Positions 1-49,223 of a DNA stretch of 49,223 nucleotides are shown here, one piece after another (position 1 is the stretch's first letter; each line of letters opens with the position of its first letter). A program made the position numbers and the translations under genes. The notes under the pieces are model-generated. The model made no database searches. It was not told the DNA's origin and worked only from the letters and a program-made list of their open reading frames with translations. Origin of the DNA: Clostridiales bacterium (GTDB lineage Bacteria > Bacillota > Clostridia > UBA1381); contig JAQXZB010000008.1 in assembly GCA_029226975.1 (NCBI GenBank), forward strand, positions 1-49,223. Reading direction: 5' to 3'.

Positions 1-2
1 TT

Positions 3-446
3 GTTTACGAAACAACAGAAACCGTTATTGACGAAACTGACAGTACAAAAACAAAAGAGGTTGTTGTTACGCACAGAAACCCCATAAGCATATTTGCAGA
101 CGGCAATGAATATAAAGCGGAAACAAGCTTTGTAATGCCGAAGCTTACCGATGGCAGCCGATTGGAGATTACGGCAAACAAAGCCCACGGTATAATCGAT
201 TATGACAAACAGACAATGACTGCGGATATTGTTGCCGATAAAGCTTATAAGGGTATAAAGATTATCTTTGCCGCCTACAGCAACGGCGAGCTTGCTTTGG
301 TTAAGTGGGTTGACGCCGATTTAGCGGAAGGATTCAATACCGTAACCGTTCCCGAAACTTTTACGGCAGATGGCGCAGATACGATAAAGGTTATGGTTTG
401 GGAGAATTTTGACAGTATAAAACCGCTGTTTGAAGCTTATGAATAA
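3..446 (+). CDS. C-terminal part of a large, probably secreted protein (5' end outside window)
   Basis: The reading frame is open from the first bases of the window, so this is the tail of a gene that starts upstream; the methionine at 135 is internal. About 147 residues are visible. The stretch from about residue 40 looks like a beta-rich domain and ends with a motif around VMVWENFDSIKPLFEAY. Endings of this type (a hydrophobic-Trp segment followed by a '..kPL' motif) are common at the C-terminus of large extracellular clostridial proteins, including carbohydrate-active enzymes. No catalytic domain is visible, so the enzyme class cannot be stated. The 28-bp repeat and a terminator follow directly. 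Confidence 0.7.
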   Translation, partial: VYETTETVIDETDSTKTKEVVVTHRNPISIFADGNEYKAETSFVMPKLTDGSRLEITANKAHGIIDYDKQTMTADIVADKAYKGIKIIFAAYSNGELALVKWVDADLAEGFNTVTVPETFTADGADTIKVMVWENFDSIKPLFEAYE

Positions 447-480
447 GTAGTTTTAAAAGTTGAAAACTAAGACAGTAAAT

Positions 481-508
481 CGGTTTGACCAATTTGGCGG
501 CGGTCTGA
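481..508 (+). repeat. 28-bp interspersed element, copy 1
   Basis: It starts CGGTTTGACCAATTTG and ends CGGTCTGA. It matches the element at 23484-23511 at 25 of 28 positions. Both copies are intergenic, in the same orientation, and touch the first base of the upstream arm of a rho-independent terminator. Each unit has GGTYTGA at both ends. Function unknown. Confidence 0.65.
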
Positions 509-545
509 GGAGCGGGACGATTTTATTCGTTCCGCTCCTTTTGGG
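508..545 (+). terminator. rho-independent terminator
   Basis: A 13-bp stem (508-520 with 527-539, one G-U pair) with a TTTTAT loop is followed by TTTT. It ends the truncated upstream gene. It lies only a few bases from the 3' end of the convergent CpXC gene, so it may serve both. Confidence 0.85.
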
Positions 546-547
546 TA

Positions 548-1219
548 TTAAAAATTATTGTTAAAGCCGTTTAAAAGACGTGTGGCATAGGCACCGTCCA
601 CCTGCTCCCAGTCGAAGCTGTAGGGCTTCATGCCCGATTCGAGAAGCTGCTTGTGCAGGGTGTTGTATGTATCCTCCGGCACCGAGGAGGTGTAGATTTG
701 ATTTTCAACACTGTCATGCACCATAAATTCAATTGCGCCGTTTTGCACCTTGCCGAAGCGGCAGGTGCGCCTGTCCGATTTGTCCGCGTCCTGCATAAGT
801 ATCATCAGCTTTATGACCTCGATGGTTTTATCGTTCATGCCGTTGTCAAATATCAGTATTTTTTCCAAAAGCGCGTTGTAGTCCGTTACAAAACGCAGAT
901 TATATCCCCACAGCTTTTCAAGCTCCCCGGATGCCTTGGAGCTGTTTTGCACATCATCAAACAGCTTGGCACACACAATGGGGTCATTGCAGGGATAAAA
1001 GGAAATCATAAGCCGCCTTGCGTTGTCGCGGTACAGAAGCGGCGAGGGCATCAGCGCCGCGTAGGAGCAGGAGGGACAATTAAACATATTGACCTTGCCC
1101 GATAAAAGATCCTGCTTCAAATCCGCGCTGTCATCGGCGGTTATCGAATTCCATACGGTTACCTCGCATTGCTCGGAGCAGTGGGGACATCTTATACTTT
1201 GCTTGCTGTTTAAACTCAT
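548..1219 (-). CDS. CpXC-domain zinc-ribbon protein
   Basis: A 223-residue soluble protein with two CxxC pairs, CPHC at residues 11-14 and CPSC at 48-51, spaced to bind one metal ion. This layout with a following alpha-helical region matches the CpXC family, whose biochemical role is unknown. There is no signal peptide or membrane segment. The ATG is preceded by GAAAGGA at good distance, and a TTGCAA-N17-TATAAT promoter lies just upstream on this strand. It is convergent with the gene ending at 446. The family assignment rests on the cysteine pattern and length; no partner gene hints at a function. Confidence 0.8.
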   Translation of the reverse strand: MSLNSKQSIRCPHCSEQCEVTVWNSITADDSADLKQDLLSGKVNMFNCPSCSYAALMPSPLLYRDNARRLMISFYPCNDPIVCAKLFDDVQNSSKASGELEKLWGYNLRFVTDYNALLEKILIFDNGMNDKTIEVIKLMILMQDADKSDRRTCRFGKVQNGAIEFMVHDSVENQIYTSSVPEDTYNTLHKQLLESGMKPYSFDWEQVDGAYATRLLNGFNNNF

Positions 1220-1253
1220 AAAATTATTCCTTTCAGTGAAATCCGGTGTCTAT

Positions 1254-1282
1254 ATTATACTACATTTCTTTGGATTTTGCAA
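1254..1282 (-). promoter_or_regulatory. promoter of the CpXC gene
   Basis: Reading the minus strand, TTGCAA (1277-1282) is followed after 17 nt by TATAAT (1254-1259). It gives a leader of about 30 nt before the ATG at 1219. It overlaps the 3' end of the small ORF 1260-1484. Confidence 0.65.
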
Positions 1283-1484
1283 TCGCAATATCCGTTTTAT
1301 TCTGTAATTTTATGAATTTTAATTTATTGTAATATAACTTTTGTGACATTGCTGTTACAAATTTATCGCTTAAAGGCAGCCCTTTTTCGAGCCGTTTGTT
1401 CGCTGATTTATCAAACCGGTTTTGCATAAGCTCTATACGCCAGCCCAATATAAAAAGCGCACACGCCTTGATTAAAATATTCAT
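1260..1484 (-). CDS. small hypothetical protein, 74 residues
   Basis: A short ORF with a very strong ribosome binding site: ACAGGAGGG sits 5 nt before the ATG, which is the main reason to believe it. The first 15 residues are hydrophobic (MNILIKACALFILGW); the rest is basic with many Lys and Asn. It could be a membrane-anchored small protein. I recognise no family. It reads toward the CpXC gene and overlaps that gene's promoter, so a bicistronic transcript is possible. A hairpin (ACGGAT/ATCCGT, 1514-1539) lies upstream of it. Confidence 0.45.
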   Translation of the reverse strand: MNILIKACALFILGWRIELMQNRFDKSANKRLEKGLPLSDKFVTAMSQKLYYNKLKFIKLQNKTDIAIAKSKEM

Positions 1485-1563
1485 ATCCGCCCTCCTGTGA
1501 AATAAATACCTTTTACGGATTTATTCTTCTCCTTATCCGTTATAAAATTCAATGAAATTTCTG

Positions 1564-1592
1564 TTGACATTAGTATAAAATGGTGATATAAT
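1564..1592 (+). promoter_or_regulatory. upstream (distal) promoter ahead of nrdD
   Basis: TTGACA (1564-1569), a 17-nt spacer and TATAAT (1587-1592) form a consensus promoter. A transcript from here would run about 200 nt before nrdD and would include both arms of the 11-bp inverted repeat 1638-1648/1702-1712. No ORF of its own follows, so it probably adds to nrdD expression or makes a short leader RNA. This also describes the otherwise gene-free stretch 1485-1797. Confidence 0.6.
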
Positions 1593-1637
1593 AATAACGA
1601 ACATAAATTCGAAAAAATGTAAAAAAAATGAAAAATA

Positions 1638-1739
1638 TGAAACCTACTTGTAACCGTATGTAAAAAATCCTGTAATTGACAAAACTTATATATTGTGCTA
1701 TAGTAGGTTTCAGAACTCAAAAAACACAAGATATTGTGG
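1638..1739 (+). promoter_or_regulatory. nrdDG promoter with two NrdR-like boxes
   Basis: The proximal promoter is TTGACA (1676-1681), a 17-nt spacer and TATAGT (1699-1704). Two sites resemble the NrdR consensus acaCwATATATwGtgt: 1683-1698, lying inside the -35/-10 spacer (12 of 16 match), and 1724-1739, just past the start point (14 of 16 match). They are 41 bp apart, about four helical turns, as expected for cooperative NrdR binding. NrdR represses ribonucleotide reductase genes when dATP is high. A perfect 11-bp inverted repeat (1638-1648 and 1702-1712) brackets the promoter. Confidence 0.75.
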
Positions 1740-1797
1740 TTTTACTAAAAACTAACATACAACTTGAATATATAAAAGAAAATGGGGGAAAGGAACA

Positions 1798-3915
1798 ATG
1801 AAGGTAATCAAAAAAGACGGAACCAAGGAAATTTTTAACGTTCAGAAGGTTGTAACCGCGGTAAACAAATCGGCATTTCGCGTATTGGTAAAATTTACGG
1901 ATGAGGATATAGACTTTATCTGCCGCTTTGTCGAGGAAGAAGCGAAGAAGATGGGCAAGGAGGAAATACGCATTGCCGAAATGCACAACATTGTTGAGGG
2001 TGCATTGGAGAGAGTAAATCCCAAGGTTGCAAAAAGCTACAGGGATTACAGAAATTACAAGCAGGATTTTGTGGCAATGCTTGACGAGGTGTACAGAAAG
2101 AGCCAGTCCATTATGTATATAGGCGACAAGGAAAACTCGAATACCGACTCCGCTCTTGTTTCCACAAAGAGAAGTCTTATCTTTAATCAGCTTAACAAGG
2201 AGCTTTATAAGAAGTTCTTTTTAACCACCGAGGAGCTTCAGGCTTGCCGCGACGGGTATATTTATATCCATGATATGTCCGCAAGAAGAGATACGATGAA
2301 CTGTTGTCTTTTTGACGTTCAGAATGTTTTGTCGGGCGGCTTTGAAATGGGAAATTTGTGGTATAACGAGCCTAAGTCCCTTGACGTTGCCTTTGACGTT
2401 ATAGGAGATATTGTGCTTTCGGCGGCATCGCAGCAGTACGGCGGCTTTACAGTTCCGTCGGCAGACTTGATTTTGGAGCCGTATGCCGAGAAATCCTATG
2501 AGAAGTATACGGAAAAGTACATGGAGCTGGGACTTGACGAGGGCAAGGCGCGAAAGGTTGCGCTTGCGGACGTTCAGAGGGATTTTGACCAGGGCTTCCA
2601 GGGCTGGGAGTATAAGTTTAACTCCGTTTCCTCATCAAGGGGCGATTATCCCTTTATCACCGTAACCATAGGTACGGGAACGGGACGTTTTGCAAAGATG
2701 GCATCAAAATCAATGCTCAAGGTAAGAATGAACGGACAGGGCAAGCCGGGCTTTAAAAAGCCGGTGCTTTTCCCGAAAATCGTATTCCTCTATGACGAGA
2801 ATCTTCATGGCGAGGGCAAGGAACTGGAGGACGTGTTCGAGGCGGGTATAGAATGTTCGTCAAAGACAATGTATCCCGACTGGCTAAGCCTTACCGGCGA
2901 GGGATATGTTCCCTCAATGTATAAAAAATACGGAAGAATTGTTTCGCCCATGGGCTGCCGCGCATTCCTTTCACCCTGGTATGAAAGAGGCGGCATGGAG
3001 CCGGCGGACGAGAACGATAAGCCGGTATTTGTGGGAAGATGGAACATCGGTGCGGTATCGCTGCATCTGCCGATGATTTTGGCAAAGTCAAGACAGGAGG
3101 GCGTAGATTTTTACGAGCTTTTGGATTATTATTTAAACCTTATAAGAAATCTGCATCTTAGGACCTATGATTATTTGGGTGAGATGAGAGCCTCCACTAA
3201 CCCGCTTGCTTACTGTGAGGGCGGCTTCTACGGCGGAAATTTGGGACTGCACGATAAGATTAAGCCTATAATGAAAACTGCAACGGCTTCCTTTGGAATT
3301 ACGGCTTTAAACGAGCTTCAGCAGCTTTATAACAAGAAATCAATCGCCGAGGACGGTCAGTTTGCCCTTGAGGTGCTTCAGCATATAAACGATAAGGTAA
3401 ACGAGTTTAAAAAAGAGGACGGCAAGCTTTACGCCATCTACGGAACTCCGGCAGAGTCCTTGTGCGGACTGCAGATAACGCAGTTTAGAAAGAAGTACGG
3501 CGTTATTGAAAATGTTTCGGACAGAGAGTATGTTTCAAACAGCTTCCACTGCCATGTAACCGAGGATATTACGCCCATAGAGAAGCAAAACTTGGAGGGA
3601 CGCTTCTGGAATCTTTCAAACGGCGGAAAGATACAGTATGTAAAATATCCCATAAGCTACAACAAGGAAGCGATAAGAACGCTTGTAAGACGCGCAATGC
3701 AAAAGGGCTTTTACGAGGGCGTGAATTTGTCATTGGCTTACTGCGACGACTGCGGACACGAGGAGCTTGAAATGGACGTATGTCCCAAGTGCGGTTCCAG
3801 AAACCTTACAAAGATTGACAGAATGAACGGGTATTTGTCATATTCGAGAGTTAAGGGAGATACAAGATTAAACGCCGCTAAAATGGCTGAGATTGCGGAA
3901 AGGAAAAGTATGTAA
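1798..3915 (+). CDS. nrdD: anaerobic ribonucleoside-triphosphate reductase (class III), catalytic subunit
   Basis: Reduces ribonucleoside triphosphates to deoxy forms without oxygen, using a glycyl radical. The 705-residue length fits NrdD. An N-terminal ATP-cone (about residues 1-90, the dATP/ATP allosteric site) is followed by the large catalytic barrel. Near the C-terminus a four-cysteine zinc site (CDDC and CPKC) precedes the glycyl-radical loop RMNGYLSYSR, with the radical Gly at about residue 678. The start ATG follows GGGGGAAAGG. nrdG begins 3 nt after the stop, so the two are one operon under the NrdR-type promoter upstream. Confidence 0.97.
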   Translation: MKVIKKDGTKEIFNVQKVVTAVNKSAFRVLVKFTDEDIDFICRFVEEEAKKMGKEEIRIAEMHNIVEGALERVNPKVAKSYRDYRNYKQDFVAMLDEVYRKSQSIMYIGDKENSNTDSALVSTKRSLIFNQLNKELYKKFFLTTEELQACRDGYIYIHDMSARRDTMNCCLFDVQNVLSGGFEMGNLWYNEPKSLDVAFDVIGDIVLSAASQQYGGFTVPSADLILEPYAEKSYEKYTEKYMELGLDEGKARKVALADVQRDFDQGFQGWEYKFNSVSSSRGDYPFITVTIGTGTGRFAKMASKSMLKVRMNGQGKPGFKKPVLFPKIVFLYDENLHGEGKELEDVFEAGIECSSKTMYPDWLSLTGEGYVPSMYKKYGRIVSPMGCRAFLSPWYERGGMEPADENDKPVFVGRWNIGAVSLHLPMILAKSRQEGVDFYELLDYYLNLIRNLHLRTYDYLGEMRASTNPLAYCEGGFYGGNLGLHDKIKPIMKTATASFGITALNELQQLYNKKSIAEDGQFALEVLQHINDKVNEFKKEDGKLYAIYGTPAESLCGLQITQFRKKYGVIENVSDREYVSNSFHCHVTEDITPIEKQNLEGRFWNLSNGGKIQYVKYPISYNKEAIRTLVRRAMQKGFYEGVNLSLAYCDDCGHEELEMDVCPKCGSRNLTKIDRMNGYLSYSRVKGDTRLNAAKMAEIAERKSM

Positions 3916-3917
3916 TA

Positions 3918-4406
3918 ATGCGTTATCACAACATAACCAAGGATGATATGCTAAACGGCGACGGACTGAGAGTTGTTTTGTGGGTGGCGGGCTGCGAGCA
4001 CCGCTGCCCCGAATGTCAAAATCCCGTAACATGGGATATAAACGGAGGACTGGAATTTGATGAGGCGGCAAAGCAGGAGCTGTTTTGCGAGCTGGACAAG
4101 GACTATATAAGCGGAATAACACTAAGCGGCGGCGATCCGCTTCATCATGAAAACCGCGCCGACATAACCGCGCTGATTGATGAAATAAAGGAAAAATATC
4201 CTAAAAAGACCATATGGATGTACACCGGTTATTCATGGAAAGACGTAAAGGACTTGCCCTGTGTGAGGAAAACGGATGTGCTTGTGGACGGAAGATATAT
4301 AAAGGAGCTTAGGGATGTCAATCTGCCCTGGCGGGGAAGCACAAACCAAAATGTCATAGATGTGGATGAAAGCATACTTCTCGGAAAAATTGTACTGCAT
4401 AACTGA
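3918..4406 (+). CDS. nrdG: anaerobic ribonucleotide reductase activating protein (radical SAM)
   Basis: A 162-residue radical SAM enzyme that uses a [4Fe-4S] cluster and S-adenosylmethionine to make the glycyl radical on NrdD. The cluster motif CxxxCxxC is present as C26, C30 and C33 (CEHRCPEC), followed by the SAM-binding GGDP-type stretch (SGGDPL). Length and motif fit NrdG exactly. It lies 2 nt downstream of nrdD and must share its transcript. A separate promoter for rpmE starts about 20 nt after its stop. Confidence 0.96.
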   Translation: MRYHNITKDDMLNGDGLRVVLWVAGCEHRCPECQNPVTWDINGGLEFDEAAKQELFCELDKDYISGITLSGGDPLHHENRADITALIDEIKEKYPKKTIWMYTGYSWKDVKDLPCVRKTDVLVDGRYIKELRDVNLPWRGSTNQNVIDVDESILLGKIVLHN

Positions 4407-4426
4407 AAAAAATTTCATGCAGGGTA

Positions 4427-4476
4427 TTGACAAATGCGGGGAATAATAGTATAATGATGAATGGTGCGTGACGCAC
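4427..4476 (+). promoter_or_regulatory. rpmE promoter and leader palindrome
   Basis: TTGACA (4427-4432), a 17-nt spacer and TATAAT (4450-4455). The predicted start point is followed at once by the perfect palindrome GTGCGT-G-ACGCAC (4464-4476), which would be the first hairpin of the mRNA or an operator. L31 genes in Firmicutes are known to have autoregulatory leaders, so it may be part of one; that is inference. Confidence 0.7.
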
Positions 4477-4501
4477 TAAAATAAAAAAGGAGGAATCGGT
4501 A

Positions 4502-4708
4502 GTGAAAGAAGGAATACATCCCGATTACAAGCAGACTACCATTACCTGCGCTTGCGGCGAGGTTATCGAAACAGGTTCCACTAAGGAAAATATCCAGGTT
4601 GAAATCTGCTCAAAATGCCATCCGTTCTTCACAGGTAAGCAGAAGCTTGTAGACACAGGCGGACGTGTTGAGAAGTTCAACAAGCGTTTCAACAGAAAGG
4701 CAAAGTAA
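4502..4708 (+). CDS. rpmE: 50S ribosomal protein L31, zinc-binding type
   Basis: A 68-residue ribosomal protein of the large subunit. C16, C18, C36 and C39 form the zinc site of the 'C+' L31 type, followed by the conserved CHPFFTGKQ segment. Translation starts at GTG 4502, preceded by AAAGGAGG at normal spacing; the protein aligns from this residue. Bacteria that also hold a cysteine-free paralogue switch to it under zinc limitation; no such copy is in this window. It has its own promoter and is followed by rpsO. Confidence 0.97.
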
Positions 4709-4710
4709 AT

Positions 4711-4806
4711 TGCCGAAAAAAATTTTTGATTGTACTGTAACCTATGACCTGGAAGACCGAATCACCAACGGCTGCCCGGCATATGGGGATCATTTATCAT
4801 AGGAGG
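4711..4806 (+). promoter_or_regulatory. putative S15 leader that can hide the rpsO ribosome binding site
   Basis: CCTATGA (4741-4747) is perfectly complementary to TCATAGG (4797-4803), whose 3' end overlaps the AGGAGG (4801-4806) of rpsO. The region between can form further short helices (ATCACC with GGGGAT). S15 represses its own translation through leader RNAs of varied structure in several phyla, so this is a likely autoregulatory leader. The folding is by eye. Confidence 0.5.
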
Positions 4807-4814
4807 TGAATATC

Positions 4815-5081
4815 ATGACTAAAGAGAGAAAGCAGCAGATCATTGCTGAGTTTGCTACTCACGAGGGCGATACAGGCTCTCCCGAGGTACAGGTTGCTCT
4901 TTTAACAGAGAGAATAAACCACTTAAACAATGACCATCTTAACGTTCACAAGAAGGACCACCACTCAAGAAGAGGTCTTCTTATGATGGTAGGTAAAAGA
5001 CGCGGTCTTTTAAAGTACCTTGCAAGTCAGGATATCGAAAGATATCGTGCGCTTGTAGCTAAGTTGGGCTTAAGAAAGTAA
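4815..5081 (+). CDS. rpsO: 30S ribosomal protein S15
   Basis: An 88-residue primary 16S rRNA-binding protein, recognised by [17 protein letters not shown] and HHSRRGLL. It binds the central domain of 16S rRNA and nucleates platform assembly. The start is ATG 4815, nine bases after AGGAGG; a GTG at 4806 lies inside that ribosome binding site and is not the start. The rpsO-pnp order is the common bacterial one. A terminator follows at 5087-5127, so part of the transcription likely ends before pnp. Confidence 0.97.
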
Positions 5082-5086
5082 TTATT

Positions 5087-5127
5087 ACAGGCAAACAGAA
5101 GGCGCGGCTTTTTGTTTGCCTGTTTGT
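5087..5127 (+). terminator. terminator after rpsO
   Basis: ACAGGCAAAC (5087-5096) pairs with GTTTGCCTGT (5114-5123) across a 17-nt loop, followed by TTGT. The tail is short, so read-through into pnp is likely. Confidence 0.65.
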
Positions 5128-5133
5128 AAATAC

Positions 5134-5210
5134 CGGAGATATATGTCGGCATATAAACAGAGCGGATTGCTTTTACAGTCCGCTGTGCTTATCTGCTTAC
5201 ATAATCTCCG
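5134..5210 (+). promoter_or_regulatory. long double-stem leader ahead of pnp
   Basis: An outer stem of 12 bp with one bulge (5134-5146 with 5199-5210) encloses an inner 9-bp hairpin (AGCGGATTG with CAGTCCGCT, 5161-5184). It ends 12 nt before the pnp ribosome binding site and is followed by an A run, so it is not a plus-strand terminator. In enterobacteria PNPase controls its own mRNA through a leader stem cut by RNase III; a similar role here is inference. Confidence 0.55.
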
Positions 5211-5233
5211 AAAAAAAATAATGGAGGATAATA

Positions 5234-7327
5234 ATGGTAAGAGAATTTAAAACAACACTTGCCGGCAGACCCCTTGTTGTGGAAACGGGCAAGGTTGCAC
5301 AGCTGGCAAACGGAAACTGTATTGTGCGCTACGGCGATACGGTGGTAATGGTAAACGTAACGGCTTCAAGAAGCCCCAGAGAGGGAGTGGACTTTTTCCC
5401 TTTAAGCGTTGATTATGAGGAAAAGCTTTATTCCGTAGGCAAAATCCCCGGCGGATACACAAAAAGAGAGGGCAAGCCCAGTGAAAAGGCAATCCTTACA
5501 AGCCGCGTAATCGACAGACCCATAAGACCTCTTTTCCCGTCGGATTTGAGAAATGACGTGTCGGTTGTGGCTACGGTTTTATCCGTTGAGCAGGACAACC
5601 CGCCTGAGGTTGCGGCTCTTATAGGCACCTCGATAGCTATTTCGATTTCGGACGTTCCCTGGAACGGTCCTATCGGCGGCGTATGGCTCGGTCTTGTTGA
5701 CGGCGAGTATGTTATAAATCCGACAGTGGAGCAAAGAGCAAAAAGCGAAATGCACGTTACCGTTGCCGGAACAAAGGACAAGATTGTAATGATCGAGGCA
5801 GGCGCAAACGAGGTTGAGGAAAGCGTTATGCTTGAGGGTCTGAAGTTTGCACACAAGACCATAATCGAGCTTTGCGAGTTTATTTCGGGCATACAGGCAG
5901 AAATAGGCAAGGAAAAGTTCGCTTATGAAGCGCATGACGTTGATCATGATTTATATGACGCGATAAAGGAGAGGGCATATGAAAAAATTCAGCACGCCCT
6001 CGATACGGACGATAAGAATATAAGAGATGACAGACTGGGCGTTATAACCGATGAGCTTGTGGCTGAGCTGGAGGAGCAGTTCCCCTTAATTGCCGAGCAA
6101 ATCGGGGAAATTCTCTACAAGATGCAAAAGGAAATTGTGCGCGCATGGCTTGTTGAGGGCAGACGTGTGGACGGTAGAGGTCTTGACGAGATAAGACCCC
6201 TAAGCGCAGAGGTTGATATGCTTCCGAGAGTTCACGGTTCGGGAATGTTTACAAGAGGTCAGACACAGGTATTGTCAATTGCAACTCTTGCGCCTCTTTC
6301 CGAAGCACAGCGTCTTGACGGAATAGACAATGACGAAGAAAAGAGATATATGCATCAGTACAACTTCCCCTCATACTCGGTGGGCGAAACAAAGCCCTCA
6401 AGAGGTCCGGGAAGACGTGAGATAGGTCATGGTGCTCTTGCCGAAAGAGCCCTGCTGCCGGTTATCCCCTCGGCTGAGGAGTTCCCTTATGCGATAAGAG
6501 TGGTTTCGGAGGTTCTTTCCTCAAACGGTTCGACCTCACAGGGAAGCGTGTGCGGCTCGACTTTGGCACTTATGGCTGCCGGTGTGCCGATTAAGGCTCC
6601 CGTTGCCGGTATTTCCTGCGGACTTATCACAACCGAGGATGGATTTACCACCATGGTTGATATTCAGGGTCTTGAGGACTTCTACGGCGAGATGGACTTT
6701 AAGGTTGCCGGAACAAAGAAGGGCATAACCGCAATCCAGGTTGATATTAAAAATGACGGTCTGCCCTATGAGGTGATAAACGAGGCGTTTACAAAGACCA
6801 GGGATGCCAGGTACCACATTATAGACGATGTAATGCTAAAGGCAATACCCCAGGTAAGAAGCGAGCTTTCCGCGTATGCTCCCAAGGTTGAGATAATGCA
6901 CATAGACCCCGAAAAGATTAGAGAGGTTATCGGTCAGGGCGGAAAGGTTATCCAAAAGATTGTTGCCGATACAGGTGCCAAGATAGACATTGAGGAGGAC
7001 GGCACAATTCATATCTTTGCGGAGAACCAGGAAAGCGGAAAGGCTGCCAAAAAGACAATAGAGAAGATTGTCGAGGAGCCGGAGGTAGGAAGAATTTACA
7101 AGGGCGTTGTAAAGACAATTATGAATTTCGGCGCGTTTGTTGAAATTCTGCCGGGCAAGGACGGACTTTGCCATATCTCCAAGCTTGATAAAAAGAGAGT
7201 TGAAAAGGTTGAGGACGTATGCCATGAGGGCGATGAGATGATCGTTATGGTAACGGACATTGACCCCAAGACCGGAAAAATCTCGCTGTCGAGAGAAGCT
7301 GCAATGGATATAATTGCCAACGCGTAA
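5234..7327 (+). CDS. pnp: polyribonucleotide nucleotidyltransferase (PNPase)
   Basis: A 3'-5' phosphorolytic exoribonuclease that degrades mRNA to nucleoside diphosphates, acting as a trimer. The 697 residues show the usual order: RNase PH domain 1 (about 10-145), helical linker, RNase PH domain 2 (about 310-470, with GLEDFYGEMDFKVAGT holding catalytic acidic residues), KH domain with GQGG loop (about 550-615) and S1 domain (about 620-690, with GAFVEILPGKDGL). GGAGG lies 8 nt before ATG 5234. A strong terminator follows, so the gene closes its unit. Confidence 0.97.
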   Translation: MVREFKTTLAGRPLVVETGKVAQLANGNCIVRYGDTVVMVNVTASRSPREGVDFFPLSVDYEEKLYSVGKIPGGYTKREGKPSEKAILTSRVIDRPIRPLFPSDLRNDVSVVATVLSVEQDNPPEVAALIGTSIAISISDVPWNGPIGGVWLGLVDGEYVINPTVEQRAKSEMHVTVAGTKDKIVMIEAGANEVEESVMLEGLKFAHKTIIELCEFISGIQAEIGKEKFAYEAHDVDHDLYDAIKERAYEKIQHALDTDDKNIRDDRLGVITDELVAELEEQFPLIAEQIGEILYKMQKEIVRAWLVEGRRVDGRGLDEIRPLSAEVDMLPRVHGSGMFTRGQTQVLSIATLAPLSEAQRLDGIDNDEEKRYMHQYNFPSYSVGETKPSRGPGRREIGHGALAERALLPVIPSAEEFPYAIRVVSEVLSSNGSTSQGSVCGSTLALMAAGVPIKAPVAGISCGLITTEDGFTTMVDIQGLEDFYGEMDFKVAGTKKGITAIQVDIKNDGLPYEVINEAFTKTRDARYHIIDDVMLKAIPQVRSELSAYAPKVEIMHIDPEKIREVIGQGGKVIQKIVADTGAKIDIEEDGTIHIFAENQESGKAAKKTIEKIVEEPEVGRIYKGVVKTIMNFGAFVEILPGKDGLCHISKLDKKRVEKVEDVCHEGDEMIVMVTDIDPKTGKISLSREAAMDIIANA

Positions 7328-7337
7328 GAAATATAAG

Positions 7338-7377
7338 GACCGTATCATGTAATTATGGGCATGATACGGTCTTTTTT
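7338..7377 (+). terminator. strong terminator after pnp
   Basis: A perfect 12-bp stem GACCGTATCATG/CATGATACGGTC with a 10-nt loop and a TTTTTT tail. Confidence 0.95.
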
Positions 7378-7486
7378 CGACAAAATAACAAAATTTTTCA
7401 TTTTATTTCAGAAAACCCTTTATTTTTTTCTTAAAATAGAGTATAATAAAATAGATGTATAATACATAAATGAAAAGGAGTGCGCT

Positions 7487-7984
7487 ATGAATAAGGTTGC
7501 TGTAACTATCAATTCAAGAAAATACACTGTCATGGCTGAGGAAAGCAGTGAGTACATACTCGGTCTTGCACAGCACATTAATGAGAAAATCGAAAAGGTG
7601 CTTACCGGCGGTACCAATGTTATGGGAGAAAGACCGCTTGTGCTTGCCGCCCTTAATATATGCGACGAGTATTTTAAGGTGAACGAGGCGGGGTATACAA
7701 TAAACGAGCAGTTAAAGGTCTGCAATTCAAAGCTTGCCGCCCAGACGGAGGAAAATCTGAAGCTTAAGCAGGAGCTTGAGCAAATGAAAAAAGAGCCGGA
7801 GCAGCTTTCCATAGGCGAGGACGGCTTTGACAATGCACAGCTTCAAAAAAAGCTTACCGAGGCTCAAAATCAGGTTAAGTTTTTGGAGGGACAGGTTAAG
7901 GTAATGGAAGAAAAGATAAAGGCTCAGAAAAAGGAATTCGCCGCAAGAGAGCGCGAAATGCTTGATCTGATAGATAATCAGTAA
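7487..7984 (+). CDS. zapA: cell division protein ZapA with C-terminal coiled coil
   Basis: ZapA binds FtsZ and bundles filaments at the division ring. Residues 1-95 form the ZapA domain (MNKVAVTINSRKYTV, then a helix with YILGLAQHINEKI). Residues 95-165 are a long charged coiled coil rich in Lys, Glu and Gln. At 165 residues it is longer than the roughly 90-residue Bacillus form, which is common in Clostridia. AAGGAG precedes the ATG. A TATAAT at 7442-7447 could be its -10 box but I see no good -35. The next gene starts 1 nt after its stop. Confidence 0.9.
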   Translation: MNKVAVTINSRKYTVMAEESSEYILGLAQHINEKIEKVLTGGTNVMGERPLVLAALNICDEYFKVNEAGYTINEQLKVCNSKLAAQTEENLKLKQELEQMKKEPEQLSIGEDGFDNAQLQKKLTEAQNQVKFLEGQVKVMEEKIKAQKKEFAAREREMLDLIDNQ

Positions 7985-7985
7985 A

Positions 7986-10028
7986 ATGGAGCTGCTTTCA
8001 CCTGCCGGCGGCACAGCTCAGCTAAAGGCGGCAATTCAATCCGGTGCGGACGCGGTGTACATGGGCGGTCCGAAATTCGGGGCAAGGTACAGCGCGCAGA
8101 ATTTCACCCTTGATGAAATGCGCACCATGATAGAATACTGCCATCTCTACGGTGCGGACGCACATATAACGGTTAATACCCTTATAAAGGAAACGGAGCT
8201 TGAGGAGGCGGCAAGGTATCTGTACGCCTTAAACGATATGTGCGCGGACGCGCTCATTATCCAGGATTTGGGGCTTGCGCGGCTGGCGCGGGAGATTATC
8301 CCGGATATGCCACTTCATGCAAGCACACAGATGACCGTAACCTCCCAGGAGGGTGTTAAATACCTAAAGGCTGCGGGGTTTTCGCGGGTGGTGCTTGCCA
8401 GGGAGCTTTCAAAAGAGGAGATTTACGGGATATGCCGCAGTACGGATATTGAAATTGAGGTCTTTGTACATGGTGCGATATGTATGTGCTATTCGGGACA
8501 GTGCCTTATGTCGAGTATACTCGGAGGAAGAAGCGGAAACCGCGGCCGATGCGCACAGCCCTGCCGTCTGCCCTATGAACTTGTAAAGGACGGCAAAGCA
8601 AAGGCTCATGGGTATCTTTTGAGTCCGAAGGATATGGCTCTTATAGAAGAACTTGGGGAGCTTGAGAAAATTGGTGTGACCTCCCTTAAGATTGAGGGAC
8701 GCTTAAAGCGTCCGGAATATGTAAGCGCGGTTACCGGGGTATACAGAAAATATCTTGACTATCCCTCGCGGGTAAGCCGCGGCGACTTGCGGGAGCTTCA
8801 AGACGCCTTTTCCCGTTCGGGCTTTACCGACGGATATTTCACTTCAAGGCTCGGAAAAGAAATGATGAGCCATGAAAATCCTTCAAACGCGCCGAAAAAC
8901 ACCTTTACCGAGGAAGCCAAAAAAAGAGCAGAAGAAAATGCAAATATACGGAAAATCCCGGTGAATATAAGCGCGTCATTGATTATCGGCAGTGAGCCGG
9001 AGGTTGTCATATATGACAATGACGGAAATTATGCATCTGCAAAGGGCGGTGCCATATGCGAAAAAGCCGACAGCAGACCGATAGATACCGAAAGAGTGAA
9101 AAAACAGCTTGAAAAGTTAGGTCAGACGCCCTTTGAAGCCGAAAGAACAGATGTTTTTGCAAACGAGGGGGTAACGGTTTCGATAAGTGCCTTAAACGAG
9201 GCAAGGAGAGAAGCCGCAAAGACCTTAACCGATATGCGATCACAGCGCGTACCCGGCAGAAAGTGCGGCTTTGAAATTCCGGCGGCGGTAAAAAGAGAGC
9301 CTGAAACGGCGATTGTGTGCAGTGTGCGCACAAGGGAGCAGGCAAGGGCTGCGTCAGAGGCGGGAATAGAGCGAATATATGCGCCCGCTTGGGTTGTTGA
9401 TGCCTCAAACAGTGCCTTTGTTACGGCTCTGTCGCCGATATATCATAGTGAGGAGATAAAAACCCGCGGAGTGCTTGCTCCGTCCGGGGCGGCGGTTTGG
9501 GCTTATTCGGACAGGGAGCTTTACGGGGATTTTAGGTTAAACGTTACAAACTCAATGACCGCAAATGCCTTTGAGGGCTTAAAGTCGGTTACCCTTTCGC
9601 CGGAGTTAAACTTAGGGGAAATAAAGGCTGTTACCGAGAAAATGCAAATACCCGCAGAGGTGATAGGCTACGGGAAAATTGGGCTTATGCTTATGAAAAA
9701 CTGTCCCGTAAAGGCTTTGGGTCACTGCCGAAGGGACGGCGGGGAATACCGGCTTCGGGACAGAAAGCATGAGGAATTTTCCTTTATATGCCATGAGGGC
9801 TGTGTGTGTGAGTTGTTAAATTCAAAGCCCATATTCATGGCTGATAAAATGCGTGAGCTTTTGGAAACGAATATAGATTATATAAGGCTTGTCTTTACCG
9901 ACGAGGATTACAGACAATGCAAAGAGATAATACAATTATACAAGGCAGCCCTTTGTATGAATAAAATAAAGAACCCGTTTGAGGTAAACGGATTTACAAG
10001 AGGGCATTTTTTCAGAGGTGTTGAATAA
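7986..10028 (+). CDS. U32 family protein (peptidase-like; probable RNA hydroxylation factor)
   Basis: A 680-residue U32 protein with the signature EVFVHGAICMCYSGQC (around residue 155) and further cysteines (CAQPC nearby; a second group CPVKALGHC near 580). U32 members once called collagenases are now known as Fe-S proteins that hydroxylate RNA: TrhP (tRNA 5-hydroxyuridine) and RlhA (23S rRNA C2501). The length, with a second half beyond the roughly 420-residue TrhP core, is closer to RlhA. The true substrate is not decided by sequence. It sits between zapA and maf with 1-nt and 0-nt gaps, so the three are co-translated. Confidence 0.85.
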   Translation: MELLSPAGGTAQLKAAIQSGADAVYMGGPKFGARYSAQNFTLDEMRTMIEYCHLYGADAHITVNTLIKETELEEAARYLYALNDMCADALIIQDLGLARLAREIIPDMPLHASTQMTVTSQEGVKYLKAAGFSRVVLARELSKEEIYGICRSTDIEIEVFVHGAICMCYSGQCLMSSILGGRSGNRGRCAQPCRLPYELVKDGKAKAHGYLLSPKDMALIEELGELEKIGVTSLKIEGRLKRPEYVSAVTGVYRKYLDYPSRVSRGDLRELQDAFSRSGFTDGYFTSRLGKEMMSHENPSNAPKNTFTEEAKKRAEENANIRKIPVNISASLIIGSEPEVVIYDNDGNYASAKGGAICEKADSRPIDTERVKKQLEKLGQTPFEAERTDVFANEGVTVSISALNEARREAAKTLTDMRSQRVPGRKCGFEIPAAVKREPETAIVCSVRTREQARAASEAGIERIYAPAWVVDASNSAFVTALSPIYHSEEIKTRGVLAPSGAAVWAYSDRELYGDFRLNVTNSMTANAFEGLKSVTLSPELNLGEIKAVTEKMQIPAEVIGYGKIGLMLMKNCPVKALGHCRRDGGEYRLRDRKHEEFSFICHEGCVCELLNSKPIFMADKMRELLETNIDYIRLVFTDEDYRQCKEIIQLYKAALCMNKIKNPFEVNGFTRGHFFRGVE

Positions 10029-10622
10029 ATGGAAAAATTTATCTTAGCCTCCGGCTCGCCCAGAAGACGTGAGCTTTTGGAGAGTATGGGGCTTGATTTT
10101 AAGGTTATGGTATCCGATGCGGATGAAAATATTGCCGATGCCGAGGCGGTGCCGGCACCGATATATGTGCAGGAGCTTGCTCTTATAAAGGCGGCGGCAG
10201 TATCGGCACAGGCACCCAAGGGGAGCGTTATAATCGCTGCGGACACGATAGTTACCATTGACTCGGACATTATGGGTAAGCCTGCCGATGAGGAGGAAGC
10301 GTATTTAATGCTAAAAGCACTAAGCGGCAGAAGCCATGAGGTGTATACGGGCATATGCGTTATGAGAAAAAGCGACGGAAAAACCTGTTGCCGCAGTGTT
10401 AAAACCGAGGTGGTTTTTAAGACCCTAAGCGACAAGCGTATATATGAGTATATAAATACCAAAGAGCCCATGGATAAAGCGGGCGCTTACGGTATACAGG
10501 GCAAGGGTGCGCTGTTGATAAAGGAAATACGCGGCGATTACCAAAATGTTGTGGGGTTAAGCGTAAGCGAGCTTGCGGATATGTTAGAGGATGAGTTTGA
10601 TATAGATATTTTGAATGTATAA
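10029..10622 (+). CDS. maf: Maf-like nucleoside triphosphate pyrophosphatase
   Basis: A 197-residue cytosolic enzyme of the Maf/ITPase fold that hydrolyses dTTP, UTP or modified nucleotides to monophosphates. It begins with the signature LASGSPRRRELL, has the AADTIV segment with a catalytic Asp, and the C-terminal AGAYGIQGKGA motif. The ATG follows the previous stop codon with no gap. Maf genes often lie next to mreB, as here, and overproduction in Bacillus blocks septation. Confidence 0.95.
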   Translation: MEKFILASGSPRRRELLESMGLDFKVMVSDADENIADAEAVPAPIYVQELALIKAAAVSAQAPKGSVIIAADTIVTIDSDIMGKPADEEEAYLMLKALSGRSHEVYTGICVMRKSDGKTCCRSVKTEVVFKTLSDKRIYEYINTKEPMDKAGAYGIQGKGALLIKEIRGDYQNVVGLSVSELADMLEDEFDIDILNV

Positions 10623-10634
10623 GGAGAGAGGAAA

Positions 10635-11636
10635 ATGGGTATTTTTTCAAGAGATATGGGAATAGACCTGGGAACTGCCAATACGCTGATCTACGCGCGG
10701 GGCAAGGGCATTGTGGTGAGAGAGCCTTCTGTTGTGGCAATCGACCGCTACAGCGGCAAGGTGCTTGCGGTGGGAAACGAGGCCAGTGAAATGATCGGCA
10801 GAACGCCGGAAAACATAATAGCGGTGCGCCCCATGCGGGACGGGGTTATTGCGGATTTTGACATAACCCAGGCAATGATACACAAATTCATGGAAAAGGT
10901 AAACGCCGGCGGGATATTAAAGCCCAGAGTGATTGTGTGCATACCGTCGGGCATAACCGAGGTTGAGAAAAGAGCCGTAGAGGACGCGGTTTTGCAGGCG
11001 GGAGCCAAGGAGGCGGTACTCATGGAGGAGCCTATGTGCGCGGCAATAGGCGCAGGACTGCCCGTAAACAGCGCAACGGGAAATATGATTGTTGACATAG
11101 GCGGCGGAACTACCGAGGTGGCGGTTATATCCTTAGGCGGAATAGTAAATTCGAGGTCCATAAGAATTGCCGGGGACGCCTTAAACAGCGCCATAAGAAA
11201 TTACTTAAAAAAGGAATCGGGAATAAACATAGGAGAAAGAATGGCGGAGGAGATAAAAACCACAATCGGCTCAGCCTTTGAGGACGATGAGGAGGGTATC
11301 TTCGATGTAAGGGGCAGAGATGTTACAACAGGACTGCCCAAAACCTGCCGTATAAGAGAAAGCGAAATAAGAGAAGCCATGAAGGAGAATTTAGGCGAGA
11401 TGCTTGAGGCAATAAAGCTGACGCTTGAAAACACGCCGCCGGAGCTTGCGGCGGATATAATGGACAGGGGAATAATGCTCACCGGCGGCGGTGCGCTCAT
11501 AAAGGGCATTGACAGGTTTATTTCCGAGGAAATAGGCATTGCGGCTCATGTGGCAGAGTATCCGCTTGACTGCGTGGCGGTGGGAACGGGAAAATCCCTT
11601 GAAAATATCAAAGAGCTCATAGCGAAGAAAGGCTGA
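10635..11636 (+). CDS. mreB: rod shape-determining protein MreB (actin homologue)
   Basis: A 333-residue actin-fold ATPase that forms membrane filaments guiding lateral wall synthesis. Phosphate loop 1 (DLGTANT, residues 11-17), phosphate loop 2 (DIGGGTTEVAV, about 155) and the adenosine motif (LTGGGALIKG, about 282) are intact. AAGGAGAGAGG precedes the ATG. It lies 12 nt after maf and 14 nt before mreC in one operon through PBP2 and minC. Confidence 0.97.
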   Translation: MGIFSRDMGIDLGTANTLIYARGKGIVVREPSVVAIDRYSGKVLAVGNEASEMIGRTPENIIAVRPMRDGVIADFDITQAMIHKFMEKVNAGGILKPRVIVCIPSGITEVEKRAVEDAVLQAGAKEAVLMEEPMCAAIGAGLPVNSATGNMIVDIGGGTTEVAVISLGGIVNSRSIRIAGDALNSAIRNYLKKESGINIGERMAEEIKTTIGSAFEDDEEGIFDVRGRDVTTGLPKTCRIRESEIREAMKENLGEMLEAIKLTLENTPPELAADIMDRGIMLTGGGALIKGIDRFISEEIGIAAHVAEYPLDCVAVGTGKSLENIKELIAKKG

Positions 11637-11650
11637 GAGAGGTAAGAATT

Positions 11651-12472
11651 ATGCCGTTTTTAAAAAAGAAAGCGAAAATAGCGGTTATAATTGTGGCGGC
11701 AGTGGCGGCGCTGGGCATTGTTACGGCGCATTTTGCGGGGCAAAATCCCGTCACTAACGTCATAAGAACGGTGATGTCACCGTTTCAGAGCGGTTTTTCC
11801 TATATCGGCTACAAATTAAGCCGCGCCGTAAATTTTATTTGGGAGGCGGATACATACCGCGCCGAGAACGAGGAACTTTCAGCAAGGCTTGCGCAGCTTG
11901 AACAGCAGAGCAAGGAAACTGCCCAGTACAGAGTGGAAAACGAGCGTCTTTCGGAACTTCTCGATTTGAAAAATTCCCTGTCGCAGTTTGAAACCGTTGC
12001 GGCAAGCGTAATCGGCTATTCAAAAAATAACTGGTACGATAAAATAGAAATAAACAAAGGCACATTAAACGGAATAGAAAAGGGAAATCCCGTAATATGC
12101 AGTGACGGTATCGTCGGGCTTGTGGAGGAAGCGGGTCCCGACTGGGCTGTGGTTTCAACGGTTATAAACCCCGACTCGGCTGTGGGAATAAGAGTTACGA
12201 GGACCGGCGATGTGGGCGTTGCCGAGGGTGACGATGATTTGTGCATGAATTCCATGTGCAAGCTGACCTTTATAGACAAGGGGGTAAATATTATAGTCGG
12301 AGATTTATTGGAAACCTCCGGCGCGGGCGGAATTTATCCGGCAGGCTTCATTGTCGGCACAATACGGGAAATAAGCTCGGACAATATGGGAATACTGAAT
12401 TATGCGGTTATCGAGCCGAAAGCGGATTTTTCAAGGCTGCATGAGGTTTTGGTAATAAATAAGATAAAGTAG
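11651..12472 (+). CDS. mreC: rod shape-determining protein MreC
   Basis: A 273-residue bitopic membrane protein that links MreB and MreD to PBP2. A short basic N-terminus precedes one membrane helix (about residues 9-27), then a coiled coil (about 65-105) and the periplasm-side double beta-barrel with NKGTLNGIEKGNPVI and the GGIYPAGFIVGT loop. Length and layout are typical. It is followed by mreD after 13 nt. Confidence 0.95.
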   Translation: MPFLKKKAKIAVIIVAAVAALGIVTAHFAGQNPVTNVIRTVMSPFQSGFSYIGYKLSRAVNFIWEADTYRAENEELSARLAQLEQQSKETAQYRVENERLSELLDLKNSLSQFETVAASVIGYSKNNWYDKIEINKGTLNGIEKGNPVICSDGIVGLVEEAGPDWAVVSTVINPDSAVGIRVTRTGDVGVAEGDDDLCMNSMCKLTFIDKGVNIIVGDLLETSGAGGIYPAGFIVGTIREISSDNMGILNYAVIEPKADFSRLHEVLVINKIK

Positions 12473-12485
12473 AGGTTGTCAGGCG

Positions 12486-12983
12486 ATGAAAAATGTAAAG
12501 CTGGGTGTATGGATATTTATACTGGCGATTATTGATACAACGGTGCTTAATTATGCGCGCGTAATGGGCGCGGTGCCGTCACTGCTTTTTGCGTTTATTG
12601 TATCCGCCGCACTTTTGGAGGATACCTTTACGGCATCTGCGGTGATTACCATGCTGTGCGCCGCCGCGGCGGGTGCCCTGGGAGGGCGAAGCTTTGCGGT
12701 TGTGTTTATATTGTATTCCCTTTGCGGAATATGGGTGTTTAACATAAGAAACAAGCCGAGATATACAAAAAATATTATAAAGGCTCTTGTTCATACCGCA
12801 CTTTGGGGTGTGATAAGCGAGGCAATACTGTATTTTACGGTGCTGTTTAATTTTAATCTGCGCGAGATTATAGCTTCTGCGGTATATCCCGCTTTGTATG
12901 ATATGATTGCCGTACTGATTATATATCCGCTGCTTGAAGCGAGCGTTTATAAAAATTCCGCTTCAAAAAAACTCATTGTATAA
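12486..12983 (+). CDS. mreD: rod shape-determining protein MreD
   Basis: A 165-residue integral membrane protein with five or six predicted helices, the standard MreD size. Sequence of MreD is weakly conserved; the call rests on length, hydrophobicity and position between mreC and PBP2. An early T-V-L-N-Y-A-R segment fits the usual start of the family. GAGGTTGTCAGGCG precedes the ATG, a modest ribosome binding site. Confidence 0.9.
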   Translation: MKNVKLGVWIFILAIIDTTVLNYARVMGAVPSLLFAFIVSAALLEDTFTASAVITMLCAAAAGALGGRSFAVVFILYSLCGIWVFNIRNKPRYTKNIIKALVHTALWGVISEAILYFTVLFNFNLREIIASAVYPALYDMIAVLIIYPLLEASVYKNSASKKLIV

Positions 12984-12998
12984 AGGAGAAAAGCTCAA

Positions 12999-15101
12999 AT
13001 GCCCAATTCAAAGGTTAGAATGACGGTTCTTAAGCTTATTATGATTATTATGCTTGCGGCAATAGCCTACAAGCTTTTTGACTTACAGATAATAAACGGC
13101 GAAACATATCTTGAGGTTGCAAACGACAGACTTGTGACCAATATAACCCAAAAGGCTCCCAGGGGCGAAATACTCGACCGTTACGGCGAGCCGCTGGTAA
13201 CAAATCAGGTTTCTTATAATGTTGTGCTGCAGCGGGCGGGCATGAACGACGCGGAGCTTAACAACGTTATTTACAGACTTGTGGCGGTGCTGTATTCGGA
13301 AAACTGCGAATACAACGATACGCTTCCCATAAGCTTTTCGCCGTATACATACAATTTTACGGATGAAAACGGCGACGGGAGTACGGAGGACGAAAAAAAT
13401 GCCTGGTTTGAAAACAACAAATACAAGGATGACAAAATAACGGCGGATATGAGCGCGGACGCGGTAATAGAAGCCTATAAGGAAATATACGGCGTTTCGG
13501 ATGAGTTTGATATAGATTCGCAAAGGCGCATTGTCGGAATAAGATATGAGGCACAGCTTAGGGGCTTTTCATCGGTATCGCCCTTTGTTGCGGCGGATAA
13601 TGTGACCGTAAACGCGGTTGCAAAGCTTAAGGAAATACAGCTTAGAGGAATTTCCATAACCAATGATTATATACGCAGCTATGCTCAGCCGGGGCTTGCG
13701 ACCCATATTTTGGGCAGAACAGGCAGAATAAACGCGGAGGAATATGCCGAGCTGTCACAGTCGGGATACGGAATGAACGACATGATAGGCAAGCAGGGCA
13801 TTGAAAAATCCGAGGAAAAATATCTTCGCGGAACGGACGGAACAGCCGGCTCCATGAAACGTGTAAACGGCAAGGAGATTACCTTGGTTGAAAATGTTGC
13901 GCCGGTTTCGGGAAACAATGTTATACTGACTGTTGATTCCAAGCTGCAAAGAGTTGTGGAGGAGTCATTGGGGAAAAACATAAACAATATACGCGCTTCA
14001 AGCACCGGCGAAAAGACCGGCGAGGACTGCGTTTCGGGCGCGGCGGTGGTGCTTGATGTGAAATCCTCGGACGTGCTTGCGATGGTGTCTTATCCAAGCT
14101 ATGATATGTCGCGGTTTAACGAGGACTACGACAGCCTTATTTCAAATGACGCAAAGCCCATGTGGAACAGAGCCGTAAGCGGTCTTTACAGCCCCGGCTC
14201 TACCTTTAAGCCCCTTACCGCGATTGCCGCACTTCAGTCGGGAAAGTTAGGACTTAACGAGATTATACATGATGACGGTATTTATACAGTTTACGCGGAC
14301 TATCAGCCCGCCTGCTGGATTTGGACGGACAGCCATGGCACGCAGACCCATGGAGATCAGAATGTCAGCGCGGCGATAGAAAACTCCTGCAACTACTTCT
14401 TCTATGAGGTGGGAAGGAGAATGGGAATAAAAACCATAGACGAATACGCAACGCGCTTCGGCTTGGGAGATTATACCGGAATAGAGCTTGACGAGGAGGC
14501 AAAGGGTGCGGTTGCAAGCCCGGATTATAAAAAATCCATAATAAAGAATGTAACAAGCCGCGACTGGTATGACGGTGATACTCTTCAGGCGGCTATCGGT
14601 CAGTCCTACAGCCTGTTTACGCCGGTGCAGCTTGCCTCATATGCCGCAACCATTGCAAACGGAGGAACAAGGTACAAGGTGCATCTGGTAAAGAGCATAC
14701 GCTCGTCCATGGACGGAACGCTTGTCAAGGAAACCCAGCCGGAGGTTTTGGAGCAGGTGGATATTGAGCCGCAAAATATGACGGCGGTCAAAAACGGAAT
14801 GAAGCGGGTTGTGGACGAGGGAAGTGCCGCGTCGGTATTTACCAACTACGCAATCGCCATAGGCGGAAAAACCGGTACCGCACAGGTGGGTGACGGCTCA
14901 AACAACGCGGTGTTTATTGCCTACGCTCCCTTTGACGACCCGAAGATTGCCGTTGCGGTAGTGCTGGAGCATGGCGTAAGGGGTGTAAATGCGGCTCAGG
15001 TGGCAAAGGAAATATTCGATTATTATTTTAATCTAAATGAGGCTGTACCCTCGCCGTCACCACAAGCGGCGCCGGCTGAGGAAAATGCGCTTATGAGATA
15101 A
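12999..15101 (+). CDS. mrdA: penicillin-binding protein 2 (elongasome D,D-transpeptidase)
   Basis: A 700-residue class B penicillin-binding protein that cross-links peptidoglycan during elongation. One N-terminal membrane helix (about 8-26) is followed by the dimerisation domain and the transpeptidase. Active-site motifs are SxxK as STFK (Ser about 401), SxN as SCN (about 463) and KTG (about 623). The C-terminus is a short Pro/Ala-rich tail (PSPSPQAAPAEE). AAAGGAGAAAAG precedes the ATG. Placement after mreD marks it as the MreBCD partner. The usual partner rodA is not in this window. Confidence 0.95.
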   Translation: MPNSKVRMTVLKLIMIIMLAAIAYKLFDLQIINGETYLEVANDRLVTNITQKAPRGEILDRYGEPLVTNQVSYNVVLQRAGMNDAELNNVIYRLVAVLYSENCEYNDTLPISFSPYTYNFTDENGDGSTEDEKNAWFENNKYKDDKITADMSADAVIEAYKEIYGVSDEFDIDSQRRIVGIRYEAQLRGFSSVSPFVAADNVTVNAVAKLKEIQLRGISITNDYIRSYAQPGLATHILGRTGRINAEEYAELSQSGYGMNDMIGKQGIEKSEEKYLRGTDGTAGSMKRVNGKEITLVENVAPVSGNNVILTVDSKLQRVVEESLGKNINNIRASSTGEKTGEDCVSGAAVVLDVKSSDVLAMVSYPSYDMSRFNEDYDSLISNDAKPMWNRAVSGLYSPGSTFKPLTAIAALQSGKLGLNEIIHDDGIYTVYADYQPACWIWTDSHGTQTHGDQNVSAAIENSCNYFFYEVGRRMGIKTIDEYATRFGLGDYTGIELDEEAKGAVASPDYKKSIIKNVTSRDWYDGDTLQAAIGQSYSLFTPVQLASYAATIANGGTRYKVHLVKSIRSSMDGTLVKETQPEVLEQVDIEPQNMTAVKNGMKRVVDEGSAASVFTNYAIAIGGKTGTAQVGDGSNNAVFIAYAPFDDPKIAVAVVLEHGVRGVNAAQVAKEIFDYYFNLNEAVPSPSPQAAPAEENALMR

Positions 15102-15124
15102 GCTGTTGAAAGGGGGAATTACAA

Positions 15125-15835
15125 ATGAATGACGAAATCATCAAGCTTAAGGGCACGGGTGACGGCGTTAAGATATTCATGTCCCCGAAGGTGGAATTTT
15201 CGGAGATTGTAAAGGCGCTTTACGGAAAGCTTGACGAATTTCGGCGGTTTTTCGGGAGCGGTAAATGCAATATATACTTTATAGGCCGAGAAGTCGGTAC
15301 AGGCGACAAAATAAGGCTCGAATCAATTGCAAAAACCATGCTTCCCGCATCAACGGTGCATTACGGAGAAAAACCGCTGTTCTTGCGGCACAAGGAGGAG
15401 GAAAAGCCCGATCCCGAAAAGGAGCATGAGCAAAAGCTTGAGGAGGCAAGGGAGCTTGTCGAGGAGAGAGTAAGACTTCGCAAAGAAGCGGTGGCAACGA
15501 ATTTCAAGCGCAGCCGCGCAAGGTACTTTGAGGGCGATGTGAGCGGCGGCAACACCATAGAGTCGGACGGGCATCTCATTCTTATGGGCGATGTTTTGGA
15601 GGACGGATGTGTGAGCGCGTCCGGGAATGTTATAATTTTAGGCAGACTTTTGGGCAGAGCCCATGCCGGAAACCTCGGCAGCCGCGAGGCATACATACTC
15701 GCACTGGATTTTTTGCCCCGGGAAATACAAATCGCCGATATGCGAACTTATCCGCAACCCCCGGAAAACGGCTCATTTATGGCAAAAATCGACGGTGAAG
15801 AAATTTTTATTGAAAAATTTGGCATAAATCTGTAG
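15125..15835 (+). CDS. minC: septum site-determining protein MinC
   Basis: A 236-residue inhibitor of FtsZ assembly that acts with MinD to block division away from midcell. Residues 1-95 form the N-terminal FtsZ-inhibiting domain, a charged linker (about 95-135, rich in Glu/Lys/Arg) follows, then the right-handed beta-helix domain with GGNTIESDGHLILMGDV and ASGNVIILGRLLGRAHAG, which binds MinD. AAAGGGGGAA precedes the ATG. The gene lies 23 nt after PBP2. Confidence 0.95.
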   Translation: MNDEIIKLKGTGDGVKIFMSPKVEFSEIVKALYGKLDEFRRFFGSGKCNIYFIGREVGTGDKIRLESIAKTMLPASTVHYGEKPLFLRHKEEEKPDPEKEHEQKLEEARELVEERVRLRKEAVATNFKRSRARYFEGDVSGGNTIESDGHLILMGDVLEDGCVSASGNVIILGRLLGRAHAGNLGSREAYILALDFLPREIQIADMRTYPQPPENGSFMAKIDGEEIFIEKFGINL

Positions 15836-15915
15836 ACAAGAAAGAAAATCTGTGATATAATATAAACGAGTAGGCTCTTAATTAGACTAACTTGGATAAA
15901 ATACACAAAATCCAA
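15833..15915 (+). promoter_or_regulatory. minD promoter and leader hairpin
   Basis: TAGACA (15833-15838), a 17-nt spacer and TATAAT (15856-15861), overlapping the end of minC. The leader contains the perfect hairpin TTGGAT/ATCCAA (15892-15897 with 15910-15915). It allows minD to be expressed apart from the mre operon. Confidence 0.7.
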
Positions 15916-15952
15916 CGGAGCTTTTATACAAAACAACCGAAAGGGTGTAATC

Positions 15953-16756
15953 ATGGGTAAAATTGTAATGGTCGCATCGGGCAAAGGCGGAACGGGAAAA
16001 ACCACCGCAACGGCAAATATAGGAGCGGCATTGGCTCTTAGAGGTCATTTGACAGCGGTCATTGACATGGACATAGGCTTAAGAAATCTCGATGTAGCTC
16101 TGGGGTTGGAAAGCAATATAGTATACGATGTGGCGGAGGCCATTGAGGGGACGTGCAGTCTTGACGATGTACTGATTAAGGACACGCGCTTTGAAAATCT
16201 GTACTTTGCCGCTTCGCCGCAGACGCGCTCAAGCATTGACGCAAATGAAGAAAGGCTCAGAGAATTCTGGGATAATGTAAGAAACAGATTTGAATACTGT
16301 ATCGTTGACGCTCCTGCCGGAATAAGCGGAGGATTTTCATATGTAATCGACAGTGCAGACTGTGCGGTTATAGTGACGCTTCCCGAAACGGCGTCCCTAA
16401 GAGACGGTGACAGAGTTATTTCGATTATGGAGCAAAAGGGTATAGAGGATATACGAATGGTGATAAACCGCGTTCGCCCCTCAATGATTGAGAGGGGAAT
16501 AATGATGGACGCCGACAGATGCATGGATATGTTAGGCGTAAAAATGCTCGGAATTGTTCCCGATGACGAGGAGCTTATAATTTCCAATCTGCGCGCAGAG
16601 CTTGCGATAAGCAATCCCAACTCGGCGGCGGGCAGAGCGTTTTTGAATATCGCGGCGAGATTATGCGGCGAGGAAATACCCATAATGGACATAAGCGACA
16701 AAATGGGATTTTTCAAGCGGCTGGGCTTCCTCTTCGGAGGAGGACGGAATTTGTAG
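15953..16756 (+). CDS. minD: septum site-determining protein MinD
   Basis: A 267-residue membrane-associated ATPase of the ParA/MinD family that recruits MinC. The deviant Walker A KGGTGKT carries the signature K11 and the P-loop K16. DMDIGLRNLD follows as the second conserved block. The C-terminus (FFKRLGFLFGGG) is the amphipathic membrane-targeting helix, so ATP-dependent membrane binding is expected. The next gene is mgsA; minE, which often follows minD in Clostridia, is absent here. Confidence 0.96.
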   Translation: MGKIVMVASGKGGTGKTTATANIGAALALRGHLTAVIDMDIGLRNLDVALGLESNIVYDVAEAIEGTCSLDDVLIKDTRFENLYFAASPQTRSSIDANEERLREFWDNVRNRFEYCIVDAPAGISGGFSYVIDSADCAVIVTLPETASLRDGDRVISIMEQKGIEDIRMVINRVRPSMIERGIMMDADRCMDMLGVKMLGIVPDDEELIISNLRAELAISNPNSAAGRAFLNIAARLCGEEIPIMDISDKMGFFKRLGFLFGGGRNL

Positions 16757-16862
16757 CGTCATTGCGTTACAAGTAAATACAGTGAACAGCGCGTAAGCGG
16801 GCATACCGTTTGGGCGTAATATAATGTTTTTTTAGCAGCGGAGAATAAAGGAGGTAGAAACA

Positions 16863-17270
16863 GTGAATATAGCTTTGATTGCTCATGACAAGAAAAAAGA
16901 ATTGATGGCACAGTTTTGCATTGCGTATAAGGGGATTTTATCGCAGCATTCTTTATATGCCACAGGTACAACGGGGAAAGTGATCATTGAAAACACAGGA
17001 TTAAATGTTTACCGGTTTCTGTCCGGGCCTCAGGGCGGCGATCAGCAGATAGGTGCGAGAATTGCGTATAACGAAATTGATTTGGTTTTGTTTTTCAGAG
17101 ATCCGTTAAATGCCGAAAGCTATGAGCCGGACGTGTTCTCGCTTTTGAGATTATGCGATATGCACAACATACCCATTGCGACCAATTCGGCAACGGCAGA
17201 GGTGCTTATTCATGGTCTGGAACGCGGTGATCTTGACTGGCGAGATATTGTAAATCCGAAAACAAGATAA
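16863..17270 (+). CDS. mgsA: methylglyoxal synthase
   Basis: Converts dihydroxyacetone phosphate to methylglyoxal and phosphate, a bypass used when phosphate is low or sugar phosphate builds up. The 135 residues cover the standard enzyme. [11 protein letters not shown] contains the catalytic Asp (D60), and FFRDPL and [10 protein letters not shown] are also conserved. The start is GTG 16863, preceded by AAAGGAGG with 7 nt spacing. A TATAAT at 16820-16825 may be its -10 box. The terminator at 17285-17310 ends the unit. Confidence 0.95.
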
Positions 17271-17284
17271 ATCGCAAATATCTT

Positions 17285-17310
17285 AAAAGCTGTTGTTAAA
17301 CAGCTTTTTG
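17285..17310 (+). terminator. terminator after mgsA
   Basis: AAAAGCTGTT pairs with AACAGCTTTT across a very short loop, followed by further T. It lies 15 nt past the mgsA stop. Confidence 0.85.
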
Positions 17311-17332
17311 TGTTGATATATCGGGGGAAATT

Positions 17333-17995
17333 ATGATTAGACTTGCTGTGTTTGATATGGACGGGCTTATTTTCGATACGGAAAGGCTGTTCATGGACGA
17401 GCTTGCGGAGGTTATGCGCTCCGAGGGCTATGAGCTTACCCTGGAAAGCTATCTTGAAATTCTGGGGCTTAATAATGAGGCGGTAAAAAGGAAAATGCTT
17501 GCCTTTTACGGGGAGGATTATCCCTTTGAGGAAATGAACGAAAAGGTTCGTGCCGCGCTTGATAAGCTTGCGCGAAGCGAAGGCTTGCCGGTAAAGCCCG
17601 GAATACGGGAGCTTTTGGAGTTTCTTAACAAAAACGGGGTCAGTTGTGCGGTTGCATCATCAACGCAGTCAGCCTTTGTGAGGGATTATATAAAGCAAAG
17701 CTCTTTAGATGAATTTTTTGATGTTATAATAGGCGGGGATATGGTAGAGCGTTCAAAGCCTGAGCCGGATATATTTTTGGAGGCGGCAAGACGCATTGGA
17801 GTATCACCGAATGATGCCGTTGTGCTTGAGGACAGCGAAAACGGAATACGCGCCGGAGCGGCGGCAGGTATGAAGGTCATATGTATACCCGACATGAAGC
17901 AGCCGGCTCCCGAACTTGCTAGATGCCTGTTTGCCCTTTGCGCCGACGGCTTTGAAGCGGCAAAGGTAATAGGCGGGGAAATTTTGCCGGTTTAA
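17333..17995 (+). CDS. HAD-superfamily phosphatase/mutase, beta-phosphoglucomutase-like
   Basis: A 220-residue HAD hydrolase. Motif I is DMDGLIFDTE with D8 and D10, motif II is the Ser/Thr of ASST (about 106), and motif IV is EDSENGIRAGAAAGM (about 165). The alpha-helical cap between motifs I and II makes it a subclass I member close to beta-phosphoglucomutase and small phosphosugar phosphatases. The substrate cannot be read from sequence. GGGGGAAATT precedes the ATG. It stands alone between the mgsA terminator and the glycosyltransferase promoter. Confidence 0.88.
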   Translation: MIRLAVFDMDGLIFDTERLFMDELAEVMRSEGYELTLESYLEILGLNNEAVKRKMLAFYGEDYPFEEMNEKVRAALDKLARSEGLPVKPGIRELLEFLNKNGVSCAVASSTQSAFVRDYIKQSSLDEFFDVIIGGDMVERSKPEPDIFLEAARRIGVSPNDAVVLEDSENGIRAGAAAGMKVICIPDMKQPAPELARCLFALCADGFEAAKVIGGEILPV

Positions 17996-18013
17996 GTTTT
18001 TTGACATAACTTC

Positions 18014-18042
18014 TTGATTTTTGCACACATATATGATAGAAT
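18014..18042 (+). promoter_or_regulatory. promoter of the glycosyltransferase/EpsG pair
   Basis: TTGATT (18014-18019), 17-nt spacer, TAGAAT (18037-18042), 38 nt before the ATG at 18080. Confidence 0.5.
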
Positions 18043-18079
18043 AATATTGCATAGGGAAGGTCGGTTTGGAGAATGAGTT

Positions 18080-19276
18080 ATGAGGATAGTTCAGATTAAC
18101 GCGGTAAGCGGTTACGGAAGCACAGGCAGAATATGCGAGGAGATTTCCGGGTATCTGGATACATTGGGGTTTGAAAATTATATCTTTTACGGAAGCGGTC
18201 ACAGTGATTTTAAAAACAGCATAAGGCTTAACAGCAATGCGGACGCCAAGTGTCATGCGCTGCTTTCGAGGATAAGCGGGAAGCAGGCATATTTTTCGTC
18301 GGGGCATACGAGGAAAATTATAGCAAAGCTTAAGGAGCTTAAGCCCGATGTTGTACATTTGCACAATCTTCATTCCAATTATATAAATCTTAATATGCTG
18401 CTCGATTATTTAAGAGATATACCCACTGTAATAACTCTGCATGACTGTTGGTTTTTTACGGGCAAGTGTACCCATTACAGTCAAGACGGCTGTTACAGAT
18501 GGCAGAAGGGCTGCGGAAGCTGCATAAGGCTTAAAAAGGATAACCCAAGCTTCTTTTTGGATAAAACAGCCAAAATGTACGCCGATAAGAAACGGCATTT
18601 TGAGGCGATAAAGAGTTTGGGCGTTATAGGCGTGTCCGACTGGATAACCAATGAAGCGAAAAAGTCCTATCTTTCCTGCGCAAAGCATATAGAGCGCATA
18701 TATAATTGGGTGGACACCGATGTCTTTAAAATGACGGACAGCACAGGAATGAGAGAAAAATACAAAATCCCTCAAAATAAGAAAATCATTCTCGGAGCAT
18801 CTGCCGTATGGGATGACGCTCAGCCCAAGTTTAAGGATTTTGTGCGGCTTTCAAGGCTTATAGATGACGATGCCGTAATTGTGCTTGTGGGCGAGATGAG
18901 AGGGAATACGGAAAAAACGGGTATAATTTCAATTCCGTACACTAAAAGCACTGCACAGCTTGCCCGGATTTATTCCATGGCGGATGTTTTTGTGCATTTG
19001 TCGAGGGAGGATACCTTCGGTAAGGTTATTGCGGAGGCGCTTTCCTGCGGAACGCCGGCGGTTGTGTATAATTCCACCGCTTGTCCGGAGCTTGTAGAGG
19101 AGGGTTGCGGCTATGCCGGTGAATGTGGGAATACAGATGAAATAAGGGATTTGATTTACAGGGTTTTTGAGGAGAACATTCCCCCGGGGCACTGTGCCGA
19201 ATTTGTAAGGGGAAATTTTGAAAAGAAAAAGCTGCTGGCAGATACGGTGAGCTTTTATCAAAAAATAACGAATTAA
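18080..19276 (+). CDS. glycosyltransferase, GT4 family (exopolysaccharide type)
   Basis: A 398-residue GT-B retaining glycosyltransferase. The N-terminal half begins MRIVQINAVSGYGSTGRI, the donor-side domain has EDTFGKVIAEALSCGTPAVV (about residues 310-330), the nucleotide-sugar ribose-binding E-x7-E type region. The N-terminal pattern resembles WcaC-like transferases of exopolysaccharide loci. A central CTHYSQDGCYRWQKGCGSC segment has four cysteines (about 134-152), seen in this subfamily. It lies 14 nt upstream of an EpsG-like polymerase, which suggests a minimal surface-polysaccharide pair. Donor and acceptor are unknown. Confidence 0.88.
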   Translation: MRIVQINAVSGYGSTGRICEEISGYLDTLGFENYIFYGSGHSDFKNSIRLNSNADAKCHALLSRISGKQAYFSSGHTRKIIAKLKELKPDVVHLHNLHSNYINLNMLLDYLRDIPTVITLHDCWFFTGKCTHYSQDGCYRWQKGCGSCIRLKKDNPSFFLDKTAKMYADKKRHFEAIKSLGVIGVSDWITNEAKKSYLSCAKHIERIYNWVDTDVFKMTDSTGMREKYKIPQNKKIILGASAVWDDAQPKFKDFVRLSRLIDDDAVIVLVGEMRGNTEKTGIISIPYTKSTAQLARIYSMADVFVHLSREDTFGKVIAEALSCGTPAVVYNSTACPELVEEGCGYAGECGNTDEIRDLIYRVFEENIPPGHCAEFVRGNFEKKKLLADTVSFYQKITN

Positions 19277-19290
19277 ACGGAGTTTCAATA

Positions 19291-20379
19291 ATGTACATAC
19301 TGTTCATTTGTGTAATGACAGCAGAATATTTTCTTATGGTACAAACGGGGAAGCATAAAAACGGAAAGCTTGCCTTTTGTATTGTTGTCGCTTTGGAGCT
19401 TATATTGCTTTCGGGACTTCGGAGTATGTATGTGGGTGCCGATACCATAAGCTATTATGGTATGTTTAAAGAGTATTCGCAGATGTCCTGGGGTGAGCTG
19501 TTTGAGAGGTTTGTTATGTTTATAAAGGACGATTCAAACAGCTATGCCTTAAGAGATCCCGGTTACGGATTTTTGGTTAAGATGTTTACAAGCATTTGCG
19601 GCAGCTACAGAATATATCTGATTTTTATTGCCGCACTGTTCCATGGGCCGCTGATGTATCTTATTTATAAACATTCAAAGAATGCATATGTAAGTACGCT
19701 GATATATTTTTGCCTGTATTTTGATTTTTTCGGGATTACGGGAATACGGCAGACTATTGCTCTGATGCTGACAACCATTCTGTGCTATGACTGTTTTGAG
19801 AAGAAAAAGACCCTTCGGGTTATAGTGCTGAGCTTAATAGCGTTCTTTATTCATAAATCGTCAATAATGTTTATGATATTTTATATGTATATGCGCTTTT
19901 TGGCACCGAAAAAGGTTAGCAGCAACTATACCGCGGCGGCACTGATTTTGATTGTCCTTGCCTTTGTGTTTAGAAATCAGATTATGGGTGTTGCCGTAAA
20001 GTTTTTAGGATATGAGCAGTATACGGACTACAAGACCAAAACCGGCGCATATGTGTTCGGGTCGGTCATGCTTGCGCTGCTTCTGGTAACGATATGGAGA
20101 AAGAATTTAATTAAAAGCGAAAACGGTACGGTTTTGATAAATGCATTGTTTGCGGCATTGCTGCTTCTGCCCATGGCGTTTATAAATCCGACTAATATGA
20201 GAATTACATATTATACAAATTTTTATATGATTTTGCTTATTCCGGAGATTATCGACACCTTTGAGGGAAACCACAGGATTTTCTTTGTGTACGGTATGCT
20301 TGCACTGCTTATCGGGCTTTATATACGGAGTATGGAGTTGTATGCATTCTTCTGGCAGGTACCATATAAAGGTATGTAA
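19291..20379 (+). CDS. EpsG-family polysaccharide polymerase-like membrane protein
   Basis: A 362-residue polytopic membrane protein with about ten predicted helices. The motif LRSMYVGADTISYY at about residues 46-60 is typical of EpsG proteins, thought to polymerise exopolysaccharide repeat units. YFDFFGITGIRQTIAL (about 144-160) is the second conserved EpsG block. CGGAG precedes the ATG. It follows the GT4 gene on the same transcript. No flippase or further transferases are nearby, so this is not a full capsule locus. Confidence 0.85.
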   Translation: MYILFICVMTAEYFLMVQTGKHKNGKLAFCIVVALELILLSGLRSMYVGADTISYYGMFKEYSQMSWGELFERFVMFIKDDSNSYALRDPGYGFLVKMFTSICGSYRIYLIFIAALFHGPLMYLIYKHSKNAYVSTLIYFCLYFDFFGITGIRQTIALMLTTILCYDCFEKKKTLRVIVLSLIAFFIHKSSIMFMIFYMYMRFLAPKKVSSNYTAAALILIVLAFVFRNQIMGVAVKFLGYEQYTDYKTKTGAYVFGSVMLALLLVTIWRKNLIKSENGTVLINALFAALLLLPMAFINPTNMRITYYTNFYMILLIPEIIDTFEGNHRIFFVYGMLALLIGLYIRSMELYAFFWQVPYKGM

Positions 20380-20445
20380 ATATTTAAGAATTGTTATACA
20401 AATATGTACAAACATTTAATTTTGATAAAAAGTTGCCGTAAGCTA

Positions 20446-20474
20446 TTGATTTTTTGATCAAAAAGTGATATAGT
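20446..20474 (+). promoter_or_regulatory. promoter with palindromic spacer, ahead of the paired membrane proteins
   Basis: TTGATT (20446-20451), 17-nt spacer, TATAGT (20469-20474). The spacer holds the perfect palindrome TTTTTGATCAAAAA (20451-20464), which could be a repressor site. No other feature lies in 20380-20516. Confidence 0.6.
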
Positions 20475-20516
20475 ATTAGGGATTGATGTATTTAATTTAA
20501 GAAAGGGGCTAATTAA

Positions 20517-21149
20517 ATGGCTAAAAACACACAAAGTCATAAGGGGCGCGCCGATGTTACCACCAATTTGGTTATCGGAGTGGTAATTGCAGCGGTGCTT
20601 GCTCTTGCGGTATATGCCGTTTATGACAAGATTTCGGCAAAGCTTTTGTCGGAGAAAATTGCAAGCGGGGAGGCACAGGCAACTGTCGGCTACCTTGCGG
20701 AGCAGGCAGATATGTCTGTGGAGGATTATCTTGCCCAGTACGGGCTTTCGGGTCTTGGCAAAAAGACTACGGAGGAGGACATGGTAAAGAAAATGACCAT
20801 GGAAAACTACGCGGCTTATTCGGGAACAACCCTTGAGGAAATCAAGACGCAGTACGCGCTTGAGTCCGATGTTGACGCGTCAATGCTGTATGAGGATTTT
20901 GAAAAGACTCTAAAGGTCAGAAATGTACTTGGCGGCAGTGAGGATACCTTTGATCAGATAAAGGAAACCTACGAGCTGGACGACAGCATTACAATGGATT
21001 CCATGTGGACCGATGTTGAGCCGATACTGGAGGAAAAGCAAAAGGAACTGCAGGAGAAGATGGCTAATGCAACAGAGCCTCCGGCTGAGGGCGAAGCGGA
21101 TGCTGAAACGGCAGAAGCTCCGGAAGCAACAGAGCAGGCCGCAGAATAA
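20517..21149 (+). CDS. membrane-anchored protein of unknown function with helical repeats (paralogue A)
   Basis: A 210-residue protein with one membrane helix (about 18-37: IGVVIAAVLALAVYAVY) after a short basic N-terminus, so most of the chain is likely outside. Residues 50-180 hold three degenerate repeats of about 40 residues, each with a pattern like DYLAQYGL, IKTQYAL and IKETYELDDSI. The C-terminal 30 residues are Ala/Glu/Pro-rich (NATEPPAEGEADAET). The next gene has the same layout, and the two are clearly related. I know of no assigned function. Confidence 0.75.
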   Translation: MAKNTQSHKGRADVTTNLVIGVVIAAVLALAVYAVYDKISAKLLSEKIASGEAQATVGYLAEQADMSVEDYLAQYGLSGLGKKTTEEDMVKKMTMENYAAYSGTTLEEIKTQYALESDVDASMLYEDFEKTLKVRNVLGGSEDTFDQIKETYELDDSITMDSMWTDVEPILEEKQKELQEKMANATEPPAEGEADAETAEAPEATEQAAE

Positions 21150-21173
21150 GGAATAAAAAAGGAGGGTTATAAA

Positions 21174-22079
21174 ATGAGTGAAGAAAAGAATTTTAATAAC
21201 GAGGAAAACGAAGAAACAGCTTCACAGACGGAACAGGAAGAAACCGTTGAGGTAACCGCAGAAGCTGTAGAAGATGATGTAGTTGAGGAAACGGCGGAAA
21301 CTGTCGAAGATGAGGCTGTTGAGGAAAATCAAGAGTCTTCAGACGAGAACAACGAGGGAGCCGGTGAGGAAGAACAGGCAGAAGCTGATGAAGCGGCAGA
21401 CGTTGCGGCTGTGTTTGATCACTCAGACGCGGTAAGTGCAGAAGAGGAGAAGAAGCCCAACGGCAAGATAATCGGAATAATTGCAGCGGCGGTTGTTGTG
21501 GTTGCAATTGCGTTGGTACTTATATTCTTCGGAAAGAACTTATTCAACAAGTATAACAGAATGGGATATATCGATACCACAGGCAGAACAATAGGCGAGG
21601 TTGCCGATGCAAACGGCTATGAGCTTCAGGATTTCTTAGCAGAGTTCGAGCTGCCGTCGGATATGCCGGAAAATACCTATGAGTCGGTTGCATATTACAT
21701 GATTCCGGCAAGAAAGGTTGCTCAGATGTACGGTATGGATTTTGCCGGACTTAAGGAAATGCTTAAGTGGGACGATTCGATTACCGAGGAAACTCCCTGG
21801 GGCGAAGCAGAGGGCGAAACAACTCTCGGAGCTTATGTCGGCGAGGATAATGTGGAAAGCTTTAAGGAGCAGTACGGCATGGGCGAAGAAGTAACGGCGG
21901 AAACGAAGTGGAAGGAAATCAGAAACATCGTTGACCAGCAGGCAAGAGATGAAAGACTTGAGTCCGAAAAGGCTCAAAAGGAAGCCGAAAATGCTACCGA
22001 GGCTCCGGCTGAGGGTGAAGCAGAGGGTGAAGGAGCAGAAGCAACCGAAGCTCCCGCACCGGAGGAAGCGGCAGAATAA
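21174..22079 (+). CDS. acidic membrane-anchored protein with helical repeats (paralogue B)
   Basis: A 301-residue protein. Residues 1-90 are extremely acidic (Glu, Asp, Val, Ala) and probably disordered and cytosolic; a membrane helix spans about 99-120; residues 128-260 hold repeats like those of the gene before (ELQDFLAEFELP, LKEMLKWDDSITEETPWGEA, FKEQYGMGEEVTAETKW); the tail is again NATEAPAEGEAEGEG. It differs from paralogue A mainly by the added acidic N-terminus. AAAGGAGGG precedes the ATG, 24 nt after the first gene. The pair shares one promoter and ends at the terminator 22089-22124. Function unknown. Confidence 0.75.
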   Translation: MSEEKNFNNEENEETASQTEQEETVEVTAEAVEDDVVEETAETVEDEAVEENQESSDENNEGAGEEEQAEADEAADVAAVFDHSDAVSAEEEKKPNGKIIGIIAAAVVVVAIALVLIFFGKNLFNKYNRMGYIDTTGRTIGEVADANGYELQDFLAEFELPSDMPENTYESVAYYMIPARKVAQMYGMDFAGLKEMLKWDDSITEETPWGEAEGETTLGAYVGEDNVESFKEQYGMGEEVTAETKWKEIRNIVDQQARDERLESEKAQKEAENATEAPAEGEAEGEGAEATEAPAPEEAAE

Positions 22080-22088
22080 TTTGACTGT

Positions 22089-22124
22089 AAAAACCCAAGG
22101 GTGGGAACACTGCCTTGGGTTTTT
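22089..22124 (+). terminator. terminator between paralogue B and hydF
   Basis: A perfect 12-bp stem AAAAACCCAAGG/CCTTGGGTTTTT with a 12-nt loop. The hydF start lies 22 nt beyond. Confidence 0.92.
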
Positions 22125-22145
22125 GTGTTTGGGAGGAACAGGAAA

Positions 22146-23363
22146 ATGGAAAAAACACCACTTGCATTCCGCACTCATGTATCCATATTCGGAAACACGA
22201 ATGCGGGAAAATCCACGCTTTTTAACGCGCTGATAGGTCAGGATATGATGATTGTATCTAAGGAGCGGGGAACAACTACCGACCCGGTAACAAAGGCGAT
22301 GGAGCTTTTGCCCTACGGACCGATTGCTCTTACCGATACCGCCGGTTTATCGGATAAGAGCAGTATGGGCGAAAAAAGAATTGAAAAGACCGAAAAAGTT
22401 CTGGATAAAACGGATTTTGCCATATATGCCGCCGCCTGTGACGAGTTTGACGATAAAGCCTATAATGATATGTGCCGGGAGTTTGAAAAAAGGCGCATAC
22501 CGCATCTGCTGGTGTTTACCAAGTCGGATTTGGCAGGGAATGAAGCAAAGAGGGCGGACGCGGTTTATGTAAGCGACAGGGATAAGGATAGTATAGAAAA
22601 GCTCAAGGGAGTTATGATTGAGCGGCTCTCAAAAATCAATCCCGATGATCCTACCATGATAGGAGATTTGCTCCCGGGAGGGTCAACGGTTGTAATGGTT
22701 GTACCCATAGACTCCGAGGCACCCAAGGGCAGGATTATACTTCCACAGGTGCAGTTTTTAAGGGACTGCCTTGACCACGGCATAAAGGCGGTTGTGGTGC
22801 GCGATACGGAGCTTGAGGAAACCCTTAGGGAGCTTAACCGCATCGACCTTGTGGTTACGGACTCTCAGGCGTTTAAATTTGTAAGCTCGGTTGTGCCTCA
22901 AAATATACCACTTACCTCATTTTCCATGATGATGGCAAAAATGAAAGGGGATTTAAACGCGTTTATAAAGGGCGCGGAGAATATTGAAAGGTTAAAGGAC
23001 GGCAGCCGTATCCTTATGGCGGAGGCGTGTACCCATAACGTTTCCCATGACGATATAGGAAAAGTAAAAATCCCTCGGCTTTTAAGGCAGTACACCGGCA
23101 AAAGCTTGGAGTTTGATTACTATGTACATCAGGATTTTCCGAAGAATTTGGAGGATTATGACCTTGTTATACACTGCGGCGGCTGCATGATAAATTCGCG
23201 CTCAATGATAAACAGAATACGCTTCTGTGAGGAGAAAAACATCCCGATTACCAACTACGGAGTGGTGCTTGCTTATGTAAACGGTATATTGGAGCGGAGC
23301 AAAAGTATCTTTGCCGGCAGACTGCGAGAAATTGAGTCAGATTTTGCGAAAATGAACTCGTAG
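22146..23363 (+). CDS. hydF: [FeFe]-hydrogenase maturation GTPase HydF
   Basis: HydF is the scaffold on which HydE and HydG build the 2Fe subcluster that is passed to the hydrogenase. The 405-residue chain has an N-terminal GTPase domain with P-loop GNTNAGKST (residues 16-24) and DTAGL, a dimerisation domain, and a C-terminal Fe-S domain with CTH (about 294-296) and HCGGC (about 343-347), matching the family CxH...HCxxC motif. I take ATG 22146, after GGGAGGAACAGG, as the start; an in-frame ATG at 22101 lies inside the terminator. hydE, hydG and hydA are not in the window. Confidence 0.95.
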   Translation: MEKTPLAFRTHVSIFGNTNAGKSTLFNALIGQDMMIVSKERGTTTDPVTKAMELLPYGPIALTDTAGLSDKSSMGEKRIEKTEKVLDKTDFAIYAAACDEFDDKAYNDMCREFEKRRIPHLLVFTKSDLAGNEAKRADAVYVSDRDKDSIEKLKGVMIERLSKINPDDPTMIGDLLPGGSTVVMVVPIDSEAPKGRIILPQVQFLRDCLDHGIKAVVVRDTELEETLRELNRIDLVVTDSQAFKFVSSVVPQNIPLTSFSMMMAKMKGDLNAFIKGAENIERLKDGSRILMAEACTHNVSHDDIGKVKIPRLLRQYTGKSLEFDYYVHQDFPKNLEDYDLVIHCGGCMINSRSMINRIRFCEEKNIPITNYGVVLAYVNGILERSKSIFAGRLREIESDFAKMNS

Positions 23364-23405
23364 GCGTACGAGGGTACGGTAGAGTTTATTTTCACAAAAA
23401 GTGCA

Positions 23406-23440
23406 TACCAAAGGCGTTCCTCGATGGAATGCCTTTGGTA
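23406..23440 (+). terminator. long hairpin after hydF, weak tail
   Basis: A 15-bp stem TACCAAAGGCGTTCC with GGAATGCCTTTGGTA and loop TCGAT. Only ATATTA follows, so it may protect the mRNA 3' end or act as a weak terminator; a second hairpin comes at 23512. Confidence 0.5.
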
Positions 23441-23483
23441 ATATTAGGAGATTATGTTTTTGTTTTTGATTTAAAATCCCGCA

Positions 23484-23511
23484 CGGTCTGACCAATTTGT
23501 CGACGGTCTGA
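23484..23511 (+). repeat. 28-bp interspersed element, copy 2
   Basis: It starts CGGTCTGACCAATTTG and ends CGGTCTGA. 25 of 28 positions match copy 1 at 481-508. It too abuts the left arm of a terminator, in the same orientation. Confidence 0.65.
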
Positions 23512-23538
23512 AAAAAATCCTCTTTATGAGGATTTTTT
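23512..23538 (+). terminator. terminator before comM
   Basis: Perfect 11-bp stem AAAAAATCCTC/GAGGATTTTTT with a 5-nt loop. It joins directly to repeat copy 2. Both arms carry A/T runs, so it could work on either strand. Confidence 0.85.
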
Positions 23539-23540
23539 GG

Positions 23541-23569
23541 TTGTATATTCTTGAAATATATGATATAAT
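23541..23569 (+). promoter_or_regulatory. promoter of the comM-folate unit
   Basis: TTGTAT (23541-23546), 17-nt spacer, TATAAT (23564-23569), 44 nt before ATG 23613. Confidence 0.5.
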
Positions 23570-23612
23570 AACCTTATATTAAAAGAGCTTTACATAGCGG
23601 AAAGGAAATGCT

Positions 23613-25145
23613 ATGCTTTCACAAATTTACACTTGCGGCTTGATGGGAATAGAGGGCTTTATGGTATGCGCCGAAACCGATATATCCGGCGGTATGCCGT
23701 CCTTTGACGTGGTGGGACTGCCGGATGCGGCTGTCAAAGAAGCAAAGGAGAGGGCAAAATCAGCGATAAAAAATTCGGGCTTTAAAATGCCGTCAAAGCG
23801 CATTATAACCAATCTTTCACCCGCAAATCAGCGTAAGGAGGGTACAAGCTACGATTTGCCCATGGCAATATCGCTGCTTGACGCAACGGAACAGATAAAA
23901 ATTGAGGATAGGGATAAAACGGTATTTATCGGAGAGCTTTCCTTAGACGGCAGTATAAACTCGTGCGCGGGTGTACTGCCCATGGTTATTACCGCCTACA
24001 AAAACGGCTTTGAAAAGGCGTTTGTACCGATGGATAACGCTTCGGAAGCGGCGGCGGTTGAGGGTATTGATATTTATCCGGTAAGAAATATCCGTGAAAT
24101 TGCGGCGCATTTTGACGGCTCGCAAAGGATTGAGCCATATAGAGTGGATATAGCCGATTATTTTGCCCGTCAAGCTGAGGAGGAGCCGGACTTTTGCGAT
24201 GTTAAGGGTCAGGAAAACGTAAAGCGCGCATTGGAGGTTGCCGCGGCGGGAAATCATAACGTAATTATGATAGGAAGTCCGGGTAGCGGCAAGAGTATGC
24301 TTGCAAGGAGAATGGGCAGTATTTTGCCGGATATGACCTTTGACGAAGCACTTGAAACCACAAAAATACACTCGATAGCCGGAATTTTGCCAAAGGATGT
24401 GCCTATGATTGTGCATCGTCCCATGAGAAGTCCACACCATACCGCGTCATCGGCGGCACTGGCGGGCGGAACGCGCAATGCACGCCCCGGCGAGCTGTCA
24501 CTGGCGCATAACGGAATACTGTTTTTGGATGAGTTGCCGGAGTTCAGGCGCGATGTGCTGGAGGTACTGCGTCAGCCCTTAGAGGACGGAATGGTTACTA
24601 TTTCAAGAGCAAATGCGGTTGTTACATATCCGTGCAATATAATGCTCATAGCCAGTATGAATCCCTGCAAATGCGGCTATTTCGGCGACAGCCGCCGCAG
24701 CTGCACCTGCACCGAGGCTCAGATAAGCAAATACCGGGGAAAAATTTCCGGACCGCTTCTGGACAGAATAGATATTCAGGTTGAGGTTGCCGCTGTGGAT
24801 TATGACGATTTGAGCAGTATGAAAAAGGGCGAGGAGAGTGCAAGAATAAAGGAGCGGGTAAACCGCGCCCGTCAGCTTCAGCTGGAGAGGTATAAGGGAA
24901 TGAAAATATACTCAAACTCACAGCTTACGGCGGGTATGATAGACGAGTTCTGCCGCATAGATTCGCAGACCAATATCATGTTAAAAGCGGCGTTTGAAAC
25001 TCTCGGACTTTCGGCAAGAGCCCACAGCAGAATTTTAAAGGTTGCGCGGACAATAGCCGACCTTGCCGGTGAGAAGGATATAAAAGCAGAGCATATCGCC
25101 GAGGCGATACAATACAGGAGCTTGGACAGGAAGTATTTTGAATAG
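23613..25145 (+). CDS. comM: ComM/YifB-family AAA+ helicase (Mg-chelatase-like)
   Basis: A 510-residue AAA+ protein. ComM is a hexameric helicase that helps branch migration during integration of DNA in natural transformation. An N-terminal Lon-like domain (about 1-170) is followed by the AAA+ core with Walker A GSPGSGKS (about 221-228) and Walker B ILFLDELPEF (about 304-313), an MgsA/chelatase lid, and a C-terminal helical domain. A four-cysteine segment (CKCGYFGDSRRSCTC) is also typical. The gene is found in many non-competent bacteria, so competence is not implied. It overlaps folC by 8 nt. Confidence 0.94.
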   Translation: MLSQIYTCGLMGIEGFMVCAETDISGGMPSFDVVGLPDAAVKEAKERAKSAIKNSGFKMPSKRIITNLSPANQRKEGTSYDLPMAISLLDATEQIKIEDRDKTVFIGELSLDGSINSCAGVLPMVITAYKNGFEKAFVPMDNASEAAAVEGIDIYPVRNIREIAAHFDGSQRIEPYRVDIADYFARQAEEEPDFCDVKGQENVKRALEVAAAGNHNVIMIGSPGSGKSMLARRMGSILPDMTFDEALETTKIHSIAGILPKDVPMIVHRPMRSPHHTASSAALAGGTRNARPGELSLAHNGILFLDELPEFRRDVLEVLRQPLEDGMVTISRANAVVTYPCNIMLIASMNPCKCGYFGDSRRSCTCTEAQISKYRGKISGPLLDRIDIQVEVAAVDYDDLSSMKKGEESARIKERVNRARQLQLERYKGMKIYSNSQLTAGMIDEFCRIDSQTNIMLKAAFETLGLSARAHSRILKVARTIADLAGEKDIKAEHIAEAIQYRSLDRKYFE

Positions 25146-26382
25146 TTATAAGGAAGCACAGGAATATATAAAAAAAATAAGCGTCTACGGAAGTGTTTTA
25201 GGGCTTTTTAACATGGAACAGCTGATGAACATACTTGGCGCGCCCTATGAAAAGGCAAAAATAATTCATATCGCGGGAACCAACGGCAAGGGCTCGGTCG
25301 GTGCGTTTATCGAAAGTATTCTTGAGGACAACGGATACAGTGTGGGGAGATATATTTCCCCGGCGGTATCGTCATATCTTGAAAAATTTACGATAAATTC
25401 ACTGCCCATAAGCGAAGAAAGCTTTGTTAGGTATTTGAGTATTGTTGCCGCGGCGGCAGAGGAACTTTCGCCGCATCCGACAGTGTTTGAGGTGGAAACG
25501 GCGGTTGCGCTTCTTGCCCTTTCAAAATGTGATTATATTCTGCTTGAAACGGGACTGGGCGGCAGAGGGGACGCTACGAATATTATAAAAAACTGCAAGC
25601 GCGCCGTAATTACCTCTGTAAGCCGCGACCACAGCGCGGTGCTCGGTGAAACTCTTAAAGAGATTGCATATCATAAGGCGGGGATAATAAAGCCCGGAAC
25701 AATTGCCGTAAGCGCATCACAAAAGCCTGAGGTTATGGGCGTAATCGAGGAGGAATGCAGGCGGCAGGGGGCGGAGCTTATTGTCTGCAAAGAGCCTGAG
25801 AATGTGCGCTTTGAGGATTACAGCCTGTATTTTGATACGGAAAATGAGAAAAATCTGAAAATAAACATGATAGGCAGCTTTCAGCCGCAAAACGCGGCGC
25901 TTGCGGTATGCGTATGCAAAAGTCTCGGAATAAGCAGTGTGCGCCGGGGGCTTGAACGGGCGCGCTGGCAGGGCAGGTTTGAAATTTTAAGCCGCAGTCC
26001 GATGATAATAGCGGATGGCGCCCATAACGAGGACGCCGCAAAAAAGCTTGCCGAAAGCCTTGAGGAATATTTCCCTCAAAGGGAAATATACTTCATTATG
26101 GGAATGCTTGCGGACAAGGATTATGACCGTGTTGCGCGAATTACTGCGCCTTTGGCAAGCAAGATTTATACAATAACTCCCAAAAATCCCCGCGCCTTGG
26201 AAAATACCGTCCTCATGGAGGAGGTAAAAAGGCACAATGCAAATGTGTGTGCGGCGGATATTGAAACGGCGCTTTCGGAATGTGTGAAAAATCCGGACGC
26301 GGTGACGGTTGCTTTCGGGTCGCTGTCGTTTTTGGGAGAATTTAGGAATATAGCGGGACGAATAAATGGAGAGAGCAAATAA
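25138..26382 (+). CDS. folC: folylpolyglutamate synthase / dihydrofolate synthase
   Basis: Adds glutamate to dihydropteroate and to folates, using ATP. The 414-residue chain has the Mur-ligase P-loop GTNGKGSVGAF (about 47-57), the GLGGRGDATN block and the C-terminal ligase domain with ADGAHNEDA. The start is TTG 25138, which overlaps the comM stop by 8 nt and follows an AGGAAG ribosome binding site; the next upstream options would lie deeper in comM. The HD gene starts inside its 3' end, so the folate genes are translationally coupled. Confidence 0.93.
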   Translation: MNSYKEAQEYIKKISVYGSVLGLFNMEQLMNILGAPYEKAKIIHIAGTNGKGSVGAFIESILEDNGYSVGRYISPAVSSYLEKFTINSLPISEESFVRYLSIVAAAAEELSPHPTVFEVETAVALLALSKCDYILLETGLGGRGDATNIIKNCKRAVITSVSRDHSAVLGETLKEIAYHKAGIIKPGTIAVSASQKPEVMGVIEEECRRQGAELIVCKEPENVRFEDYSLYFDTENEKNLKINMIGSFQPQNAALAVCVCKSLGISSVRRGLERARWQGRFEILSRSPMIIADGAHNEDAAKKLAESLEEYFPQREIYFIMGMLADKDYDRVARITAPLASKIYTITPKNPRALENTVLMEEVKRHNANVCAADIETALSECVKNPDAVTVAFGSLSFLGEFRNIAGRINGESK

Positions 26383-26842
26383 AATATTCACTCATAAAAA
26401 ATTTAAACGGGCAATGGAACGCATAAGCGAGTGCGAAAAGGACAGAATTTACTGTCTGCACGGCTTTGACCATGCCATGGACACAGCGAGGATTGCATAT
26501 ATTCTTGCACTGGAGGAGAAACTTTTACTCGATAAGGAGATAATATATGCGGCGGCGCTTTTGCATGATGTGGGACGTTTTCGCCAGTATGAGGAGGGCG
26601 TGTGCCACTGTGCGGCAAGCGCCGAGGCGGCGCGGGAAATTCTGCCGGAATGTGGGTTTTCACCTAAGGAAACAGACACCGTTGCCGAAGCGATATTAAA
26701 CCATGGCAAAAAGATCACCCAAAGCTCTCTTGCCCGGCTGTTGAGCCGCGCGGACAAGCTGTCGAGAATGTGTCTTAACTGCCGCGCCAGAGCCACCTGC
26801 AAGTGGGCTGAAAATGAAATGAATATGGAGATAGAATACTGA
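26366..26842 (+). CDS. HD-domain phosphohydrolase inside the folate operon
   Basis: A 158-residue HD protein. Metal-binding residues are H36 of LHGFDHAMDT and the H67-D68 pair of LLHDVGR, plus a later His in NHGKK. The C-terminus carries CLNCRARATC followed by KWAENEMN, three cysteines in a CxxC-x5-C pattern. It overlaps folC by 17 nt and its TGA overlaps the folP ATG, so its dose is tied to folate synthesis. HD enzymes of this size hydrolyse phosphate esters. A role as the missing dihydroneopterin phosphate phosphatase is possible but is inference; a nucleotidase is the alternative. Confidence 0.85.
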   Translation: MERANKIFTHKKFKRAMERISECEKDRIYCLHGFDHAMDTARIAYILALEEKLLLDKEIIYAAALLHDVGRFRQYEEGVCHCAASAEAAREILPECGFSPKETDTVAEAILNHGKKITQSSLARLLSRADKLSRMCLNCRARATCKWAENEMNMEIEY

Positions 26843-27645
26843 TGCGTATAGGAAACAGAGGATTTTTAAATAATCACACGTATATAATGGGAATACTTAA
26901 TGTAACGCCCGATTCCTTTTCGGACGGCGGACAGCATAACGATATTGACAGCGCGCTTTTTCATACCGAAAAGATGATAAAGGAGGGCGCGGATATTATC
27001 GATGTGGGCGGTGAATCGACCCGACCCGGCTATGTGATGATTTCCGATAAGGAGGAAATTGAGCGTACCGCACCGGTTATAGAGAGAATAAAAAGGGAGT
27101 TTGATATTCCCGTTTCGATTGATACCTATAAAAGCACCGTTGCAAGAGCGGCATTTTTAGCGGGAGCGGATATGATAAACGATATTTGGGGCTTTAAATA
27201 TGACCCGGACATGGCGCGCGCCGCTGCCGAAGCGGGAGTCGGCTGCTGCCTTATGCATAACCGCAAAAAGGCTCAATACGGAGATTTCTTGGCCGATGTG
27301 ATGTCGGATTTGATGGAAAGCGCGGCTATTGCCGAAGCTGCGGGGATTGGCAGGAGCAATATAGTGCTTGACCCCGGAGTGGGCTTTGCCAAGTCCTATG
27401 AGCAGAATTTGGCGGTAATAAAAAATCTGAAAAAATTTAGTGAATTGGGTTTTGAGGTGCTTTTGGGAACATCGAGAAAGTCCGTAATCGGGCTGACGCT
27501 TGACCTGCCGGCGGACGAAAGAGTTGAGGGAACGCTCGTTACAACGGTTATGGCGGTTATGAGCGGCTGCCGATTTGTGCGTGTGCATGATATAAAGGAG
27601 AATAAACGGGCAATAATAATGACGGAGAGGATTTTAAATGGATAA
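26842..27645 (+). CDS. folP: dihydropteroate synthase
   Basis: Condenses 6-hydroxymethyl-7,8-dihydropterin diphosphate with p-aminobenzoate; the sulfonamide target. Both signatures are present: GILNVTPDSFSDGG (residues 17-30) and DVGGESTRPG (54-63), along with LGTSRKS and the C-terminal RVHDIKEN. The 267-residue TIM barrel is full length. Start and stop overlap the neighbours (HD gene by 1 nt, folB-folK by 8 nt). Confidence 0.97.
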   Translation: MRIGNRGFLNNHTYIMGILNVTPDSFSDGGQHNDIDSALFHTEKMIKEGADIIDVGGESTRPGYVMISDKEEIERTAPVIERIKREFDIPVSIDTYKSTVARAAFLAGADMINDIWGFKYDPDMARAAAEAGVGCCLMHNRKKAQYGDFLADVMSDLMESAAIAEAAGIGRSNIVLDPGVGFAKSYEQNLAVIKNLKKFSELGFEVLLGTSRKSVIGLTLDLPADERVEGTLVTTVMAVMSGCRFVRVHDIKENKRAIIMTERILNG

Positions 27646-28465
27646 AATCTGTATAAACAGGCTTGAAATTTTTGCGCGGCACGGAGTTATGAGGGAAGAA
27701 AATACCCTCGGACAGAAGTTTATAATTTCCGCGGAGCTGACAACGGACACAGAGGCGGCGGGAGAGGGGGACAACCTTGACCAAACCGTAAATTATGCCC
27801 GCGTGTGCGAAAGCATATGCGAGTTTAACGAAACCCACACCTTTAAGCTGATTGAGGCGGCGGCGGAGCATATGGCATATTCCATACTGGATGAATTTGT
27901 GGGTGTGACGGGAGTAAAAATAAGAATAGAAAAGCCCAACCCACCCATACATATGCATTTTGACAGCGTTTCGGTGGAGATAGAAAGAAAGCGTCATACT
28001 GCATATATAAGCGTCGGCTCAAATATGGGCGACAGGCAAAGGTATATAGAAAACGCCGTTTCGGCACTGTCAAATCATGGGCTTTGCCGGGTAGGGCGGG
28101 TATCACGGCTTATTGAAACGGAGCCTTACGGCGGTGTAAGCCAGGATAAATTTTTAAACGGGATAATCGAGCTTCAAACTACCCTGTCGCCGCTTGGGCT
28201 GCTTAAAATACTAAACAAAATCGAGGCAAAAAACGGCAGGGAGAGGAGTATTCACTGGGGACCGAGGACGCTTGATTTGGACATAATTTTCTATGATGAT
28301 ATTGTGATGAAAACCGAGCGGCTGACCATTCCCCATGCCGATATGCACAACCGGCTTTTTGTGCTTGAACCCTTAAACGAGCTTGCGCCGCAGACGATAC
28401 ACCCCGTTTTGGGCAGGAGCGTTTGCAGTATCTATACAGAACTTTTACAAAAATGTGACAAATAG
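27638..28465 (+). CDS. bifunctional dihydroneopterin aldolase / HPPK (FolB-FolK fusion)
   Basis: Two consecutive folate enzymes in one chain of 275 residues. Residues 1-117 are dihydroneopterin aldolase (IFARHGVMREE, then the Lys of the IEKPNPP segment). Residues 120-275 are hydroxymethyldihydropterin pyrophosphokinase, with ISVGSNMGDR (124-133) and the signature GPRTLDLDIIFYD (208-220). The fusion channels product from one step to the next and is common in Clostridia. It closes the operon. folE (GTP cyclohydrolase I) is not present in the window. Confidence 0.96.
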   Translation: MDKICINRLEIFARHGVMREENTLGQKFIISAELTTDTEAAGEGDNLDQTVNYARVCESICEFNETHTFKLIEAAAEHMAYSILDEFVGVTGVKIRIEKPNPPIHMHFDSVSVEIERKRHTAYISVGSNMGDRQRYIENAVSALSNHGLCRVGRVSRLIETEPYGGVSQDKFLNGIIELQTTLSPLGLLKILNKIEAKNGRERSIHWGPRTLDLDIIFYDDIVMKTERLTIPHADMHNRLFVLEPLNELAPQTIHPVLGRSVCSIYTELLQKCDK

Positions 28466-28510
28466 ACAAAAAACGCACTGTATTTTATTTAATATAATAG
28501 AATATTACCG

Positions 28511-28539
28511 TTGAAAAATATGTCAAAGTATGGTATATT
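28511..28539 (+). promoter_or_regulatory. promoter of the PRPP synthetase gene
   Basis: TTGAAA (28511-28516), 17-nt spacer, TATATT (28534-28539), about 40 nt before ATG 28579. Confidence 0.6.
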
Positions 28540-28578
28540 ATAGTTGTATAAAAATCCGTTGTATTAAGGAGAACAGAT

Positions 28579-29721
28579 ATGACAAACAGTATATTTGGCG
28601 GAGAAACACCGATTGTGGGTCGTCTGACCATTATCAGCATGAAGGGCTGCGAGGGCTTTACTGCCAGGATAGACGAATACCTCAAAAGATTCAGAAGCTA
28701 TGAGGACGAGGAAACCTATGTAACTCATATTCACTGTCCGAGATTCGGGACAGGAGAGGGAAAGAGCGTTATTGATAATACCGTAAGAGGTCATGACGTG
28801 TATATCATATGCGATGTCTTTAACCATGGCGTAACCTATAAAATGTACGGTTACGAAAATCATATGAGCCCCGATGACCATTTCCAGGATTTAAAGCGTA
28901 TCATTGCGGCAATGGGCGGCAAGGCAAGGCGCGTTACCGTTGTAATGCCGATGCTTTACGAGGGCAGACAGCACAGAAGAAGCGGCAGAGAGTCACTTGA
29001 TGCTGCGATAATGCTTCAGGAGCTTGTGCATATGGGTGTTACCAATATCATTACCTTTGACGCACATGACCCGCGTATTTCAAATGCAATCCCCTTAGAC
29101 AGCTTTGACGACGTTCAGCCTACCTATCAGATGATAAAGGCAATTATAAAGGCTGTGCCGGATATTTCACTGAATAAATTTGACACTATAGTAATTTCTC
29201 CCGATGAGGGCGGTATGTCGAGATGTATGTACTACAGCTCGGTATTGAAGCTTGATTTGGGTATGTTCTATAAGCGCCGTGACTATTCGAGAATAGAAAA
29301 CGGCAAAAATCCGATTGTTGCCCATGAGTATCTCGGCAGAGAGGTAAAGGGCAAGGACGTTATTATTGTGGACGATATGATTTCCTCGGGCGAGTCGATT
29401 TTGGACGTTGCCAGAGCCTTAAAGAAGCAGGGCGCAAAGAGAATTTTTGTATTCGCATCTTTCGGTCTGTTTGTACATGGTCTTGAGGTTATAGACAAGG
29501 CGTATGAGGAAGGATATATCAACAAGATATTCACAACGAATTTAACCTATCAAAATCCCGGTCTTGCCGAGAGAGATTGGCATTACACCGTTGATATGTC
29601 AAAGTATATCTCACTTTTGATAGACACCTTAAATCACGACGGTACAATTTCACAGCTGCTTAATCCGATTACGAAAATTCAGGCGTTGATAAACAAGCTT
29701 GAAGAAAGCAATAAGCAATAA
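28579..29721 (+). CDS. prs: ribose-phosphate pyrophosphokinase (PRPP synthetase)
   Basis: Makes 5-phosphoribosyl diphosphate from ribose 5-phosphate and ATP for nucleotide, His and Trp synthesis. The chain has the flexible ATP-loop GRQHRRSGRES (about 134-144), TFDAHDPR (with the metal His), and the PRPP loop DDMISSGESILD (about 265-276). At 380 residues it is about 60 longer than the usual enzyme, with extra sequence at both ends, a form seen in Clostridia. AAGGAGAACAG precedes the ATG. It is a single-gene unit between its own promoter and a terminator. Confidence 0.93.
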   Translation: MTNSIFGGETPIVGRLTIISMKGCEGFTARIDEYLKRFRSYEDEETYVTHIHCPRFGTGEGKSVIDNTVRGHDVYIICDVFNHGVTYKMYGYENHMSPDDHFQDLKRIIAAMGGKARRVTVVMPMLYEGRQHRRSGRESLDAAIMLQELVHMGVTNIITFDAHDPRISNAIPLDSFDDVQPTYQMIKAIIKAVPDISLNKFDTIVISPDEGGMSRCMYYSSVLKLDLGMFYKRRDYSRIENGKNPIVAHEYLGREVKGKDVIIVDDMISSGESILDVARALKKQGAKRIFVFASFGLFVHGLEVIDKAYEEGYINKIFTTNLTYQNPGLAERDWHYTVDMSKYISLLIDTLNHDGTISQLLNPITKIQALINKLEESNKQ

Positions 29722-29732
29722 TATTTCACAAG

Positions 29733-29767
29733 AACAAGGGCATTTAATTTACAATGCTCTTGTTTGT
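29733..29767 (+). terminator. terminator after prs
   Basis: A 12-bp stem AACAAGGGCATT/AATGCTCTTGTT with one G-U pair and an 8-nt loop; the tail TTGT is part of the stem end. Confidence 0.75.
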
Positions 29768-29798
29768 CATAGAAATAAATTAGAAAGGAAGCAATGCA

Positions 29799-30821
29799 AT
29801 GATATATAAAAATGCGCGGCTGCACAATGTTTCGGAAACAGACCCTAAAGACAACGGAGTAACATGGTATCGTATGCCAAAGAAGCTGACGGATAAATTT
29901 GAAGCTCCCAATGGTAAAGATATGAATGTCGGTTCCACCGGCGTAGAAATTCGCTTTGTAATTAACAGCGGTACAGCTTCGGTTCGTATGCAGTCAATAT
30001 CAGATGAAAGCATGAATACCTGTTTTCATGTTTATCGTGGAGGTATTCAGGGCGGTTATCCCGACCATGAAAACAATACATATGTACCGAATGTACCGAC
30101 TGATTTTGTGTTTGAAAAATCGGGTAATATCGATACTTTACGGGAGATGGCAAAAGCTTCGGGAGATTCCTTTGACCCGGATGTAATCAGAATTATATTC
30201 GACAGAGGAGCCTATAAAATTTTAGACATTTCGGGGGATATAGCCCCGCCCTCAAAGGAGCAGGTACCGGAAAAGACGCTGCTGTGTTACGGCTCATCTA
30301 TCACTCACGGCTCAAATTCAATTGATACATCGCATACATGGGCATCGCTGCTTGCCCACAATCTTGATATGGATTTGAGAAATCTCGGCATGGCGGGAAG
30401 CTGTTATATGGAGCCGGAGGTTATTGATTATATTGCTTCGGAGGGCGAAAACGGCGCGTGGGATACCGCGATTATGGAGCTGGGAATCAATGTTTTGTTC
30501 TGGGAAGAAAGTAAAATAAGGGAACGGGTAGAGAATGCCGTTTGTGAGGTTGCCGGAAGAAATAAGGATAAAAAGGTATATATCATATCACCTTTTTACT
30601 GCGGAGATGATTACCACGGCAAAAAGGAGCCTGATACATGGAGAAGAATTATAAAAGAAACAGTCGACAGGTTGGCGTTTGAAAATGTAACTCTTATAAA
30701 CGGATTGGAGCTTTTGGGCGAGATGACATTGCTGTCCGCCGATGAGGTACATCCCAGCATCTACGGAGTACAGCAGATTGCCGACCGGCTGACCGATATA
30801 TTAAAGCGGGATTTAAAATGA
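29799..30821 (+). CDS. SGNH/GDSL-type carbohydrate esterase, cytoplasmic
   Basis: A 340-residue SGNH hydrolase, probably removing acetyl groups from oligosaccharides. An N-terminal beta-sandwich (about 1-150) precedes the catalytic domain. Block I reads CYGSSITHGS (Ser167 as nucleophile; the usual Asp of GDS is Ser), block II NLGMAGS (Gly), block III MELGIN (Asn231), block V DEVHPSIYG (Asp315, His318). There is no signal peptide, so it acts inside the cell on imported sugars. GAAAGGAAG precedes the ATG. It starts the carbohydrate region and precedes the AraC/GH127 pair. Confidence 0.85.
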   Translation: MIYKNARLHNVSETDPKDNGVTWYRMPKKLTDKFEAPNGKDMNVGSTGVEIRFVINSGTASVRMQSISDESMNTCFHVYRGGIQGGYPDHENNTYVPNVPTDFVFEKSGNIDTLREMAKASGDSFDPDVIRIIFDRGAYKILDISGDIAPPSKEQVPEKTLLCYGSSITHGSNSIDTSHTWASLLAHNLDMDLRNLGMAGSCYMEPEVIDYIASEGENGAWDTAIMELGINVLFWEESKIRERVENAVCEVAGRNKDKKVYIISPFYCGDDYHGKKEPDTWRRIIKETVDRLAFENVTLINGLELLGEMTLLSADEVHPSIYGVQQIADRLTDILKRDLK

Positions 30822-30843
30822 TTTAAAATATGAGTTTATATTA

Positions 30844-30880
30844 GGGCGCGTGAAAAGATTACATAATTTTTCACGCGCCC
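30844..30880 (+). terminator. hairpin between convergent esterase and AraC genes
   Basis: A perfect 13-bp GC-rich stem GGGCGCGTGAAAA/TTTTCACGCGCCC with an 11-nt loop. It has no clear T tail on either strand but lies at the convergent 3' ends, so a terminator role is likely. Confidence 0.7.
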
Positions 30881-30912
30881 GGCTTTAATATCACAGATTA
30901 TACATCATTCGC

Positions 30913-31704
30913 TTATTTATCGTTCATCTTTATATTAAAATACATATTCCTGAATTGTAAAGGGCTTTTTCCCTCATGGTAGTTAAAGAATTTTATAAAA
31001 TGATTTTCGTCTGCAAATCCGGTTTGTGCAGATATTTCTTTAACGGATAAATTGGTGGTGAGTAGAAGATCCTTTGCGTATTTCATTCTTTCGGCGGAAA
31101 TGTATTCTTTCATGCCGACACCGAATACTTTTTTAAAGAGCTTGCTGATATAGTCGGGACTGTATCCAAAGTGTTTTGCAACCGCGGAAACAGACACGTT
31201 TTTATCGATTTTAATTCTGATATATTCGGCAACCTTATTTGCAAAGCTGTTGCCCGATTTGAATGAGGTTAAGTTTTGCAATTCACTGAAAATTAAAAAT
31301 GACGCTGCATCTAAGGCATCTGTATTGTATACGGGTGTTCTTGACATATGCAGCAGTTTTTTCAGCAGATATTTTAAGTCATAAAAATCAGCATCAACAA
31401 AGGTTTTAAAGGGCATTGCACAATCGGTACGAAAATGTAACCAGTAAAACGATGTTAAACCATTGCTTATGTGGTAGCCACCATGCTGTTTGCCCGGTTC
31501 AAGCAATATACATTCGTTTGTATGTAACTCATATCTTTTATCATCTTCAAACAGGTATACAGTTCCCGAAAGTACAAAAATCAGCTCATAACTGCTTATT
31601 ACACGCGTGGGATGAATCCATTCATCATCGGAATGAAATTCGCCGATATTTTCATATGCAAAATAATTATTATCTGTTTTTAACATGACGGATTTTCTCA
31701 CCAT
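30913..31704 (-). CDS. AraC-family transcriptional regulator (next to GH127)
   Basis: A regulator of about 263 residues with an N-terminal cupin sugar-sensing domain (about 20-150: YELIFVLSGTVYLFE, LLEPGKQHGG) and a C-terminal AraC double helix-turn-helix (SVSAVAKHFGYSPDYISKLFKK and SVKEISAQTGFADENHFIKFF). It is divergent from the GH127 gene and likely controls it. I start at ATG 31704; an upstream in-frame TTG at 31761 lies inside the promoter spacer and would be untranscribed. ATG 31686 is an alternative with GGTGAG upstream. Confidence 0.88.
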   Translation of the reverse strand: MVRKSVMLKTDNNYFAYENIGEFHSDDEWIHPTRVISSYELIFVLSGTVYLFEDDKRYELHTNECILLEPGKQHGGYHISNGLTSFYWLHFRTDCAMPFKTFVDADFYDLKYLLKKLLHMSRTPVYNTDALDAASFLIFSELQNLTSFKSGNSFANKVAEYIRIKIDKNVSVSAVAKHFGYSPDYISKLFKKVFGVGMKEYISAERMKYAKDLLLTTNLSVKEISAQTGFADENHFIKFFNYHEGKSPLQFRNMYFNIKMNDK

Positions 31705-31741
31705 TTCTCTTTTTTTCTCATTGACAGAGTTTATACATCTA

Positions 31742-31769
31742 ATTATAATATAAATATGCAAAAAGTCAA
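31742..31769 (-). promoter_or_regulatory. promoter of the AraC regulator
   Basis: On the minus strand TTGACT (31764-31769), 16-nt spacer, TATAAT (31742-31747). It sits in the divergent region shared with GH127. Confidence 0.6.
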
Positions 31770-31829
31770 TAGTAATTTTAAAATTTATGCTTATACCGCA
31801 AAAAGCGGCAGAAAGGAGAAGTGACAGAT

Positions 31830-33647
31830 ATGAAAAATATTTGTTTTGAACACATCAAAATTGATGATGGATTTTGGAAGGTAAAACAGGATATGGTGAA
31901 AAATTCAACATTGTATGCGGTCTATGATCGGTTTATGGATACTCATCGCTTTGATGCTCTCTCATGCACATGGAAAGAGGGCGAGCCTGATATGCCCCAC
32001 ATTTTTTGGGACTCGGATGTGGCGAAGTGGATAGAGGGTGCGTCTTATTTGCTGATGGAGAAACGAGATGAAAGGATAGAAGCGATAATAGATGACGCAG
32101 TTGACAAGATAGTAAGCAACAGTGATGAAAACGGCTATTTCAACAGTCATTTTCTTGTAACGGAAAAGGATAAGCGGTTTAAAATAAGGAGTAATCATGA
32201 GCTTTATTGTGCGGGACACCTTATGGAGGCGGCTGTTGCATATAATAAAGCAACCGGCAAGGATAAATTCTTAAAAGCAATGTGCAGATTTGCTGACTAT
32301 ATCGACAAGGTATTCAGAAAAGAAAAGAGTGCGGAATTTATCACACCGGGGCATCCTGAAATTGAATTGGCGCTTGTAAGGCTTTATGATGCAACGGGTG
32401 AAAAGCGGTATCTGGAGTTGTCAAAATATTTTATTGATGAACACGGCATGGGGAAAGACGATGCTTGCAGCAGTTATGATTTTGCAAATAATCTGTATAA
32501 CCAAGACGAAATGCCGCTGCGTGAGCGTTCAACTGCCGAAGGCCACGCTGTGCGTGCATTGTATCTTTACTGCGGTATGGCAGATATTGCGGCAAGATAC
32601 AATGATAAGGAGCTTCTTGAAGCGTGCAAGCGTGTGTTTGAGGATATGGTAAACAAGAAAATGTATATCAGCGGCGGACTTGGCTCAACATATCTGGGCG
32701 AGACATTTACCGTACCGTATCATCTGCCGAACAGAACGGCATATGCAGAAACCTGTGCCGCTATTGCAATGGCTCTATTCTGTAAACGTATGCAGATGAT
32801 TGATGTTAACTCAAAATATGCCGATGCTGCGGAGAGGGTAATTTATAACGGATTTTTATCCGGTGTATCTATGGACGGTAAATCGTTTTTCTATGAAAAT
32901 CCGCTTGAAATAGATACTAAATTTAATGATGTGAATAACTCGACAAATACAAAAGAGCGTTTTCCCATAACACAGCGTGTGGAGGTATTTGAATGCTCCT
33001 GCTGTCCGCCTAACATAGTGAGGTTTATACCGTCGATTGCCGATTTGATGTACAGCTTTGACGATGAAACTGTCTATGTTCATCAGTACATAAATTCACA
33101 GACGGAATATGATAATATACATATATCGCAGACAACTGCCTATCCGGCAGATGGGAAAATAAAGATAACATGCAGTGCGCCGCAAAAGCAGATTGCTCTG
33201 CGTATCCCGTCATGGTGTTCCGATTTCAAAATAAACGCCGATTATACGGTAAAAAACGGGTATGCATACATTGCGATTAACGGCAGCAGAGAAATAGAGC
33301 TTGAGCTTAATATGCCGGTTGTCTGCGTAAAAGCAAATAAGCGCGTCCACGAAAATGCAGGCAGAATTGCCGTTATGAGAGGACCTGTTCTATATTGCGC
33401 CGAGGGAGTGGATAACGGTGAGGATTTAGCGGGAATTGCCGTTGATATATCCTCCGAATTTAAGCAGGAGGAGAATGATTTTATTCTTCCGTCACTTTCC
33501 GTATGCGCCTATAGAGAAAAGGACAGTGATATGCTTTATTCAAAGGCAGGCGATGACTATGAAAAATTCACATTGAAGCTCATTCCTTATTACGCTTTTG
33601 CAAACAGAGGCGAAACGGAAATGGTTGTATGGTTTTTAAGAAAATAA
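31830..33647 (+). CDS. GH127 beta-L-arabinofuranosidase (DUF1680 family)
   Basis: A 605-residue (alpha/alpha)6-barrel glycosidase that releases beta-L-arabinofuranose from plant glycans and glycoproteins. The zinc-cysteine catalytic site of GH127 is intact: the Glu and Cys of AETC (about 307 and 309) and the two Cys of CCPPN (about 391 and 392), equivalent to E338, C340, C417 and C418 of the Bifidobacterium enzyme HypBA1. No signal peptide, so it acts on imported oligosaccharides. I place the start at ATG 31830, with AAAGGAG 11 nt upstream; a GTG at 31821 is too near that site. Confidence 0.9.
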   Translation: MKNICFEHIKIDDGFWKVKQDMVKNSTLYAVYDRFMDTHRFDALSCTWKEGEPDMPHIFWDSDVAKWIEGASYLLMEKRDERIEAIIDDAVDKIVSNSDENGYFNSHFLVTEKDKRFKIRSNHELYCAGHLMEAAVAYNKATGKDKFLKAMCRFADYIDKVFRKEKSAEFITPGHPEIELALVRLYDATGEKRYLELSKYFIDEHGMGKDDACSSYDFANNLYNQDEMPLRERSTAEGHAVRALYLYCGMADIAARYNDKELLEACKRVFEDMVNKKMYISGGLGSTYLGETFTVPYHLPNRTAYAETCAAIAMALFCKRMQMIDVNSKYADAAERVIYNGFLSGVSMDGKSFFYENPLEIDTKFNDVNNSTNTKERFPITQRVEVFECSCCPPNIVRFIPSIADLMYSFDDETVYVHQYINSQTEYDNIHISQTTAYPADGKIKITCSAPQKQIALRIPSWCSDFKINADYTVKNGYAYIAINGSREIELELNMPVVCVKANKRVHENAGRIAVMRGPVLYCAEGVDNGEDLAGIAVDISSEFKQEENDFILPSLSVCAYREKDSDMLYSKAGDDYEKFTLKLIPYYAFANRGETEMVVWFLRK

Positions 33648-33729
33648 TAGGCGTGGGTATACGATGGCAGAGAAATGCATTGAAACGGTAGTCTGCGGCT
33701 GAATGTTGTTAAAAATCTTTAAAAATCGG

Positions 33730-33758
33730 TTGATAAATCCACCGACTTGTGGTATACT
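33730..33758 (+). promoter_or_regulatory. promoter of the AAA-ATPase/nuclease gene
   Basis: TTGATA (33730-33735), 17-nt spacer, TATACT (33753-33758), 29 nt before ATG 33788. Confidence 0.65.
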
Positions 33759-33787
33759 TAAAGCAAGAAACTGCGAGGTGAGCGGAT

Positions 33788-35485
33788 ATGATTTTAAATA
33801 ACGGCAAAAAGCGCATACCCATAGGCTATGAGGATTTTAAGCAGCTTATGGACGGCGGGTTTTATTATGTGGATAAATCAATGCTTATATATGAGCTTCT
33901 CCATAACGGCGGACAAAATAACCTTATCACAAGACCCCGCCGTTTTGGAAAAACTCTTAATTTTAGTATGCTCAAATATTTCTTTGACATAACCGAAAAG
34001 GAAAATGCTTATCTTTTTGACGGCTTAAAAATATCGGAGCATTACGATGAACTGGCGATGTATAGAAACACACACCCTGTTATAACGCTGTCCTTAAAAT
34101 GCGCGAAGCAGGGAAATTATGAGTATGCTGTTTCGAATATATGCTGGGAAATTCAGAGTCAGTTCAGTAAGTATGACCACATATTAGGCAGTGATAAGGT
34201 CAAAGAAGAAGATAAAAAAAGCTTTAAAACAATTCTTCAGGCAGAGCCGGACGCTTTGTTGTTCGGAAAGTCAATAAAGCTGCTGTGTTCATGCTTAAAG
34301 CAATACTACGGAGTAAACACTATCATATTCATAGACGAATATGATGTACCCTTGGAGGACGCATATTTTTCGGGATATTATGATGAAATGGTGCGTTTTA
34401 TCCGTTCCCTGTTCGAGTCTGTTCTAAAAACCAATCCGGCGCTGGAATTTTCAGTGATAACCGGGTGCCTCAGAATATCAAAGGAAAGTATATTTACCGG
34501 TTTAAACAACCTCAAAACAAACACAATACTGAGTGTAAAATATTCCGAGTTTTTCGGGTTTGAGGAATATGAGGTGTTGGATTTACTTAAATATTACGGC
34601 TTGGAGAAGAAGTTTGGGGATATAAAGAGATGGTATGACGGGTATTTGTTTGGGAATACGGAAATATACAATCCCTGGAGTATAATGTATTATGCGGACG
34701 ATTTAATAAGCAATCCTGATGAATTTCCAAAGGCAAACTGGATAAACACAAGTTCGAATAATATCATAAGAACATTGGTAGAGCAGTCCGATGATGAAAC
34801 AAAGGAAATAGTGGAACGGCTTATTCATGACGGAAGTGTTATAACTCACCTAAAAGAAACCGTAACCTACGGGGACTTAACGGACAGCAACGAAAATATC
34901 TGGAGCTTTTTGTTCTTTACGGGCTATTTGAAGGTAAAGGAAGTAGTACAAACCGGTGAAGAAACAGGGGATACGGCACTGTATTCTCTTGTGATACCAA
35001 ACCTTGAAATTAAAAGCTGCTATAAGGATATAATTATGCAGTATTTTAACAAACACAAAAGAGAAATAAACAAGGACGAATTATATAAAGCACTCTTAAG
35101 CCATGACGCGGCGGGCTTTGCCGCACCCATAACAAAGCTTTTAAAATCAAGCATAAGCTTCTATGATAACACCGAAGCCTTTTATCATGGGCTTGTGTCG
35201 GGGCTTTTGGCAGGTAATATATATTATGAAATAAAATCAAACCGCGAAACGGGTGACGGCAGAAGCGACTTAATTTTGTATCGGCAGGATATGTTCACTG
35301 ATGCGGTGATAATCGAATTTAAGGTGTGTAGACCAGAGGAAGAAATAGAAACGGCAGCCAAAAGAGCCTTAAAGCAGATTAACGATATGGACTATGACGC
35401 GGAGGCTAAAAGCCGCGGCTACAGAAATATCATAAAATATGGCGTTGCTTTTAAAAATAAGGTTTGCTTTGCTGTGACTGAATAA
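33788..35485 (+). CDS. AAA-ATPase-like protein with PD-(D/E)XK nuclease domain
   Basis: A 565-residue protein of a family much expanded in gut Clostridia and Bacteroidetes. The N-terminus (IPIGYEDFKQLMDGGFYYVDK) and Walker A variant RPRRFGKTL (about 50-58), with Walker B IIFIDEYDVPL (about 178-188), define the AAA-ATPase-like domain. The C-terminus has the nuclease core DGRSDLIL (about 489) and IIEFKV (about 506). Role unproven; a DNA-targeting or selfish/defence function is possible. It has its own promoter and terminator and does not fit the surrounding glycan genes, which suggests transfer. Confidence 0.88.
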   Translation: MILNNGKKRIPIGYEDFKQLMDGGFYYVDKSMLIYELLHNGGQNNLITRPRRFGKTLNFSMLKYFFDITEKENAYLFDGLKISEHYDELAMYRNTHPVITLSLKCAKQGNYEYAVSNICWEIQSQFSKYDHILGSDKVKEEDKKSFKTILQAEPDALLFGKSIKLLCSCLKQYYGVNTIIFIDEYDVPLEDAYFSGYYDEMVRFIRSLFESVLKTNPALEFSVITGCLRISKESIFTGLNNLKTNTILSVKYSEFFGFEEYEVLDLLKYYGLEKKFGDIKRWYDGYLFGNTEIYNPWSIMYYADDLISNPDEFPKANWINTSSNNIIRTLVEQSDDETKEIVERLIHDGSVITHLKETVTYGDLTDSNENIWSFLFFTGYLKVKEVVQTGEETGDTALYSLVIPNLEIKSCYKDIIMQYFNKHKREINKDELYKALLSHDAAGFAAPITKLLKSSISFYDNTEAFYHGLVSGLLAGNIYYEIKSNRETGDGRSDLILYRQDMFTDAVIIEFKVCRPEEEIETAAKRALKQINDMDYDAEAKSRGYRNIIKYGVAFKNKVCFAVTE

Positions 35486-35576
35486 AGCAATATTTAGGCA
35501 GCTTGCTCTTGTGAATTAGGTCGTGCAGGAGCAGACTGCCGCTGAATTTTGAAGGAACACACATATGTTAAGTCCC

Positions 35577-35609
35577 CATCGATGATTTTTTTCATCTTGA
35601 TGTTTTTTT
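35577..35609 (+). terminator. terminator after the ATPase/nuclease gene
   Basis: A bulged stem (CATC-ATGA with TCAT-GATG) followed by seven T. It lies within the gene-poor stretch 35486-35719, in which I see nothing else firm. Confidence 0.6.
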
Positions 35610-35719
35610 GAATGTTGGGTTTATAGTATATAAAATTTGATTAACACAATATTCTATCAATCCGGCTGCATAACACATTTTTTAATTTCATTCTTATCGT
35701 CATTTGGCATTCCGCAAGG

Positions 35720-35962
35720 ATGATTTCTAAGGCTCACGGATTTTTCAAGGAATATGACGGTGTCGATGTTTGGACTATCACAACAGATGAGGCTGTTCAG
35801 GAAATTCAGAAAAAGCTGCTTGCTATTAAAACCGATATTACGAAATGGCAGCAAAAGCAGAATATCAACAATAACCTTTCTGCAACAGTTCCTTATAAAA
35901 TGGAGCGGATGCGAAATGAAATCAAAGAGTTTATGGACGATTTGACTGACTACATGCGATAA
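35720..35962 (+). pseudogene. gene fragment, 80 codons, family not recognised
   Basis: An 80-codon frame rich in Lys, Glu and Gln (KKLLAIKTDITKWQQKQN) that looks like the helical C-terminal end of a longer protein. No ribosome binding site precedes its ATG, and the frame stays open upstream without another good start. It lies in a junk-like interval beside an obvious SDR fragment, so I take it as a remnant. I cannot name the parent gene. Confidence 0.4.
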
Positions 35963-35966
35963 GAGA

Positions 35967-36170
35967 ATGATGTTTGTCACAATGACGTCTCTGAAGCTTA
36001 CGGAGAAATATGTGCCGCACATGAAGGAGTGGGGTTACGGACTAAGTGTGATGATTGGCAGTGTCAATCAATACAAGCAGAATCCGCAAGGTATGGTTTA
36101 TGCAGCGGCAAAGTCGGCGCAGATGAATTTTATGCATCACGATGGCAATGAAGTTATTTTGCAACTTTAA
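35967..36170 (+). pseudogene. fragment of a short-chain dehydrogenase/reductase
   Basis: Residues 1-56 match the middle of an SDR enzyme: LTEKYVPHMKEWGYG, VMIGSVNQYKQNPQ and the catalytic YxxxK as YAAAK. The N-terminal NAD-binding half and the C-terminal third are missing; the last 12 residues (from HHDGNEV) are unrelated. It is a dead internal piece. It ends exactly at the 3' end of the convergent AraC gene. Confidence 0.7.
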
Positions 36171-36986
36171 TCATTCGAGGTTTTTGCATCTGTATTCCGA
36201 CGGTGTCATATTAAAATTTTGTCTGAAAATTCGAAGAAAATGTTCATGGGTCTTATAACCTGAAGTGTATGAAACCTCTTTTACGGATAAACTTGAAGAA
36301 ATAAGCAGACGACACGCATGTTTAAGACGAATTGTGTTTAGATACTCACGGAAAGATACACCGGTGTTTTCTTTGAATAAGACGCCGAGATAGTTTGCGG
36401 AAAGATGGAGTGTTTCAGCAAGGCTTGAGAGAGAAATATCATCTCTAAAATTTTTTAAAAGATATATCACAGCTTCCTGAATGGGTTGCGACATATGCGT
36501 TTCTGTACCTGTACCCGATTTTCGTATTATGTTAATGACAAGTTCTGACAGCGTATTTGCTATTATTTGACGGTTGAACAAAAGACCCTGTTCATTTTCT
36601 GCTTCAATTTTTTTGACTAAAACCATAATATTTTCCAATTCAAATTTGTTATACACGCAATTAAATTTACGTATTCCCAAAAAAATAAACTTTGATAACT
36701 CATCGCTCAAAGCATTCTCGTTAAAATGGATAACTATAAGATTTGTATCCGTAATGGCTTTGAAAGAATGAAAATCATAATAAGACATAAGATATGCATT
36801 ACCGTCACCTGCGATATATTTGTTCTGATTGTGCATATGCTCCACACAGCCGCTTGTTATGATTTCAAACTCAAAATAATCATGCCAGTGAAGAGGATAT
36901 TCATCTCCGGCCTTTATGTACTTTTTTATTATTATAAAATCGTTGTTGTCAAAAAGCTCGCTGTTCAAATACATTGCTTTTCTCAT
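36171..36986 (-). CDS. AraC-family transcriptional regulator (divergent from GH130)
   Basis: A 271-residue regulator with a cupin domain (HWHDYFEFEIITSG, about 33-46) and a C-terminal AraC DNA-binding domain (SLSSLAETLHLSANYLGVLFKE, then SVKEVSYTSGYKTHEHFLRIF). GAAAGGAG lies about 14 nt before the ATG. It points away from the GH130 operon and shares a 476-nt intergenic region with it, so it is the natural candidate to control that operon. The inducer is unknown. Confidence 0.88.
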   Translation of the reverse strand: MRKAMYLNSELFDNNDFIIIKKYIKAGDEYPLHWHDYFEFEIITSGCVEHMHNQNKYIAGDGNAYLMSYYDFHSFKAITDTNLIVIHFNENALSDELSKFIFLGIRKFNCVYNKFELENIMVLVKKIEAENEQGLLFNRQIIANTLSELVINIIRKSGTGTETHMSQPIQEAVIYLLKNFRDDISLSSLAETLHLSANYLGVLFKENTGVSFREYLNTIRLKHACRLLISSSLSVKEVSYTSGYKTHEHFLRIFRQNFNMTPSEYRCKNLE

Positions 36987-37275
36987 AATTGTAATCTAAA
37001 CTCCTTTCACCAATGGCGTTTGGGAAATGCTCTAAGCCTAATAGGTGGTTGCATCTGTTGGTGCGGGCGTGCAAGCCGGGCGGTTTTCATTCAAACTTTT
37101 TCCGCTCCTTGGTATAATTTTAATGCTGCCGATAATTATATTGTATCATACTTATTCTCGTTTGTCTATAAGAAAAATGCTTGTAAATACGAAAAAACAG
37201 TTATTTTGGGTAATTTTTCGTATATATAGAATTAAAAAAACGTTGATAATATCAGTTTTACCCTTGATTTTGCAC
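36987..37275 (+). other. AT-rich intergenic region between AraC and GH130, with a hairpin
   Basis: No convincing gene. It holds a perfect 10-bp inverted repeat ATACGAAAAA/TTTTTCGTAT (37187-37196 with 37214-37223), possibly a terminator or operator. At 37025-37150 two overlapping frames read like pieces of a membrane protein, split by a frame change near 37045. Confidence 0.4.
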
Positions 37276-37304
37276 TTGACGGAGATATATGATTGTTATA
37301 TACT
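37276..37304 (+). promoter_or_regulatory. promoter of the GH130 operon
   Basis: TTGACG (37276-37281), 17-nt spacer, TATACT (37299-37304). It predicts a 5' leader of about 150 nt with the hairpin ATAAGC/GCTTAT (37329-37346) and the mini-ORF at 37383. Confidence 0.65.
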
Positions 37305-37382
37305 TAGGATAATGATATTGAGTTTTGTATAAGCGGTTTTGCTTATTATGTTCAAATGGAAAGCACCGCACAAGGAGGATAT

Positions 37383-37466
37383 ATGATATGTTTATATCAT
37401 AAACGGTTGCCGATGAATTTATGGTTTCAACTGATAGATTACAATAAAGGAAAGAGGAAAAAATGA
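37383..37466 (+). CDS. possible 27-residue leader peptide coupled to GH130
   Basis: AAGGAGG (37372-37378) precedes ATG 37383. The 27-codon frame ([12 protein letters not shown]..., ending in GKRKK) runs to a TGA that overlaps the GH130 start as ATGA. The ATG lies inside a perfect 8-bp hairpin TATGATAT/ATATCATA with loop GTTT (37382-37401). A second ATG at 37388 would give a 4-residue peptide from the same ribosome binding site at better spacing. The peptide may be a regulatory device; it may also be chance. Confidence 0.35.
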
Positions 37467-38644
37467 GCAGAAAATACTTTGAAAACAGAATTAAGGAAGT
37501 TACAGAGAACCACAATAAGGTTATTTCAAGAAAGAATACGGCAAAATTCAGTATAAACGGTGTATTTAACCGCTACAAATATCCTGTGCTTATGCGTGAG
37601 GATATTCCGCTTAACTGGAGATTTGACTATTCGTACGAGAGAAATTCAAAATTTTTAGAGCGTATCCGTGTAAATGCCATAATGAATGCAGGTGCGATTT
37701 ATCTTAACGGTAAATATGTTTTGGTTGCCCGTGTTGAGGGCAACGACAGAAAATCGTATTTTGCTGTTGCGGAAAGCAACAACGGCGTTGACGGTTTTAG
37801 ATTTCGCGAAAAACCTGTTGTTCTGCCAAAGGTTGAAGATATTGACACCAATGTGTATGATATGCGCCTTACTCAACACGAGGACGGCTGGATTTATGGG
37901 TTGTTCTGCAGCGAAAGAAAGGATAAGACGGTTGATGACACATCTTCTGCTGTTGCAAAGTGCGGTATTGTAAGAACAAAGGATTTGGATAATTGGGAAA
38001 GACTTCCCGATTTGATATCTCCAAATCAGCAGAGGAATGTTGCACTTCATCCGGAATTTGTTGACGGGAAATATCTGCTTTACACAAGGCCGTCCGACGG
38101 ATTTATTGATGTTGGCAGCGGCGGCGGAATAGGTGCTGCATTTGTGGACGGCATGGAAAATGCTGAAATAAAAGATGAGAAAATCATAGATGCAAGAGTT
38201 TACCATACTGTAAAGGAAGTTAAAAACGGAGCCGGAGCAGTACCCATCAAAACAAAAGAGGGCTGGCTTCATATTGCTCACGGTGTAAGAAACCATGCTA
38301 CAGGACTAAGATATGTGCTTTACTGCTTTATGACGGATCTTGATGATCCAACAAAGGTTATATATCAGCCCGGAGGATATTTCCTTGCACCAAAAGGAGC
38401 GGAGCGTGACGGCGATGTTTCCGGTTGTGTTTTTTCAAATGGTGCAATTGTCGATCCCAACGGCAATATGTTTGTTTACTATGCGTCATCCGATACAAGA
38501 CTTCAGGTTATTTCAACTACGGTTGAAAAAATGGTGGATTACTGTATGAATACCCCCCAGGATGGACTTACAACACATACAAGTGTTGAAAACATTTGTA
38601 ACTTGATTGATGCAAACAAAGATTATTATAAAGAGGATAAATAA
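37463..38644 (+). CDS. GH130 4-O-beta-D-mannosyl-D-glucose phosphorylase
   Basis: Phosphorolysis of mannosyl-glucose gives mannose 1-phosphate and glucose, the cytosolic step of beta-mannan breakdown. The 393-residue five-blade propeller matches the mannosyl-glucose phosphorylase subgroup along its length: [36 protein letters not shown] (catalytic Asp133), [31 protein letters not shown] and [23 protein letters not shown] precedes the ATG. It starts an operon with a HAD phosphatase (2-nt gap) and a SIS isomerase. Subgroup is by motif, not by assay. Confidence 0.92.
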
Positions 38645-38646
38645 AA

Positions 38647-39606
38647 ATGTTAAGAGCACACGATACAAATTCGGAAATAATAATAAATCACTTTGAAAAT
38701 AGGAAAATTTGCTACGCTTTTCATGATATAGACGGAACACATTCTTTAATTCGTGAATGGCCGCCGGTTATGAGTATATGTCTTTATAATGTTATTGTAA
38801 ACGGACTTCCCGAAGACTTTGACAGCAAGGAAAATGAAAAAAGACTTATTGAAAGTTGCGGAACAAAAGTCTTATCGGAAACGGATAGGTTTTGCATTGA
38901 GTCCGCAGGTTTATCGGCACTTACCCAAATGGAATGGGCGATAAGACGTGCGGTTGAGGAAGGTACGGTTAAAGTAAGTTGTAATAAGAATACAAATTCG
39001 GAAATCATAAAACGAATCTGGAACGGTGAGGAGATTTTTGACGAGTTCAAGGAGACTGACGAAATGAGAGAAATGCTCGCCGAAAGAACACCCAGGTTGT
39101 TTAAACTCTACGAGGCGGTGCTCAACGGCTATTGCCGTGATAAAAATCTTGAAAAAGCAAAGGAAAATCCGAAAGATTTTCTTGTTCCCGGTTCTATGGA
39201 ATTTATGAGGTTTTTAAAAGAACAAGGAGTTAAGAATTATTTTGTAACGGGTGCCGTTGTGGAAAAGGGAATGGGCATGCACGAGGAGGTTGAAGGTCTT
39301 GGTTATAAAATAGGCAGAGATGAGATAGTAGAGGACATTCTCGGCTCAACATGGACTGAAAAAATGCCGAAGGAAATGGTCATGAAGGAGCTTCTTGAAG
39401 ATTTAAAGACAGATGGGAAAAATGTTCTTGTTGTAGGTGACGGCAGAGCCGAAATTCTCGCGGGCTCAGAAATGGGTGCTCTTGTTATCAGCCGTCTTCC
39501 CAAATCGGCTCAATATCAAAGAAAGCTGCATAAAAATCTTGGCGCAAATATAATCATAGACAATTACACGAATAAGGATTTATATAACATTTTTGAACCG
39601 ATTTAA
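38647..39606 (+). CDS. HAD-superfamily phosphatase, operon partner of GH130
   Basis: A 319-residue HAD hydrolase. Motif I is HDIDGTHS with D27 and D29, motif II the Thr of FVTGAV (about 200), motif IV VVGDGRAEILAG (about 260). A large insertion of about 130 residues after motif I forms a helical cap, so a sizeable phosphosugar substrate is likely. The start lies 2 nt after GH130. Its fixed place between GH130 and a phosphoheptose isomerase-like gene suggests it acts on a product of that pathway. Confidence 0.82.
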   Translation: MLRAHDTNSEIIINHFENRKICYAFHDIDGTHSLIREWPPVMSICLYNVIVNGLPEDFDSKENEKRLIESCGTKVLSETDRFCIESAGLSALTQMEWAIRRAVEEGTVKVSCNKNTNSEIIKRIWNGEEIFDEFKETDEMREMLAERTPRLFKLYEAVLNGYCRDKNLEKAKENPKDFLVPGSMEFMRFLKEQGVKNYFVTGAVVEKGMGMHEEVEGLGYKIGRDEIVEDILGSTWTEKMPKEMVMKELLEDLKTDGKNVLVVGDGRAEILAGSEMGALVISRLPKSAQYQRKLHKNLGANIIIDNYTNKDLYNIFEPI

Positions 39607-39634
39607 GATTTATAAGAAAAGGGGTAAAGATATT

Positions 39635-40231
39635 ATGGAGTCATTATTAAACAGATACCCATCCCTTAAACCATGCAGAGATGACATCGAAAAAGCACTG
39701 AACCTTATACTTGATACATATAAGGACGGGGGAAAGGTATTGGTCTGCGGCAATGGCGGAAGTGCGGCAGACAGTGAACACATAGTTGGAGAGCTGATGA
39801 AGGGATTCATGTTAAAGCGTCCCGTTTCCGATGAAAGGATTCCAACGCATTTAAAGAACAATCTTCAAGGTGCATTGCCGGCAATTTCTCTGCCGAGTCA
39901 AAGTGCGGTTATTTCAGCATTCGCTAATGATGTGGCGGCGGATATGGTGTATGCGCAGCTTGTCTACGGATATGCAAAAGAGAATGATCTTGTAATAGGT
40001 ATTTCGACGTCGGGTAATTCAAATAATGTTGTCAATGCGGTTGAAGTTGCGAAGTGTTTAGGTGCAAGAACTCTTGCTCTTACAGGTGAAAAAGTGAGTC
40101 GCCTGTCTGAAATTTGTGACGTAACCATAAAAGTGCCGGAGAGTGAAACATATAAAGTACAAGAGCTGCATCTGCCTATATACCATTATCTTTGTGCAAA
40201 AACAGAGCAAACTATGTTTGACGATGTATAA
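39635..40231 (+). CDS. SIS-domain sugar-phosphate isomerase, GmhA-like
   Basis: A 198-residue SIS protein of the phosphoheptose isomerase group: LVCGNGGSAADSEHIVGEL near residue 35 and ISTSGNSNNVVNAVEVAK near 120 are the phosphate-binding loops; HLPIYHYLC lies near the C-terminus. GmhA converts sedoheptulose 7-phosphate to a heptose 7-phosphate. With no other heptose gene here, it may instead work on a hexose or pentose phosphate from the GH130 pathway. The start is ATG 39635 after AAAAGGGG; the in-frame ATG 39593 lies inside the HAD gene. Confidence 0.85.
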   Translation: MESLLNRYPSLKPCRDDIEKALNLILDTYKDGGKVLVCGNGGSAADSEHIVGELMKGFMLKRPVSDERIPTHLKNNLQGALPAISLPSQSAVISAFANDVAADMVYAQLVYGYAKENDLVIGISTSGNSNNVVNAVEVAKCLGARTLALTGEKVSRLSEICDVTIKVPESETYKVQELHLPIYHYLCAKTEQTMFDDV

Positions 40232-40430
40232 AGTGAAAAACAACTTTTATCGGAATTATTTTGTGGATACATTTAAGGTCCATTTATTATGTATTATAAA
40301 GACAAAAGTACATATTTTTTCATCTGAAGTTTATTCATAATACTTTTAAATGAAAGCAGCTAAGATAACGCCGCTAACACCATTTATTATGTCGCAAAAA
40401 AGTTTTCTTATCAAGTGTTTTTGCAATAAA

Positions 40431-40466
40431 AAAACCTTGTTTTATGCGAAAAATCAAGGCTTTTTT
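40431..40466 (+). terminator. terminator downstream of the GH130 operon
   Basis: AAAACCTTG and CAAGGCTTTTTT form a stem flanked by A on the left and T on the right, so it could act on both strands. It lies 200 nt past the SIS gene. I see no gene in 40232-40625. Confidence 0.65.
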
Positions 40467-40534
40467 GTGCTGTGGGTCAGTCTAAAAATTCCGGTGTTAA
40501 CTTCTAAAGACGAGAATGCATACATTTTTTAAAC

Positions 40535-40563
40535 TTCACAAAAACATCGGATTATGCTACAAT
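40535..40563 (+). promoter_or_regulatory. promoter of the large secreted esterase gene
   Basis: TTCACA (40535-40540), 17-nt spacer, TACAAT (40558-40563), about 62 nt before ATG 40626. Confidence 0.5.
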
Positions 40564-40625
40564 GCTGTTATAAAAAATAATAAAAGTGAATTTTTTTCTG
40601 CTTTAAATTAGAAAGGAATAATTTT

Positions 40626-43600
40626 ATGAAAAAAATATTAAGCATAAGTTTGACAATTTTACTTGCTTTATCCGGCTTTAATTTTGTGTTTGCCTCCGGC
40701 GAAAGTGCAGATGATCCGATTTTAATCGGTACTGCGGAAGAGCTTATCGCCGTAGCAAGTGATGTTGCTGCAGACGGCGGTGACGGAAAGTATTATAAAT
40801 TGACAGCGGATATTAACCTAAACGGCGCTGATTGGACAACGAGTATCGGCAGTAAGGATATTCCGTTTGCCGGCACATTTGATGGTAACGGAAAAGTAAT
40901 TTCCAATTTTAAATTGCCTATTAACTCAAAACAAGCTTATATCGGTGTCGGCCTTTTCGGCACAATCGGCAAAAATGCCGTAATTAAAAAACTGGGTTTT
41001 GAAAAAGTTGAAGTTTACGGTACGGACCAATATGGCTGGAATGTATATGTAGGTGCTCTTGCCGGTGAAGTTGTCGGCAATGCTTCTGTCAGTGAATCAT
41101 ATATAAGGGATTTTGTTATCGACTCACAGCCCGTTCGCGCCGGAGTGACCGGTGGTCTTGTCGGCAATGTTGACGGTGACGGTGTAAAAATCGAAAACTG
41201 TTACAGCGTTGGTTTTGTTGAAAAAGATGACGCTTCCGCTAGGGAAGGCGGTCTTATCGGGTCTTTGAATAATTATTCATCCGTTAAAAACTGTTATTCA
41301 AATACAATTTTGGCAGTTTATGCAAACAGCTATCCTTCAAAAACTGTTGAAAATTCATATTGTACTTCACACGATTGGTACGGTGACGCACAGGGTGCCG
41401 GCACAGTTGTTACATCTGCGGAATTGAAAGAAAAATATACAGAGTTGGGTTCGGCATATGTAAAAGGTTATGCGGCATACGGCGGATACCCGGCGCTTGC
41501 ATGGGAATCGGCACCGGAAGGAATGACAGGTGCCGGCAGTGAAACGGATCCGTATATAGTTAAAACTGTTGAGCATCTTGTTGAAATTGCAGGTATGGCA
41601 ACAACGGAAGGCAAGTATTTTGAACTTGCAAACGATATTGATATAGAAAATTCAATATATTCTGCATTTATCGGTACAAAAGACAATCCGTTTAAAGGCG
41701 ACTTTAACGGTAACGGACATGTAATTAAAAACTATACATTAAACGTTCCCGGCAATGTTGAACGAGGTATTTTTGCCGCAGTAGGCGGAAATGCTTACAT
41801 TCATGATTTGGGTGTTGAAAATGTAAAAGTAATTTTGACAGATAACGGCGGTTGGGATGCGACAGCGGGCGGTCTTATCGCTTGCGCATATGATAATGCG
41901 GTTATTGAAGGCTGTTATGTGGACGGTATTGAGTTTAAAGCCGATTATGTAAGAAGCGAAACCTGGTACGGTGAGCTTAAATGGGGCGGCGGCTTAATCG
42001 GTTACGGTAACGGTGACGGTCTTGAACTTAGAGATTGTTATTCAAAAGGTTTTGTTGAAACATATCAGACAGGTACATACCCGATTGTAAATAACGAAGG
42101 CGGTTTGTTCGGTATGTTTGACAAAATGCTTTCAATTGAAGATTGTTATTCCGACACAACAATCGGCAGGTATTTACAACCGCATCTTTCAAGAAATTCA
42201 TACCATAATGGTCCTTGCTTAGAATGGCCGGAAGGTTATACTTGGGGTTATAATAGCTTTATTAAAGATGTAAAAACATTGGGTTATGATTGGAATAATG
42301 ACTTTGTCCCGGTTGAAAACGGTTCACCTGTTTTGAAATGGCAGAAAAAAGATGGTTATTTGAATCTCATTCCTTCGGGTGAAATGACAGGCGACAATTT
42401 GTCAAGTCTGTTCGGAGTAAGCGGCGGTACAACCGTTGTTTCAAACGAAGCGTTAAGACAGTCAACAGTTCTTGCAATGCCCGCAAATTCTGCATTTAGC
42501 TATAATGTTGATTTGTCAGAGGGTGATTACTACAGAGTATCATTCAGAGGCAAAACTCAAAACGATGAGGAAAATGCATTTACATTTACATTGGGTGACA
42601 AAAATCTTACAGATGATTTGTCAGACAAGACTTTGGGTAAACTTTGGGAAACAAAGGTTGTATTTGTAAAAGCCGATACGGCGAATGCGACACTGACAAT
42701 TTCGAGCGACACAGCTTTGTATATTGACGATGTTGAAATCATTAAAGTTGACCCGGAATTTGAAATTACAGCAATTTCCGAAAGCATATTATTTGAAGAA
42801 ACATATGCCGATGTTTTGGAAGAAATGTATGTTTCATCGACGATTTGTGACGGTCTTGAAGTGAAAATCGATTCCGATTACAATTGTATCGACCTAAACG
42901 GTAAGCCCAATGATAATGTTCCCGTAGGTTTCGGCACGATTGACATCAATGTAACTGTATCTGCAGCAATTGCTGACAGAAAAGCGGAAAAACAGAAGAC
43001 AATTACAATCAATAAGCGCACGCCTTATGAAATCGAAAACTTGGGGCTTTATAATAAAGACGGCGAAAAAGTCTTTGGTATAAGCGCGGCTGAAAAGGTT
43101 GGCACAGTTGATGTAAAAGTTAATACTGAAGATGAAGGCACTATCTTTGCAGCACTTTACAAAGACGGTATACTTAAGAGCGTAAAAATGACTAATGTTG
43201 AAGCAGGCAAAGCGGTAGTTGATTTGCCGATAGGCAATGCCGATAAGTTAAAAATATTTGCATTAGTTGAAGACACGCTTGTGCCGTTGTCCATACCTTC
43301 AAAGTCATATGATACCATAAAAAAGAGTTCCGGCGTGGTTATGCACACAATAGGCGACTCGCTTTGTGCAACTTATAAAGTAGATGAAACATTGCTTAGA
43401 GGCTGGGGTCAGGTGATGGGTTCATACCTTGATGATGAATACATTACCGTTGATAATACTTTGGCTGAAAGCGGTATGACAGCAAACAAGTTCTTTACTA
43501 CAGGCGGTGTGAACGGAGGTATCAAAGAACTTATTGCTTCCTACAATCCCGGTGATTATCTGTTGGTTCAGCTCGGCACAAATGATTCAACTAACTTTAT

Positions 43601-44018
43601 TGCCGGAAATAAAGGTTTTACAAAAGAGCAGTTTAGATTCTATATGGATCAGTTTGTTGTATCGGCCAGGGAAAAGGGTGTGATTCCGGTATTTGTTACC
43701 GCGCCGGAAAGATTGTCAGCCGGTACGGATGTTAAAACCGACGGTGTAAACTATGATGTTAATTCTTACCTTGAGGATTATCCGCAGATTATGAGAGATT
43801 ATGCCGCCGAATATAATGTTCCTGTAATTGATCTTAACAGAGAGTCATATAAGATGCTGCAGGAATATGGTTATTCGGGCACAAAGGCACTTGGCTTGTT
43901 CGTTTCCGATGAACTTCATTATACGGAAGCCGGTGCAAATTGGATTGCAGGCTTTGTTGCGGATGAACTTGTAAGATTGGGTTTGCCGGTTGGCGATTGC
44001 GTACTCGATAATAATTAA
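40626..44018 (+). CDS. secreted multidomain protein with beta-repeats and C-terminal SGNH esterase
   Basis: A 1130-residue exported protein. Residues 1-23 are a signal peptide (ends FVFAS). Two GLUG-like repeat modules follow (about 30-295 and 300-570), each opening with a YYKLTADINL/YFELANDIDI type strand and GTFDGNGKVI/GDFNGNGHVI. A beta-sandwich, CBM-like domain (about 575-720) and an Ig-like stretch come next. Residues 905-1130 are an SGNH hydrolase: TIGDSLCATY (Ser911), VQLGTNDS and DELHYTEAGA (Asp1095, His1098), closest to rhamnogalacturonan acetylesterases (CE12). It likely deacetylates plant polysaccharide outside the cell. No sortase motif is seen. Confidence 0.85.
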   Translation: MKKILSISLTILLALSGFNFVFASGESADDPILIGTAEELIAVASDVAADGGDGKYYKLTADINLNGADWTTSIGSKDIPFAGTFDGNGKVISNFKLPINSKQAYIGVGLFGTIGKNAVIKKLGFEKVEVYGTDQYGWNVYVGALAGEVVGNASVSESYIRDFVIDSQPVRAGVTGGLVGNVDGDGVKIENCYSVGFVEKDDASAREGGLIGSLNNYSSVKNCYSNTILAVYANSYPSKTVENSYCTSHDWYGDAQGAGTVVTSAELKEKYTELGSAYVKGYAAYGGYPALAWESAPEGMTGAGSETDPYIVKTVEHLVEIAGMATTEGKYFELANDIDIENSIYSAFIGTKDNPFKGDFNGNGHVIKNYTLNVPGNVERGIFAAVGGNAYIHDLGVENVKVILTDNGGWDATAGGLIACAYDNAVIEGCYVDGIEFKADYVRSETWYGELKWGGGLIGYGNGDGLELRDCYSKGFVETYQTGTYPIVNNEGGLFGMFDKMLSIEDCYSDTTIGRYLQPHLSRNSYHNGPCLEWPEGYTWGYNSFIKDVKTLGYDWNNDFVPVENGSPVLKWQKKDGYLNLIPSGEMTGDNLSSLFGVSGGTTVVSNEALRQSTVLAMPANSAFSYNVDLSEGDYYRVSFRGKTQNDEENAFTFTLGDKNLTDDLSDKTLGKLWETKVVFVKADTANATLTISSDTALYIDDVEIIKVDPEFEITAISESILFEETYADVLEEMYVSSTICDGLEVKIDSDYNCIDLNGKPNDNVPVGFGTIDINVTVSAAIADRKAEKQKTITINKRTPYEIENLGLYNKDGEKVFGISAAEKVGTVDVKVNTEDEGTIFAALYKDGILKSVKMTNVEAGKAVVDLPIGNADKLKIFALVEDTLVPLSIPSKSYDTIKKSSGVVMHTIGDSLCATYKVDETLLRGWGQVMGSYLDDEYITVDNTLAESGMTANKFFTTGGVNGGIKELIASYNPGDYLLVQLGTNDSTNFIAGNKGFTKEQFRFYMDQFVVSAREKGVIPVFVTAPERLSAGTDVKTDGVNYDVNSYLEDYPQIMRDYAAEYNVPVIDLNRESYKMLQEYGYSGTKALGLFVSDELHYTEAGANWIAGFVADELVRLGLPVGDCVLDNN

Positions 44019-44160
44019 AATTAAAGAAGGGCGTGTTTTGGGCGGTGAATTTCCGCGAACTTGAGACATAGCCCTCTTTTTCTGCGCCGAGCATGGAATT
44101 TGTATATGAGGATATGCTAATGAGGACAGATTTGGACACGTGTAATATCGGAAAAGAATA

Positions 44161-44189
44161 TTGAAAAGAGTGGCAAAATGTGTTATAAC
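44161..44189 (+). promoter_or_regulatory. promoter of the oxidoreductase/isomerase operon
   Basis: TTGAAA (44161-44166), 17-nt spacer, TATAAC (44184-44189), about 42 nt before ATG 44232. A poor hairpin (about 44024-44080) between this and the previous gene may act as a terminator. Confidence 0.55.
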
Positions 44190-44231
44190 ATATAAGAACC
44201 ATGAATTAAAAGTGATGTAAGGATGAATTAT

Positions 44232-45233
44232 ATGTATAATGTTGTTTTGATTGGTTGCGGACACATGGGTTCAGTGCATCTTGACGATATATATATGATG
44301 GAAAATGTGTGCGTATACGGAGTTGCGGATGTAAATGAAGAAAGGGCAAAAATATTTGCAAAAAAGTACGGTGCAAAAAGCTTTGATACTTCGTATGAAC
44401 GATACTTAAAAGATGAAAAAACTGATATTGTGATTTGCGCTACATATCCGGATTCGCATTTGGAAATATTGAAGCAATGTGTAAAATATAAGAAACACTT
44501 GCTTTGCGAAAAGCCGGTAGCGACAAATATGAAGGATGCTGCTGAGTTTGTGTCTATTGTAAAAAATGCGGAAATTAAGGTTCAAATAGGATATATATTA
44601 AGATTTAATAAAACATATCAAACTGTTGCAAAGATGATTCAAGACGGAGCTTTGGGCAGTCCGCTCGTAATAAGGATGAATCAGAATCACCATGTTATGG
44701 ATTGGCGTAAATACGGTGCATTGTTGGCAAATGCATCTCCGATTGTGGATTGCGGTATTCATTATATTGATGTGTGCAGATGGTTTACAGGAATGGAAAT
44801 TGAAAGTATGAACGGTATTGCGGCAAAAACAGACAAAGAAGTTCCCGAAAATTCATATAACTACGGAATGATGACGATGAGGTTGTCCGACGGGAGTGTA
44901 GCATATTATGAAGCCGCTTGGGGGAATACGGTAGCGGCTGATAATCTTAAGGAGTTTATCGGGCCAAAAGGAAGAATCAGAATTACTGAGAGAGAGCATA
45001 GGACAGTCTGCCATGAAGAGGGTGATTTGATAGAGTATTACAGGTATCCCGAAAAAGAATATAAGACAATAAATATAGACTGCAAAAGAAGACCGACAGG
45101 TGCGCAGCTTGAGCATTTGATAAGAATGATAGAAGAAAATATTCCGGCTGTGCCTTCGATTGAAGATGTATATACAAGTCTTGAAATTGCAATTAAAACT
45201 GATGTGATTTTGAGAGATAATTATATAAAATAG
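44232..45233 (+). CDS. Gfo/Idh/MocA-family NAD(P)-dependent oxidoreductase 1
   Basis: A 333-residue sugar or inositol dehydrogenase-like enzyme. The Rossmann motif is VLIGCGHMGSVH near the N-terminus, and the family signature CEKPVATN (about residue 92) carries the catalytic Lys. The C-terminal domain has DCGIHYIDVCRW, with the His and Asp of the active site. The start is taken at ATG 44232, preceded by TAAGGA at 8 nt; ATG 44223 lies inside that ribosome binding site. It opens an operon with an AraC gene, two more related enzymes and an isomerase. Confidence 0.9.
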   Translation: MYNVVLIGCGHMGSVHLDDIYMMENVCVYGVADVNEERAKIFAKKYGAKSFDTSYERYLKDEKTDIVICATYPDSHLEILKQCVKYKKHLLCEKPVATNMKDAAEFVSIVKNAEIKVQIGYILRFNKTYQTVAKMIQDGALGSPLVIRMNQNHHVMDWRKYGALLANASPIVDCGIHYIDVCRWFTGMEIESMNGIAAKTDKEVPENSYNYGMMTMRLSDGSVAYYEAAWGNTVAADNLKEFIGPKGRIRITEREHRTVCHEEGDLIEYYRYPEKEYKTINIDCKRRPTGAQLEHLIRMIEENIPAVPSIEDVYTSLEIAIKTDVILRDNYIK

Positions 45234-45244
45234 GAGTAATTGTT

Positions 45245-46108
45245 ATGCCTGAGTTATATTCGGAAAAACTGTTTGAATTTACAAACTTATTTATTGATAA
45301 AGATGAATATATGGGAGATATAAAGATTGTTCAGGTAGGGGAAACTTGTCTTGATAAAGGCGCATCGATTGAAGAACACATTCAAGTTTGCCATGAAGTC
45401 ACGCTGATTATATCGGGAAAAGGCACATTTATAGCCGATAATGAGAAAAACGAATGCTCAGTAGGTGATATACAGATCATATCAAAAGGGATTAATCACA
45501 GCATTATTTCGGATACAGACAGTATACTGAGGTATATTCATTTTGCATTTGATTTTAACAACTATGAACCGCGGAAACTATCAGAGTTTTATGGACAGTG
45601 CAAAAATGTTTTAATACACGATGATGGGAATATCAGGTGGATTTTAAATATGTTGGTCGATGAGTATGCGAATAATCATGATTTTACGGATATAGTGAAA
45701 AACAGTCTTGTTAATACTATATTGGTGCTTATATGGCGAAGAGCAAATGTACAGACATCAACATATCGTCCCATAATCAGCGGGAATCCTATCGGAAATA
45801 CGGTTTACAGTATAATAAGATATATTGATAACAACATTGATGCAAAGCTGACAGTTAATAGTGTGGCGAAAAAATTTTCATATAGTGACGAATACATTTC
45901 GCGCCTGTTTAAAGAAAAAACGGGTGTATCTTTGAAAAAATACATCATAGCCACAAAAATGAATTATGCAAAAAGTCTGCTTGCAGAGAGAAAGTGTTCT
46001 TTGACAGAAGTCGCCGAACTTATGGGGTATAGCTCGGCCCAGGCATTTTGCAAGGCTTTCAAAAAGCACACCGGCTATACTCCGGGACATTTTGATAAAA
46101 ATATTTAA
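45245..46108 (+). CDS. AraC-family transcriptional regulator within the oxidoreductase operon
   Basis: A 287-residue regulator with an N-terminal cupin (EVTLIISGKGTFIAD and the CSVGDIQII loop) and a C-terminal AraC domain (TVNSVAKKFSYSDEYISRLFKE, then SLTEVAELMGYSSAQAFCKAF). TAGGAG precedes the ATG. Unlike the other two AraC genes it lies inside the operon (11-nt gap before, 33-nt after), so it would be co-expressed with its targets and probably gives positive feedback. Confidence 0.88.
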   Translation: MPELYSEKLFEFTNLFIDKDEYMGDIKIVQVGETCLDKGASIEEHIQVCHEVTLIISGKGTFIADNEKNECSVGDIQIISKGINHSIISDTDSILRYIHFAFDFNNYEPRKLSEFYGQCKNVLIHDDGNIRWILNMLVDEYANNHDFTDIVKNSLVNTILVLIWRRANVQTSTYRPIISGNPIGNTVYSIIRYIDNNIDAKLTVNSVAKKFSYSDEYISRLFKEKTGVSLKKYIIATKMNYAKSLLAERKCSLTEVAELMGYSSAQAFCKAFKKHTGYTPGHFDKNI

Positions 46109-46141
46109 AAATTATATATTTTCATAAGGAGGTTTATAAAA

Positions 46142-47203
46142 ATGAAAATTGGAGTAATAGGCTGCGGAAATATTGCAAATTCATACCATATCCCATGCTA
46201 TTTGGAAAACCAAAAGGCTCAGATTAAGTATTTTTGCGATATTATCCCCGAAAGAGCCGAAAAGGCGGTTAAGAAATACGGATGCGGTATCGCTGTTACG
46301 GACTATAAGGACGTTTTGGCGGATGACGAGGTGGAGGCAATATCGATTTGCACACCGAACCGTATGCATTCAATAATAGCAGTAGATGCTCTTAACGCGG
46401 GGAAGAATGTTCTGTGTGAAAAACCCGCAGCAAGAGTATATTCTGAAGCACTAAAAATGCAGAGCGCACAGCACGATAGCGGTAAGGTGCTAAATATTGG
46501 TGTTGTTAATAGATTCAACACCGGCATAAATAAAATTAAGAAGATTATTGACGATGGTGAATTAGGCGAGATTTATCAGGTGTATGTAAGTTTCAGAGCT
46601 CACAGATCAATCCCGGGACTCGGAGGCGATTTTACAAACAAGGACGTTGCCGGAGGCGGTGTACTCATTGATTGGGGCGTACACTATTTTGATATTGTAA
46701 TGTACTGCTGTAACGACCCTAAGGTAAAAACAGTATCGTCCGAACAGTTTAAGAAATTAGGTAATCCTATTGAGGATTATGTATATGAGACTATGTGGGC
46801 AGGTCCGCCAAAGGCTGACGGAATTTGTGATGTGGAGGAAGGAATTACGGGTCTGATAAGAACAGACGGTCCCGTTATTACATTTAACGGAGCATGGGCT
46901 CAAAATATAGGTGAAGATGAAACCTATATTGATTTTATAGGAACAAAAGGCGGTATAAGATTGCATTATGCCAAAGATTTTGTTATGTATTCAACCAAGA
47001 ATGGTATGTTGACGGAAACGACATTTAAAATGAACGAAGGTATGGAGTTCATGCCGATGTTTAAAAATGAGATTAACTCATTTATTGATTGTATAGAAAG
47101 CGGTGAGAAACTTCCTTCACATATTGACACTAATATTGTAACAGCTCAAATGCTTGATGCAATCTATAGGTCTGCGGAAGAACACAGAGAAATTGTTCTT
47201 TAG
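46142..47203 (+). CDS. Gfo/Idh/MocA-family NAD(P)-dependent oxidoreductase 2
   Basis: A 353-residue enzyme with Rossmann motif GVIGCGNIANSYH at residues 4-16, CEKPAARV near residue 95 and the active-site block DWGVHYFDIVMY near 180. It shares its fold but little detail with the first oxidoreductase, so it likely acts on a different position or substrate. AAGGAGG precedes the ATG at good spacing. It is followed after 27 nt by the TIM-barrel isomerase. Confidence 0.9.
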   Translation: MKIGVIGCGNIANSYHIPCYLENQKAQIKYFCDIIPERAEKAVKKYGCGIAVTDYKDVLADDEVEAISICTPNRMHSIIAVDALNAGKNVLCEKPAARVYSEALKMQSAQHDSGKVLNIGVVNRFNTGINKIKKIIDDGELGEIYQVYVSFRAHRSIPGLGGDFTNKDVAGGGVLIDWGVHYFDIVMYCCNDPKVKTVSSEQFKKLGNPIEDYVYETMWAGPPKADGICDVEEGITGLIRTDGPVITFNGAWAQNIGEDETYIDFIGTKGGIRLHYAKDFVMYSTKNGMLTETTFKMNEGMEFMPMFKNEINSFIDCIESGEKLPSHIDTNIVTAQMLDAIYRSAEEHREIVL

Positions 47204-47230
47204 AACGTTATTGAAAGAGGTGATTGATAG

Positions 47231-48088
47231 ATGTATGATTTCCCGATAGGAGTAATACTTGAGTCATTTAAGCTTAATCGCAGTGAGGCGATACGAAAAG
47301 CGGCTCAAATAGGAGCAAACGGCATTCAAATGTATGCCACAGAAGGGGAAAATTCTCCTGAGAATTTAACTAAAGCTGACAGAATACAATTAAAGAATGA
47401 GGTAAAAGCAAATAATCTTGTTTTTTCGGCACTTTGCGGAGATTTGGGCAGAGGTTTTGGAAACAAGGAACTTAACCCCATGCTGATAGAGAAGTCGAAG
47501 AGAATTGTAGAACTCGCTAAAGACTTGGGTACGAACATTATTACAACCCACATAGGTGTTGTTCCGGCTGATAAAAATCATGAAAGATATAAGATTATGC
47601 AAGAAGCATGCTTTGAACTTGCACGCTTTGCCGACAGCATGGAGGCTCATTTTGCGATAGAAACCGGGCCTGAAAATGCTGTTGTATTAAAAGGCTTTCT
47701 GGATGATTTATCATCTAAAGGTGTATCGGTCAACCTTGACCCGGCAAATTTTAAAATGGTGACGGGAGATGACCCTGTTCAGGCGGTTTACACATTGAAG
47801 GACTACATTGTACATACCCATGCCAAGGATGGCAACCGCCTCAATATCGGTAATCCTGAGTTTATATATCAGGCAGTCCACCCGGTGCCGCAGGGATTTA
47901 ATGATATTCAGTATTTTGAAGAAGTTCCGCTTGGTACGGGAAGTGTGGATTTTCCGAATTATCTCAAGGCGCTTGAAGATATTGGATATAAAGGTTTTCT
48001 GACCATTGAGCGGGAGGTTGGCGACACACCACAAGAAGATATAAAGACTGCTTACAGTTATTTGAAAAAAGTAATTTCTGAAAATTAA
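47231..48088 (+). CDS. TIM-barrel sugar isomerase/epimerase (AP endonuclease 2 / xylose isomerase-like)
   Basis: A 285-residue (beta/alpha)8 enzyme. Likely metal ligands are Glu144 (ETGPENA), Asp170 (NLDPANF), His197 (HTHAKDG) and Glu260 (TIERE), as in sugar epimerases and IolE/IolI enzymes; THIGVVP around 106-112 is also conserved. The same fold gives 3-ketoglycoside lyases and C-glycoside deglycosidases that work after a Gfo/Idh enzyme oxidises C3. With three Gfo/Idh genes beside it, such a role is plausible. AGAGGTG precedes the ATG. Substrate unknown. Confidence 0.87.
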   Translation: MYDFPIGVILESFKLNRSEAIRKAAQIGANGIQMYATEGENSPENLTKADRIQLKNEVKANNLVFSALCGDLGRGFGNKELNPMLIEKSKRIVELAKDLGTNIITTHIGVVPADKNHERYKIMQEACFELARFADSMEAHFAIETGPENAVVLKGFLDDLSSKGVSVNLDPANFKMVTGDDPVQAVYTLKDYIVHTHAKDGNRLNIGNPEFIYQAVHPVPQGFNDIQYFEEVPLGTGSVDFPNYLKALEDIGYKGFLTIEREVGDTPQEDIKTAYSYLKKVISEN

Positions 48089-48097
48089 GGGGGTTGA

Positions 48098-48932
48098 ATG
48101 ATGAAAATAGGCTTTATTGACTACTATCTTGACGAGTGGCATGCAAACAATTATCCGCAGATGATAAAGGAATTGTCGGGAGGAAGGTATGAAGTTTCCT
48201 TTGCTTACGGCAAAATAGATAATCCTATCGGAGGAATGACAAACAGAGAATGGGCAGAAAAAAAACGGAATAGAGCTGCTTGATACTGTTGAGGAAGTCG
48301 TTGAAAGAAGCGATAGAATTATAGTGCTTTCCCCTGACAATCCGGAAATGCACGAGGAACTGTGCGAGATACCGTTAAAATCCGGCAAGCTTGTATATGT
48401 GGACAAAACATTTGCACCGGACAGAGCGACTGCGGAAAGAATTTTTGAATACGCAAGGGCTAATAACACGAAATGCTATTCGAGTTCAGCACTAAGATTT
48501 TCAAGCGAGCTTAAAAGTATCGATAAAAATACAATTAACAGGATTTACAGTGAGGGCCCGGGTACATATGAGATTTATGCCATTCATCAGATTGAACCGA
48601 TTGTTTGTCTTATGGAGAGTCGTGCAAAACAGGTTATGTTTACGGGTGACAGTAATCATCCTTCCATGATTATAGAGTTTGAGGACGGACGTTATGCTTA
48701 TATGTATCAGACATCTGATTCGCCGTTCCGTTTAACCGTGGCAAAACAGGATAACAGCAGTGATATTTACAGTATAGAATCAGACTTCTTCAGGCTGTTT
48801 ATAAAAGAACTTCTGGAATTTTTTGATACAGGAATAATACCTGTGCCGCAGGAGCAGACAGTTGATGTCATTGCAATAAGAGAAGCGGGTATAAAGGCAA
48901 TGAAAACGCCCTTTGTTTGGGTAAGGGTATGA
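48098..48932 (+). pseudogene. Gfo/Idh/MocA-like oxidoreductase 3, frameshifted in an A8 run
   Basis: Two frames together encode about 277 residues of one protein. The first frame starts MMKIGFIDYYLDEWHANN and stops soon after NREWAEK; the second resumes with the VLSPDNPEMHEELCE and YVDKTFAPDRAT segments (the last replacing the EKP motif). The break is at eight A (48258-48265); seven A would restore one frame reading NREWAEKNGIELLD. The N-terminus lacks a normal GxGxxG motif, so it belongs to a divergent branch. The shift may be real decay, slippage, phase variation or a read error. Confidence 0.8.
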
Positions 48933-48941
48933 GTCTTTTGG

Positions 48942-48990
48942 ATGCGTAATAAAAGTATTTTGACATAAAATGCTTTTATTGCGCATTTTT
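48942..48990 (+). terminator. strong terminator after the oxidoreductase operon
   Basis: A 20-bp stem with G-U pairs (48942-48961 with 48967-48986, loop GACAT) followed by TTTT. It ends the operon that starts at 44232. Confidence 0.9.
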
Positions 48991-49223
48991 AATGCGTTGA
49001 TTTACAAGGGTGATTTCCTTTTTTTGTCTGCAAAAGCATAAAATAGCAGCTATGCGATTTATAAGAGTTTTTATATGTTTTAGGGGCAATCCCTCATTTT
49101 GTGTAAACCTCAAATTGAGCTCCAAAATGATAATATAATCTAAGTTATTTTCTCAGGGGGGCAAGCTTGCCCCCTGTAATTACATATTAGCATAAAATTT
49201 CCGGCATGTCAAGGGCGCCCGCA
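48991..49223 (+). other. gene-free window end with a GC-rich palindrome
   Basis: No ORF of note. The main feature is a near-perfect palindrome at 49154-49176 (CAGGGGGG-CAAG / CTTG-CCCCCTG) in AT-rich surroundings, without a T tail. GGGCGCCC, a smaller palindrome, lies at the window edge. Confidence 0.5.

Follow-up and report, generated by a model that had tools for sequence, protein, structure and literature searches.

Why should nearly the same 28 bp stand immediately upstream of two unlike terminators in distant parts of one contig? The window in which this question arises (the whole stretch of DNA analyzed, 49,223 nucleotides from a Clostridiales bacterium) is contig C8 of a 2.8 Mb, 123-contig assembly, G000, which we call the own genome. 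An initial annotation had reported that positions 481-508 match 23484-23511 at 25 of 28 bases in the same orientation, and that each copy ends where the left arm of a rho-independent terminator begins, the two terminators being unlike. All of this was borne out: pairwise comparison gave three mismatches on the same strand, none of 100 shuffles yielded the match, and the two adjoining hairpins with T runs (Table 1) are present and differ from each other. We conclude that very probably a non-autonomous (MITE-type) element with IS1182-type ends has the 28-mer as its right terminal inverted repeat, lands on terminator hairpins and duplicates them; an IS1182-type transposase would move it in trans.

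Table 1. Features of the window, and palindromes duplicated beside plasmid-borne IS1182 copies
Feature	Location	Strand	Length	Basis
Solitary right terminal repeat (28-mer), remnant of element	481-508	+		CGGTTTGACCAATTTGGCGGCGGTCTGA; 25/28 identical to 23484-23511
Terminator: hairpin 509-538, then TTTT	509-542	+		Read in the sequence; best stem 12 pairs (locus L003)
hydF-like ORF; last 14 codons and stop read from element	22101-23363	+		ORF; homologues in G007 and G005 end earlier
Short-form element copy, without outer hairpin H0	23318-23511	+	194 bp	Ends, fold, alignment to other copies
Inner left terminal repeat, predicted partner of 28-mer	23318-23341	+		CAGACTGCGAGAAATTGAGTCAGA; sequence, fold
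Core hairpin H1 (model R1)	23337-23406	+		76.5 bits, E 2.9e-16; family covariation
Second hairpin H2	23408-23438	+		CCAAAGGCGTTCCTCGATGGAATGCCTTTGG; sequence, fold
Right terminal repeat (28-mer) of short-form copy	23484-23511	+		CGGTCTGACCAATTTGTCGACGGTCTGA
Terminator hairpin and T run, adjoining right end	23512-23538	+		Best stem 11 pairs (locus L004)
Palindrome duplicated by IS1182	Plasmid, Cetobacterium somerae		22 bp	
Palindrome duplicated by IS1182	Plasmid, Sutcliffiella horikoshii		30 bp	
Palindrome duplicated by IS1182	Plasmid, Macrococcoides canis		22 bp	
Palindrome duplicated by IS1182	Plasmid, Salinivibrio kushneri		20 bp	
Palindrome duplicated by IS1182	Plasmid, Rhizobium leguminosarum		23 bp	
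Palindrome duplicated by IS1182	Plasmid, Staphylococcus agnetis		22 bp	

The sequence is far from confined to the two copies first noticed: a whole-genome search allowing up to three mismatches found 28 places, and the reversed pattern found none. When we read the stretches upstream, 27 of the 28 places carried further element sequence, and the 28-mer is therefore only the right end of something larger; the sole exception is 481-508, upstream of which there is no recognisable element part. The initial annotation had thought of a mobile mini-repeat that targets terminators. Mobility and targeting both stand, but the mobile unit is a non-coding element of about 190-225 bp (194 bp for the window copy, 224-225 bp for full long forms) rather than the 28 bp themselves, and the hairpin beside the 28-mer is its insertion target, duplicated in complete insertions. 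Read from the left, the long forms consist of the outer hairpin H0 (CAGCGTGTAGACAAACTTGTCTACACGCTG), the inner left repeat (CAGACTGCGAGAAATTGAGTCAGA), the core hairpin H1 and a further hairpin, H2, after which an AT-rich spacer leads to the 28-mer. H0 is the terminal repeat in palindromic form, so that several occurrences of the end sequence lie at the left end. Folding predictions pair the inner left repeat with the 28-mer and thereby close a multi-branched structure; for 18 representatives taken from other genomes they give broadly the same architecture.

A search with the core model (R1) found 26 core hairpins in the own genome; in the window the model rises above chance level only at the H1 site. 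By script classification, nine of the 28 right ends belong to long forms with H0 and seven to forms that start at the inner repeat (five of them clean short forms, the left sides of L025 and L028 being altered); the remaining 12 are cut by a contig end or have no left end, among them L003 (the 28-mer only) and the left-truncated L006 and L017. Small size, the absence of a transposase gene and the number of copies (28 right ends) are those of an IS1182 MITE. Contigs C2, C6, C47, C51, C54, C56, C75, C93, C99, C101 and C116 of G000 end within element copies, and the element therefore causes breaks in the assembly. Possible joins are suggested by the likeness of the hairpins at C75 and C93, at C47 and C99, and at C116 and C54.

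The window copy has invaded the end of a coding frame. It starts at 23318, within a reading frame that we take to be a hydF-like gene, whose predicted protein ends in ...SIFAGRLREIESDFAKMNS, compared with ...SKEIFE and ...GKIFKTQ in the homologues of genomes G007 and G005 (74% and 71% identical, respectively). These homologues end before the element stretch, so the element supplies the final 14 codons together with the stop. We rejected the homologous loci as empty sites, because their intergenic parts are too unlike and G007 carries another element there.

Placement with respect to terminators was assessed with a simple stem test (a stem of at least eight pairs starting no more than 3 nt from the right end). 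By this measure 23 of the 28 right ends adjoin a hairpin, whereas at the same loci only 8-11% of control positions do (322 of 4000 taken at random, 160 of 1455 after stop codons). The two refuting conditions named in the initial annotation, a total of only two copies and placement independent of terminators, therefore both fail. We then compared the flank left of the left end with the flank right of the right end, using an ungapped score with a threshold of at least 12, in elements from metagenome-assembled genomes (MAGs) of Clostridia. Among the matches listed there were 107 distinct core-motif places, of which 74 had both ends recognisable and were scored, the other 33 apex places, with no recognisable end, being left unscored. 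The two flanks match at or above the threshold in 67 of the 74 (for one scored element, L082 on the minus strand, the script misplaced the left end), whereas none of 5402 mismatched pairings (the left flank of one element with the right flank of another) reached 12, the maximum being 11, seen twice. What is duplicated is the whole terminator palindrome, in direct copies of 12-41 nt (median 25, over the 68 elements scoring at least 11). Of these 68, 39 lie between convergent ORF ends; a gene end within 200 nt is found upstream only for 14 and downstream only for 13, and on neither side for two.

Within the own genome the duplication is clear in four of the nine long forms (L009, L015, L020 and L021; scores 21-30). 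Two more, L011 (score 12) and L019 (score 10, loop inverted), do not exceed what cross-copy pairings give there (maximum 12); long forms L008, L010 and L027 have no hairpin duplication, and the seven forms that start at the inner repeat, the window copy included, have no left hairpin copy. At L019 (G000:C36:66637-66896) the loops of the left and right hairpins are mutually reverse-complementary, as if one hairpin had been flipped.

The two hairpin copies also differ in how they have diverged (3 of the 68 pairs were dropped by a hairpin or identity filter). One-sided differences are mostly A.C rather than G.U in the left copy (14 versus 7) and G.U rather than A.C in the right copy (10 versus 4; left versus right, Fisher p = 0.04), which fits a right copy that works on plus-strand RNA and a left copy that works on minus-strand RNA, although the counts are small.

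Which transposase family these ends belong to is indicated by their sequence. The element end CAGCGTGTAGACAAA resembles CAGCTTGTAGACAAA of the IS1182-type locus L177, and the right end, when complemented (CAGACCGTCGACAAA), resembles CAGACCGTAGACAAA of L222; ends of the pattern CAG..TGT.GA.AAA occur in L177, L182, L188, L222, L224, L225, L226 and L227. In its terminal inverted repeats the MITE thus resembles autonomous IS1182 elements. The IS1182-family transposase model NF033551 was found in 23 of 81 genomes, and nine loci with element-like ends (L177, L179, L182, L184, L187, L188, L196, L204 and L208) have a hairpin at each readable end. At L177, L182, L188 and L215/L221 the left and right hairpins are unlike, which could be the outcome of intramolecular transposition to a second terminator; for the unlike hairpins beside these four IS copies and beside some MITEs, recombination between copies, adjacent deletion or mis-assembly may perhaps also account.

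When plasmids were searched by tblastn with the L177 transposase as query, 328 records were returned, and six of the nine plasmid IS1182 copies that we read have an identical palindrome on both sides (Table 1). As for the other three, the palindromes of the Thermocaproicibacter melissae copy differ between its two sides, the Peribacillus muralis copy has a right hairpin but its left end is degenerate, and at the copy of ISEfa7 in Enterococcus there is no clear hairpin. For two of the six, related plasmids supply the empty site. Three Rhizobium plasmids lack the IS, and in each the flank matches overlap by exactly 23 bp, which is the palindrome (L271-L273); in the Salinivibrio plasmid L274 the overlap is exactly 20 bp, and in a second plasmid, L275, the right flank is absent. 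These filled and empty sites are direct evidence that insertion of IS1182 elements duplicates the whole stem-loop. The target duplication of the MITE is thus like that of autonomous elements, and the pattern is not the stem-loop replacement of IS1272, because a hairpin stands on both sides in those 67 MITEs, with which the empty and filled IS sites agree. Empty sites were found for the IS but not for the MITE itself.

Terminal repeats and target duplication together bear on other kinds of mobile element. Group IIC introns target terminators, and a retroelement or a relative of these introns would account for a fixed right end combined with a variable left end, as 5' truncation gives and as L003, L006 and L017 have it. 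Inverted terminal repeats of IS1182 type and a duplicated hairpin speak against such an origin, as does the lack of any Rfam group II intron match over the loci scanned, and we give it almost no weight. The long palindromic target duplications likewise favor a DDE element over REP elements mobilized by RAYT, a Y1 (HUH) transposase.

As for the source of the transposase, the own genome yielded none whose ends match. All that was found there is a C-terminal piece of an IS1182 transposase with other ends (G000:C96:41421-41741, locus L176), at a contig end, its GGGGCTGTTAAAAAAG end following a gene that is presumably galT-like. We rejected IS1182 elements with other ends as partners, namely this fragment, L178 and L183. 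Three IS1182-family loci (L183, L186 and L194) have CAGACTGTCGAA ends preceded by ACGT or CCGT and no hairpin; the L183 sites resemble a 4-bp CCGT repeat, which may be the target repeat. Over the 81 genomes, presence of the element is not associated with that of the NF033551 transposase (six genomes shared, 4.8 expected), and PF13751 is present in only five of the 18 element-bearing genomes and absent from 13. Both observations would be natural if a different transposase with similar ends moved the element, the likeness of ends and target to IS1182 being convergent. We consider this very unlikely, given how closely the ends agree and that the same hairpin duplication occurs at IS1182 copies of several phyla; multi-copy IS, moreover, are probably often lost from MAG assemblies. 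The counter-observations do not overturn the evidence for hairpin duplication, which stands.

Taken in the order in which insertion would proceed, an IS1182-type DDE transposase would act on the MITE in trans at a terminator palindrome that is probably extruded as a cruciform, and would link each end of the element to one of the palindrome's two 5' feet. Gap repair would then copy the whole hairpin, the duplication itself being what we observe at filled sites. As the positions of the T and A runs suggest, each strand would retain a terminator beyond the far side of the element, so that insertion would be mild and the element would end up inside 3' untranslated RNA. Short forms may arise when the inner repeat is used as an end, or by later deletion.

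The element is patchily distributed. A 260-base element query matched 17 of 81 genomes and 12 of 34 genera, the own genome counted, and was absent from two other genomes of the same genus. Named MAGs of Clostridia and Oscillospiraceae contain the core motif in at least 105 stretches, viral contigs in none, and the exact 28-mer has no match in the genome-contig and viral-contig collections. With the core model, 31 of 391 sampled genomes of the class were positive; in the phylum sample it was one of 398, the own genome only.

The internal core hairpin carries a signature of its own. Over 42 core sequences, 15 of the 16 long-stem pairs change on both sides (220 cells in total), and the covariation score of 0.627 compares with 0.187 (sd 0.014) for shuffled alignments and at most 0.179 when the pairing is slid; the internal loop and apex are almost invariant. 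On the plus strand, G.U pairs outnumber A.C mismatches by 92 to 8 over 75 distinct stems and by 23.7 to 2.6 when weighted over 18 clusters. A DNA palindrome would treat G.U and A.C alike, and the excess of G.U therefore points to plus-strand RNA, with the reservation that related sequences are not independent. Covariation and G.U tolerance thus support the view that the core hairpin is maintained as plus-strand RNA, and the initial annotation's alternative, an RNA element acting with termination or 3'-end processing, may be right in part: RNA-type constraint does act on the core, and a role in termination or 3'-end processing is a candidate only.

It could be argued from the same covariation and G.U excess, and from the position of the core hairpin beside terminators, that the whole is a non-mobile RNA element of 3' untranslated regions, spread by recombination and descent. 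This is very unlikely in view of the direct duplication of the target hairpin in relatives, the inverted terminal repeats held in common with IS1182 elements, the patchy distribution and the invasion of a coding-frame end at 23318. The core hairpin of the MITE matches no Rfam family: over the element, Rfam 15 gave no match at gathering score (ARRPOF reached 21.6 bits, with 127.2 required), and a known Rfam RNA was rejected as explanation both there and over the tRNA-like repeat described next. On ten IS1182 loci the best R1 scores were at chance level.

Core hairpins or likenesses of them were also seen in other settings. In MAG SIG520 (L074, L079, L106, L113 and L118) the core hairpin lies inside a different repeat, which starts with GGGGGTAGCTCAGTTAGATGCAG and closes with GCCCCA; the start resembles the 5' half of a tRNA, with no tRNA called by ARAGORN and no acceptable Rfam match. 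A second kind of element occurs at L094 (about 3300-3500, nested within an element of the first type), L090, L217 (after the hydF homologue), L022 and L023; its ends resemble AGGAGCCGTAGCAAAA or AAGGGACTGTCGC, and its apex, GGCGTAC..GGTACG, is similar. The likeness of this second type to the core model is weak and a lead only, with scores of 16.4 bits (E 0.34) and 15.3 bits (E 0.66). We raise, as a tentative idea that we think will more probably fail than hold, that the core hairpin represents a functional RNA of a new class, adopted by several unrelated mobile elements (the CAG-ended MITE, the SIG520 tRNA-like repeat and possibly, on weak evidence, a GGGGCTGT-ended element). It would act on transcripts that read through the element as far as the displaced terminator, for instance by shielding the message or by keeping RNA polymerase going across the element.

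Hairpin targeting by the IS1182 family was known before, but with loss of the hairpin. In the accessible text of the two reports, IS1272 and TnSha1/TnSha2 of Staphylococcus are DDE elements of this family that target hairpins, confirmed terminators included, without sequence preference (PMC4923244, PMC5678879). Furi et al. describe a terminator hairpin partly lost on insertion (PMC4923244), and Wan et al. have IS1272 replacing the stem-loop, with duplication drawn merely as a possible pathway b (PMC5678879). As far as these accounts go, the stem-loop is lost partly or wholly with no target duplication, whereas the present element duplicates the whole hairpin. On hairpin duplication by IS1182 elements and on related motifs, the literature within our search, which mostly excluded subscription journals, holds nothing past the pathway b proposal. 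ISfinder or TnPedia may already record palindromic direct repeats for the IS1182 family.

Other short repeats are comparable in part. The ISMac2 (IS1182)-related MITEs of Methanosarcina acetivorans are non-coding, 160 and 169 bp long, with inverted repeats of 26 and 25 bp; their direct repeats are 4 and 0 bp, as against palindromes of 12-41 bp here, and the accessible part of that paper does not mention a covarying core, which the present MITE has (PMC3852290). The plasmid IS1182 elements of Cetobacterium, Sutcliffiella, Macrococcoides, Salinivibrio, Rhizobium and Staphylococcus agnetis resemble the MITE in ends, hairpin target and duplication, but these autonomous elements encode a transposase and lack the core RNA (all six are among the ten loci scored with R1). 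BOX, RUP and SPRITE of pneumococci are short interspersed non-coding repeats, SPRITE being terminator-like and near gene 3' ends, according to the part of the source available (PMC3049150); as described there SPRITE is itself terminator-like, whereas the present element uses and duplicates terminators that already exist.

The filled and empty sites of two plasmid groups, together with the 67 MITE sites, point to hairpin duplication as the regular outcome of insertion in a large group of elements. Terminators are a safe landing place for mobile DNA, because they are common, lie outside genes and leave each of two converging genes with one. The element explains contig breaks in MAGs that carry copies of it, and its analysis has brought to light a conserved, covarying RNA fold for which there is no Rfam family. 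If the core is indeed a new class of RNA acting on read-through transcripts, it would make insertion into a terminator nearly harmless.
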